Positions 1 through 42,453 of a stretch of 42,453 nt of DNA are shown here, one piece after another (the first letter of the stretch is position 1; each line of letters begins with the position of its first letter). The DNA is from Seleniivibrio woodruffii (GTDB lineage Bacteria > Chrysiogenota > Deferribacteres > Deferribacterales > Geovibrionaceae): NCBI RefSeq assembly GCF_029267515.1, contig NZ_JAJUIS010000014.1:1-42453 (forward strand), read 5' to 3'. Below the pieces are notes generated by a model that was given only the letters and a program-made list of their open reading frames with translations, had not been told where the DNA came from and did no database searches. A program made the translations under genes and the position numbers.

Positions 1-9
1 TAAAGTCAA
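1..9 (-). promoter_or_regulatory. Tandem promoter, copy 4 (cut by the window edge)
   Basis: TTGACT on the minus strand (rc of 4-9) lies 101 bases from the -35 of copy 3 and follows an A-rich stretch, as in the other copies. Its -10 would lie left of base 1, so this is only a partial observation. Confidence 0.4.
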
Positions 10-81
10 GAAGTTTTTTTCAAACTTCCTTTTTCCTTCCGTCCGGTCTTTCGAGCAACCCGCTCTCTCAAGCGGCTGGTG

Positions 82-110
82 AATCTATCAAACTTACTCA
101 CCTTTGTCAA
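82..110 (-). promoter_or_regulatory. Tandem promoter, copy 3
   Basis: On the minus strand the -35 is TTGACA (105-110) and the -10 is TAGATT (82-87), with a 17-base spacer. The upstream A-rich block is the same as in copy 2, consistent with duplication of a promoter module about 100 bases long. Confidence 0.6.
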
Positions 111-180
111 TCTCTTTTTTAAAGTTTCTAACATCTCTTTTTAAACCTTCAAAGGCGCTTAACCTTCTCAGGAGTCGGTG

Positions 181-209
181 AGCTTACTTTATTCAGCCAA
201 CCTTGTCAA
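181..209 (-). promoter_or_regulatory. Tandem promoter, copy 2
   Basis: On the minus strand the -35 is TTGACA (204-209), a perfect match, and the -10 is TAAGCT (181-186), with a 17-base spacer. It is preceded by an A-rich tract resembling an UP element, and shares a 17-base block with copy 3. Confidence 0.6.
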
Positions 210-343
210 TCTCTTTTTTTGCTTTTTTAAGATTTCTTTTCAGTACCTTAAAAAAGTGAGCGGCATCTTTCGATGCTGTGTTTCTAACATCTTTTCCGCC
301 TGAATTTTTTCACCATTCAAGGTGTGCTCTCAAGCGGAGATGT

Positions 344-372
344 GTTATAGCCAATCGTACCTGTTAAGTCAA
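344..372 (-). promoter_or_regulatory. Tandem promoter, copy 1 (most upstream)
   Basis: On the minus strand the -35 is TTGACT (367-372) and the -10 is TATAAC (344-349), with a 17-base spacer. It is the first and closest-to-consensus unit of the array and lies directly behind the aroC stop codon. Confidence 0.65.
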
Positions 373-385
373 CAACTTATTTCAT

Positions 386-1453
386 CTATTTTGAAAAAAA
401 CTTTGCAACAGCTCTGTCAGACATAATCATGTCAAGAACAGTGACCGCTGACATGGCTTCAGCGACAGGTACAACACGGGGAGCAACGCACGGATCGTGG
501 CGACCTTCCGTAATGATTGTCTTCTCGTTCCCATAAAGGTCTATACCTCTTTTGGGTACGGTTATTGAGCTGGCAGGTTTAACAACAAACCTGAACACAA
601 CGTCCTGTCCGCTGGCAATTCCCCCAAGGGTACCGCCTGCATTATTTGAAAGAAAGCCGTATCTGGTAACTTCATCGTTGTGTTCGCTGCCGCGCATAAG
701 CGCCGCACCGAAACCGCTTCCGAACTCTATGCCTTTAACGGCGGGAACAGAAAGTATCGCTTTTGCAAGGTTGGCGTTCAGTCTGTCGAAAACGGGCTCG
801 CCCACCCCCACAGGCACTCCTTTGATGGTCACTTCCACAATAGCACCCACTGAATCGCCTTCGTTCTTCGCTTCCAATATATAATCAGTCATGGACTGAA
901 CCGCATCCGGGTCGCAGGTGCGGATGATGTTCTTTTCTATGTAATCGAAATCACGTTTAACAGCCTTGTGGGGTCCCACCTGAATGACATATCCCTTGAT
1001 GTCAATTCCGATCTGTGCCAGCACAGCCTTTGCGACAGCGCCGCCGCATACCCTTCCGATGGTCTCTCTCGCAGACGAGCGCCCGCCACCTCTGTGGTCG
1101 CGTATGCCGTATTTCGAGAAATATGTGAAGTCCGCGTGTCCGGGGCGAAACACGTTCTTAACATCATCGTAGTCTCTGGACATCTGATTTTTATTAAACA
1201 CCATCATCATGACAGGCGTTCCCGTGGTTTTGCCTTCGAATATGCCGCTGTAAATATCAACTGTGTCGGACTCGTCGCGCGGGGTTGATACCTCGCTCTG
1301 TCCCGGTCTGCGTCTGTCCAGTTCTTTCTGGACATATTCAACAGAAAGATCAATGTTAGGCGGACAGCCGTCTATTACGACCCCTACAGCCTTTCCGTGG
1401 CTCTCTCCGAATGTGGTTATAGTGAAATTCTTTCCGAATGTATTTCCTGCCAT
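386..1453 (-). CDS. aroC: Chorismate synthase
   Basis: AroC converts 5-enolpyruvylshikimate-3-phosphate to chorismate, the last common step toward aromatic amino acids, folate and (by the futalosine route) menaquinone; it needs reduced FMN. The N-terminus (MAGNTFGKNFTITTFGESHG) carries the family GESHG signature, and the conserved RPGHAD and GGGRSSARET segments follow. The protein is 355 residues, the normal length. I place the start at the ATG at 1453, because a GGAG lies 7 bases upstream and family similarity begins there; a longer reading frame to 1492 adds 13 unconserved residues. It is the last gene of a crcB, sulfite-oxidase-fold, aroC run, separated by one base from the gene before it. 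No terminator is visible before the promoter array at its 3' side. Confidence 0.96.
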   Translation of the reverse strand: MAGNTFGKNFTITTFGESHGKAVGVVIDGCPPNIDLSVEYVQKELDRRRPGQSEVSTPRDESDTVDIYSGIFEGKTTGTPVMMMVFNKNQMSRDYDDVKNVFRPGHADFTYFSKYGIRDHRGGGRSSARETIGRVCGGAVAKAVLAQIGIDIKGYVIQVGPHKAVKRDFDYIEKNIIRTCDPDAVQSMTDYILEAKNEGDSVGAIVEVTIKGVPVGVGEPVFDRLNANLAKAILSVPAVKGIEFGSGFGAALMRGSEHNDEVTRYGFLSNNAGGTLGGIASGQDVVFRFVVKPASSITVPKRGIDLYGNEKTIITEGRHDPCVAPRVVPVAEAMSAVTVLDMIMSDRAVAKFFSK

Positions 1454-1454
1454 A

Positions 1455-2048
1455 TTAAAACTCCGTAATCTCTCCGCCCTTAATGCGCACATGCTTTCCG
1501 GTGTTAACGTCTTCGACCATACATGGAAGTATCGTTCCGTCGTCGCCGTATCCGTTCGCTTCCCAGAAACCTCGCACGTATTCGTCGGTAAAGTATATCT
1601 TTCTCAACCACTTGCAGCTTTTAAATCCCCATTGGTTCGGGATAATCATCCGCAAAGGGCCACCGTATTCATATTCAATCTCTTCTCCTGCAACTCCCGT
1701 GCATATAAGCACACGCGGGTTAAGCAAAAGTTCCGCTGACAGAGAGGTTTTATAGCCTCCCCAGCTCTCTGTATATAAAAACTTATATTTGTCCGTAGGT
1801 TTCGCCCAATCTAAAAAATCCTGCCACAAAATCCCCTGCCAGTCTGCCCTTACGCTCCATTTTGAAACGGAGGTAAGACGGCTGCTGACGGTATGAATCT
1901 TAAAGTTTGCCAGAAACTCATCCAGTTTATATATACCTGTTTTTTCACACCCGCCGCCAATCTGCAAGGTATATTCAGCCCTCTCCGGCACTTCTTTAAT
2001 GCGTTCGGCGTTGAACACCGGACATTTTATATTCCTGAGAAATCCCAT
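1455..2048 (-). CDS. Sulfite-oxidase-fold (molybdopterin-binding domain) protein lacking the usual Mo-ligand cysteine
   Basis: This cytoplasmic-looking protein of about 197 residues resembles the oxidoreductase molybdopterin-binding domain of the sulfite oxidase/YedY superfamily. The visible hallmarks are a KWS...DW.GI segment, a GGYKTSLS segment, GPLRMIIPNQWGFKS and then KWLRKIYF, in the family order. The family normally has Cys-Val-Thr-x-Trp-Ser, where the cysteine thiolate binds molybdenum; here it reads Ser-Val-Ser-Lys-Trp-Ser, and the serine codon is at 1869-1871. It may therefore not be a classical molybdenum enzyme, or it may use serine as ligand. There is no Tat or Sec signal. The ATG at 2048 lies one base after the crcB stop, suggesting translational coupling; upstream in-frame starts lie inside crcB. 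The substrate is unknown. Confidence 0.75.
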   Translation of the reverse strand: MGFLRNIKCPVFNAERIKEVPERAEYTLQIGGGCEKTGIYKLDEFLANFKIHTVSSRLTSVSKWSVRADWQGILWQDFLDWAKPTDKYKFLYTESWGGYKTSLSAELLLNPRVLICTGVAGEEIEYEYGGPLRMIIPNQWGFKSCKWLRKIYFTDEYVRGFWEANGYGDDGTILPCMVEDVNTGKHVRIKGGEITEF

Positions 2049-2049
2049 T

Positions 2050-2424
2050 TCATACCATATGTCTGGCGAGAAGCATCCCGCCGTATGAAGCAAGCAGACT
2101 GAGAAACAGGTTACATGCTATATATGTGAAAGCAGGCATAAGAGCACCCTCTTCCAGAAGATAAACCGTTTCCACAGAAAAGGTGGAAAATGTCGTGAAT
2201 GCGCCGATAACGCCGACACCGACAAAAAGTCTGATGTCTTCACTGGCAATCAGCTTTTCCACAGACAGAACAACCACGAGTCCAAGGATGAATGAACCTG
2301 CGACGTTAACAACTACGGTTCCGAACGGAATCCTGTCTGTTATCAGGTTGTTTGTCCATTTTGTAGTGTAAAATCTGGCGATAGCGCCAAGAAAGCCGCC
2401 TATTCCTATCAGCAAAATTTTCAT
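2050..2424 (-). CDS. crcB: Fluoride channel CrcB/Fluc
   Basis: CrcB/Fluc is a small dual-topology membrane protein that exports fluoride. At 124 residues with four predicted membrane segments it has standard length. Visible family motifs are GGFLGAIAR at the N-terminus, GTVVVNVAGSF in the second segment (pore Asn) and GAFTTFSTFS in the third (the Phe and Ser/Thr that line the fluoride path). The start at 2424 has a GAGG 8 bases upstream. It is first in a run with the sulfite-oxidase-fold gene and aroC, served by a good promoter at 2445-2473. I looked for a fluoride riboswitch in the short leader and see none. Only one crcB copy is visible, so it presumably forms homodimers. Confidence 0.95.
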   Translation of the reverse strand: MKILLIGIGGFLGAIARFYTTKWTNNLITDRIPFGTVVVNVAGSFILGLVVVLSVEKLIASEDIRLFVGVGVIGAFTTFSTFSVETVYLLEEGALMPAFTYIACNLFLSLLASYGGMLLARHMV

Positions 2425-2444
2425 TTACAAAACCTCATTTCAGT

Positions 2445-2473
2445 CTTATATAGAAATTATGACATCAATTCAA
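2445..2473 (-). promoter_or_regulatory. Promoter for crcB operon
   Basis: On the minus strand TTGAAT (2468-2473) is followed after 17 bases by TATAAG (2445-2450). The predicted transcript would start about 14 bases upstream of the crcB ATG, which leaves no room for a riboswitch. The -35 lies inside the first codons of the divergent plus-strand gene. Confidence 0.5.
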
Positions 2474-2716
2474 GGCGTTATTGCAATCTGTGTGATTGCG
2501 TTTATTTTAAACCTGCCTTTCGGCTGGATAAGAGCCAATACCAGAAAATTTTCTCTGGCTTGGTTCGCCTGCGTCCACGCGCCGATTCCTGTTGTTGCGG
2601 TAATACGCATTTCAACCCATACCCCATGGACGTTCATTCCGCTGTTTCTGCTGTTTTCCGTCGCAGGACAGATAATCGGAGCGAAAATAAAGCGTTCCGC
2701 CGTCAAAGCCTCTTAA
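2459..2716 (+). CDS. Small membrane protein, conserved hypothetical
   Basis: This 85-residue hydrophobic protein has about three membrane segments (residues 5-22, 32-50 and 56-76) separated by a FGWIRANTRKFS loop and ending in a basic tail. The NLPFG.R and SL.WF..HAPIP pattern strikes me as a conserved hypothetical of the kind seen in delta-proteobacteria-like genomes, but I cannot name a function. It is divergent from crcB with only 34 bases between the starts. No Shine-Dalgarno is visible, and a possible -10 (TATATA, 2447-2452) lies so close to the ATG that the mRNA might be leaderless. Its 3' end overlaps the 3' end of copA on the other strand by 14 bases. Confidence 0.7.
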   Translation: MTSIQGVIAICVIAFILNLPFGWIRANTRKFSLAWFACVHAPIPVVAVIRISTHTPWTFIPLFLLFSVAGQIIGAKIKRSAVKAS

Positions 2717-4886
2717 TTTTCAGTCTGAGAGAGTTGCTTACAACACTAACTGACGAAAACGCCATAGCTATACCTGCGTACATAGGCATCATGCGTATTC
2801 CGAAAGCCGGATAGAAAACGCCCGCCGCAAGAGGAATAAGCACAATATTATAGAAGAACGCCCAGAAAAGATTCTCTCTGATTATTGCCAGCGTATTGCC
2901 TGACAGTTTTATAGCTTTCACAATCCTGTCCGTTTTGTCTCCGATAATGGTTATGTCGCCGGACTGCATAGCTACTTCAGTTCCGCTGCTCATGGCAAAC
3001 CCTACATCGCTCGCCGCAAGCGCCGCAGCATCGTTTATACCGTCGCCAACCATAGCCACAATGTCGCCCCTGTCTCTGTATTCGTGCAGTTTGGCAAGTT
3101 TGCCCTTGGGGTTAACGCCGCTGAAATATTCGAATATTTCAAGTTTTTCCGCCACGCTTTTAACGGACTTTTCGTTGTCGCCAGAAATTATTACTGGAAC
3201 GATACCCATCTTTTTAAGTTTGGAAACGGTACCAGCCGCATCATCTTTAACCGTGTCCGCAATGCCGAAAACGCCGACATAAACTCCATCCACAGCCGCA
3301 TAAACATGAGACCCCGCGAAATCAGACGGTACAGCATCCACACCGTTGGATTTCAGGAAATCAAGTTTACCGACCAGAACCTCTCTGCCGTCCAGATTAC
3401 CCTTAACACCCTCACCGTCGATATTAACGAACTCTTCAACATGTTGCAGAGGAAGATTTTTCTCTTTGGCATGTGTAACAACCGCCTTCGCAAGAGGGTG
3501 TTCGGAAAGCGCCTCAAGCGACGCGGCATAGGAGACCAGCTTTTCCTCCGTATAGCCCACCGCGGTGTACACGTTCTCAACTCTCAGTTTACCCGTTGTC
3601 AGAGTACCTGTTTTATCAAAAATAACCCTGTTGACCTTACAAGCCTTTTCAAGCGTTTCTCCGTTCTTTACAAGAATACCTTCGGATGCACCCCGTCCGG
3701 TGGCAACCATGACGGCTGTGGGCGTGGCAAGTCCCATCGCACAGGGACACGCAACGATAAGCACGGAAACGAACGCAAGAAGACTGTTTGTCAGCACAGG
3801 CTGGGGTCCGACAGTTATCCATACAAGAAATGTCACAGCGGCGATTATGAGCACCGCGGGAACAAACACTGCTGAGACCTGATCTGCCATGCGCTGTACG
3901 CGCGGTTTGGATGCAGTGGCACCTTTAACGGCTTTGATTATGCCCGCAAGGACTGTGTCGGTGCCGACAGAGGTTGCCTTATAGAGCAGTGTGCCGGATG
4001 TCAGTATGGTTCCGGCAAACAGGCTGTCCCCTGCTCTTTTTGAAACAGGAACGGATTCACCGGTCAGCATGGATTCGTCCACGCTGCCCTGTCCGTGTTC
4101 GACCATGCCGTCAACCGCTATGGAACCGCCGGGTTTTACACGGATAACATCACCTATTTTAAGGGTGGAAACTGCGACTTCACGCTCGCCGTCGTTCTCT
4201 ATTATCGTGGCAGTCTTTGGCGCAAGATTCAGAAGAGCCTCAATAGCGCCTGCCGCTTTCTTTTTCGCTCTGGTTTCAAGGAGTTTGCCCAGCAGGATAA
4301 ATGTTATGATTACTACCGAAGCGTCATAGTAAACGTGTGCCGCACCGTGATCCTCAAAAAATTTAGGATATATCGTAACCGCGGCAGAATATGAAAACGC
4401 GGAGAGTGTGCCCAGCGCCAGTAGCGTGTTCATGTCAGAAGTGCGGTTTTTAAGGTTTTTCCAAGCTATCTTATAGAATGAACGCCCGCCGAAATACATT
4501 ACATAGAGCGAAAGAAACATCATCACCCAGTTTGTTATGCCCATATATTCATGAGGCGGCATTATAACCATCGAAAAGAGGAAGACTATAAACGTTACTG
4601 GGGCAGAAAGTTTCAGCGCCTTTGCGTAATAAAGCTCCGTTTCGTCGTCCGCAATGTCTCTATCCACGCCTTTGTAAACGTAGCCGATGCGTTCAATCTC
4701 CTGAGCTATTTCGTCCATATCCACAACCGCGGGGTCATACTCCACAGCGGCGGAGTTCGTGGCAAGGTTCACTGCGACGGACTTAACGCCCTCCACCTTG
4801 CCCAGCTTTTTCTCAACGCGGCGAACGCACGCAGCACAGGTCATTCCGCCGATATTGACGCTCTTTTCTGTAAGTTTTGAGGACAT
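2703..4886 (-). CDS. copA: Copper(I)-exporting P1B-type ATPase CopA
   Basis: This membrane pump uses ATP to export Cu(I). The order of elements is: one N-terminal heavy-metal domain (GMTCAAC, residues 14-20), membrane segments, the actuator TGE motif, the transmembrane CPC metal site (about residue 380), DKTGTLT with the phosphorylated Asp (about 423), the SEHP motif, GDGIND (about 612), then YN in the seventh helix and MAFSS in the eighth. CPC, YN and MxxSS together define Cu(I) specificity. Length is 727 residues, slightly short because there is only one metal-binding domain. I start at the ATG at 4886, with GGAG 6 bases upstream; a TTG five codons earlier has no such site. No copper chaperone or regulator lies beside it, so it appears to be a stand-alone gene. 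Confidence 0.95.
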   Translation of the reverse strand: MSSKLTEKSVNIGGMTCAACVRRVEKKLGKVEGVKSVAVNLATNSAAVEYDPAVVDMDEIAQEIERIGYVYKGVDRDIADDETELYYAKALKLSAPVTFIVFLFSMVIMPPHEYMGITNWVMMFLSLYVMYFGGRSFYKIAWKNLKNRTSDMNTLLALGTLSAFSYSAAVTIYPKFFEDHGAAHVYYDASVVIITFILLGKLLETRAKKKAAGAIEALLNLAPKTATIIENDGEREVAVSTLKIGDVIRVKPGGSIAVDGMVEHGQGSVDESMLTGESVPVSKRAGDSLFAGTILTSGTLLYKATSVGTDTVLAGIIKAVKGATASKPRVQRMADQVSAVFVPAVLIIAAVTFLVWITVGPQPVLTNSLLAFVSVLIVACPCAMGLATPTAVMVATGRGASEGILVKNGETLEKACKVNRVIFDKTGTLTTGKLRVENVYTAVGYTEEKLVSYAASLEALSEHPLAKAVVTHAKEKNLPLQHVEEFVNIDGEGVKGNLDGREVLVGKLDFLKSNGVDAVPSDFAGSHVYAAVDGVYVGVFGIADTVKDDAAGTVSKLKKMGIVPVIISGDNEKSVKSVAEKLEIFEYFSGVNPKGKLAKLHEYRDRGDIVAMVGDGINDAAALAASDVGFAMSSGTEVAMQSGDITIIGDKTDRIVKAIKLSGNTLAIIRENLFWAFFYNIVLIPLAAGVFYPAFGIRMMPMYAGIAMAFSSVSVVSNSLRLKIKRL

Positions 4887-4929
4887 TATGAACTCCGACA
4901 ATTATTAATGATATTCAAAATCAATATAA

Positions 4930-4965
4930 AAAAAGCTCCCGTGTTTTGCAAGGGAGCTTTTTCGA
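4930..4965 (-). terminator. Rho-independent terminator of lon
   Basis: A nine-base-pair stem (4932-4940 with 4952-4960, AAAGCTCCC/GGGAGCTTT) has an 11-base loop and is followed on the minus strand by a run of T. It lies just after the lon stop. It is nearly symmetric, but no plus-strand gene needs it. copA starts about 50 bases beyond it. Confidence 0.85.
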
Positions 4966-4977
4966 ATATTTAAATAT

Positions 4978-7314
4978 TTAATCTATAAGTGCGTGCGGCA
5001 CAACCTGATCAAATGTGCTGACATACACTATCTCAAGGGACTGGGTTACATATTTCGGCAATCCGCGCAGGTCTTTTTCGTTCTTTTCGGGCACCAGCAC
5101 CTTTTTTATGCCGTGGCGTTTTGCCGCCAGCAGTTTTTCTTTCAGACCGCCGATGGGCAGAACCTTTCCGGTGATGGTTATTTCGCCCGTCATGGCAACG
5201 CTCTTATCCACCTTTTTACCTGTCAGACAGGACAGAATAGCCGTAGCCATTGTAATACCTGCGCTGGGTCCGTCTTTCGGTATCGCGCCTGCAGGCACGT
5301 GAACGTGGATATCGTAACTTTCGAAATCCTCGTTGCTGATACCGTATCTCTCTCCGATTGTACGAACGTATGTCATTGCCGCACGTGAAGATTCCTTCAT
5401 AACGTCGCCGAGCTGCCCCGTAACGTTAAGCGCGCCCTTACCTTTAAATTTGGTACACTCCACAAACAGCACGTCACCGCCCACAGGAGTCCACGCAAGC
5501 CCTGTGACGACACCTACCTCGTTCTCCTTGAGTGCGTCCTCGCCGAGGAACTTTATGGGACCAAGGTATTTTTCAAGCGATTTATCAGTGACGACAAAGG
5601 ATTTTGCTTTGTCTCCCTCCGCAATCTTACGCCCTATCTTTCTGCACACAGTGCCGATTGTACGCTCAAGGTTACGCAGTCCGCTCTCCATTGTATAGCC
5701 GGAAATAAGCTCCGAAAGAGCTTTTTTTGTGAACGTCACCTCATATTCATCTATGCCGTTCTCTTTTTTCTGTCTGGGAATCAGATACTTTTCCGCTATC
5801 TTTATCTTTTCCTCTTCGGTGTAGCCGGGGATGTTGATTATCTCCATCCTGTCTTTCAGCGCCGGAGGTATCGGGTCGAGGTAGTTTGCCGTTGTTATGA
5901 ACAGGACTTTCGACAGATCGAACGGCACTCCGAGATAGTGATCGGTAAACGCCACGTTCTGCACGGGATCAAGCACCTCAAGCAGAGCGGACGACGGGTC
6001 GCCTCTGAAGTCTGAGCCGAGTTTATCTATCTCGTCCAGCATGAACACGGGGTTATTGGTGCCCGCAGTTTTCATGCCCTGAATTATCTTGCCGGGGAGC
6101 GCGCCGATATACGTTCTTCTGTGACCGCGTATCTCAGCCTCGTCGCGCACACCGCCCAGCGACATGCGGACGTATTTTCTGCCCATTGCCTTCGCAACGG
6201 ACATTCCGAGCGAGGTTTTACCCACTCCGGGAGGTCCAGCAAGGCAGAGGATCGGGCTTTTCAGATCATTTTTCAGCTTGCGGAGAGCAAGGAAATCCAG
6301 AATTCTGTCTTTGACCTCTTCCAGTCCGAAGTGATCCTCATCCAGTATTTTTTTTGCGTTCTTTATATCTATCATATCTTTAGTGGCTTTGCTCCAGGGC
6401 ACTTCCACCATCCAGTCGAGATACGTTCTTGCAACTGTCGCCTCGGCGGAATCCGGATGCATTTTCGAGAGCCTGTCAAGCTGTTTGACAGCCTCCTCGT
6501 TCACCTTCTTAGGCATTTTGCATTTCTTTATCTTTTTGGCATATTCATCCATCTCAACCTGAAAGTCGTCCTCTTCTCCCAGCTCTTTTTTGATAGCCTT
6601 GAGCTGTTCGCGGAGGAAATACTCCTTCTGGCTCTTGTCAATCTCGCCTCTGGCGTCGTTCATTATCTTCTGCTGAACTTCCAGAATGGATATCTCGCGG
6701 TTGAGCAGTTCACCTACTTTTTTCAGCCTGTCCACAGGATTTTCTATCTCAAGAACCTGCTGCCCCTCGTCCATCTTGAGTCCGAGGTTGGAAACGATTA
6801 TATCCGCCAGCTTGCCCGGTTCGTCTATACTGTCAATGACTGCCAGCAGATCCGGAAGCATCGGCTTTCCAAGTGAAACCGCTTTGCTGAGAAGGTCTTT
6901 CGAATGGCGAAGGAGCGCCTGCTCGTCAATATTCTCCTGTTTGACAGAATCGTTTATCTGCTCTATCTTTACGCGCATCCCCTGATCGCTCTCAACAAAT
7001 TCAGTTATTTTCGCACGTTTAATACCCTGAATAAGCAGCTTAACCCTGCTGTCAGGCATCTTGAGCATACGCAGAATGACCGCGACTGTACCGACCTTGT
7101 ATATCTCTTCCTTCTCAGGATCTTCAACAGACGCATCTTTCTGGCAGGCAAGGAAAATAAGCCTGTCTTCATTCAGTGCCTCGTTAACAGCGGCAATGCT
7201 CTGTTCCCTGCCCACATAAAGGGGCAGCACCATATATGGGAAAACCACGATGTCCCGCACGGGAAGGAGCGGAAGCTCATCGGGTATGTTAATTTCCTGC
7301 TCGAATTGTTCCAT
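4978..7314 (-). CDS. lon: ATP-dependent protease Lon
   Basis: Lon is a cytosolic hexameric AAA+ serine protease that degrades misfolded and regulatory proteins. The order is: N-terminal substrate domain (starting near LPLLPVRDIVVFP), a coiled-coil region (about residues 190-260), a AAA+ module with Walker A GPPGVGKTS (about 360) and Walker B FMLDEIDK, then the protease domain with catalytic Ser in DGPSAG (about 682) and Lys in the KEKLLAAKR segment. At 778 residues it is full length. The start at 7314 has an AGGAGG 7 bases upstream, a very strong site. It lies 20 bases downstream of hsp20 and is almost certainly co-transcribed with it, pairing a holdase with a protease. A hairpin terminator follows the stop. 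I see no CIRCE-type operator. Confidence 0.98.
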   Translation of the reverse strand: MEQFEQEINIPDELPLLPVRDIVVFPYMVLPLYVGREQSIAAVNEALNEDRLIFLACQKDASVEDPEKEEIYKVGTVAVILRMLKMPDSRVKLLIQGIKRAKITEFVESDQGMRVKIEQINDSVKQENIDEQALLRHSKDLLSKAVSLGKPMLPDLLAVIDSIDEPGKLADIIVSNLGLKMDEGQQVLEIENPVDRLKKVGELLNREISILEVQQKIMNDARGEIDKSQKEYFLREQLKAIKKELGEEDDFQVEMDEYAKKIKKCKMPKKVNEEAVKQLDRLSKMHPDSAEATVARTYLDWMVEVPWSKATKDMIDIKNAKKILDEDHFGLEEVKDRILDFLALRKLKNDLKSPILCLAGPPGVGKTSLGMSVAKAMGRKYVRMSLGGVRDEAEIRGHRRTYIGALPGKIIQGMKTAGTNNPVFMLDEIDKLGSDFRGDPSSALLEVLDPVQNVAFTDHYLGVPFDLSKVLFITTANYLDPIPPALKDRMEIINIPGYTEEEKIKIAEKYLIPRQKKENGIDEYEVTFTKKALSELISGYTMESGLRNLERTIGTVCRKIGRKIAEGDKAKSFVVTDKSLEKYLGPIKFLGEDALKENEVGVVTGLAWTPVGGDVLFVECTKFKGKGALNVTGQLGDVMKESSRAAMTYVRTIGERYGISNEDFESYDIHVHVPAGAIPKDGPSAGITMATAILSCLTGKKVDKSVAMTGEITITGKVLPIGGLKEKLLAAKRHGIKKVLVPEKNEKDLRGLPKYVTQSLEIVYVSTFDQVVPHALID

Positions 7315-7334
7315 ACTTTCCTCCTATCAATGAA

Positions 7335-7742
7335 TCACTCTATTTCACAGGCGCATCTGGATATCTTAACTGTAAGAACACCTTCCTTCAGTTTTGCCGT
7401 GGTTTCAGAATCGTTCACACAGAAAGGCAGGCGGACAACACGGCGAAACCACACAGCCTCCCTTTCGACACGGATAAACCGCACCTGTTCTATGTTTTCT
7501 TTGGGTCTCATACCCTCGACAACAATGAGATCGTCGAGCTGATAAACCGTAAAATCATCTGCGGAAAGTCCAGGCAGTTCGATATACAGGTTTACGTCTT
7601 TGTCGCTTATAACAATGTCCATGGGCGGACCCTGCGTCTCTGTCAGGCTAGCCTTGGCAGAGTTTGCAAACCTCAGAAGCTCATCCAGTTCCTTTTTGAA
7701 TAAGCCGTGGATGAATTTTATTTTTTCAATCCTGTCCTGCAT
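7335..7742 (-). CDS. Small heat-shock protein, Hsp20/alpha-crystallin family
   Basis: This ATP-independent holdase chaperone has 135 residues. A charged N-terminal helix is followed by the alpha-crystallin domain (about residues 40-130), which opens with MDIVISDKDVNLYIELPGL and ends with the family A.L.eGVLTV.I motif. The I-x-I tail that usually locks oligomers is only loosely represented (final residues CACEIE). I choose the ATG at 7742, with GAGGTGG about 8 bases upstream; an in-frame GTG three codons earlier has a poorer site. The gene sits 20 bases behind galU and 20 bases before lon. The placement suggests substrates held by Hsp20 are passed to Lon, but this is inference. Confidence 0.9.
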   Translation of the reverse strand: MQDRIEKIKFIHGLFKKELDELLRFANSAKASLTETQGPPMDIVISDKDVNLYIELPGLSADDFTVYQLDDLIVVEGMRPKENIEQVRFIRVEREAVWFRRVVRLPFCVNDSETTAKLKEGVLTVKISRCACEIE

Positions 7743-7762
7743 TTGCCCCACCTCTCACGGTG

Positions 7763-8626
7763 TCAGATTTGCATACCTTTTATAACGTTAATCGCGTGTT
7801 CACGCATATCTTCCCTGTCGAGAGCAAAGTTCACCGCAGCTTCGAAAAGACCGAACTTGTTTCCGCAGTCGAACCTTTTCCCCTCGAAGTGATATCCGTA
7901 AACCCGGCTGGATTTAGCAACCTCAAGGATGGCATCGGTAAGCTGTATCTCACCGCCCGCGCCTCTGGGGATGACCTGCAACGCGTCCATGACCTCGCTG
8001 GTCAGTATATATCTGCCGATTATGGCAAGGTTTGAGGGAGGGTTTTTCTTAGGTTTCTCAACCATCCCCTCAAGTCTCATAAGCCTGTCGTCAACCCGCT
8101 CGCCGGGAACGACTATTCCGTATTTGGAAGTATCTTCGTCCGGTACCTGCATAAGAGATATCACCGATTTTTTCGTCAGATTGAACTGCTCCACAAGCTG
8201 AGCAGTCACAGGCACTTTGCTCATTATTATATCGTCCGGCAGAATGACGGCGAACGGTTCGTTGCCCACTGCGTCTTTTGCGCAGAGCACTGCGTGCCCA
8301 AGTCCGTTGGGGTTCTTCTGGCGGACATATGTTATGTCGCACATTTCCGATATGCGTTTCATCTCCTCAAGAACCTTCATCTTTCCGTTTGACTCAAGCT
8401 GGTATTCCAGTTCCGGCGAATTGTCGAAATGATCCTCCAGAGCGCGTTTGCTCCTTGCCGAAACAAATATGACACGTTCAATGCCAGCCGCTATCACTTC
8501 TTCAACAGCGTACTGTATCAGCGGCTTATCTATAAGAGTAACCATCTCTTTCGGAATGGATTTCGTGGCGGGTAATAACCTTGTCCCCAGTCCCGCAACA
8601 GGGAAAACAGCAGTTCTGACTCTCAT
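7763..8626 (-). CDS. galU: UTP-glucose-1-phosphate uridylyltransferase
   Basis: GalU makes UDP-glucose from UTP and glucose-1-phosphate for cell-surface polysaccharide, LPS or glycolipid synthesis. The nucleotide-binding signature GLGTRLLPATKSIPKEM is at residues 12-28, followed by the sugar-binding GLGHAVLCAK segment and ILPDDI with the metal-binding Asp; the 287-residue length is normal. The ATG overlaps the stop of the Memo-family gene by one base (TAATG), so the two are translationally coupled, and AAGGTGA lies just upstream. It is followed at 20 bases by hsp20. Context links it to envelope carbohydrate synthesis elsewhere in the window only indirectly. Confidence 0.95.
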   Translation of the reverse strand: MRVRTAVFPVAGLGTRLLPATKSIPKEMVTLIDKPLIQYAVEEVIAAGIERVIFVSARSKRALEDHFDNSPELEYQLESNGKMKVLEEMKRISEMCDITYVRQKNPNGLGHAVLCAKDAVGNEPFAVILPDDIIMSKVPVTAQLVEQFNLTKKSVISLMQVPDEDTSKYGIVVPGERVDDRLMRLEGMVEKPKKNPPSNLAIIGRYILTSEVMDALQVIPRGAGGEIQLTDAILEVAKSSRVYGYHFEGKRFDCGNKFGLFEAAVNFALDREDMREHAINVIKGMQI

Positions 8627-9426
8627 TAATCACCTTTTGAATATATTAATCCGGCATAGCCCACAACCCTGTCAAAATCACCTGAGCTCACGCCGCTGTG
8701 GGTATGCTCAACCAGTTCCGCTCCGTGCTCCCCGCAGAGCCTGCAATAATGCAGACCTATATATGCGGGAAAAATTCCGCACATGGAAATGTCGTTTGCA
8801 AACACGCTATTATACAGCATATCTTCGTTCGATTTCAACAGCGCCTGTATAGCTATCGAGTCTTTTTGCTCCGTAATCCGTGCATTTTCGAAATGATTCA
8901 TATCAGAACTCACAACGACAAGCACATTTTTACCTCTAACGGACGAAAATAATACCTCCGCTGCAGATTTTAAAGTGTTTTTATGGGGATTTTTAACCGT
9001 AATACACGTTATTTTTACATCAGGACGTAAAAACAGGAGCATCGGCACGATAACTTCCAGCGAATGTTCCCTTTTGTGTGCCTGCGTGTCTCTCTCAAAT
9101 ATTCCGGAAGAGCACAGAGCACCCACCATTTCCCCATCCGTGCTGACATCGCCGAAAGGCGTTTCCCATTCACCTTCGGGGTATACAGAGATAACGGGTC
9201 CTGCGCCCGTGTGGTTGGGTCCCATCAAAATGACATGTTCAGGAATGTTCACCGAAGAAAGGGTCTTAAATGCCGTCGCGCCTGAATAAATATAGCCCGC
9301 GTGCGGCACTATAACCATCAGCGCATCTTTTTTTGGGGTTGTTAAAGTGTTCGCTCTGAAAAATTCCGTCAGTTCACTCTTGTCTGCGGGGTAAAAATAT
9401 CCCGCTACCGCTGCCTGTCTGCGCAT
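8626..9426 (-). CDS. Memo-family protein (AmmeMemoRadiSam system protein B-like)
   Basis: This 266-residue protein belongs to the Memo family, related in fold to non-haem iron extradiol dioxygenases. It carries the expected metal-site residues: His in VPHAGYIYSG, His in GPNHTG, His in SSDMNHFE and Cys in ISMCGIFPAYIGL. In many bacteria and archaea Memo is encoded with an AMMECR1 protein and a radical SAM protein (the AmmeMemoRadiSam set), whose reaction is not settled. Here there is a radical SAM gene two positions upstream, but it is MqnE, and no AMMECR1 gene is visible. The gene overlaps its upstream unknown neighbour by 22 bases and galU by one base. The Shine-Dalgarno is weak, consistent with coupled translation. 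Confidence 0.88.
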   Translation of the reverse strand: MRRQAAVAGYFYPADKSELTEFFRANTLTTPKKDALMVIVPHAGYIYSGATAFKTLSSVNIPEHVILMGPNHTGAGPVISVYPEGEWETPFGDVSTDGEMVGALCSSGIFERDTQAHKREHSLEVIVPMLLFLRPDVKITCITVKNPHKNTLKSAAEVLFSSVRGKNVLVVVSSDMNHFENARITEQKDSIAIQALLKSNEDMLYNSVFANDISMCGIFPAYIGLHYCRLCGEHGAELVEHTHSGVSSGDFDRVVGYAGLIYSKGD

Positions 9427-10220
9427 ATCTGTTTACCTACCTTATCAAACCACTCGGAGGTCAGCTTAACGGAAATGTTGAAATAACTGAAGTCATTAAG
9501 CAGAATCAGCTTTTTGTCCAGACTGTTCATAATCCACGGCATCCTGTTACGGGAGATTACCAGTTCTTTGACTCTTTTAAAGCTGAATTTATTCAGAAAA
9601 TGCAGTTTAGAACTTAAAAAAGCAAGGTTGTCGGCGCTTTTGCTGCCGATTATCACCAGTCTGTTACCAGAACGGCACATTTCAATCCTGTGACCGTCAC
9701 ACATGAAGACTATATAATCGTTGCCGAAAGCGTCGTTTATATCAAAATCTGTGTCGTACATTGAGAGCTTTTCGCTGCCCGCCACAAACTCAAGATATCC
9801 TGTTACAATGACCGCGTTGCCGTTGTCCTCGGCAATGGCAGAGAAACTGGAAGCGCTGGAAACGGGGGACGTGACCAGACTGTTGTCTTCAAGCGCCTGA
9901 CGTCTGAACAGCGAGAGATCTATGATATCCCCGCAGCCAAGCCCGCCGGAAATCCCCCTAAGGTCACTGGAAACGCTTCTCACGCTGAAGCCTGACAGAA
10001 AAGATTTTTTCAGTTTCATGAACCGTTTTGAAGTGCCCAGACCTGGTTCGTTCTGGTAGAAAGTGCGATATCCGCCGTCATAAAAAACATGGACGTTGTC
10101 CGCCGTTATATCGGGAAACTGCTCGTTCTTAACCAGCTTAACGTCAAAGCCGCGGTTTCGGACGTTCTCCGCAACCTTCAGCAGATTCGGGGACGGATTT
10201 AAAAATATATAATCAGCCAT
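9405..10220 (-). CDS. Unknown protein between mqnE and Memo
   Basis: I do not recognise this 271-residue protein. It has no signal peptide and no obvious membrane segment. The N-terminus (MADYIFLNPSPNLLKVAENV) reads like an alpha/beta fold beginning with a strand and helix; the middle has a GGLGCGD turn and alternating hydrophobic strands; the C-terminus is basic, with several Trp and Arg residues (RNRMPWIMN). Cysteines are few and do not form a metal motif. It starts one base after the mqnE stop and its 3' end overlaps the Memo start by 22 bases, so all three are likely made together. A link to menaquinone synthesis or to the Memo reaction is plausible by context only. Confidence 0.75.
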   Translation of the reverse strand: MADYIFLNPSPNLLKVAENVRNRGFDVKLVKNEQFPDITADNVHVFYDGGYRTFYQNEPGLGTSKRFMKLKKSFLSGFSVRSVSSDLRGISGGLGCGDIIDLSLFRRQALEDNSLVTSPVSSASSFSAIAEDNGNAVIVTGYLEFVAGSEKLSMYDTDFDINDAFGNDYIVFMCDGHRIEMCRSGNRLVIIGSKSADNLAFLSSKLHFLNKFSFKRVKELVISRNRMPWIMNSLDKKLILLNDFSYFNISVKLTSEWFDKVGKQICADRQR

Positions 10221-10221
10221 A

Positions 10222-11232
10222 TCAGCCGTATACCTTTATTTCATTATAAAGTGCATCGCGCTCAACAGCAACAAGCCCCGCGGAACGTGCAAAATCAGCC
10301 ATCTGCGTAACGGTCAGACCCTCGCTGCTTTTTGCTCCGGCGGCGTGGGTTATGTTCTCTTTGACGATGGTTCCGTCGAGGTCGTCAGCACCGAAGCGCA
10401 GCGCTACCTGTGCGGTCTTCTCCCCAAGCATCACCCAGTAAGCCTTTATATGGGGCACGTTGTCCAGCACTATCCTCGAAACAGCGATGGTTTTTAAGTC
10501 CTCAACACCGGTTGAAGCGGGGATATGACTCAGAAAAGTATTTTCAGGGTGAAACGAAAGTGGTATGAAAGCCAGAATACCGCCGGTTTCCTTTTGCAGT
10601 GCCCTCAGTGTCTCAAGATGACGCATTTTGTGCTCATCTTTCTCTATGTGTCCGTAAAGCATTGTAGCGTTTGTAAGAATACCAAGACTATGCGCCGTTT
10701 TATGTATCTCTATCCATCTCTCGGCGGGTATCTTTTCAGGACATATAACGTTCCTGACCTCTGGATCGAATATCTCCGCTCCGCCTCCCGGCATCATCTC
10801 AAGCCCCGCTTTTTTCAGCGATTTCAGAACTTCCGCAACAGAAAGATTTGATATTCTTGAGAAATAATCTATTTCAACAGCACTGAATGCTTTGATTGTC
10901 TTTTCCGGATATGCAGTTTTCAGAGCAGATACGGCATCGGTGTAAAATTTAAAAGGTTTGTCGGGGTGAAGCCCGCCTACGATGTGTATTTCTCTGGCGT
11001 CAGGAGCTTTTTCGTCAACGTATCTGACCATCTGGTCAACTTCGTAAAGGTATGAACCGTCATCGCCTTCATCCTTTGCAAAGGCGCAGAAACGGCATTT
11101 GCTCACGCAGATATTGGTATAGTTAAGGTGCAGGTTGCGGACAAAAAAAGTTTTTCTGCCCCACATCTTTTGTCTTATATCATCCGCCTGTCTGCCAAGC
11201 GAGAGGAAGTCTTTTTCGAACAGATTTTCCAA
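10222..11232 (-). CDS. mqnE: Aminofutalosine synthase, radical SAM
   Basis: MqnE joins S-adenosylmethionine-derived adenosyl to the enolpyruvyl group of 3-[(1-carboxyvinyl)oxy]benzoate to give aminofutalosine, an early step of the futalosine menaquinone pathway. The radical SAM cluster is C42-x3-C46-x2-C49 within NYTNICVSKCRFCAFAK; the family motif MPGGGAEIFDPEVR follows in the barrel. Length is 336 residues, within family range. The start is a TTG at 11232, supported by GGAG 6 bases upstream; the only nearby ATG (11237) is out of frame. It begins the run mqnE, unknown, Memo, galU, hsp20, lon. The other mqn genes are not in the window. Confidence 0.9.
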   Translation of the reverse strand: MENLFEKDFLSLGRQADDIRQKMWGRKTFFVRNLHLNYTNICVSKCRFCAFAKDEGDDGSYLYEVDQMVRYVDEKAPDAREIHIVGGLHPDKPFKFYTDAVSALKTAYPEKTIKAFSAVEIDYFSRISNLSVAEVLKSLKKAGLEMMPGGGAEIFDPEVRNVICPEKIPAERWIEIHKTAHSLGILTNATMLYGHIEKDEHKMRHLETLRALQKETGGILAFIPLSFHPENTFLSHIPASTGVEDLKTIAVSRIVLDNVPHIKAYWVMLGEKTAQVALRFGADDLDGTIVKENITHAAGAKSSEGLTVTQMADFARSAGLVAVERDALYNEIKVYG

Positions 11233-11313
11233 TTCATACTCCGTAAAATGCCCACGGCATCAAATGGAAAACTAACACATGGCAACGCTTTAATCAATAT
11301 TAAACTAAAGAAG

Positions 11314-12618
11314 CTACATGCTGCATCTGAATGAGCCGCCTGCAAACATCTGGGCATTGTTGCGCCCTTTGCTCTTCGCCTCATAGAGGGCGATATCGGC
11401 TTTCTGAACGAAGCTGTCGATGGTGTCGGTTTCTGCGAACTCGGCAACGCCGAAACTGCAGGTTACCTCTTTGCAGACGGGAAATTCATATGAAGCTATG
11501 GAGTTACGCAGTCTGTCAGCAATCTCGAAAGCTCCCTCCGCATCCGTTCCGGGCATGAGGACAGCGAACTCTTCACCGCCGTAGCGTGCGAGAATATCTG
11601 TTTTGCGGATACCTTTGCGTATAAGCTCCGTAAGCTGTATCAGAACCTTATCTCCAACGGAGTGACCGTATATATCGTTTATGTTTTTAAAATAGTCAGC
11701 ATCCATCATTATAAGGGACAGCCTCTGACCGTACCTGTTCACCCTTTCAACCTCTTTTTCAAGCTCGTCGAAGAACTTTTTTCGGTTGTATATCTTCGTC
11801 AGGGGATCCTGCAGCGAAAGAATCATGTAAAGCTGCTTTTCCATTTCAAGATGGGTAACGTCCGCAAAAGACATAAGGTACTCGTTCTTTCCGGGGACAT
11901 GTCTCACCGTCAGTATGAAAGTTGATTCCTCGTCGTCATCGCTGGTATCCGGCTTCATAACGACTATGCGGCTTGTCTGCCTGTCGTCTGCAACTATGTG
12001 TATCCACTCGGATATCTTTTTTCCGGCATAGAACGAATCGTCTTTATCGACAAACGCCTTCTCAAGTGAACCGTAGCGCAGGTTGAAATCCTCCAGCCCT
12101 GTGCATTTGAGAAAGCTGAGAAAAGAATCGTTTATATAGGTGCAGTTTGTCCCGTCTGTGGTGGCGAGGAAGTTAGGGTTGAGATCCATCACCTCGCGGA
12201 GGAACTTGTTTTGTTCTTCAAGCTGTTTTTTGTAATGTACAGAGGATGAAAGGTTAAGGATAACCTTCATCAGCTCCCTGAAATCAACCGGTTTTTTAAT
12301 ATATTTGTCAACGCCGACGTCTATGGCTTTCAGAAGAAATTCCTCGTCGTTGTGCCCTGTGGTGATAACTATCGGGGTATCCGGAGATATCTCTTTGATC
12401 CTGCGGGACATTGTTAGACCGTCCATCACAGGCATACGGATATCCGTAACAACTATGTCCGGTTTATGTCTGCCGAAAAGCTCAAGCCCTTCCTGTCCGT
12501 TTGACGCAAGATGTATCGTGCCGGAACGGCGTTGGAAAAATCTTTGAAGCCCCTCTCTGATCGCAGGCTCGTCTTCAACATATAGAATAGTTATGGATGA
12601 AAATCTGTCTTCTTGCAT
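11314..12618 (-). CDS. Response regulator with PAS and GGDEF domains (diguanylate cyclase)
   Basis: This is a 434-residue cytosolic signalling protein. A receiver domain (residues 1-125) has the acidic pair E15/D16, the phosphorylation site D59 in VVTDIRMPVMDG and the conserved Lys in YIKKPVD. A PAS-like sensor (about 140-260) follows a short coiled linker. The C-terminal GGDEF domain begins near DPLTKIYNRKKF and contains an intact GGEEF active site (347-351) and an RKTD product-inhibition site (338-341), so it should synthesise c-di-GMP and be feedback-inhibited. No partner histidine kinase lies next to it. It appears to be a single-gene unit, about 80 bases upstream of the mqnE run. The Shine-Dalgarno is weak. 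Confidence 0.93.
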   Translation of the reverse strand: MQEDRFSSITILYVEDEPAIREGLQRFFQRRSGTIHLASNGQEGLELFGRHKPDIVVTDIRMPVMDGLTMSRRIKEISPDTPIVITTGHNDEEFLLKAIDVGVDKYIKKPVDFRELMKVILNLSSSVHYKKQLEEQNKFLREVMDLNPNFLATTDGTNCTYINDSFLSFLKCTGLEDFNLRYGSLEKAFVDKDDSFYAGKKISEWIHIVADDRQTSRIVVMKPDTSDDDEESTFILTVRHVPGKNEYLMSFADVTHLEMEKQLYMILSLQDPLTKIYNRKKFFDELEKEVERVNRYGQRLSLIMMDADYFKNINDIYGHSVGDKVLIQLTELIRKGIRKTDILARYGGEEFAVLMPGTDAEGAFEIADRLRNSIASYEFPVCKEVTCSFGVAEFAETDTIDSFVQKADIALYEAKSKGRNNAQMFAGGSFRCSM

Positions 12619-12690
12619 TGTTCACCGACTAATCAATATTAGCATTATTTTGTGTATATAAAAAGCTAAATGATACAGAAAAGATGCAAA

Positions 12691-12720
12691 AATGAAAAAA
12701 CCTGCCCATAAGGGCAGGTT
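12691..12720 (-). terminator. Rho-independent terminator of the first nhaB
   Basis: A nine-base-pair stem, 12699-12707 with 12712-12720 (AACCTGCCC/GGGCAGGTT), has a 4-base loop and is followed on the minus strand by a T-rich run. It begins about 20 bases beyond the nhaB stop. Confidence 0.88.
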
Positions 12721-12739
12721 CTTGTTGTTCAACAGCTAT

Positions 12740-14278
12740 TTACAAAAGGTAAACTGTAGCAAGATAGCCTGTAACGCTCATTGTTATCGTGTAGGGAAGA
12801 GCCAGTTTAACCATTTCCATGTATGAAAGCCTGATTACAGGTGCCAGAGCCGAAGTCAGCAGAAAAAGGAAAGCCGCCTGACCGTTCGGTGTCGCAACGG
12901 AAGGAATGTTCGTACCCATGTTGATGGAGACTGCGAGTTTAGCAAGGTGCTCAAGTTTCTGAAAGTTTTCAGGAGAAAGGTCGCTAGCATGGTGCCCCAG
13001 CAGAGGTGCAACATCTTTGAAATGGCTCATGGTCTCGTTCATATAAACCGTTGCCACAAAAACGTTGTCTGAAATTGACGAAAGAACGCCGTTGGCTATG
13101 AAATAAGCACCAAGCTGCGAATTACCGTGCAGACTCAGAACGTATCCGATAATTGGTTTGAAAAGCTCCTGATCATGTATCACCGCAACTATGGCGAAGA
13201 AAACAACGAGAAGTGCCGTAAAAGGCAGCGCCTCCGTGAATGCGTGACCAATCTCGTGTTCACTCACGATACCGTTGAGAGCCGTCAGCAGAACTATGAG
13301 GGTCAGACCGATAACACCGACCTCTGCAATGTGAAGCGCAAGCGCCAGAACCAGAGACACGCCGAGAACACCCTGGATGATCAGTTTCAGCTTTCTGGAT
13401 GAATCCATTTTCTCAGCTTCTTTATCAACAAAACGCTTGAGAACGTCGTAAACGTTCTGAGGAAGCTGATAGCCGTAACCCATTATCTTTACCTTTTCAA
13501 GGAAAAGACAGGTTGCAAGCCCAACCAGCAGAACGGGTATTGAAACAGGTGCAGCATGGAAAAAGAAATCCGCGAAGTGCCATTTCATCTTTTCGCCGAT
13601 GATAAGGTTCTGAGGTTCGCCCACAAGGGTGCATGCACCGCCGAGAGCCGTACCCACAGCCGCGTGCATCATAAGGTTGCGCAGAAAGCCCCTGAACTGG
13701 TCGAGATCGTCAAGGTGCTCTGAAGGGATGTTTCCGTCGTTTCCGACATTATATTCCACATCACTGAGTGAAGACGCATATTCATGATAAACCTTATAAA
13801 ATCCGTATGCCACAGATATGACCACCGCCGTAACCGTTAGAGCGTCCAGAAACGCCGAAAGAAAAGCTCCGGCGAAACAGAAAAACAGTGAAAGCAGCAT
13901 CTTCGACCGGACATTAACCAGAAGCCTTGAGAAGATGAAAAGCAGCATGTCCTTCATAAAGTAGATGGCTGCAACCATAAACATCAGAAGCATGATAACA
14001 GGAAAATTGGCGTGTGCTTCGTGATAAACGGTTGCCGGGGACGTCATGCCCAGAACAACAGCCTCGACAGCGAGAAGACCCGCAGGAGGGAGAGGATAAC
14101 AGTTAAGCGCCATGGCGAGGGTGTAAATAAATTCGATGATAAGCACCCAGCCGGTTACAAAAGGACCGACAGTAAACAGAAGAATCGGGTTCAGAATCAG
14201 GAAAGAGAGAATGGTGAGCTTATACCAATTGGGAGCTTCACCAAGAAAATTAGCAGTGAATACCTTACCCATATTCAT
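12740..14278 (-). CDS. nhaB: Na+/H+ antiporter NhaB (copy 1)
   Basis: This inner-membrane antiporter exchanges Na+ for H+ to control internal sodium and pH. The N-terminus ([20 protein letters not shown]) and the [20 protein letters not shown]-type core follow E. coli NhaB closely, and the 512-residue length matches the family. About a dozen hydrophobic segments are visible. The start at 14278 has GGAG 8 bases upstream; an ATG two codons later is less well spaced. A paralogue of almost the same length lies 95 bases upstream in the same direction. The two share most core segments but differ in the hydrophilic loop around residues 170-195. A terminator follows, so this is the last gene of the unit. 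Confidence 0.95.
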
Positions 14279-14312
14279 AGAGTATTCTCCTCATGTAATT
14301 AACATACAATGC

Positions 14313-14333
14313 GTAATGTTACAAAATCATTAC
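14313..14333. repeat. Short inverted repeat between the two nhaB genes
   Basis: GTAATG (14313-14318) and CATTAC (14328-14333) form a perfect six-base inverted repeat around a nine-base A/T-rich centre, within the 95-base gap upstream of nhaB copy 1. It could be an operator half-site pair, but arms this short can arise by chance. Confidence 0.25.
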
Positions 14334-14373
14334 TTCAAACACAAGGGAGAATACATGTCATTAAAAATAATAA

Positions 14374-15903
14374 TTACAGCAAAAAGATGGTTGCAGCAAA
14401 GCCTGTTAAACTCATTACGATGGTATACGGGAGCGCAAGTTTTACCATCTCAACATATGAAAGCCTTATCAGAGGAGCCAGAGCGGATGTAAGCAGGAAA
14501 AGAAACGCAGCCTGACCGTTGGGTGTTGCAACAGAAGGAATGTTGGTTCCGGTATTTATGGACGCAGCCAGTTTCGAAAGATGCTCAACTCTTCCAGCCT
14601 GTTCCGGCGTAAGGGTCTCTTGGGTACCCAGAAGAGGAACGATATCCTTGAAACCGCTTATTGTCTCATTCATATAAACAGTTGCCACAAATACGTTATC
14701 TGATACGGCTGAGAGCACGCCGTTGGCTAAGAAATATGCACCGAGCTGTGCGCTGCCTGACATGGAGAGAACGTAGTCCGTGACAGGTTTGAACAGATGC
14801 TGGTCATGAATCACCGCCACAACAGCGAAGAATACCACAAGAAGAGCCGTGAAAGGGAGCGATTCCGTAAAGGCGTGCCCTATCTCATGTTCGCTGATAA
14901 TGCCGTTGAAAGCCGCAAGGAGAACGATAAGGAACAGACCTATAACGCCCACCTCTGCAAGGTGCAGAGCGAGGGAAACGACAAGAAGAATACCGACAAC
15001 ACCCTGAACGATGAGTTTCATCTTTCCTGAGCTGTCAATCTCTTCCGCCTGTTTTTCCACATTTTTTTTCAGCACTTCGTAAACGTTTTCAGGAAGCTGG
15101 TATCCGTAGCCCAGAATTTTTATTTTCTCAAGTGTCCAGCAGGTTGCAAGACCTGCCAGAAGTACGGGGAAAGTAACCCTGTAGGTGTGCATTATGAAAT
15201 CTGCGAAGTGCCATTTCATCTTTTCGGCAATAATAAGGTTCTGAGGCTCTCCCACCATGGTTGTAACCCCGCCGAGAGCCGTCCCCACTGCCGCGTGCAT
15301 CATGAGGTTTCGCAGAAATCCCCTGAACTGTTCAAGGTCGGCTTTATGCGATTCGAGAACAAGTTCGTCGCTGTCAACAGTGTATTCCTCAGCCTCATCG
15401 TCGGAGGCATATGCGTGATAAACCGTATAAAAACCGTATGCGACGGCTATTATTACCGCCGTGACAGTGAGAGCGTCCAGAAACGCGGAAAGAAATGCAC
15501 TGACAAAACAGAAGAGAAGCGAAAGCGCTGCCTTTGAGCGCACGTTTATGAGCAGTTTGGTGAAAACAAACAGAAGCCCGTCCTTCATAAAATGTATGCC
15601 CGCAACCATAAACATCAAAAGCATGATAACAGGGAAATTCGCGTGTGTTTCGTGGTATACGGATGCGGGAGATGTAAGTCCGAGAATGATACATTCAAGA
15701 GCTATGAGACCAGCGGGAGCCAGAGGATAGCATTTCAAAGCCATTGCAAGAGTAAAGATAAACTCTGCGATTATCACCCATCCGGTGAAAAAAGGTCCGA
15801 AAACAGCAAGCAGAAAAGGATTTGCCGCAAGAAACCCCAAAACCGTAAATTTATACCAGTCCGGTGCCTCTCCGAGAAAATTGTGCATGATCTGCTTACC
15901 CAT
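14374..15903 (-). CDS. nhaB: Na+/H+ antiporter NhaB (copy 2)
   Basis: This is a second NhaB of 509 residues, clearly paralogous to its neighbour. The N-terminus MGKQIMHNFLGEAPDWYKF and the [20 protein letters not shown] segment are shared, as is the C-terminal [18 protein letters not shown] region. I choose the ATG at 15903 because family similarity begins there and a GAGGGGG lies about 9 bases upstream; a longer frame to 15960 adds 19 unconserved residues. The hydrophilic loop (around residues 170-190) is acidic and unlike that of copy 1, so the proteins may differ in pH sensing or ion preference. The pair suggests a sodium-rich or alkaline habitat or a sodium-based energy economy, which is inference. 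Confidence 0.95.
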   Translation of the reverse strand: MGKQIMHNFLGEAPDWYKFTVLGFLAANPFLLAVFGPFFTGWVIIAEFIFTLAMALKCYPLAPAGLIALECIILGLTSPASVYHETHANFPVIMLLMFMVAGIHFMKDGLLFVFTKLLINVRSKAALSLLFCFVSAFLSAFLDALTVTAVIIAVAYGFYTVYHAYASDDEAEEYTVDSDELVLESHKADLEQFRGFLRNLMMHAAVGTALGGVTTMVGEPQNLIIAEKMKWHFADFIMHTYRVTFPVLLAGLATCWTLEKIKILGYGYQLPENVYEVLKKNVEKQAEEIDSSGKMKLIVQGVVGILLVVSLALHLAEVGVIGLFLIVLLAAFNGIISEHEIGHAFTESLPFTALLVVFFAVVAVIHDQHLFKPVTDYVLSMSGSAQLGAYFLANGVLSAVSDNVFVATVYMNETISGFKDIVPLLGTQETLTPEQAGRVEHLSKLAASINTGTNIPSVATPNGQAAFLFLLTSALAPLIRLSYVEMVKLALPYTIVMSLTGFAATIFLL

Positions 15904-16018
15904 ATGCCGCCCCCTCATCCAACTTATAATATGTGAGAAGCATAGCATATGTTTCAACAAAGAACAATATTTGCAGGAAATAACATAACAAAAAAATTAC
16001 AAGGTTAAAACTTAATCT

Positions 16019-17197
16019 CTACAGTAAAACAGCTTTCGCCCTATCCCCTGCTGAAAGAGTGCCGGTCTCTTCGTCCAGAAGCAGAAGTGCATTCACCTGC
16101 GCAAAGCTGATGAAGTGAGATGTTTTCTGCGTTCCTGCATCGAATCCTGTCAAAACTCCGTTTTCTGTGCGCACAGCAGCACGGTTGATATCAAACCTGC
16201 CCTCTTTCGAGGATGTTTTTCCGCCCATAGTCACAGATACTTCTTCGTTTTCAAAAACTGCATATCCGTAACATTTTCTGAGGAACGGTATGATATAGAA
16301 CACCAGATTCGTCATGAACGCGGCAGGGTATCCGGGCATACCGATAAAGGTGCACCCTTCCTTCTTCGCAGCCATCAGGGGACTGCCTGGTTTTATGGCT
16401 GTTCTGGAAAAGAGTATCTCATAGCCGCAGGTATTGAACACCTCTTTCACATAGTCGTATTTGCCCATGGAGATGCCGCCGGACGAAATTATTATGTCGT
16501 ATTTTCCGGACATCATATCAAACGCAGCCTCAACGTCCTCTTTGCTGTCCTTCACGTGTCCTGCGTATTCGAAATCGAACCCGTACTTTCTGAACATGGA
16601 TTCGAGGATATATTTATTAGTGTTGTATACGAAACCCTTCCGGTATTCTTCACCGGCCTCAAGTATCTCGTCACCTGTAACGAATATGCCTATTTTCGGG
16701 CGTTTGCAGACCTTCACCTTTCCTCTGCCGAGGTAAAACAGCACCGGAAAAAGTCCGTCTTTAATAACGCTGCCCTTTGCCGCGGCAACGTCGCCTTTTG
16801 CGTTCTCTTCGGCTATATTGTTGATGTTTTCCCCTTTCTTACATTCGGGGATAAACACCCTTCCGTTTTCAACAGTGCAGTCTTCCACACGGGCAACAGC
16901 AAGAGCGTTGTCGGGTACGTTTCCGCCTGTCATAACGAAAACTGTCTCATCCCCGCTTATCGATTCAGCACCTTTGCGTCCTGCACCTGTCTCTCCGGCG
17001 GATGTGTAGCTTTCGTATCCTGGGATATGGGCATATCCGTCAACGGCGGACTTGCGGCAGTCTGGGTAATCCCGCTCCGTAATAACGTCCTCCGCAAGAA
17101 CGCGCATATAACTATCACGCACGTCTATTTCTTCTGTTTCGGGCGCTCCGGCAATGGAATAGAGAATCTCTTTCGCCTTATGTCTTGAAACTTTCAT
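16019..17197 (-). CDS. moeA: Molybdopterin molybdenumtransferase MoeA
   Basis: MoeA inserts molybdenum into adenylylated molybdopterin in the last common step of molybdenum cofactor synthesis. The 392-residue protein shows the family architecture: an N-terminal domain with the SAVDGYAH motif, a middle beta-rich domain, the MogA-like domain with ISSGGISMGKYDYV, then PGYPAAFM in place of the common PGNPVS, and a C-terminal barrel. The Tyr-Pro instead of Asn-Pro in the last motif is a mild divergence. It starts 3 bases after a second molybdopterin-binding gene, so the two are co-transcribed. No mog, moa or mob genes are in the window. Some anaerobes use such divergent MoeA copies for tungsten; I cannot tell which metal is used here. 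Confidence 0.88.
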   Translation of the reverse strand: MKVSRHKAKEILYSIAGAPETEEIDVRDSYMRVLAEDVITERDYPDCRKSAVDGYAHIPGYESYTSAGETGAGRKGAESISGDETVFVMTGGNVPDNALAVARVEDCTVENGRVFIPECKKGENINNIAEENAKGDVAAAKGSVIKDGLFPVLFYLGRGKVKVCKRPKIGIFVTGDEILEAGEEYRKGFVYNTNKYILESMFRKYGFDFEYAGHVKDSKEDVEAAFDMMSGKYDIIISSGGISMGKYDYVKEVFNTCGYEILFSRTAIKPGSPLMAAKKEGCTFIGMPGYPAAFMTNLVFYIIPFLRKCYGYAVFENEEVSVTMGGKTSSKEGRFDINRAAVRTENGVLTGFDAGTQKTSHFISFAQVNALLLLDEETGTLSAGDRAKAVLL

Positions 17198-17200
17198 TTC

Positions 17201-18223
17201 TCAGCCCCTCCCGAAAGGACAAATGGGATAAACGCATTTTTTGCAGAAATGGCAGAGACCGCCGTGTGCAAGGAGAGCCATATCCTTTTTTCCTATCTTT
17301 TCGCCCGCAAGTATTCTGGGCAGCAGTATGTCGAAGCTGGTGGCGGTAAAATGCAGAGCCGCCGCGGGAATGGCGCAAACGGGTTTCCCCTTGTAATATC
17401 CCATGGTCATGTTGTTTCCGGGCTGTATCTGAGAACCCTTCATTTCATATGTAACACCCGCATCAAGGAGAGCCTGCGCTGTGATATCGTCAGGGTCAAC
17501 GGAAGTGCCTCCGGTCGTAATGAGCATGTCCGCCTTTTCCGCCATCTCTCTGACAGCGCTGATAACCATCTCCGGTTCGTCCGGCACAATGCGGTAGTCG
17601 ATTACTTCAACGCCCATTCTGTTGAGCTTAGGCTCAAGTTTCGGGCGGAACCCGTCCCTGATTCGCCCCTCGTATACTTCGCTTCCTGTGATGAGCATGG
17701 CGGCAGTCTTTACGACATAGGGTTTTATCTCAATCAGAGGTGTATCCAGAATATCCTTCACTCTGTCCATGACGCTTTGTTCGCAGACAAGGGGGATGAT
17801 ACGGAATGCGGCGACCTGTTTTCCCGCCTCAACCCCCATATTGTTATGGATGGTTGGCAGCGAGGGAACGCCTATGTTGTTTATGTCGAACAGACGCTCT
17901 TCGTCCACCTTGAAAAGTCCGTCAATCTCCGCATAGAAGCTGACCTTTCCTTCTGATGTTTCCGCGTCGAATTTTATATTTTTTCCTGCAATGAGAGGTG
18001 CTGCGATGCGCGCCGCATCGTCCTCATGCACTCCTGTGGAATTTCCGTCTTCAATGAATATGGATCGTCTGCCGAGGCTTTTAAGGTGCTCCACCTCTTC
18101 AGCAGCAATAACGTGTCCGCGTTTATATGCTCTGTGTTTCAAACCTTTGGCAATATTAACTTCGGTGATATCATATGCGAGGATATGCCCGACGGCATCC
18201 TCAACGGCAACTTTCTTCATCAT
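17201..18223 (-). CDS. Molybdopterin-binding protein with C-terminal Cys cluster
   Basis: This 340-residue protein is related to the MoaB/MogA/MoeA molybdopterin-binding fold. The second half contains LITGSEVYEGRIRDGF, then LITTGGTSVDPDD, the substrate-binding signature of the family, and CAIPAAALHF. The first 150 residues are unlike MoeA. The tail holds four closely spaced cysteines (C324, C327, C330 and C335, ending CPFGRG), which could bind zinc or an iron-sulfur cluster; I believe comparable tails occur in anaerobic bacterial homologues. It precedes moeA by 3 bases. The role may be cofactor loading or modification for a specific molybdo- or tungstoenzyme. Two adjacent ATGs make the exact start uncertain by one codon. 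Confidence 0.8.
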   Translation of the reverse strand: MMKKVAVEDAVGHILAYDITEVNIAKGLKHRAYKRGHVIAAEEVEHLKSLGRRSIFIEDGNSTGVHEDDAARIAAPLIAGKNIKFDAETSEGKVSFYAEIDGLFKVDEERLFDINNIGVPSLPTIHNNMGVEAGKQVAAFRIIPLVCEQSVMDRVKDILDTPLIEIKPYVVKTAAMLITGSEVYEGRIRDGFRPKLEPKLNRMGVEVIDYRIVPDEPEMVISAVREMAEKADMLITTGGTSVDPDDITAQALLDAGVTYEMKGSQIQPGNNMTMGYYKGKPVCAIPAAALHFTATSFDILLPRILAGEKIGKKDMALLAHGGLCHFCKKCVYPICPFGRG

Positions 18224-18250
18224 ACCCCCACTGTAATAATGATTAAAATA

Positions 18251-18652
18251 TCAGTTGTTTATTTCGCAGCACTCCGAAGGGTGTTTAACGTAGATGGGTA
18301 TCTTTCTGTCCATGGCAAGGATAACACCGTCGGACGGGCGGCAGTCAATTTTAACATCGTTTCCGCCTGAGGTCATAAACAGATTCGCTTTGTAAATTCC
18401 ACAGTCGCAGTTGTCTATGACAAGTTTGTCGAAAGTAACACTTTCAACGGAATCAAGTATCGGAGAGAGCATATCGTAGGCGGATTTTTTGCATCTGCCG
18501 CTTGTGCATTTTCTGGAATGAATATTTTCGGCTTCATATTTGCCTATTGGAATGAGAACGGATTCCTCTGTCATATCTACGGAATCCAGAATCAACAGAT
18601 ATCTTGACGTAAGAGGTTCCCTGATAACATTATATACCTTCACTTCATACAT
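18251..18652 (-). CDS. Bifunctional nuclease (BFN/DUF151) domain protein
   Basis: This is a 133-residue protein of the bifunctional nuclease family, named for DNase and RNase activity reported in plant members; bacterial roles are not well defined. The family signature is clear: KIDCRPSDGVILAMDRKIPIYV near the C-terminus corresponds to the conserved RPSDA..LA....PIyV. It has seven cysteines, more than usual (for example RKCTSGRCKK, NCDCG and ECC), hinting at a metal site. The ATG at 18652 lies inside the last codons of miaB (8-base overlap) and has GGGAGA upstream, so translation is probably coupled to miaB; this pairing of a tRNA modification enzyme with a BFN protein recurs in other genomes to my recollection. 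Confidence 0.85.
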   Translation of the reverse strand: MYEVKVYNVIREPLTSRYLLILDSVDMTEESVLIPIGKYEAENIHSRKCTSGRCKKSAYDMLSPILDSVESVTFDKLVIDNCDCGIYKANLFMTSGGNDVKIDCRPSDGVILAMDRKIPIYVKHPSECCEINN

Positions 18653-19973
18653 CTTGGTCTCCCTCGACAGCTTTTCCGTACAGGCTGTTCGGTCTCGCCT
18701 GTGTAACGTAGACCTTTACAAAATCACCTGTATTAAGTTCTTTTTCGCTCGAAAAGTTTACCACTTTATTCTGGCGGTTTCTACCGCTGAATTGTTTTTC
18801 ATCCTTTTTGCCTCTGCCTTCGACCATAACCTCCACAACGGTTTTTTCATATGCCTTCGACCGTCTGGCGATTATCTCTTTCTGGAGGTCGAGCACCTTT
18901 GCCAGACGCATCTTTTTCACCTGTTCAGGCACGTCGTCTGCAAGTTTTTCCGCTGCGGTTCCTGGTCTTACAGAATATGCAAAAGCAAATATGGTGTCAT
19001 ATTCTATCTCACGCAGAGCATTCAGCGTACATTCGAAATCCTCGTCCGTCTCCCCCGGAAAGCCGACTATGAAATCCGAGGAGAGGGCGATGTCAGGTAT
19101 TGCTTCTTTTGCCCGCAGAACCATATCCTTATATTTATCATAAGTATATTTGCGGTTCATCGCTTTAAGCACCCTGTCGCTGCCTGCCTGCAAAGGCAGG
19201 TGGAGGTATTCGCACACCTTTTCATTACTTTTGATAACATCTATCAGTTCCTCTGAAAAGTCTTTGGGGTGCGATGTTACAAACCGGACACGGCGTATAC
19301 CTTCGATATCGCTTACTCTGTTTATAAGTTCGGGAAAGGACACTGATATTTCAAGCCCTTTTCCGTATGAGTTTACATTTTGTCCCAGAAGAGTTATCTC
19401 TTTTGCACCGTTATCCGCAAGGTATTTCACCTCATCCGTAATTTCGCCAAGGGTTCGGCTCTTCTCGCGCCCCCTGACATACGGTACGATGCAGTAGCTG
19501 CAGAAGTTGTCGCAGCCCTTCATAATAGTTACGAATGACGAAACGTTTACGCTGCGCCTGAAACTGCCTATGGAGAGAGAACCTTCATTCACCTGCGTAT
19601 CGCACATGCGCTGTCCGTTTTCCACACAGGCTATGACCTCTTCCATCCTGTCCAGCCCGTCTGTACCGACAACAAAGTCTATGTATTTGCTGTGTTTGAG
19701 TATCTTTGCGCCGTCCTGCTGTGCCACGCACCCGCAGAAGCCTATTTTAACGTCGGGTCTCTTCTTTTTGATCTGCTTGAATCTGCCGATGGACGAGTCC
19801 GCTTTATGCTGCGGTTTCTCCCGCACGCTGCATGTATTTACTATCAGATAGTCCCCCTCTTCCATTGTTTCGGCAGGGGCAAATCCCATTTTTTCGAGGA
19901 TAGAGGCGATGCGCAGCGAATCATATTCGTTCATCTGGCAGCCCATGGTGTGAATAAAGTATTTACGCAACAA
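18645..19973 (-). CDS. miaB: tRNA-2-methylthio-N6-dimethylallyladenosine synthase MiaB
   Basis: MiaB adds the methylthio group to N6-isopentenyladenosine-37 of tRNAs reading UNN codons. The order is: the N-terminal MTTase domain with three cluster-binding Cys (TMGCQMNEYDS, VNTCSVRE, FCGCVAQ); the radical SAM domain with GCDNFCSYCIVPYVRG (about residue 152); and a C-terminal TRAM domain (about 375-440) for tRNA binding. At 442 residues it is full length. The start is TTG: two adjacent TTG codons (19973 and 19970) follow an AAGGAG, the second at the better 7-base spacing, so the true product may be one residue shorter. No ATG is possible without losing the first strand. It is the first gene of a two-gene run with the BFN protein. 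Confidence 0.96.
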   Translation of the reverse strand: MLRKYFIHTMGCQMNEYDSLRIASILEKMGFAPAETMEEGDYLIVNTCSVREKPQHKADSSIGRFKQIKKKRPDVKIGFCGCVAQQDGAKILKHSKYIDFVVGTDGLDRMEEVIACVENGQRMCDTQVNEGSLSIGSFRRSVNVSSFVTIMKGCDNFCSYCIVPYVRGREKSRTLGEITDEVKYLADNGAKEITLLGQNVNSYGKGLEISVSFPELINRVSDIEGIRRVRFVTSHPKDFSEELIDVIKSNEKVCEYLHLPLQAGSDRVLKAMNRKYTYDKYKDMVLRAKEAIPDIALSSDFIVGFPGETDEDFECTLNALREIEYDTIFAFAYSVRPGTAAEKLADDVPEQVKKMRLAKVLDLQKEIIARRSKAYEKTVVEVMVEGRGKKDEKQFSGRNRQNKVVNFSSEKELNTGDFVKVYVTQARPNSLYGKAVEGDQDV

Positions 19974-20017
19974 GAAGCTCCTTATTTTTCCTGAAACCTA
20001 AATATAATGAATCACGG

Positions 20018-21082
20018 CTATAAGGGAAATACTTTTTTCACCGTCTCAAACACTTCTTCCGGCGCAACCCTGTCCATGCTGTATTCGTCAGCATCATTTT
20101 CATATCCGTAGCAGAGATTTTTCCTGACATCAGGCGGAACGACATGCAAAACGTTTTCGCCCGATGCTCCCCAGCGTTTAGGGTTTACAGAACCGGTCAG
20201 CTCAACAACTTTTCCGCCGCAGGCGGCTGCGAAATGAGATATTCCGCAGTTCACGGAGATGATCCCCCGACAAGAGTTAAATTTGGAGGCTAACTCGCCG
20301 GGAGATCTGTCCGTTATGATCAAAGCATCAATGCCTTCGCTGCGTAAGAATGCTTTAAGATGAACAGATTCTGCACCGGAAGCAGTAAAACCAAGGTAAA
20401 ATCCGCTATTTTTTATTAATATTCCGAGTTTTTTCCAATTTTCAAAGTTCCACATGCGGCACATATACCTCGCACCCGAACAATACATGTGCATTATGAC
20501 GATATCTTTGTAAATTTCGTTCTTTTCCGCCTTATATTGCGGTAAAACTCCTGTCTGGGCGCAGTAAAGCTCTGCCAAAGTATAAAAATTGTCAAGCTCA
20601 TGCCTGTTTCTGTCGTGTTTCACGGTACTGTCGTAACAATAGTGCCTGTGTTGTCCCGCAGTTCTGAACCCAAGCCTGAACCGAGCAGGAATAAATAAAC
20701 TTATAAGCGCATCAAATCTGGTCCACGCACCGAAATCAATCAGTACATCAAAAGTTTTAAGTTTTCTGAGGGTAAACCATTGAACAGGATTTCTGTATGA
20801 AACTGTCAGCACGCGGCTGTCAGTCATAAGCTCCGCCATCGCTCTGTTTTCCGGTGAACAGACAAGTGTCATGTCCGCAGACGGATATTTCGCCCGCACC
20901 TGCTTTATAACGGCAGACACAAGCACCATATCGCCGACACCTCCGGTTTTGACAAAACAAAAACTTTCAGGTTTTTCAGATTTTTTGCGTTTTTTAACAA
21001 AAATGGACAGGAGAATGAGAAAAAGAACACCGGCAGACCTGTCAAGAAACCTCGAAAATCTGCCGGTGCGTTTTATGAACAT
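20018..21082 (-). CDS. Glycosyltransferase family 9 (heptosyltransferase-like)
   Basis: This 354-residue protein resembles ADP-heptose:LPS heptosyltransferases. The N-terminal Rossmann domain has FVKTGGVGDMVLVSAVI, matching the conserved GD..L..P motif, and the C-terminal domain has VNCGISHFAAACGGKVVELTG, matching the nucleotide-sugar site. A hydrophobic stretch at residues 15-29 may anchor it to the inner membrane. It overlaps the hldD stop by one base (TAATG), placing it in a heptose operon: HldE and HldD make ADP-heptose and this enzyme likely transfers it to the LPS core. Which heptosyltransferase step it catalyses cannot be read from sequence; transfer of a different sugar is possible. 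Confidence 0.85.
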   Translation of the reverse strand: MFIKRTGRFSRFLDRSAGVLFLILLSIFVKKRKKSEKPESFCFVKTGGVGDMVLVSAVIKQVRAKYPSADMTLVCSPENRAMAELMTDSRVLTVSYRNPVQWFTLRKLKTFDVLIDFGAWTRFDALISLFIPARFRLGFRTAGQHRHYCYDSTVKHDRNRHELDNFYTLAELYCAQTGVLPQYKAEKNEIYKDIVIMHMYCSGARYMCRMWNFENWKKLGILIKNSGFYLGFTASGAESVHLKAFLRSEGIDALIITDRSPGELASKFNSCRGIISVNCGISHFAAACGGKVVELTGSVNPKRWGASGENVLHVVPPDVRKNLCYGYENDADEYSMDRVAPEEVFETVKKVFPL

Positions 21083-22026
21083 TAAATTATATAGCCGTCC
21101 GTTTTTTCAAGTACATCCAGATAAGCGTTAACGCCCTGCTCAAGAGCGGTGAAATGCACATCGCAACCTGTTGAACGCAGATTTGTCAGGTCAGCCTGAG
21201 TATATTTCTGATATTTACCTTTCAGAGCGTCCGGGAACGGTATCTCAGATATTTTTGCATCAGGATAGCGTTTTGCAAAGATATCCGCTATGTCTTTAAA
21301 GCTGCGGCAGTTGCCTGTTCCGCAGTTGTAAATACCTGAGACGTCGGGATTGTCCAGCAGATACATATTAACAGCCACCACATCGTCAATGTAGATGAAG
21401 TCGCGCAGAAACTCACCGCTGCCCTCGAAAACCTTTATCTCTTTGGTATCTCTGTACTGGTTAAAGAAATGTCTGATAACTGAAGCCATTCTGCCCTTAT
21501 GGTTCTCCTGCGGACCGTATACGTTGAAATAACGCAGTCCCGCAACCTGAACCGGTACTTCGTTGGGATAACGTCTTAAATAGTTGTCGAACATGAATTT
21601 ACTGAATGCGTAGACGTTAAGCGGATATTCGTTCTCGCGTTTTTCAGTAAAACCGCTGTCGCCGTTGCCGTAAACAGATGCAGAGGAAGCATAGATAAAA
21701 CGGACATTATGTTCGATACATTTGTTGAAAAGTGCACATGTGTACTCATAGTTATTTTTCATCATATAGTGACCGTCGGTTTCCATGGTGTCCGAACATG
21801 CGCCCTGATGAAAAATAACATCAATTTCAGGAGCTATATCATCAATAACATCAATAAAATCCTCTTTATCCACAAAGTCATTGAAATACAGTCTGTTCAT
21901 ATTCAGATGCTTTTCACTTTTTTTAAGGTTGTCGCTGATTATTATATCCTTATAGCCGGCGTCGTTCAGTCCTTTAACAATGTTGCTCCCTATGAACCCC
22001 GCGCCGCCTGTTACAGCTATCATCAT
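21082..22026 (-). CDS. hldD: ADP-L-glycero-D-manno-heptose-6-epimerase
   Basis: HldD epimerises ADP-D-glycero-D-manno-heptose at C6 to the L-glycero form used in the LPS inner core. It is an extended short-chain dehydrogenase: the NAD(P)-binding TGGAGFIGSN is at residues 6-15, followed by YASSASVYG and the catalytic YxxxK in NVYAFSKFM. The SDNLKKSEKHLNMN segment after the second strand is typical of HldD rather than GalE. Length is 314 residues (E. coli 310). The ATG at 22026 has AAGGAG 7 bases upstream and overlaps the hldE stop by four bases. It lies between hldE and a GT9 transferase. Confidence 0.95.
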   Translation of the reverse strand: MMIAVTGGAGFIGSNIVKGLNDAGYKDIIISDNLKKSEKHLNMNRLYFNDFVDKEDFIDVIDDIAPEIDVIFHQGACSDTMETDGHYMMKNNYEYTCALFNKCIEHNVRFIYASSASVYGNGDSGFTEKRENEYPLNVYAFSKFMFDNYLRRYPNEVPVQVAGLRYFNVYGPQENHKGRMASVIRHFFNQYRDTKEIKVFEGSGEFLRDFIYIDDVVAVNMYLLDNPDVSGIYNCGTGNCRSFKDIADIFAKRYPDAKISEIPFPDALKGKYQKYTQADLTNLRSTGCDVHFTALEQGVNAYLDVLEKTDGYII

Positions 22027-23435
22027 TTCTTATCTCCTTGCATCGCTTTAATTACTGCTGTTGTTGAATATCCATGCACAAAATCTATTAAAACCGTTTT
22101 TCTGGCAAACTCTCTTCCCACAACCTCGTCAATTTTATAGTCCGCGCCTTTGACAAGTACGTCCGGCGCAACCGCCTTAATGAGCTCGTAGGGAGTGTCT
22201 TCATTGAAAATAGTTATATAGCTGATACTTTCGAGCGCCGCCAGAACCTCTGCCCTGTCGGTTTCGTTGTTTATGGGTCGTTCAGGTCCCTTTATCCTGT
22301 GGATGGAATCGTCGCTGTTAAGCCCAAGAACGAGGATATCACCAAGCTCCGCCGCTTTTTTCAGATATGTTACATGCCCTTTATGGAGTATGTCGAAACA
22401 GCCGTTGGTGAATACCACCTTCCTGCCTGTCAGCTTCGCCTTTTCAAGCTCTTTCAAAAGTGCATTCAGCGGCATGAGTTTTGATTTGACATCGCGGGAA
22501 TCGTTCAACTCGGATATCAGAACCGGAGCAGTACCTATCTTACCCACGACTATGCCCGCCGCTCTGTTGGCGACAGTGACCGCGTCTTTCAGGGAAAATC
22601 CCTTCGCAAGTCCAAGCGCCAGCGAAGCTACAACAGTGTCCCCTGCGCCGGAAACGTCAAAGACCTCCTGCGCCTCAGTCGGGAAGTGTATATAGTCGTT
22701 GCTGTCCACTACGGTTATTCCCTTTTCGCTTCTGGTTACAACCAGATATTTCAGCCGTACCCTGTCTATTATCTCACGCGCAGCGAGAACGATAGCTTCG
22801 TCCTCGTTCGGTACGTATCTGCCCACAGCCTCCGCAAGTTCCTTGACATTTGGGGTAACTGTTGTTGCGCCGGAATATTTGCGCCAGTCGCTCCCCTTGG
22901 GGTCAACAATAACAGGTATTCCCTGATGTTCCGCAAGCCTGATTATCTCTTCGCAAACATCCGGCGTGCAGAACCCTTTGCCATAGTCGGAGATTACCAC
23001 TGCGCGGCATGATTTTATATGCTCTTTAACGCGTGCCGAAACTTCCCCCGCCTGCTCGCGCGTGATAGGAGTAATTTCTTCAAAATCCAGCCGCACTATC
23101 TGCTGTTTTTCGCCTATGACACGCAGTTTAGTGGTTGTCGGCGCATCCGTTACCAGCATATCACATTCTATCTTAATATTTTCCATCATTCCTTTAAGAA
23201 TACGGGCGTCGGCATCATCACCCCAGACACCCATCATGACAGCTTCAGCACCGAGATGGGCAATGTTGTTAACGACATTGCCGGAGCCGCCGAGAGTCTG
23301 TGTTGTTCTTTTAACGTTTACAACGGGAACCGGCGCTTCTGGAGAGATGCGGGAAACGGAACCGAAATGGTACCTGTCCAGCATAAGGTCTCCTGCAACA
23401 AGCACCTTCGCCCCTGAAAAATCGTACAATGACAT
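22023..23435 (-). CDS. hldE: Bifunctional heptose-7-phosphate kinase / heptose-1-phosphate adenylyltransferase
   Basis: HldE catalyses two steps toward ADP-heptose. Residues 1-320 form a PfkB-family kinase (GGSGNVVNNIAHLGA near the N-terminus, catalytic base in DVSGAGDTVVA) that phosphorylates heptose-7-phosphate at C1. Residues about 335-470 form the nucleotidyltransferase domain with TNGCFDILHKGHVTYL, which adds AMP from ATP. At 470 residues it is the fused form, as in E. coli (477). AGGTGA lies 3 bases before the ATG. It is the first gene of the heptose run (hldE, hldD, GT9), 7 bases after the TPR gene at 23443-24156, so it may belong to a longer transcript starting at the dehydrogenase. 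Confidence 0.96.
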   Translation of the reverse strand: MSLYDFSGAKVLVAGDLMLDRYHFGSVSRISPEAPVPVVNVKRTTQTLGGSGNVVNNIAHLGAEAVMMGVWGDDADARILKGMMENIKIECDMLVTDAPTTTKLRVIGEKQQIVRLDFEEITPITREQAGEVSARVKEHIKSCRAVVISDYGKGFCTPDVCEEIIRLAEHQGIPVIVDPKGSDWRKYSGATTVTPNVKELAEAVGRYVPNEDEAIVLAAREIIDRVRLKYLVVTRSEKGITVVDSNDYIHFPTEAQEVFDVSGAGDTVVASLALGLAKGFSLKDAVTVANRAAGIVVGKIGTAPVLISELNDSRDVKSKLMPLNALLKELEKAKLTGRKVVFTNGCFDILHKGHVTYLKKAAELGDILVLGLNSDDSIHRIKGPERPINNETDRAEVLAALESISYITIFNEDTPYELIKAVAPDVLVKGADYKIDEVVGREFARKTVLIDFVHGYSTTAVIKAMQGDKK

Positions 23436-23442
23436 CTGTCAC

Positions 23443-24156
23443 CTATTTCAGCTTTTTAAGCTCTGCTATTTTATGTTGTGCGTCGGCGTAATTTCCGTCA
23501 AATTTCTGAACCGCCGAAAACCAATAAATTCCGTCCTCTGCAAAACCCTTGCCGCCAGCGCCGTTCAAAGCGGATTCGTATCTCTGCATTCCGAGCTGAT
23601 AAGCAAGTTCACTTCTTTTTCGCTGAACTTTTTCCGTCTGCGGGTCGATATTTCCGAGCGCTTCATATGCACGCGCAATGTCTCCCGAACCGACGTATTT
23701 CATCGCCTCGCGGTACTGCACCTCCGGTGCACGTTCAAGGATAAGCTCAGTGTCACGGTTTATCTTCTTTATAAGCTCTTTCGCCTCCGGTTTTGAAGGC
23801 GAAAGCCCCGGAATATCGGTAGCTATTTTATAAGCCTGTGACATTTTCAGTTTCGCATCGTCTGTCTTGCCCTCAAGCCCAAGGTTGACCCCCTCTTCGT
23901 AAAGGGTTTTAGCCTTTTCAAGCATATCCTCACCCTCAACTATGCGCCGCAGCTTAGGGCGAAGGGCTATCGCCTGCCTGTTCAGCCTGTTAAGGTTCAT
24001 AGCCGCAACCACAAGGTCGTATGCCTCCTGATACCGCCCTTCGTTATACAGTTGCTCTGCCTCACGGGAGAGCTCGTAACTTTTTGACGTAAAGGTGTAG
24101 TAAGCTCCGTATCCCGCAACGGCAAGAACGGCAAGCAGAATCAGAAACCTTTTCAT
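23443..24156 (-). CDS. Membrane-anchored TPR-like protein, unknown
   Basis: I do not recognise a named family. The 237-residue protein has an N-terminal membrane anchor (residues 3-22, after MKR) and an otherwise helical, charged body facing the periplasm. Repeats of the EAEQLYNEGRYQEAYDLVVAA type at about residues 32-52, 80-110 and 145-175 look like degenerate TPR helices, suited to protein binding. The lack of a lipobox makes an inner-membrane anchor more likely than a lipoprotein. The ATG overlaps the stop of the preceding TPR gene by one base (TAATG) and hldE starts 7 bases downstream, so it is in one transcriptional run with envelope genes. A scaffold role in envelope assembly is inference. 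Confidence 0.7.
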   Translation of the reverse strand: MKRFLILLAVLAVAGYGAYYTFTSKSYELSREAEQLYNEGRYQEAYDLVVAAMNLNRLNRQAIALRPKLRRIVEGEDMLEKAKTLYEEGVNLGLEGKTDDAKLKMSQAYKIATDIPGLSPSKPEAKELIKKINRDTELILERAPEVQYREAMKYVGSGDIARAYEALGNIDPQTEKVQRKRSELAYQLGMQRYESALNGAGGKGFAEDGIYWFSAVQKFDGNYADAQHKIAELKKLK

Positions 24157-25367
24157 TATTTAGCTCCCGACAGCTTTGTTTTCAGATATACATCCTTAAT
24201 CTTCGCCGCTGTGTCCGCGGCTTCCTTCTGTCTGCCAAGTCCGGCATAGCCTATGGCGGTGTAATACCTGTACATATCGTCCGTGCCGCCTCTGAACATG
24301 TTCAGAAGCCCTTTATAGTTGCGTTTCTGCACCATTATGTCAGCGATGTGGAATTTATTCTCGCATGTTGCGAATTTAGATTCCTTCTCACCGATATAGA
24401 GCGAATTTGCAAATATGTATTCACCGTAGCCGCAAAGTCCCGGAAATATCTTGGTCCCCAGTGAATCCGCAAAAGACGTCATAGCTTTAGAGTCCTTTTT
24501 ACCAGCTATGCACGCGCCTTTGACCTTAACAAACTCAACGGTATATTCAGTTATGCACTTATTAACAAGGTTGCAGTCGAACTCTCTGCCCGCTTCGTTG
24601 TAAAGATCTATAGCACGGCAGACGGGTGCGCCCGTCATATCATATTTCCCGTTAAAAGCGGCGAATCTGTCCATATATCCCTGCTTGTCGCCGTTGACCC
24701 AGTATCTGTCCAGCTCAAGCCCAGCAAGGTCGCCGTCCATATATTCGGTCTTAACCCTGTCAAAACGGACATAATCCTTCTGTTTATAGAAATATACACC
24801 AAAATATCGCTTTGATGACGAAGAGAGTGTGGAAAGTTTCGTGGAATCGAATATTTTTGCCACTGTTTCCGGCTTATCGGCATATTTTGCCGTCAGTTTC
24901 ATCCTTACTGACTCGCTTGTCGATTTATCAAGAGTAGTTTTAAGCAGACTCTCGCTGACCGGACATTTTGAATCCAGATATGCTTCCAGAATTTTATCGT
25001 CCGGGTTTGCGACGGCGAAAACGGACGCTTTCCCGCAGTCTGTAGCTGTCAGCAGGGTCATATTGTCGGCGGACATCTGTTCTTTGTCAAAACGAGCATC
25101 GTCCGCGTTGATGATATCTTTCAGGTACTTCTGCGCATCGGCGGCTTTTCCCTGTTTCATATATGTTTTATAAAGCAGATATTTTGAATAATTGCGTTTC
25201 GACGCATCCGTTCCGTCCTTCAAATAGGCTTCCAGAGCGGGTGCGGAGACGGAATACAACCCGTCGCCGAACGCGTTCAGGCCGAGAATGTAATCGTCGT
25301 CCCCTGCATATACGGAAAAAGCGCAAAAAATCAGCAGAAACGCCGTAAACCTGCTTATTTGAGACAT
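24156..25367 (-). CDS. Exported TPR-like protein, unknown
   Basis: This is a 403-residue protein with a clear signal peptide (ISRFTAFLLIFCAFSVYAGD, cleavage after YA) and no lipobox. The mature part is helical, with TPR-like pairs at the N-terminal end (YSKYLLYKTYMKQGKAADAQ, about residues 61-80) and again at the C-terminal end (about 360-400), and a less regular centre with six or more cysteines that could form disulfides in the periplasm. I cannot assign a family. It starts inside the last codons of the dehydrogenase (13-base overlap) and is itself joined to the membrane-anchored TPR gene by TAATG. The pair could form a periplasmic complex; whether it serves the dehydrogenase or the heptose genes is unclear. 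Confidence 0.7.
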   Translation of the reverse strand: MSQISRFTAFLLIFCAFSVYAGDDDYILGLNAFGDGLYSVSAPALEAYLKDGTDASKRNYSKYLLYKTYMKQGKAADAQKYLKDIINADDARFDKEQMSADNMTLLTATDCGKASVFAVANPDDKILEAYLDSKCPVSESLLKTTLDKSTSESVRMKLTAKYADKPETVAKIFDSTKLSTLSSSSKRYFGVYFYKQKDYVRFDRVKTEYMDGDLAGLELDRYWVNGDKQGYMDRFAAFNGKYDMTGAPVCRAIDLYNEAGREFDCNLVNKCITEYTVEFVKVKGACIAGKKDSKAMTSFADSLGTKIFPGLCGYGEYIFANSLYIGEKESKFATCENKFHIADIMVQKRNYKGLLNMFRGGTDDMYRYYTAIGYAGLGRQKEAADTAAKIKDVYLKTKLSGAK

Positions 25368-28183
25368 TCAGCCATCACCTCTATGGGATGTTTTACCTCT
25401 TTCATGCTCATATGCTCCATCTGCATTGTGCAGGTGGGACAGTCTGTCACGCCTATTTCGGCCTTACTGGCTTTCAGCTTATCTGTCATGGGCGTGCCTA
25501 TCTTCGTACTGAGGTCGTAGTTATCCGCCTTCATACCCCAGCTTCCCGCCATTCCGCAGCAGTTGCTGGCGAGGTCTTCAACAACAGCACCTTTCAGGCA
25601 GGAAAGCATCTTAACTGAGCTTCCGTTATCCGGCAGCGCGCGCATATGGCAGGATTTGTGGTATGCCATGTGCAGTTTCGATTCGCTGAACTCCAGCTTA
25701 TCCATATTCATATTAACAAGCGTGCTGATATGTATCAGCTTGCTTTTGACTTTTTTCGTAAATTCGTCATCGCGCAGGAACCCCCATTCTTTATAGAGCG
25801 AAAGCCCGCAGGACGTACAGGTTGTGACCACGTAATCAACCTCGTCCAGCAGCTTTCCCCAGCTTTTGCGGTTCTGCTCAACCTTATCCTTAGCGCCGTC
25901 AACCAGTCCTTTGGAAAGGTGCGGGATACCGCAGCAGTGCTGTTCCGGCACGATAACCTCTATCCCCGCCGCCTCAAGCACCTTTATCATCGCCTCGCCA
26001 ATCTGCGGGCGGACGTAGCTTGCGTAGCAGCCTGCGAAATATAGAACCTTATGTTCACTTTTGAGTTTCGAGCGGTCTTTCAGTCTGTCGTGCAGAGAGT
26101 TTTTTGCCAGCGGCATAAACTCCCTCTCGGCAGATATACCTGAAACTATCTCCATGATGTTTCTGGCTATCTTATGCTTCATCACGGGTTCCAGCATCCA
26201 TGTTACCTTGCGCAGACCACGTCCCATATCTTCCAGCTTTGTGGGGATTCTGTCGGTTAGGGAAACGCCGAAACGCTCAGCATACTGGGATTTAGCCTCT
26301 ATGCTCAATTTCGGGATGTTCACAGCCGAAGGACATTCGATGTGGCAGCTTCCGCAGTTTACACAGTGGTTTATAACCTCCTGAAGCGCCTCTTCGTAAA
26401 GCGCCCTGTCGTCCACAGCGCCGCTGATGAGTGCCCGCAGGATGTTTGCCTTTGCTTTCGGTGCTGAATATTCGTCGCGTGTTATTTTATAGACGGGGCA
26501 CATCCTCGTTGCAGATGTTACAGTCGTACATTTTGAACAGCCGTGGCACTTTTCAGCCTCTTCAACAAATCCGTCCGCCCATGTAAGGTTCTTGCGCGGA
26601 ATGTCCTCGCTCCGGTAGTCTTTGCCGTAGCGCAGGAATTTCATCATCTGGTTTTCATCGTGATGGGTCTTTATCTCAGGGTTCAGCATATGCCCGCTGT
26701 CGAAGATGTTCTTTGTCTCCATGAACACATCGTAAAGCGCACCGTACTGCTTTTTAATGTATTTGCTGCGCAGCCTGCCGTCGCCGTGTTCGCCGCTGAT
26801 GGCTCCTCCAAGACGGTTCACCAGCGCGAAGACTTCGTCGTCCAGCACTCGCAGAAGTTCTATGTCGTGGGGGTCTTTCAGGTTCAGCAGGGGTCTGGTG
26901 TGCAGAAGCCCCTTTGCGATGTGTCCGTATATAACGAATTTCGCCTCGTGGCTCTCAAGGATACCGTACAGCCCCTCGAAATATTCCACGAGCCTGTCGG
27001 TGGGCACAGCCGCGTCTTCAATAAGCGCAAGTATTTTACGTTCACCCTTTATCTTATAGAGAATCGGAACCGCCGCCTTGCGCACCGCCCAGAATTTTTC
27101 CTTCTCTTCGGTCGTAGCAGCTGTGTGCATCAGAGGTGAAAGGTTCTGCTCTTCCAGAATCACTTTGGCGCGCTCCGCAAGCTCAGTGGTTTCCTCTTCG
27201 GAGAAGCCGTCGAACTCGAACATACACACGTTATCGTAACCGTCGGGTATCGCTTCGTTGAGCTTTTCATCAAACTCCTTTGCGAATTTAAGGAGTGATT
27301 TATCCATTATCTCAATCCCCGCCGGGTTAAGTGGCAAAATAGCCTGCGTTGCCTTCGCGGAATTGATTATGTTGTCAAAATAAGCCACCACAAGGCTGTC
27401 GTGGGTAGGTTTTTTCAGCAGTCTGAATTTCAGACGGGTGGTGATTACAAGGGTACCCTCAGAACCGCCGATGAGCTTGCCGAGGCTCAGTCTGCCGCTG
27501 TCCACAAGTTTTTTAAGGTTATATCCGGCAACATTGAAGCGAATTGCAGGGTATCCGCTCTCGATTTTCTCCTGATTGCCTTCATAAAGGTCGAATAGTT
27601 TTCTGAACGGCTCGTCGAGGCTGTCGTAGTCAGTTCCGGCTATCTGACTGAGAGTATAGACCTTTCCTTCTGTGGTGACAAACTCCGCATCCTCAATGTA
27701 GTCGGAGACGTTGCCGTATTTAACGGAGTGCGCACCGCTGGCGTTAGTTCCCAACATGCCGCCGAATGTGGCGTATTCACCGCTTGAAGGGTCCGGCGGA
27801 AAAAAGAGTCCTTTGCCCTTGAGCGCAACCTCAAGCTCGCCGAATCTGTATCCGGGTTCGCAGACGAAAGTTTTGGTCTCTTCGTCTATATCTATGAGAG
27901 TATTCATGAACTTTGCGAAATCAAGGATTATGCCGCGACCGATTGCAGAACCGCATAGCCCCGAACCCGCACCCCTTGAATGGACGGACAGCCCGTATTT
28001 ATTGGCGAATTTTACAGCCTCAACAACGTCCGAAGTGTCTTTAGGATAGACTATGCAGGCTGGTTCCACACGGAAGATGGAGCCGTCGGTGGAGTGCAGA
28101 TATCTCCGCACAGCGTCTGTATATACTTCGCCACGGATATTTTCCGTAAGCTCGTCGAATATGTTCTTTGTAAGCTGGGGCAT
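25355..28183 (-). CDS. FAD-linked 2-hydroxyacid dehydrogenase fused to iron-sulfur/CCG domains (D-lactate or glycolate type)
   Basis: A single 942-residue chain combines a GlcD-like flavoprotein and a GlcF-like electron-transfer unit. Residues 35-220 are the FAD-binding PCMH domain (VHSRGAGSGLCGSAIGRG, FGGMLGTNASGAHSVKYG), and 220-500 are the FAD-oxidase C-terminal domain, ending ISGEHGDGRLRSKYI. Two 4Fe-4S motifs follow (CHGCSKC near 543 with a distal MCP, and CVNCGSCHIECP near 605). Two CCG domains follow (HCCGIPH near 747 and NCCGMAG near 873), which bind the cluster that passes electrons to the quinone pool. Likely substrates are D-lactate, glycolate or another 2-hydroxy acid; sequence alone does not decide. 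The start has AAGGAG 5 bases upstream. It leads the minus-strand run and is divergent from pdxA. Confidence 0.92.
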   Translation of the reverse strand: MPQLTKNIFDELTENIRGEVYTDAVRRYLHSTDGSIFRVEPACIVYPKDTSDVVEAVKFANKYGLSVHSRGAGSGLCGSAIGRGIILDFAKFMNTLIDIDEETKTFVCEPGYRFGELEVALKGKGLFFPPDPSSGEYATFGGMLGTNASGAHSVKYGNVSDYIEDAEFVTTEGKVYTLSQIAGTDYDSLDEPFRKLFDLYEGNQEKIESGYPAIRFNVAGYNLKKLVDSGRLSLGKLIGGSEGTLVITTRLKFRLLKKPTHDSLVVAYFDNIINSAKATQAILPLNPAGIEIMDKSLLKFAKEFDEKLNEAIPDGYDNVCMFEFDGFSEEETTELAERAKVILEEQNLSPLMHTAATTEEKEKFWAVRKAAVPILYKIKGERKILALIEDAAVPTDRLVEYFEGLYGILESHEAKFVIYGHIAKGLLHTRPLLNLKDPHDIELLRVLDDEVFALVNRLGGAISGEHGDGRLRSKYIKKQYGALYDVFMETKNIFDSGHMLNPEIKTHHDENQMMKFLRYGKDYRSEDIPRKNLTWADGFVEEAEKCHGCSKCTTVTSATRMCPVYKITRDEYSAPKAKANILRALISGAVDDRALYEEALQEVINHCVNCGSCHIECPSAVNIPKLSIEAKSQYAERFGVSLTDRIPTKLEDMGRGLRKVTWMLEPVMKHKIARNIMEIVSGISAEREFMPLAKNSLHDRLKDRSKLKSEHKVLYFAGCYASYVRPQIGEAMIKVLEAAGIEVIVPEQHCCGIPHLSKGLVDGAKDKVEQNRKSWGKLLDEVDYVVTTCTSCGLSLYKEWGFLRDDEFTKKVKSKLIHISTLVNMNMDKLEFSESKLHMAYHKSCHMRALPDNGSSVKMLSCLKGAVVEDLASNCCGMAGSWGMKADNYDLSTKIGTPMTDKLKASKAEIGVTDCPTCTMQMEHMSMKEVKHPIEVMAECLK

Positions 28184-28338
28184 TTTATCTCCTTCCCTGC
28201 CGCCTGTTATGGCATCGGGCGTACTATCTTACAGACTTTTATCTTTCATTTCAAATACTACATATAATATTTAGAGGATATTTTTACGCAAGTTTTTAAC
28301 TCTTGAAACCGGAGGGCGTATGCTATATCCTTCCGCTT
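28184..28338. promoter_or_regulatory. Divergent promoter region between the dehydrogenase and pdxA
   Basis: This 155-base A/T-rich stretch separates genes read in opposite directions. On the minus strand TTGCGT followed after 16 bases by TATTAT (in the 28260-28290 area) is a plausible promoter for the dehydrogenase. On the plus strand TATAAT at 28263-28268 is a perfect -10 but has no good -35, so an activator may be needed. No terminator and no clear operator palindrome are seen. Confidence 0.35.
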
Positions 28339-29301
28339 ATGAAAAAGATAAAATTAGCCATTACAACGGGCGACCCGTCCGGAATAGGCGCGGAAATAGC
28401 CTGTAAATTTGCTGAAAGCATAGCACAGAACGATGAATACGAAGTTATTCTTGTGTCTTACGAATATATTATAAGACATACTTTTGAAACACTGCTGAAT
28501 AAGCCCATGCCGCCGCTAACTATTGTTGAACCGGATGAAAAGCTGACGTTTGACATAGAATACGGCGTGATAAAGCCTGAATACGGAAAGGCTTCCATGC
28601 TTTTCGTTGAAAAAGCCGTGCGTATGGTGCAAAGCGGTGAGGCGGACGCAGTTGTCACCTGCCCAATTAATAAAGCCTCCATTAAAGAGGGCGGCTATAA
28701 CTTCCCCGGACACACGGAATTTCTCGGATTTCTGACGAAATCCAGACACTTCTCAATGCTTATGGTGGGCGACAAGGTGCGCTGCGTTCTGGCGACAACA
28801 CACGTTCCCATGGAGCAGCTTGTTGATAAACTTGACGAAAAAGCCATTATGAATGCAATACTTAACGCCAATGCCGCCGGACAGTTCTTCTGCGGGAAAC
28901 GGCAGCCCAGAATCGCCGTATGCGGACTCAACCCCCATGCAGGAGACAACGGTGCACTTGGCGACGAGGAGATAACACTTATTTCCCCTGTCGTTGAAAT
29001 TGCACAGGCGGAGGGAATAGACGTTGAAGGTCCTTTCCCGGCCGATTCCCTGTTCGTTAAGGCGGCGAAAGGCGAATACGATTTCGTGGTTGTAATGTAC
29101 CACGATCAGGGGCTTATCCCGGTCAAGATGGAATCATTCGGCAACGCTGTAAACGTCACCCTGAACCTGCCCATAATCAGAACCTCCGTTGACCACGGAA
29201 CAGCTTTTGACATAGCGGGTAAGGGCATAGCCTCCTGCACAAGCATAAAAAGAGCCTCAGAAGTGGCTGCGGAAATGGTGAAAAATGCTCGACTTGCTTG
29301 A
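28339..29301 (+). CDS. pdxA: 4-hydroxythreonine-4-phosphate dehydrogenase PdxA
   Basis: PdxA oxidises 4-phosphooxy-threonine in pyridoxal-5'-phosphate synthesis (DXP-dependent route), with NAD+ and a divalent metal. Visible signatures are ITTGDPSGIGAE at the N-terminus, NFPGHTEFLGF, the metal and substrate His in VVMYHDQGLIPVK, and RTSVDHGTAFDIAGKG near the C-terminus; the 320-residue length is normal. Family similarity begins at the ATG at 28339 (MKKIKLAITTGD), but the only good Shine-Dalgarno (GGAGG, 28311-28315) is 23 bases upstream, where it best fits an out-of-frame ATG at 28320. A TTG at 28303 would extend the protein by 12 unconserved residues. The gene is followed by rsmA with a 17-base overlap, a frequent partner arrangement (pdxA-rsmA) in proteobacteria. 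Confidence 0.94.
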   Translation: MKKIKLAITTGDPSGIGAEIACKFAESIAQNDEYEVILVSYEYIIRHTFETLLNKPMPPLTIVEPDEKLTFDIEYGVIKPEYGKASMLFVEKAVRMVQSGEADAVVTCPINKASIKEGGYNFPGHTEFLGFLTKSRHFSMLMVGDKVRCVLATTHVPMEQLVDKLDEKAIMNAILNANAAGQFFCGKRQPRIAVCGLNPHAGDNGALGDEEITLISPVVEIAQAEGIDVEGPFPADSLFVKAAKGEYDFVVVMYHDQGLIPVKMESFGNAVNVTLNLPIIRTSVDHGTAFDIAGKGIASCTSIKRASEVAAEMVKNARLA

Positions 29302-30097
29302 TATTTACAAGAACGAATACGGATATACAAAAAAGAAGTTCGGTCAGCACTTTCTGACCAGCAGACATACCATCGACGACATAGCGCAATCACTTGCGGA
29401 TGCAGAGTGCAAAAACGTGGTGGAAATAGGTCCCGGATGCGGAGTGCTCACCATCGCAATGCTTGAAAAGGGCGTGCGGGTGACATCTGTGGAAATTGAC
29501 GAAGACCTTGCAAAATTCCTTCCCAGGTACCTGTTCATCTACCCCAAATTCAGGCTGATACACTCGGATTTCATGCTGATAGAAGAATCGCAGCTTCCGG
29601 AAGGCAAAATAGCCTTCGCAGGCAACCTGCCTTATAATGTTTCGGTGGAAATACTGATGCACTGCGTAAAGTTCTTCCACCGCATAGAGAAAATGACCTT
29701 TATGTTTCAGAAGGAGGTTGCGGACAGAATCAACGCAAAGCCTAACTGCAAGGAATACTCCTCCCTGTCCGTAATATCCTCATATTTCTTCACCATGAAA
29801 AAGCTGAAAGAGATATCAGGAGGTCAGTTCTGGCCAAACACTAAAGTGCGCTCAACAGTTCTTGAGTTCTACCCCAGAGAGAGGCATTTTGATATCGATC
29901 GGGAAAAACGTTTTCTGGATATGGTGCGTAATTCATTTGTACTGAAACGCAAAACACTCAAAAATAACCTTATGAAGCATATAGAAAATATTGAAGAAGT
30001 TCTGGAAAAAGCCGGACTGGCACAGAACATCCGCGGAGAGCAGATGACCCTTGCAGATTTCATCCGCCTGTTTGAGACATACGATGCACAACACTAA
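29285..30097 (+). CDS. rsmA: 16S rRNA (adenine1518/1519-N6)-dimethyltransferase RsmA (KsgA)
   Basis: RsmA dimethylates two adjacent adenines in helix 45 of 16S rRNA during late 30S assembly. The characteristic GQHFLTSRHTIDDIA segment is near residue 20, the SAM-binding VVEIGPGCGVLT near residue 45, and AGNLPYNVS, the catalytic NLPY motif, near residue 115. Length is 270 residues, full size. The start ATG at 29285 lies within the last codons of pdxA, with a GGTGA a few bases upstream. The DEDDh exonuclease follows with a 14-base overlap, so the three genes form a unit. Confidence 0.96.
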   Translation: MLDLLDIYKNEYGYTKKKFGQHFLTSRHTIDDIAQSLADAECKNVVEIGPGCGVLTIAMLEKGVRVTSVEIDEDLAKFLPRYLFIYPKFRLIHSDFMLIEESQLPEGKIAFAGNLPYNVSVEILMHCVKFFHRIEKMTFMFQKEVADRINAKPNCKEYSSLSVISSYFFTMKKLKEISGGQFWPNTKVRSTVLEFYPRERHFDIDREKRFLDMVRNSFVLKRKTLKNNLMKHIENIEEVLEKAGLAQNIRGEQMTLADFIRLFETYDAQH

Positions 30098-30701
30098 CTT
30101 TTCAGATATGACCTTTACGGTTTTTGACACAGAAACAACCGGAATGTCCCCTGTCAAGGGTGCAAGACTGGTGGAAATCGCCGCTGTAAAGGTTAAACCC
30201 GGACTGACAGTTGACCTTCAGGACACATTCAGTTCCCTCATAAATCCAAAAACCGATATCCCGTATCAGGCATATGCCATACATGGGATCAATACACGCA
30301 TGGTAGCTGATAAACCTGAAGCGTATCAGGTGCTTCCACAGTTTCTTGAGTTCACTGGAGACAGCATTGCCGCAGCCCACAATGCAGGCTTTGACTGCGC
30401 CTTCGTTGCTCACCACCTTGAGGAGAAAGGGATTCCCTTCGGACTCAATTGTGTAATAGATACTGTAAAATTATCAAGGGCTGCTGAAAAAGGCTTAAAG
30501 AGCTATTCTCTCGACAATCTTATACATCATTTCGACATGAAAATTCCACTTCCCGATACCTACCGTCACCGCGCTCTGTTTGATGCTGCTCATACGGCAC
30601 TGCTCCTCTGTATCTGCTTGAAGAAATTAGCCAACGAAAACATATGCACACCTGCGCAGCTATTCATGCGACATCGACAGACATTCCATATTTTCAGGTA
30701 A
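30084..30701 (+). CDS. DEDDh 3'-5' exonuclease (DNA polymerase III epsilon-like)
   Basis: This 205-residue exonuclease has the DnaQ-like fold. The catalytic pattern is complete: Exo I FDTETTGMSP (Asp and Glu at about residues 15 and 17), Exo II AAHNAGFDCAF (about 104), and Exo III YRHRALFDAAHTALL, with His and Asp five apart. It could proofread for PolC/DnaE, trim RNA or act in repair; a free-standing domain of this size is either DnaQ or a general exonuclease. I use the ATG at 30084 (weak GAG upstream, 14-base overlap with rsmA); an ATG at 30108 is also possible. No hairpin terminator is seen after the gene, and the accD promoter lies in the 98-base gap. Confidence 0.85.
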   Translation: MHNTNFSDMTFTVFDTETTGMSPVKGARLVEIAAVKVKPGLTVDLQDTFSSLINPKTDIPYQAYAIHGINTRMVADKPEAYQVLPQFLEFTGDSIAAAHNAGFDCAFVAHHLEEKGIPFGLNCVIDTVKLSRAAEKGLKSYSLDNLIHHFDMKIPLPDTYRHRALFDAAHTALLLCICLKKLANENICTPAQLFMRHRQTFHIFR

Positions 30702-30713
30702 AAAAGAAAACAT

Positions 30714-30742
30714 TTGCAAAAAAAAAGGAACAGTTTTATTAT
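30714..30742 (+). promoter_or_regulatory. Promoter for the accD-folC-lptD run
   Basis: TTGCAA (30714-30719) is followed after 17 bases by TATTAT (30737-30742), with an A-rich spacer. The predicted transcript starts about 50 bases before the accD ATG. Confidence 0.5.
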
Positions 30743-30799
30743 TCAACTTTCAGATACCGTATTCATTATGCTTAATTGACACACAAACACGGAGAAAAT

Positions 30800-31651
30800 A
30801 TGGGCATCAGAGATTTTTTACGCGATAAAGTCCAGAAAGTTAATACTCCCGACCAACAGCGCAAGGAGATTGACGAAAAACTCTGGCTGAAATGCAGCGG
30901 ATGCGGGGAGATAAATTACCACAAAGAGGTAACCAAAGCTCTCCAGACTTGCCCCAAGTGCGGAAAGCACTTTCCTATCACCGTCAGGGAAAAAATCGAC
31001 ATCATAATAGACCCAGGCACGTTTCAGGAGATCGACGAAAACCTGAAATCACTTGATCCGCTCAAATTCAAAGATTCAAAGAAATACCCGGACAGAGTTA
31101 AAGCTGCTGTCAAAAAAACGGGCATGAACGACGCATTCGTTTCAGGCATAGCCCGTATAAACGACAGACCAGTGCACATCGGAGGCATAGAATTCGGCTT
31201 CCTCGGCGGAAGTATGGGCAGCGTTGTCGGCGAAAAGATAGTCAGGCTCGTCGAGAGTGCCATTGAAAAAAACACCCACGTCATTACTATAAGCTGCTCC
31301 GGCGGCGCAAGGATGCAGGAGAGCATACTGTCGCTTATGCAGATGGCTAAAACCTCTGCCGCACTGGTAAAACTGCGCCAGAAAGGGCTTGGGCACATCT
31401 CACTGCTCACTGACCCCACAACAGGCGGTGTAACTGCGAGCTATGCGATGCTCGGCGACATAAACATTGCCGAACCGGGCGCACTTATCTGTTTCGCAGG
31501 TCCCAGAGTTATCGAACAGACAATCCGCCAGACCCTTCCCGAAGGCTTCCAGCGCTCCGAGTTCCTTCTTGAACACGGGATGGTGGACATGGTTCTCCAC
31601 AGACAGGACTGGAAATCAGGTATTTCCAAGGTTCTGGAATTCTTCGGCTGA
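30800..31651 (+). CDS. accD: Acetyl-CoA carboxylase carboxyltransferase subunit beta
   Basis: AccD, with AccA, transfers carboxyl from biotin carrier protein to acetyl-CoA, giving malonyl-CoA for fatty-acid synthesis. A four-cysteine zinc finger lies at residues 32-54 (CSGCG ... CPKCG), followed by the carboxyltransferase domain, including GGSMGSVVGEKIVRL and TISCSGGARMQESILSLMQM. Length is 283 residues. I use the ATG at 30800, with GGAG 5 bases upstream; a frame extending to 30776 adds eight unconserved residues. Its stop overlaps the folC start (TGATG), and accD-folC is a widely conserved pair. accA, accB and accC are not in the window. Confidence 0.97.
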   Translation: MGIRDFLRDKVQKVNTPDQQRKEIDEKLWLKCSGCGEINYHKEVTKALQTCPKCGKHFPITVREKIDIIIDPGTFQEIDENLKSLDPLKFKDSKKYPDRVKAAVKKTGMNDAFVSGIARINDRPVHIGGIEFGFLGGSMGSVVGEKIVRLVESAIEKNTHVITISCSGGARMQESILSLMQMAKTSAALVKLRQKGLGHISLLTDPTTGGVTASYAMLGDINIAEPGALICFAGPRVIEQTIRQTLPEGFQRSEFLLEHGMVDMVLHRQDWKSGISKVLEFFG

Positions 31652-32787
31652 TGCCGCACACGCTATTCGAAATATTCTTTAAACAAAGGGGTGAGTTCAA
31701 AAATCTTGAGCTCACCCTTAACCGTATCCGAAACGCCGCACAGTATTTCGGCATATCAGACAATATTGCTAAAAACATCATACATATAGCAGGCACCAAC
31801 GGTAAGGGCAGCACGTCTTATTTCATAGACCAGATACTGCGTTTCAGAGGTCACTCCACAGGCTTGTTCACATCACCTCATATATTAAATGTACGCGAGC
31901 GCATTAAACTGAACGGCGAAGACATCTCCCCTGATGATTTCAACCGTGTTTTTTCAATTGTCGAGCCGGTCGTAATATCCTTCTCTCTCTCCTACTTTGA
32001 AACACTTACACTCATAGCGTTATATTATTATAAGGAGAAAGGGATAGACACCGCGATCATGGAAACGGGACTTGGCGGACGTTTTGATTCGACAAATATA
32101 ATCAACACAAAAATACCTGTTATAACAAGTATATCTATGGACCACACAGAGTATCTCGGAAACGATATCATAACCATAGCTAACGAAAAGCTGGCAATAA
32201 TAAAGGATAATCCCCTGTTTTTTCTCGGCAGGAACACTGAAGAGGTGCGTAAACACGTTCATGCACAGTTTCCGGACAAAACCATTGTGGAGCCAGACTA
32301 CCCTGACACTCTGTTCAGAGGATTTGAAGAACCTTACGCAGACAATCTGCGGCTTGCTGAATCTGTCTGTGACCTTATCTGCAAAGGTGAAGTGCCTGAA
32401 AACCTGAAACTGCCCATGTGCCGCATGGAAAGGTTCGGCAGGTTCGTTCTGGACGGTGCCCATAACGAAGACGGACTGAAAAAACTTGCGCATTCTTACC
32501 GCGGTAAAGATCCTGTGCTCATCTTTTCATGCACAAGGGACAGGGACGCACAGAAGCATATTAATATTATGCAGGCTGTTGCGGCGGATATCATCGCAAC
32601 TGAGATCCCTGATAACGAAAGAAGCATTGATGTCAATGACTTAAATATGGATATACTAAAGCGTGCAAATGTGAGCGAAGCTGTCAAATTAGCCGTTGAA
32701 CTTAACCGAAATACTGATATACTCGTATGCGGTTCCCTGTATCTTTGTGCAGCGGTAAGGGAAATACTGGTCAAGGACAGCAAGTGA
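31651..32787 (+). CDS. folC: Dihydrofolate / folylpolyglutamate synthase FolC
   Basis: FolC adds L-glutamate to dihydropteroate (giving dihydrofolate) and/or to folates, using ATP. The P-loop GTNGKGSTS is at about residues 48-56; SPHILNVRERIKLNGE, METGLGGRFDSTN and LDGAHNEDGL, the folate and metal-binding segments, follow in order. At 378 residues it is shorter than the roughly 420 of E. coli, mainly in the C-terminal domain, but no catalytic motif is missing. The start overlaps the accD stop and the end overlaps the lptD GTG start (GTGA), so accD, folC and lptD are translated as a chain. Confidence 0.93.
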   Translation: MPHTLFEIFFKQRGEFKNLELTLNRIRNAAQYFGISDNIAKNIIHIAGTNGKGSTSYFIDQILRFRGHSTGLFTSPHILNVRERIKLNGEDISPDDFNRVFSIVEPVVISFSLSYFETLTLIALYYYKEKGIDTAIMETGLGGRFDSTNIINTKIPVITSISMDHTEYLGNDIITIANEKLAIIKDNPLFFLGRNTEEVRKHVHAQFPDKTIVEPDYPDTLFRGFEEPYADNLRLAESVCDLICKGEVPENLKLPMCRMERFGRFVLDGAHNEDGLKKLAHSYRGKDPVLIFSCTRDRDAQKHINIMQAVAADIIATEIPDNERSIDVNDLNMDILKRANVSEAVKLAVELNRNTDILVCGSLYLCAAVREILVKDSK

Positions 32788-34964
32788 AAGTTATTCTCTC
32801 CATTATGATTGTTTGCCTCTGCATGGCGTCATACGCTGCAGAAAATGTTACCATTGAAGCTGACAACGTCGATTCGTCCGATCAGAACTTTTATCATGCC
32901 ACAGGCAACGTTAAAGTTTTTCAAGGCGAACGCACTCTTACAGCCGACGATCTCCTATACTATAAGGACAAAGGATATATGGAGGCGACAGGCAACGTGC
33001 GTATGACGGAAGCCGACGAAACGGTTGACTGTCAGCGTATGGAATATGACACCCAGACCGAGACAGGGAAGTTTTATCAGGCGGACGCGTTTGTTCAGCC
33101 TTATAACTGGTTCACCGCCGACGAAGTTCACAAAACAGGCAAAAACTCCTATAAATTATTCGACACAACATTTACAACCTGTTCCGGCGACGATCCGGCA
33201 TGGTCACTATCAGCATCGTCTGCAAAGATAGACGTGGGCGGGTATTTCTCCGCTTTCAACGTTGCCGGATGGGCAAAGAGCGTTCCTGTTTTCTATTCTC
33301 CTTATATTATATATCCAATAAAAAGCGAAAGAGAGACGGGCTTTCTCGTCCCAAAGCTGGGCTACAGCTCCACTATGGGCGCTTTTATCCAGCCGAAATT
33401 CTTCTATAACATAGACGTGGACAAAGACACTACTGTTGCCGCAACCTTCTCTCAGAATGAAAACACCCTGTATGCCAATGAGTTTCGTATGAAACCCAGT
33501 ACAGACAGCACAATATATAACTATTTCGAATATGTCGCGAAAGACAGAAAATCTCCATCGGAAGAAACACAGGTTTCAGGTCCGGACAGAGAATCGGGGC
33601 GTTTCTTTATATATAATAAGTCGAACATAGCCATAACAGACAGTCTCAGGCTGAAAATTGATCTGGAAGCGGTTTCTGATTACAGCTATCAGGACGACTA
33701 CGAAGACTACTCCATCGCCCAGAACTACGACAACGAGGATGAAACCTACTACAACAGCGTACAGCTTCTTTACGACACAAAGTACAGCGACCTTACGCTG
33801 AAATACAACGATATAATGTCTTACACCATTACAAGCACCTATCTGAAAGAGCATACATATCTGCGTCCGTCGCTCTCCGCTGAAAAAGATATATCCTTCG
33901 CTCCGGTCAATGTCAGATACTATGCCGCCCACGATGAGGTACGCAACACCAAGTTCATATACAACTACTCAACGGATACAAATGAACACAAAAAACTGGA
34001 TTATACGAGAGACCATGCCACACTGATGTTCTATAAACCTATTCCGGTTTACATAGGTACGTTCACTCCCTCTGTCAAAGGTTACTACACAAGATGGTAC
34101 GATTTCGACAGCAACTATGAGCTGGAAATGCCTGAGACCGACAAACATTCCGGCATGGCATATCTGGATGTTGACAACGACTCCATCACAAGACAAATGT
34201 ACACCATCGACTACTCCTTCGCATTTGCAGAAATTTTTAAAAATTACGGCGGTTTCCGCCACTCCATATACAACACCCTGAGATACGTCCAGACACCTGA
34301 CGTTGACCAGACCAATTTGTTCGACTACATTGATCAGGATATAATTGAGGAAACCAGAAACTACTCGTATTCACTTAAAAACTACTTTAAAGCTCCCGAC
34401 TGGATGCTGAAACTGGAAAACGTTCAGGGTTATGAGATGACCCGTCAGGATCACCGCTATGAGCCGCTTGTAACAAAAATTGAACTCTATACGACCAAAG
34501 GTTTTTACAGCTATTTTGAGCATGAATACAACTATTATGAAAAAGACGCCGACTTCCTTCTCACCCGTCTGAGCTTATCCGCCGGGAAATTCATAGTTTC
34601 CGGCAAATTTGCCTATGACAAAGAGACCAGCGACGACAAAAACACTACCATTCAGGGAACGATAACCTATACTACACCTAAATATGACCTTTCATACAGC
34701 AGAACCAGCTCCGGCTGGAACAATAAGCTGTCTTGGAAGGCGGAATCGTCAGTGGATGATTCCGTTAACCTGCTTTATAAGAGTGAATGCTGGGAAGCAG
34801 GCATTTCATACAAAAGAAAGACAGAGATAAAAGACGTTTCAGTCAGCAACGAAAGCGATGTCGAACACATAGTAATGCTCACTCTCGGACTCAGAGGACT
34901 GGGCAAATATACTTCATCCGTATACACAGCGACCACAACGGAGAACGGAGACAATGATGAATAA
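32784..34964 (+). CDS. lptD: LPS-assembly protein LptD
   Basis: LptD is the outer-membrane barrel that inserts lipopolysaccharide into the outer leaflet with LptE. I start at a GTG (32784) that overlaps the folC stop; AAGGA lies 6 bases upstream, and it gives a perfect signal peptide (about residues 1-18, ending CMASYA). A LptA/OstA-like domain follows (VTIEADNVDSSDQNFYHATG and ATGNVRMTEADE), then the LptD barrel with aromatic, polar alternating strands. The conserved TTCSGDDPAWSL and SECWEAGISY segments hold the two family cysteines. Length is 726 residues (E. coli 784). An exported unknown overlaps its end, perhaps an LptD accessory factor. A longer frame from 32727 is rejected because it would destroy the signal peptide. 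Confidence 0.92.
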   Translation: MKVILSIMIVCLCMASYAAENVTIEADNVDSSDQNFYHATGNVKVFQGERTLTADDLLYYKDKGYMEATGNVRMTEADETVDCQRMEYDTQTETGKFYQADAFVQPYNWFTADEVHKTGKNSYKLFDTTFTTCSGDDPAWSLSASSAKIDVGGYFSAFNVAGWAKSVPVFYSPYIIYPIKSERETGFLVPKLGYSSTMGAFIQPKFFYNIDVDKDTTVAATFSQNENTLYANEFRMKPSTDSTIYNYFEYVAKDRKSPSEETQVSGPDRESGRFFIYNKSNIAITDSLRLKIDLEAVSDYSYQDDYEDYSIAQNYDNEDETYYNSVQLLYDTKYSDLTLKYNDIMSYTITSTYLKEHTYLRPSLSAEKDISFAPVNVRYYAAHDEVRNTKFIYNYSTDTNEHKKLDYTRDHATLMFYKPIPVYIGTFTPSVKGYYTRWYDFDSNYELEMPETDKHSGMAYLDVDNDSITRQMYTIDYSFAFAEIFKNYGGFRHSIYNTLRYVQTPDVDQTNLFDYIDQDIIEETRNYSYSLKNYFKAPDWMLKLENVQGYEMTRQDHRYEPLVTKIELYTTKGFYSYFEHEYNYYEKDADFLLTRLSLSAGKFIVSGKFAYDKETSDDKNTTIQGTITYTTPKYDLSYSRTSSGWNNKLSWKAESSVDDSVNLLYKSECWEAGISYKRKTEIKDVSVSNESDVEHIVMLTLGLRGLGKYTSSVYTATTTENGDNDE

Positions 34965-35985
34965 GTTTCTTATGACGGCGGCAGCCGTTCTGCTTTTCAG
35001 TATAAACGCATACGCTATGGTGGTTAATGGTTCATCCACAGTTACCGTTCATGGTGACAACATAAAACAGGCGGACTCCTCCGCAAAAACCGGTGCGCTT
35101 CTGAATGCGCTTTACAACTATTTCTCCAGACAGCAGGATGATCAACCCGGTTCGGAGATGCCCGAAATAACGTCTGAATACCTTAAATTTATAAGAAGCT
35201 ACAAGATAGTTGACAGAAGATACAGCCACGGCACAATAACCTATTCGGTCATAGCAGACGTGGACAAACTAAGCCTTGCCGACGTTGCGTATATGATAAA
35301 ATCCAGAACCGACAACGCAGTATATGTAATTGACGAATCACATGACAACTATGAAAATAACGCGGCAATAACCAACGCTCTGAAAAATAACGCTTTCAGT
35401 ACAAAATATCAGATGGACTTCCTCTCCACAGTGGCGGACAGCGCCCTGCCCGACCTTGTTTACGAAGCGTTCCAGAATTCCAAAGCACAATATCTTTTCG
35501 ATATAAAAGCTGAGACCGCAGCAAACGGTGGAAAATGCACGGCAACTGTCAGCATCCGCGTGGCAGGAAAAGCAAAAGAATTCAGCCCTGTGAAAACTTC
35601 AGGGGAAGGCTCAGGACAGTCCGAAACATCATGTGTTGCATCGGCACTTTACAACGCAATGGATCTTGCGCTCTATTCCGTTCGCGAGGGAGCGATTCCG
35701 GCACCGTCGCTTGATAGGGAACTGACCAAAATAACCCTTACGGCTGCGAACTACGCCAATTTTGCAACACCCAAAAATCTTATGGAAACGCTGAAAAGAA
35801 AAACATTCATAACCAACTACAGTATAAAAGGTTTTGCCGAAAAATCACTTGACATCGAAGCCGAAATTTATGTGTCGCCTGATATGCTCCTTAAAAAGCT
35901 GCAGGGGATACAGAAGCAGTACGGTTTTACGGCATCGAAACTGGAAGGCGGGAACATTCTCCTTGATTTTACGTCGCAGGAGTAA
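34954..35985 (+). CDS. Exported protein of unknown function encoded with lptD
   Basis: This 343-residue protein has a signal peptide (KFLMTAAAVLLFSINAYAMV, cleavage after AYA) and no lipobox. The start of the mature part, VTVHGDNIKQADSSAKTGAL, looks like the N-terminal alpha/beta unit of LPP20/FlgT-type envelope proteins, where a helix of small residues follows a short strand, but I am not confident. Two repeats of a strand-helix-strand layout are visible (about residues 30-105 and 245-340), with only two cysteines in the mature region. It overlaps the end of lptD by 11 bases and has GGAG 3 bases before the first ATG or 6 before the second. Co-translation suggests a role at the outer membrane. 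Confidence 0.72.
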   Translation: MMNKFLMTAAAVLLFSINAYAMVVNGSSTVTVHGDNIKQADSSAKTGALLNALYNYFSRQQDDQPGSEMPEITSEYLKFIRSYKIVDRRYSHGTITYSVIADVDKLSLADVAYMIKSRTDNAVYVIDESHDNYENNAAITNALKNNAFSTKYQMDFLSTVADSALPDLVYEAFQNSKAQYLFDIKAETAANGGKCTATVSIRVAGKAKEFSPVKTSGEGSGQSETSCVASALYNAMDLALYSVREGAIPAPSLDRELTKITLTAANYANFATPKNLMETLKRKTFITNYSIKGFAEKSLDIEAEIYVSPDMLLKKLQGIQKQYGFTASKLEGGNILLDFTSQE

Positions 35986-35996
35986 TAATCTTTATC

Positions 35997-36986
35997 ATGA
36001 TAGACAGGATACTAGAAGATATCAAACCTAAAAGAAAGGTTCTGATACTTACTCACAACAACCCTGATCCTGACACCATAGCCGCGGCGACCGGTCTAAG
36101 GTACATTCTATCCGCCAAACTGAAAAAGCGATGTACAATAGGATTTTACGGCATTGTCGGCAGAGCAGAGAACCGTGAACTTCTTCGTCTCTGCAAAATC
36201 CAGATGCATAGCTCAGTAAAGCTGAATTTTGCCCGCTACGACTATCTCATAGTTGTGGACACACAGCCCAAAGCCGGAAATGTCTTTATACCAGACGGGT
36301 TTAATGCCGACGTTGTAATTGATCATCACAACTACCGCCATTCAACATCCGAAGTACGCCTGCACGATGTCAGGCAGGAAGCCGGCAGCACCAGCACAAT
36401 TATCACAGAATATATGAAGCATCTGAACATCATTCCCGACACAGATACTGCAACAGCGCTTTATTACGGAATAAAGACCGATACGGTGGGGTCCGGGCGC
36501 ACGAACACCTGCATAGACAAAGCCATGATGTCATATATATTTCCCTATATTTCACACAAGAAGCTCACAAAAATTGAAAACCCCGAAGTTCCCAGATACT
36601 ATTTCAAAAACCTGAAAAAAGCTGTAGAATGTTCAGAGATCATTGATAATCTCATCTTCTGCGATCTGGGCGAGGTGCGCAATGCCGATCTGATAGCGGA
36701 AACAAGCGATTTTCTGCTGAGGATGCGGGATATAAAGTGGACTTTTGTCGTCGGAAGAATAGACAATAACGGTTTCTTCTCGCTGCGGTCAAAATCCACC
36801 AGAACAGCAGTCGGCAGAATGGCCATAAGCCTTGTTAAAGGGCTTGGCACAGGCGGCGGACATATGAAATCAGCCGGCGGGCAGCTTAACCTTACTGACA
36901 AAGAATACGCAGCAGTAATAAGCACCATAAAAGAACGGCTGCTCAAAAAGATTGGTATCAAAAACACTGAAATCAAAAAGATTTGA
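35997..36986 (+). CDS. DHH-family phosphoesterase (NrnA-like)
   Basis: This 329-residue protein has the DHH/DHHA1 architecture of NrnA-type oligoribonucleases and pAp phosphatases. Metal-binding motifs are in order: HNNPDPD (residues 20-26), VVDTQP, VIDHHN (the DHH motif), and in the C-terminal DHHA1 domain [12 protein letters not shown]. Likely activities are degradation of short RNA (including pGpG from c-di-GMP turnover) or dephosphorylation of pAp; the sequence does not separate them. Its start is 11 bases after the exported protein. The promoter of rubredoxin overlaps its last codons. The pGpG option is interesting because a diguanylate cyclase is encoded elsewhere in the window. Confidence 0.9.
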
Positions 36987-37010
36987 CTTGCATAAAAAGA
37001 CAAGTATACT
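36983..37010 (+). promoter_or_regulatory. Promoter for rubredoxin
   Basis: TTGACT (36983-36988) is followed after 16 bases by TATACT (37005-37010), overlapping the end of the DHH gene. It predicts a short leader with AAGGAGG before the rubredoxin ATG, so rubredoxin is probably expressed independently of the upstream run. Confidence 0.6.
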
Positions 37011-37030
37011 CTTATTATAAGGAGGCAACC

Positions 37031-37192
37031 ATGAAGTATATCTGCACAATCTGCGGCTGGATTTATGACCCTGCAGTGGGTGACCCTGACGGAGGTATCG
37101 ACCCCGGTACAGCTTTCGAAGATATCCCCGAAGACTGGGTCTGCCCCGAATGCGGCGTAGGCAAAGACAGCTTTGAGGCTTATCAGGACTAA
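37031..37192 (+). CDS. Rubredoxin
   Basis: This is a 53-residue one-iron electron carrier in the cytosol. The Fe(Cys)4 ligands are C5, C8, C38 and C41, within [12 protein letters not shown] and [10 protein letters not shown], and the length is typical of stand-alone rubredoxin. I use the ATG at 37031 with AAGGAGG 5 bases upstream; the longer reading frame starts inside the promoter and adds unconserved residues. It lies 63 bases upstream of a flavodiiron protein, which in sulfate reducers and other anaerobes takes electrons from rubredoxin to reduce oxygen. A hairpin terminator between the two genes would make rubredoxin more abundant than its partner. Confidence 0.97.
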
Positions 37193-37197
37193 GGAAC

Positions 37198-37232
37198 AAA
37201 GCCGCCGCAAAGCAAAAACGGCGGCTTTTTTT
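37198..37232 (+). terminator. Terminator or attenuator between rubredoxin and the flavodiiron gene
   Basis: A ten-base-pair stem (37198-37207 with 37219-37228, AAAGCCGCCG/CGGCGGCTTT) has an 11-base loop and a run of T after it. It is a strong intrinsic terminator, six bases after the rubredoxin stop. The flavodiiron gene has no obvious promoter of its own, so it is probably expressed by readthrough. Confidence 0.9.
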
Positions 37233-37255
37233 CAGTTATTTTTCTTGGAGGAAAT

Positions 37256-38467
37256 ATGCATGCTACTTTGCTTAAAAAAGACGTTTACTGGGTCGGTGTA
37301 AAAGACCCTGAGCTTGAGATTTTCGACATAGTTATCCCCACGGAACACGGAACGACATACAACAGCTACCTTGTTGTGGGCAAAGAGAAAACAGCTCTCA
37401 TAGAAGCCTGCAAACTTAATTTTCAGAAGGAATATATCGCCCGTATAGAAGAGATCATGCCAATCAGCAGGATTGATTACGTCATTCTGAACCATAACGA
37501 ACCGGACCACTCCGGCGCTCTGCCGACGCTGCTTGATCTCAACCCCGATATGGAGGTTATCTACTCCAAAACAGCGAAGACCTTCGTTGAAAATATTGTC
37601 AACCGTGACTTCAAAGGAAGAGCCGTCGGTGATGAGGATGTTATAGATCTCGGCGGGAAAACGCTCCGGTTCTTCCATACGCCTTTTCTGCACTGGCCCG
37701 ACACCATGTTCACCTATCTGGTTGAGGACGAAATGCTCTTCCCCTGTGACTTTCTCGGCGCGCACTACTGCCCCAAGGAAGACATACTCCTGAACAGAGA
37801 CATTGAGGAAAAGGAAGTGGCGAAAGAGGCGTTCCGCTTCTATTATTCCATGATAATGCGCCCCTATAAGGAGCATATAACCAAAGCTCTGCAAAAGATT
37901 AATGGGTTAAAAATAGACATGGTCTGCCCTTCACATGGTCCCATACTCGTTGAAGACATCGACTTTTACATGGATTTCTATGAAAAGTCGGCAGCCCGCT
38001 ATTATAAAAACATGACGACCCGTCAGGTTACTCTTGTATACGCAACTGCCTACGGCAACACGAAAAAGCTGGCTGACCAGATACGAGCCGGAATCGAAGA
38101 GGTTGGCGTCCGTGTGGACATGTATGATTCCGCCACAACGGATATAATGACCCTCATCGACTCTATAGAGATATCCCACGGCGTGCTCATCGGCACCCCT
38201 ACCCTTAATGCAAAAGCACCACATCCGGTACTTGAGCTGTTCTCATATTTCGTTGTTCTCAACGTTGTGAACAGGCTTGGCGGCTGTTTCGGTTCATATG
38301 GCTGGAGCGGCGAAGGGGTCAAGGTTTCAGAAGATATAATGAAGACCATGCGGATGAAAACACCTCTGCCCTCGTTCAAAGTTAAGATGACACCATCCGA
38401 ACATGAATTGAGAGATGCTTATCAGTGGGGCAGGGATTTCGGTATGCAGGTTCTGGAAGCTCAGTAA
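37256..38467 (+). CDS. Flavodiiron protein (rubredoxin:oxygen oxidoreductase, class A)
   Basis: This cytosolic enzyme reduces O2 to water (or NO to N2O) with electrons from rubredoxin, protecting anaerobes. The metallo-beta-lactamase-like domain (residues 1-255) carries the di-iron ligands: H80-N-E82-P-D84-H85, then His in PFLHWPDTMFTY, Asp in LFPCDFLGAHY and His in CPSHGPI. The FMN-binding flavodoxin domain (about 260-400) begins VTLVYATAYGNTKKLADQI and has the GSYGWSGEGV loop. At 403 residues it is a class A enzyme without fused rubredoxin. GGAGG precedes the ATG by about 5 bases. A bidirectional terminator follows. Confidence 0.96.
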   Translation: MHATLLKKDVYWVGVKDPELEIFDIVIPTEHGTTYNSYLVVGKEKTALIEACKLNFQKEYIARIEEIMPISRIDYVILNHNEPDHSGALPTLLDLNPDMEVIYSKTAKTFVENIVNRDFKGRAVGDEDVIDLGGKTLRFFHTPFLHWPDTMFTYLVEDEMLFPCDFLGAHYCPKEDILLNRDIEEKEVAKEAFRFYYSMIMRPYKEHITKALQKINGLKIDMVCPSHGPILVEDIDFYMDFYEKSAARYYKNMTTRQVTLVYATAYGNTKKLADQIRAGIEEVGVRVDMYDSATTDIMTLIDSIEISHGVLIGTPTLNAKAPHPVLELFSYFVVLNVVNRLGGCFGSYGWSGEGVKVSEDIMKTMRMKTPLPSFKVKMTPSEHELRDAYQWGRDFGMQVLEAQ

Positions 38468-38486
38468 AATATTCAATCACAAAATT

Positions 38487-38516
38487 AAAGAGGCAGCCAT
38501 GAGGCTGCCTCTTTTT
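38487..38516. terminator. Bidirectional terminator between the flavodiiron and protease genes
   Basis: A perfect twelve-base-pair stem (38487-38498 with 38503-38514, AAAGAGGCAGCC/GGCTGCCTCTTT) with a 4-base loop lies between two convergent genes. T-rich runs lie on the plus side, and a shorter one on the minus side. It should stop transcription from both directions. Confidence 0.9.
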
Positions 38517-38529
38517 ATATCCGAAAGAG

Positions 38530-39528
38530 TTATGCTCTTCTTCTGCGTATCAGGTATATTCCGCCAGCGGTGAACATGAGTATCAGAGCAATTGGCGAAC
38601 CGTCTTTGGATGCGGAACATCCGCCTCCTCCACCGCCGCCTGAATCCACTGTATCTACGTCTGTGTCGGTATCACCGCTATCAGTGCTTCCGCCGTCATC
38701 AGTAGTACCGTTCATCTTTCCGTCTATCCATGACGTATACTGGGAAACTCTGGTATATATTCCGTAATAATTGGGCTGTGCACACTGATATCCGTTACTG
38801 ACTATACCGATTACAATATAGTTTGATCCGTCCTGAACGAACAGAGGACCGCCGCTGTCTCCGGAACAGGAGTCCTTTCCGCCTTCGGCATAGCCCGCAC
38901 AGAGCATGTTATCGGTCATACTGTATCCGGAAACCTCACTGCACGTTGTATTGGAAACAACAGGCAAATCCACCTCCATAAGGTCTGTGGGATAGGTATG
39001 CACGGTGTCAGGATAAGCTGTTGTACCCCAGCCGGCAACTGTTGCCAGTGTGCCCACCGAGAAAGCGGGATAGGTTGTTGAGGAGAGACCGTCTATAGTA
39101 TCCTCAGAAAGAGACGTGCTCAGTTTTAAAAGAGCAATGTCGTTGTTGAAAGTCACGCTGTTATAGCTTTCATGGACGTATACAGCCGACACCCTGACCT
39201 TTGTGCCGCTGGTTGATGCCGTTGTGGAGAGAACGTTCGTTCCCGCCAGCACCCGCAGGTTGCTGATGGCAGTGGCAGTGGTGTAATCCTCCATGCAATG
39301 CGCCGCGGTCAGAACCCAGTCGGCGGCAATGAGCGTTCCCCCGCAAAACTGCTGATTAAGCTCTGTGGCGCCATTTGTCGTATCCAGAATCGCAACAACG
39401 AAAGGATATTCGCCGTCAGTCGCCTCTGTTCCGCCTATAATCTTTCCGGAAACATCTGTGGCGGAAGCAGGAAGAAAAGAAATGAACACAAATCCTGCAA
39501 TTATCAAAATTTTTAATCTGGTAATCAT
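38530..39528 (-). CDS. Exported trypsin-like serine protease (S1) with a C-terminal sorting tail
   Basis: This 332-residue secreted protease has a signal peptide (residues 1-23, ending PASA) and a short propeptide ending before IIGGTEA (K29/I30), the site where S1 zymogens are activated. The catalytic triad is H77 (TAAHC), D130 (NNDIALL) and S225 (GDSGGPL). D219, six residues before the serine, predicts cleavage after Arg or Lys. Paired cysteines (62/78, 196/210 and 221 with one near QC) fit S1 disulfides. The tail is an acidic, Ser/Thr-rich linker, seven Gly and Cys304, a hydrophobic stretch (311-327) and four Arg, the layout of GlyGly-CTERM, JDVT-CTERM or Synerg-CTERM surface-sorting signals. 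Vibrio VesB is a similar known case. No rhombosortase gene is in the window. Confidence 0.93.
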   Translation of the reverse strand: MITRLKILIIAGFVFISFLPASATDVSGKIIGGTEATDGEYPFVVAILDTTNGATELNQQFCGGTLIAADWVLTAAHCMEDYTTATAISNLRVLAGTNVLSTTASTSGTKVRVSAVYVHESYNSVTFNNDIALLKLSTSLSEDTIDGLSSTTYPAFSVGTLATVAGWGTTAYPDTVHTYPTDLMEVDLPVVSNTTCSEVSGYSMTDNMLCAGYAEGGKDSCSGDSGGPLFVQDGSNYIVIGIVSNGYQCAQPNYYGIYTRVSQYTSWIDGKMNGTTDDGGSTDSGDTDTDVDTVDSGGGGGGGCSASKDGSPIALILMFTAGGIYLIRRRRA

Positions 39529-39548
39529 AACCGACCTCGTGAACTGTT

Positions 39549-39577
39549 TTGTCGTGATATTATCATATTAATATGCT
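39549..39577 (+). promoter_or_regulatory. Candidate promoter for the PrcB-like gene
   Basis: TTGTCG (39549-39554) is followed after 17 bases by TATGCT (39572-39577). On the other strand a weaker -35/-10 pair in the same 80-base gap could serve the protease, so the divergent genes may share regulation. Confidence 0.35.
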
Positions 39578-39610
39578 ACTACAAAGTAATTAATACCTCA
39601 ACGGTGTGAC

Positions 39611-40024
39611 ATGAAAACCATAATTTTCACAATTTTAATTTCTTGCGCCTCTTTTGCTTTTGCAATGGGCGACAGGAGCACCCTCTCATCTTTTGAAAAA
39701 GTGAACGGGTTCGCTCCTGTGAGTAAACCCGCATACGGAGTAAGGATATTCAACTCTGAAGATGAATACAGCGCGTTTCACAGAGCAAGAGCCGTTATGA
39801 ATAAAAATACGCAGCCTTTCGACTACGCAAATTTCTCTCTTCTTGTTGCTTATTTCGGAAAAGAAGCGGGCGGTTCGTGCATAGAGGTATACCGCATTGA
39901 CGAAACTGAAAAATCCATAGTGGTCTATGCGGAGCCTGTAAAATGCTCAAAAGAGTGGTATGCGCCATATGTGTACTATAAGATTAAAAAAACCGTTAAA
40001 CCCGCAAAAATCATAGTTAAATAA
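39611..40024 (+). CDS. Small exported protein, PrcB-like
   Basis: This 137-residue protein has a signal peptide (TIIFTILISCASFAFAMG, cleavage after AFA). The mature part is a beta-rich domain whose strand order, LLVAYFGKEAGGSCIEVYRI then SIVVYAEPVKCSKEW and YYKIKK...AKIIVK, resembles the C-terminal domain of PrcB (protease complex subunit of Treponema dentilisin): an early 'G...GG' turn followed by a Pro-containing strand. Two cysteines in the mature part may form a disulfide. The call is tentative. The gene lies 82 bases from and divergent to the trypsin-like protease, so it might bind or regulate it. It starts with GGTG about 5 bases upstream. Confidence 0.6.
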   Translation: MKTIIFTILISCASFAFAMGDRSTLSSFEKVNGFAPVSKPAYGVRIFNSEDEYSAFHRARAVMNKNTQPFDYANFSLLVAYFGKEAGGSCIEVYRIDETEKSIVVYAEPVKCSKEWYAPYVYYKIKKTVKPAKIIVK

Positions 40025-40062
40025 TGGTGTGCAAAAAATATAGCACGGATGAAACCATACTA

Positions 40063-40091
40063 TTGACATTAAAGTGAAAGCCTGATATACA
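40063..40091 (+). promoter_or_regulatory. Strong promoter for tRNA-Ser and SRP RNA
   Basis: TTGACA (40063-40068, perfect) is followed after exactly 17 bases by TATACA (40086-40091). It begins just after the PrcB-like gene and ends about 28 bases before the mature tRNA, as expected for a stable-RNA promoter. Confidence 0.75.
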
Positions 40092-40119
40092 TTTGATTCC
40101 TTTTCGGAATCACGAATAT

Positions 40120-40208
40120 GGAGAGGTGTCCGAGTCAGGCTGAAGGAGCACGCCTGGAAAGTGTGTGTACGCTAACACGTACCGAGGGTTCGAATCCCTC
40201 CCTCTCCG
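40120..40208 (+). tRNA. tRNA-Ser (anticodon GGA)
   Basis: An 89-base class II tRNA. The acceptor stem is GGAGAGG (40120-40126) with CCTCTCC (40201-40207) and discriminator G. The anticodon stem CACGC/GTGTG encloses the loop CTGGAAA with anticodon GGA at 40156-40158, reading UCC and UCU. A long variable arm follows (about 40166-40184), then a standard TTCGAAT T-loop. CCA is not encoded and must be added afterwards. Confidence 0.97.
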
Positions 40209-40239
40209 TTTTTGATGCTTTAAAAATAAATATCAGGCT

Positions 40240-40343
40240 GGCCCGATGGGGTCTCTGCAATGAATTTCCCGCGAACCCCGCCAGGTTCGGAAGAAAGCAA
40301 CGGTAGCGGGTTAATTTGTGTGCCGGAGTAACCCTGTCGGGTC
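40240..40343 (+). ncRNA. ffs: Signal recognition particle RNA (4.5S type)
   Basis: This is the RNA of the SRP that, with Ffh, delivers membrane proteins to the translocon. The conserved Ffh-binding core is present: CCAGGTTCGGAAGAAAGCAA (about 40281-40300), with the GGAA tetraloop and the symmetric and asymmetric internal loops, followed by the returning strand GGTAGCGGG. The flanking strands GGCCCGA...GGGG at the 5' end and CCCTGTCGGGTC at the 3' end close the long hairpin. The length of about 104 bases is the small bacterial form without an Alu domain. It is probably co-transcribed with tRNA-Ser. A T-rich tail follows. The ends are estimated from pairing. Confidence 0.9.
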
Positions 40344-40391
40344 TTAAATTTTAATTTTTCGGTCAAATATTGCCTCACGAGGTACTTCAAT

Positions 40392-42296
40392 ATGATCTCC
40401 AAGTTCAGACAACAGAAAAAGATGACAGTTTTTGCCCTTTGGTTTGTGATTGCGGCGTTTGTTGCAACCATTTTCTTCGCATGGGGTATAGGTGACAAGG
40501 TTGCCCAGAGCCACTATGCAATAAAGGTTAACGAGACTGTCATTTCTGACGCTGATTTCAGCCAGAAACTAGACGCAACAAGAGAAAATTTCCGCAGTCT
40601 CTTCGGAAATCAGGTTGACCAGATTATGAAGGACAACCTGTTGGAAAAGACTGTTATGAACGATCTCATCGGTCAGGCGCTCCTCATTGAAGAGGCAAAA
40701 AGACTGAACATCCCCGTTTCCGACGCGGAAGTACAGATGTACATCCAGAACATGCAGTCATTTCAGGTTGACGGCCAGTTCAACATCGAACAATACACTA
40801 ACATTCTTGCAAGAAACAGAATGACTCCGGCAATCTTCGAACAGAAGGTTAAAGAGGACATCACTGCACAGAAAATGACTGAAATGATTAAAAACAGTGT
40901 GTCCGTAACAGACAAAGAAATTGAGATGGAATACAAGTTCCGCAACACTAATGCTGTTATCAACTATATTGAGTTTAACGCTGACGACTTCGCCGGAACT
41001 GTTAAAGTGGATGAAGCCGCTGTCAAAAAATTCTATGATGAAAACAAAGAAGCATACAGAGTCCCAGAAAAAGCAAATTTCATAGCTCTTGTGTTCGACC
41101 CGTCTCTTATGAAAAACATCGACATACCTGTGAGCGATAAAGAAATTGAAGACTATTTCATCAGAAACAAAGCGTCTCTGATACAGCCAGAAAGTGTTAA
41201 AGCATCACACATCCTTTTCAAGGTTGACGACTGGAACAACAAACAGGATGTTGACGCAAAAGAAAAACTTGCCAAAGAAGTGCTCGGCATGGCTAAATCC
41301 GGTGCAGACTTCGCAGAGCTTGCAAAAAAATACTCAGCAGATTCCAGCGGACAGAACGGCGGCGACCTCGGCTATTTCAAAAAAGGTCAGATGGTTCCCC
41401 AGTTCGAAGCTGCCGCTTTCAAACTTAAAAACGGCGAAATCTCAGATATCGTGAAAACCCAGTTCGGTTTCCACATCATCAAAACTGTTGACCACAAAAT
41501 CGAAACCAGCCCCACTCTTGAGCAGGCAAAACCTCAGATAGCCGACCTTATTAAAAAAGAAAAAGGTCAGGCGGCTTTCAAAAGTTTCGTTTTCGACAAA
41601 TATAAAGAGATTGTTGCTGAATCAAACATTACTGCATACAACAAGAAAAACGGTAATAAACTCCCCGTTGTAACTCTTAACGGCATCACCGAAACAGGCG
41701 TTGGAACCCCTCTTGAAGGTAAGCCTGATATGGTGAAAAAACTCATGAGCATGTCCAAAACCGAAGTCAGCCAGATAATGGATTTCGATGATAAAAAAGT
41801 AATCTTCGAAATGACAGACAAATTTCCCTCGTTCATCCCGCCTTTTGATAAAATCAAAGGACTGGTTGAGGGCGAATATAAAGGACAGGCAAATATCAAG
41901 GCTGCTGAAAAAGCTGCCGCTGAGGCTTCAAAACTTGCCTCCATTCAGGACGCGGCTGCAAAAACGGGTAAGACGTTTGTAACACCCAAAGCGTTTAACA
42001 GAAACGAACCTATTGAGAATCTGGGAATGAATAACGATCTTATGGACAGCATATTCAAAGCCAAACCTGGTTCATTCCTTCAAAAGCCATATACGGTGAG
42101 CGGCAAGGTTTTCCTTGTTCAGGTTGTAAGCCTTACACCTCCCGCAACCACTGTAACTCCTGAAATGAAGGACCAGTTGGTTTCAGCGCTGCTGGGCGTC
42201 AAACAGAACGAAGCTGTTAAAGACTATGTTGAATCACTTAAAAAGACAGCGAAAATTGAGGTCAGTCCTCAATACAAACAATTCTACGTTAAGTAA
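40392..42296 (+). CDS. PpiD/SurA-like periplasmic foldase with a parvulin domain
   Basis: This 634-residue protein matches PpiD in layout. A short cytosolic N-terminus (ISKFRQQKK) and one membrane helix (about residues 12-33) are followed by a SurA-type N-terminal chaperone domain (about 35-190) in the periplasm. Next comes a parvulin-type peptidyl-prolyl isomerase domain (about 265-365), with VKASHILFKV, then GGDLGYFKKGQMVPQFEAAAF and QFGFHIIK. The remaining 270 residues are a second helical chaperone-like region. The parvulin domain keeps the conserved His of ASHIL and FHII, so isomerase activity is plausible, although PpiD itself is often inactive. GAGG precedes the ATG by 9 bases. It lies just downstream of SRP RNA, another membrane-protein targeting gene. 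Confidence 0.92.
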   Translation: MISKFRQQKKMTVFALWFVIAAFVATIFFAWGIGDKVAQSHYAIKVNETVISDADFSQKLDATRENFRSLFGNQVDQIMKDNLLEKTVMNDLIGQALLIEEAKRLNIPVSDAEVQMYIQNMQSFQVDGQFNIEQYTNILARNRMTPAIFEQKVKEDITAQKMTEMIKNSVSVTDKEIEMEYKFRNTNAVINYIEFNADDFAGTVKVDEAAVKKFYDENKEAYRVPEKANFIALVFDPSLMKNIDIPVSDKEIEDYFIRNKASLIQPESVKASHILFKVDDWNNKQDVDAKEKLAKEVLGMAKSGADFAELAKKYSADSSGQNGGDLGYFKKGQMVPQFEAAAFKLKNGEISDIVKTQFGFHIIKTVDHKIETSPTLEQAKPQIADLIKKEKGQAAFKSFVFDKYKEIVAESNITAYNKKNGNKLPVVTLNGITETGVGTPLEGKPDMVKKLMSMSKTEVSQIMDFDDKKVIFEMTDKFPSFIPPFDKIKGLVEGEYKGQANIKAAEKAAAEASKLASIQDAAAKTGKTFVTPKAFNRNEPIENLGMNNDLMDSIFKAKPGSFLQKPYTVSGKVFLVQVVSLTPPATTVTPEMKDQLVSALLGVKQNEAVKDYVESLKKTAKIEVSPQYKQFYVK

Positions 42297-42297
42297 C

Positions 42298-42309
42298 AAA
42301 AAGCCCGCG
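42298..42309 (+). terminator. Left arm of a terminator, right arm missing
   Basis: AAAAAGCCCGCG begins one base after the ppiD stop codon and looks like the 5' arm of an intrinsic terminator, but no complementary arm follows. Instead the sequence changes at 42313 to an IS-like end. I infer interruption by insertion; the other arm should lie beyond the right edge. Confidence 0.4.
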
Positions 42310-42343
42310 TGATGAACTGTATCCTTAAATTTGGACACTAATA

Positions 42344-42379
42344 AAAAGCCCCTTAGCGAATAGCTAAAGGGCTTTTTTT
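42344..42379 (+). terminator. Rho-independent terminator
   Basis: A stem of AAAAGCCC (42344-42351) with GGGCTTTT (42369-42376), extended after one mismatch by TTAGC/GCTAA, is followed by a run of T. It either ends ppiD transcription or protects an IS gene from readthrough. Confidence 0.85.
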
Positions 42380-42409
42380 CGTATACACTAAATTTAAAGG
42401 AGAGAGTTC

Positions 42410-42453
42410 ATGCGCGAACGTGAGTTTACCCCCGAAGAACGTCAATCGCTTGA
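42410..42453 (+). CDS. Start of an ORF cut by the window edge, possibly transposase OrfA
   Basis: An ATG at 42410 follows AAGGAG at 8 bases and opens a frame reading MREREFTPEERQSL before the window ends. A basic start followed by a 'TPEE' helix cap resembles the N-terminal helix-turn-helix of many transposase OrfA proteins, but 14 residues are too few for an identification. Confidence 0.4.
   Translation, partial: MREREFTPEERQSL

Follow-up and report, generated by a model that had tools for sequence, protein, structure and literature searches.

A Trypsin-Like Protease with a Predicted JDVT-CTERM Tail in Seleniivibrio woodruffii, and the Gene of Its Putative Peptidase, MrtJ, inside a T2SS Cluster

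Introduction

How is a trypsin-like protease sorted when its chain ends in a run of glycines, a lone cysteine, a hydrophobic helix and four arginines, which peptidase would cut such a tail, and where would the mature enzyme reside? These questions are raised by a gene of Seleniivibrio woodruffii that lies in the window, the stretch of 42,453 nucleotides analysed here (contig NZ_JAJUIS010000014.1). An earlier note on this DNA had taken the tail for one handled by rhombosortase or a related peptidase. What stands of that proposal is a tail that reads as a sorting signal, with a matching peptidase, MrtJ, encoded in the same genome; its rhombosortase part does not survive.

The Protease and Its Tail

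The protein encoded by this gene (Table 1) carries the features of a trypsin zymogen ahead of its tail. Pfam gives only trypsin models above cut-off, with Trypsin (PF00089) covering residues 30–268 at an E value of 2.4e-61, and the best solved relatives, judged from the top 60 of 553, fall among the enteropeptidases, the trypsins and proteases akin to them (E as low as 6.9e-47). The S1 triad is complete (His77, Asp130 and Ser225), Asp219 occupies the chymotrypsin-189 position in the S1 pocket, and the zymogen motif IIGG begins at residue 30. The Trypsin domain, the complete triad and the S1-pocket Asp together place the protein among the S1 trypsins, and the triad, Arg/Lys specificity residue and zymogen site that the earlier note had read from the letters are thereby confirmed residue by residue. 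Cysteines occur at residues 62, 78, 196, 210, 221, 249 and 304. All but the last appear to correspond to three conserved disulfides of trypsins, and this assignment leaves Cys304 as the odd one out.

Table 1. Features of the protease gene and its immediate surroundings, in positions of the window.
Feature	Position	Strand	Remarks
S1 trypsin-like protease gene with predicted JDVT-CTERM tail	38530..39528	minus	332 aa, ATG start, stop included
Signal peptide, residues 1–23, without Cys	39460..39528	minus	Read from sequence; cleavage site by eye
Six-residue propeptide, residues 24–29	39442..39459	minus	Activation site Lys29/Ile30; Pfam Trypsin starts at 30
Trypsin domain, residues 30–268	38725..39441	minus	His77, Asp130, Ser225, Asp219
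Linker rich in Asp/Thr/Ser/Gly, 28 residues (269–296)	38641..38724	minus	
Predicted JDVT-CTERM tail, residues 297–332	38533..38640	minus	NF033191 and profiles A3 and A4
Cys304 codon, conserved Cys of the signal, presumed lipidation site	38617..38619	minus	
Hairpin followed by a T run, likely terminator	38488..38516		By eye

The predicted terminator hairpin sits between the protease gene and a convergent gene at 37256–38467. Elsewhere in the window, a tRNA-Ser (GGA) gene at 40119–40209 separates the small gene next to the protease gene from a large one at 40392–42296, whose product resembles PpiD/SurA by eye.

The tail itself is composed of seven glycines (Gly297–303), Cys304, a hydrophobic stretch whose best 19-residue Kyte–Doolittle mean is 1.51, RRRR and a final Ala; the glycines, cysteine, helix and arginines described in the earlier note are all found at their positions. 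The JDVT-CTERM model NF033191 matches residues 299–332 at 29.1 bits, over its curated cut-off of 27 (E 6.5e-7), whereas MYXO-CTERM (TIGR03901) was rejected at 14.6 bits against a cut-off of 20. The score, the Cys motif, the hydrophobic helix and the basic C-terminal end, joined by a cognate MrtJ in the host genome, identify the tail at the sequence level as JDVT-CTERM, a Cys-containing sorting signal, and not as the GlyGly-CTERM signal of VesB.

The Predicted Peptidase

The host genome holds one match to the MrtJ model (NF033192), a protein of 151 residues scoring 83.3–84 bits against a cut-off of 75. It also matches Pfam PF02517 (Rce1-like) at 68.6 bits. The residues E67, E68, R72, F101, H105, H141 and N145 are invariant across 19 aligned MrtJ sequences, drawn from a set of 30 MrtJ loci, and the EExxxR, FxxxH and HxxxN motifs place the protein in the CPBP/Rce1 class. 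Its AlphaFold2 model is helical and confident (mean pLDDT 92.7); a Foldseek search with this model returned no PDB match at E<=0.001, and an hmmsearch with MrtJ matched no PDB chain. The predicted peptidase for the tail is MrtJ, by its motifs a glutamic CPBP/Rce1-type enzyme and intramembrane protease. The host genome also encodes Lgt, a candidate for the lipidating enzyme.

Rhombosortase (TIGR03902) was rejected because the sole rhomboid match in the genome reaches 25.9 bits against a cut-off of 84. That this rhomboid is a rhombosortase all the same, cleaving near the Gly run and leading to a phosphoethanolamine-type attachment as for VesB while MrtJ is unrelated to the tail, is very improbable. 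Such a reading can draw on the presence of one encoded rhomboid, on the Gly-rich tail and on VesB being likewise a trypsin-like protease; it has against it the score just given, the absence of a GlyGly-CTERM model among the five families listed at E<=10, the conservation of the Cys in the tails, and the generality of rhomboids, the family matching in 14 of 14 control genomes.

mrtJ in the T2SS Cluster

The mrtJ of the host immediately precedes gspC, at a distance of 28 bases and on the same strand as gspC-D-E-F (G000:C12). From this mrtJ-gspC-D-E-F run a second one diverges, made up of gspG-H-I-J-K-L-M and ending in a gspN-like gene, with mrtJ between gspC and gspG. Scores exceed the cut-off for GspD and GspG; for GspC, E, F, K, M and the GspN-like protein the matches to their own models stay below it, GspH, I and J match the prepilin motif only, and GspL is named by its place because no model matched it. 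Weak matches give GspC a PDZ-like C-terminus. The GspN-like protein scores 29.2 bits against a cut-off of 140 and 24.3 against one of 50, short of GspN proper, and owes its label to a homologue that closes the gspG-N run of all 18 selected clusters, detected by profile where tblastn missed it. Its structural model has a mean pLDDT of 82.2 and gave no PDB match in Foldseek at E<=0.001; we regard this negative, like those for MrtJ, as uninformative.

The placement of mrtJ recurs across the phylum. Among 50 genomes searched, 35 have MrtJ at E<=1e-10, and all 35 were examined: mrtJ and gspC stand together on one strand in 31, with gaps of −74 to 124 bases, counted by the first possible start, and one of 479. 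The four exceptions all belong to family f6 (4/4): the stretches examined around their mrtJ yielded no gspC, and in G025 and G026 that stretch consists of one short contig. In 7 of the 31 (G010–G012, G028–G031) mrtJ is kept with gspC while GspG is on another contig or more than 100 kb away. In all 18 selected clusters, G048 and G049 from outside the order among them, the mrtJ-gspC-D-E-F run and the gspG run are divergent; L231 and L232 yielded no gspM. That the gene of the predicted tail-cutting enzyme lies inside a T2SS cluster suggests one coupled pathway for surface lipid-anchored proteins. The protease gene and mrtJ are on different contigs, so the published arrangement of client beside mrtJ, which is no part of the models, does not apply here.

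Beyond the phylum, a wider CPBP survey kept 80 loci of 256 candidates. Six of these are named Deferribacterales, Deferribacteraceae or Denitrovibrio, and 4 of the 6 have gsp genes; among the other 74, a gsp-like gene (E<=1e-5) was found in only four (L072, L102, L129 and L140), and some 5 kb separate it from the CPBP gene in L102 and L140. Profiles A3 and A4 detected no tail in the 80 loci at E<=0.05, and found the three known control tails. In the assemblies of L072 (Opitutae) and L129 (Desulfobacteraceae), a longer CPBP protease gene stands near pseudopilin or gspF-like genes. These two loci offer a hint, at the level of gene neighbourhood, that CPBP/T2SS neighbourhoods may extend wider than the phylum.

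Co-occurrence of MrtJ, Tails and GspG

The host order was represented by 45 genomes, of which 33 were MrtJ-positive, that is, over 60 bits; G043 and G044, whose matches reach no more than 37 and 28 bits, were counted as negative. Tails found with A4 at E<=0.02 occur in 28 of 33 MrtJ-positive genomes and in 0 of 12 negative ones (Fisher P 2e-7). Since A4 was built from tails of MrtJ-positive genomes, the fairer figure is that of the public model NF033191 alone at E<=0.01, 17/33 against 0/12 (P 0.0013), or 16/33 against 0/12 (P 0.003) once G025, a non-tail on reading, is removed; because the genomes are related, every Fisher P in this comparison overstates independence and is too small. Tail matches with A4 range from 0 to 5 per MrtJ genome of the order, five of the 33 (G010, G011, G034, G036 and G040) having none at E<=0.02. 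Outside the order, G048 has one tail and G049 none at E<=0.5. Two matches in MrtJ-negative genomes were discarded: one in G002 (NF033191, E 0.076) covers only model positions 15–30, and one in G001 (A3, E 0.0065) looks, on reading, like a membrane protein that lacks the Cys motif.

These counts bear on another reading of the tail, namely that it is an inner-membrane anchor and nothing else, which would tether the protease in the periplasm without cleavage, lipid or export across the outer membrane. A hydrophobic segment followed by RRRR would suffice for stop-transfer. A generic anchor would have no need of Gly-Gly-Cys, yet this triplet is invariant across the 34 aligned tails (two weaker tails outside the alignment, in G033 and G039, have Thr-Gly-Cys), and the tails track MrtJ in the proportions given above; we regard a mere anchor as unlikely.

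Within the order, GspG over its cut-off is likewise associated with MrtJ, in 32 of 33 positive against 6 of 12 negative genomes (Fisher P 0.0007, subject to the same relatedness). MrtJ might be a general housekeeping peptidase of the T2SS, active for example in the processing or quality control of Gsp proteins, with the tailed trypsin an incidental client. Its gene does adjoin gspC also where a genome shows a single tail or none. Against this stand the six order genomes that have GspG over cut-off and lack MrtJ (G009, G041 and G042 among them being less than 90% complete), which suggest that a T2SS can do without MrtJ, and the score of MrtJ over the cut-off of the JDVT-specific model in 25 of the 35 phylum genomes. 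A housekeeping role of this kind appears quite improbable.

The Clients and Their Spread

All 12 genomes of the host family have a homologue of the trypsin, and none of the 33 others of the order does at E<=1e-10. One copy was read in each family genome, and all 12 have the Gly-Gly-Cys tail and the S1-pocket Asp; the copies were selected by GDSGGP, which is a criterion here and not a result. The earlier note had thought such a protease unusual for an anaerobic respiring organism, a view that finds no support in the host family, where all 12 genomes carry the tailed trypsin. Eight other tailed proteins comprise three subtilases, two LRR proteins, two Ig-like proteins (one clear, one weak) and one with a carboxypeptidase-regulatory-like domain, several of them scanned incomplete at the end of a stretch.

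Within the host genome, no second tailed client was found with A4 at E<=0.02. Three weak A3 matches (E 0.38–0.58) do not extend to the profile's Cys end, and NF033191 at E<=10 gives one further match (E 1.65), to a frame of 45 codons that lies among flagellar-type genes; all were rejected. The earlier note had proposed to look in the genome for other proteins with the tail and for a matching sorting peptidase, and would have given up its reading if both were lacking. The outcome is divided: MrtJ is present, and no second tailed protein emerged with NF033191, A3 or A4.

Several details of the relatives deserve mention in their own right. Neighbouring convergent genes encode the tailed trypsin and another tailed protein in G019, G016, G017 and G018 (loci L196; L041 and L055; L043 and L063; L058 and L042); for G016 and G019, Pfam identifies the second protein as a subtilase. 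G021 has two trypsin copies, L197 (G021:C16) and L176 (G021:C7), and the one beside the counterparts of the neighbour genes in the window lies at a contig end, with a broken frame and unread bases. In genus g3 (L182, L184 and L185) Phe, not Lys or Arg, precedes IVGG, so trypsin-type self-activation is not expected at that site. In L038 (G020:C8:114597-117683) a JDVT-type tail near 1495–1611 sits inside a longer open frame and resembles the internal MYXO-CTERM of MXAN_5598 as described in PMC11980579.

A Proposed Pathway

The protein is probably a secreted trypsin destined for display on the cell surface; after entry by Sec we infer lipidation of Cys304, cleavage by MrtJ and export by the T2SS. 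The precursor would cross the inner membrane by Sec and stay held there by its tail. A lipid would be added to Cys304, with Lgt as the candidate enzyme, and MrtJ would cut after Cys304, removing the helix and the Arg cluster. The T2SS would take the folded, C-terminally lipidated zymogen through the outer membrane, perhaps with the help of the GspN-like protein, and the exported zymogen would remain anchored at the outer membrane. Activation would follow by trypsin-type cleavage after Lys29, in the way proposed for VesB. The glycines ahead of Cys304 may mirror the GspN-linked Gly/Ser motif of N-terminal lipoproteins. Weighing against this pathway, the client gene lies apart from mrtJ, and the five MrtJ genomes of the order named above, as well as G049, have no detected tail. 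The four f6 genomes, whose examined stretches yielded no gspC, count against it too, as do the low scores of the GspN-like protein and the lack of specific model matches for GspH, I, J and L.

A more speculative extension, which we hold to be possible and somewhat doubtful, would make MrtJ a built-in part of the T2SS in this phylum: mrtJ would be co-transcribed with gspCDEF, so that cleavage of the Cys tail is coupled to the loading of the client, and the Gly run would double as a GspN-type export signal, the mirror image of that in N-terminal surface lipoproteins on the same route.

The tail family and MrtJ were already known; what is new is the position of mrtJ in a T2SS cluster, before gspC and away from the client. 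Our literature search found no report of mrtJ inside a T2SS cluster, and as its scope excludes Haft 2024 (J Bacteriol, e0017323), we make no claim of priority. The host provides a small system, with one detected client, one peptidase and one T2SS with a GspN-like gene, in which the succession of steps, the lipid and what the Gly run does are open to direct testing.

Comparison with Known Systems

The closest match by family is the JDVT-CTERM/MrtJ system, described in PMC11980579 as a two-gene pair, sporadic in beta- and gamma-proteobacteria. The present case shares with it tail and peptidase models over cut-off, a conserved Cys, a hydrophobic helix and an Arg end. Unlike the published pairs, mrtJ is here part of a T2SS cluster, apart from its client and in another phylum.

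The second comparison is with the MYXO-CTERM/MrtX system of M. xanthus. According to PMC11980579, the MrtX relative there cleaves a Cys tail, for which the Cys is needed; Cys-tail peptidase and T2SS are tied by experiment, the T2SS step itself being a model; surface display is reported as T2SS-dependent; and lipidation is proposed, with Lgt as a candidate. Both systems have a Cys tail and a CPBP glutamic peptidase, and the T2SS-dependent display of Myxococcus corresponds to the one that we infer here. They differ in that the present tail falls below the MYXO-CTERM cut-off, that MrtJ has 151 residues, and that a single tail was detected as against the 35 MYXO-CTERM proteins of M. xanthus (PMC11980579).

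A third parallel concerns GspN, which is needed for the surface lipoproteins InvL and PulA of two T2SSs; T2SS lipoproteins also need a Gly/Ser or Asn/Asp motif beside their lipidated Cys, where Gly/Ser serves as a sorting signal (PMC12802150). As in those systems, the T2SS here comes with a GspN(-like) gene, and Gly stands beside a Cys that is lipidated there and presumed to be lipidated here. The geometry is reversed: InvL and PulA carry the lipid at an N-terminal Cys that Gly follows, whereas the presumed site here is a C-terminal Cys that Gly precedes.

Finally, VesB of V. cholerae, which the earlier note had offered as an example of such tails, is the nearest functional analogue of the protease. 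It is a T2SS-dependent surface protease whose peptidase, RssP, is a rhomboid that exposes a C-terminal Gly (PMC6219818), and its secretion needs the PDZ domain of EpsC (PMC12369372). Both proteins are trypsin-like zymogens with a Gly-rich tripartite tail. As an example of the tail class the comparison fails, since VesB has a GlyGly tail and a rhomboid (PMC6219818) where the protein described here has a Cys tail and a CPBP peptidase, and the Ig-like domain of VesB has no counterpart among the Pfam matches above cut-off of the present protein; as an analogue in function it serves well.
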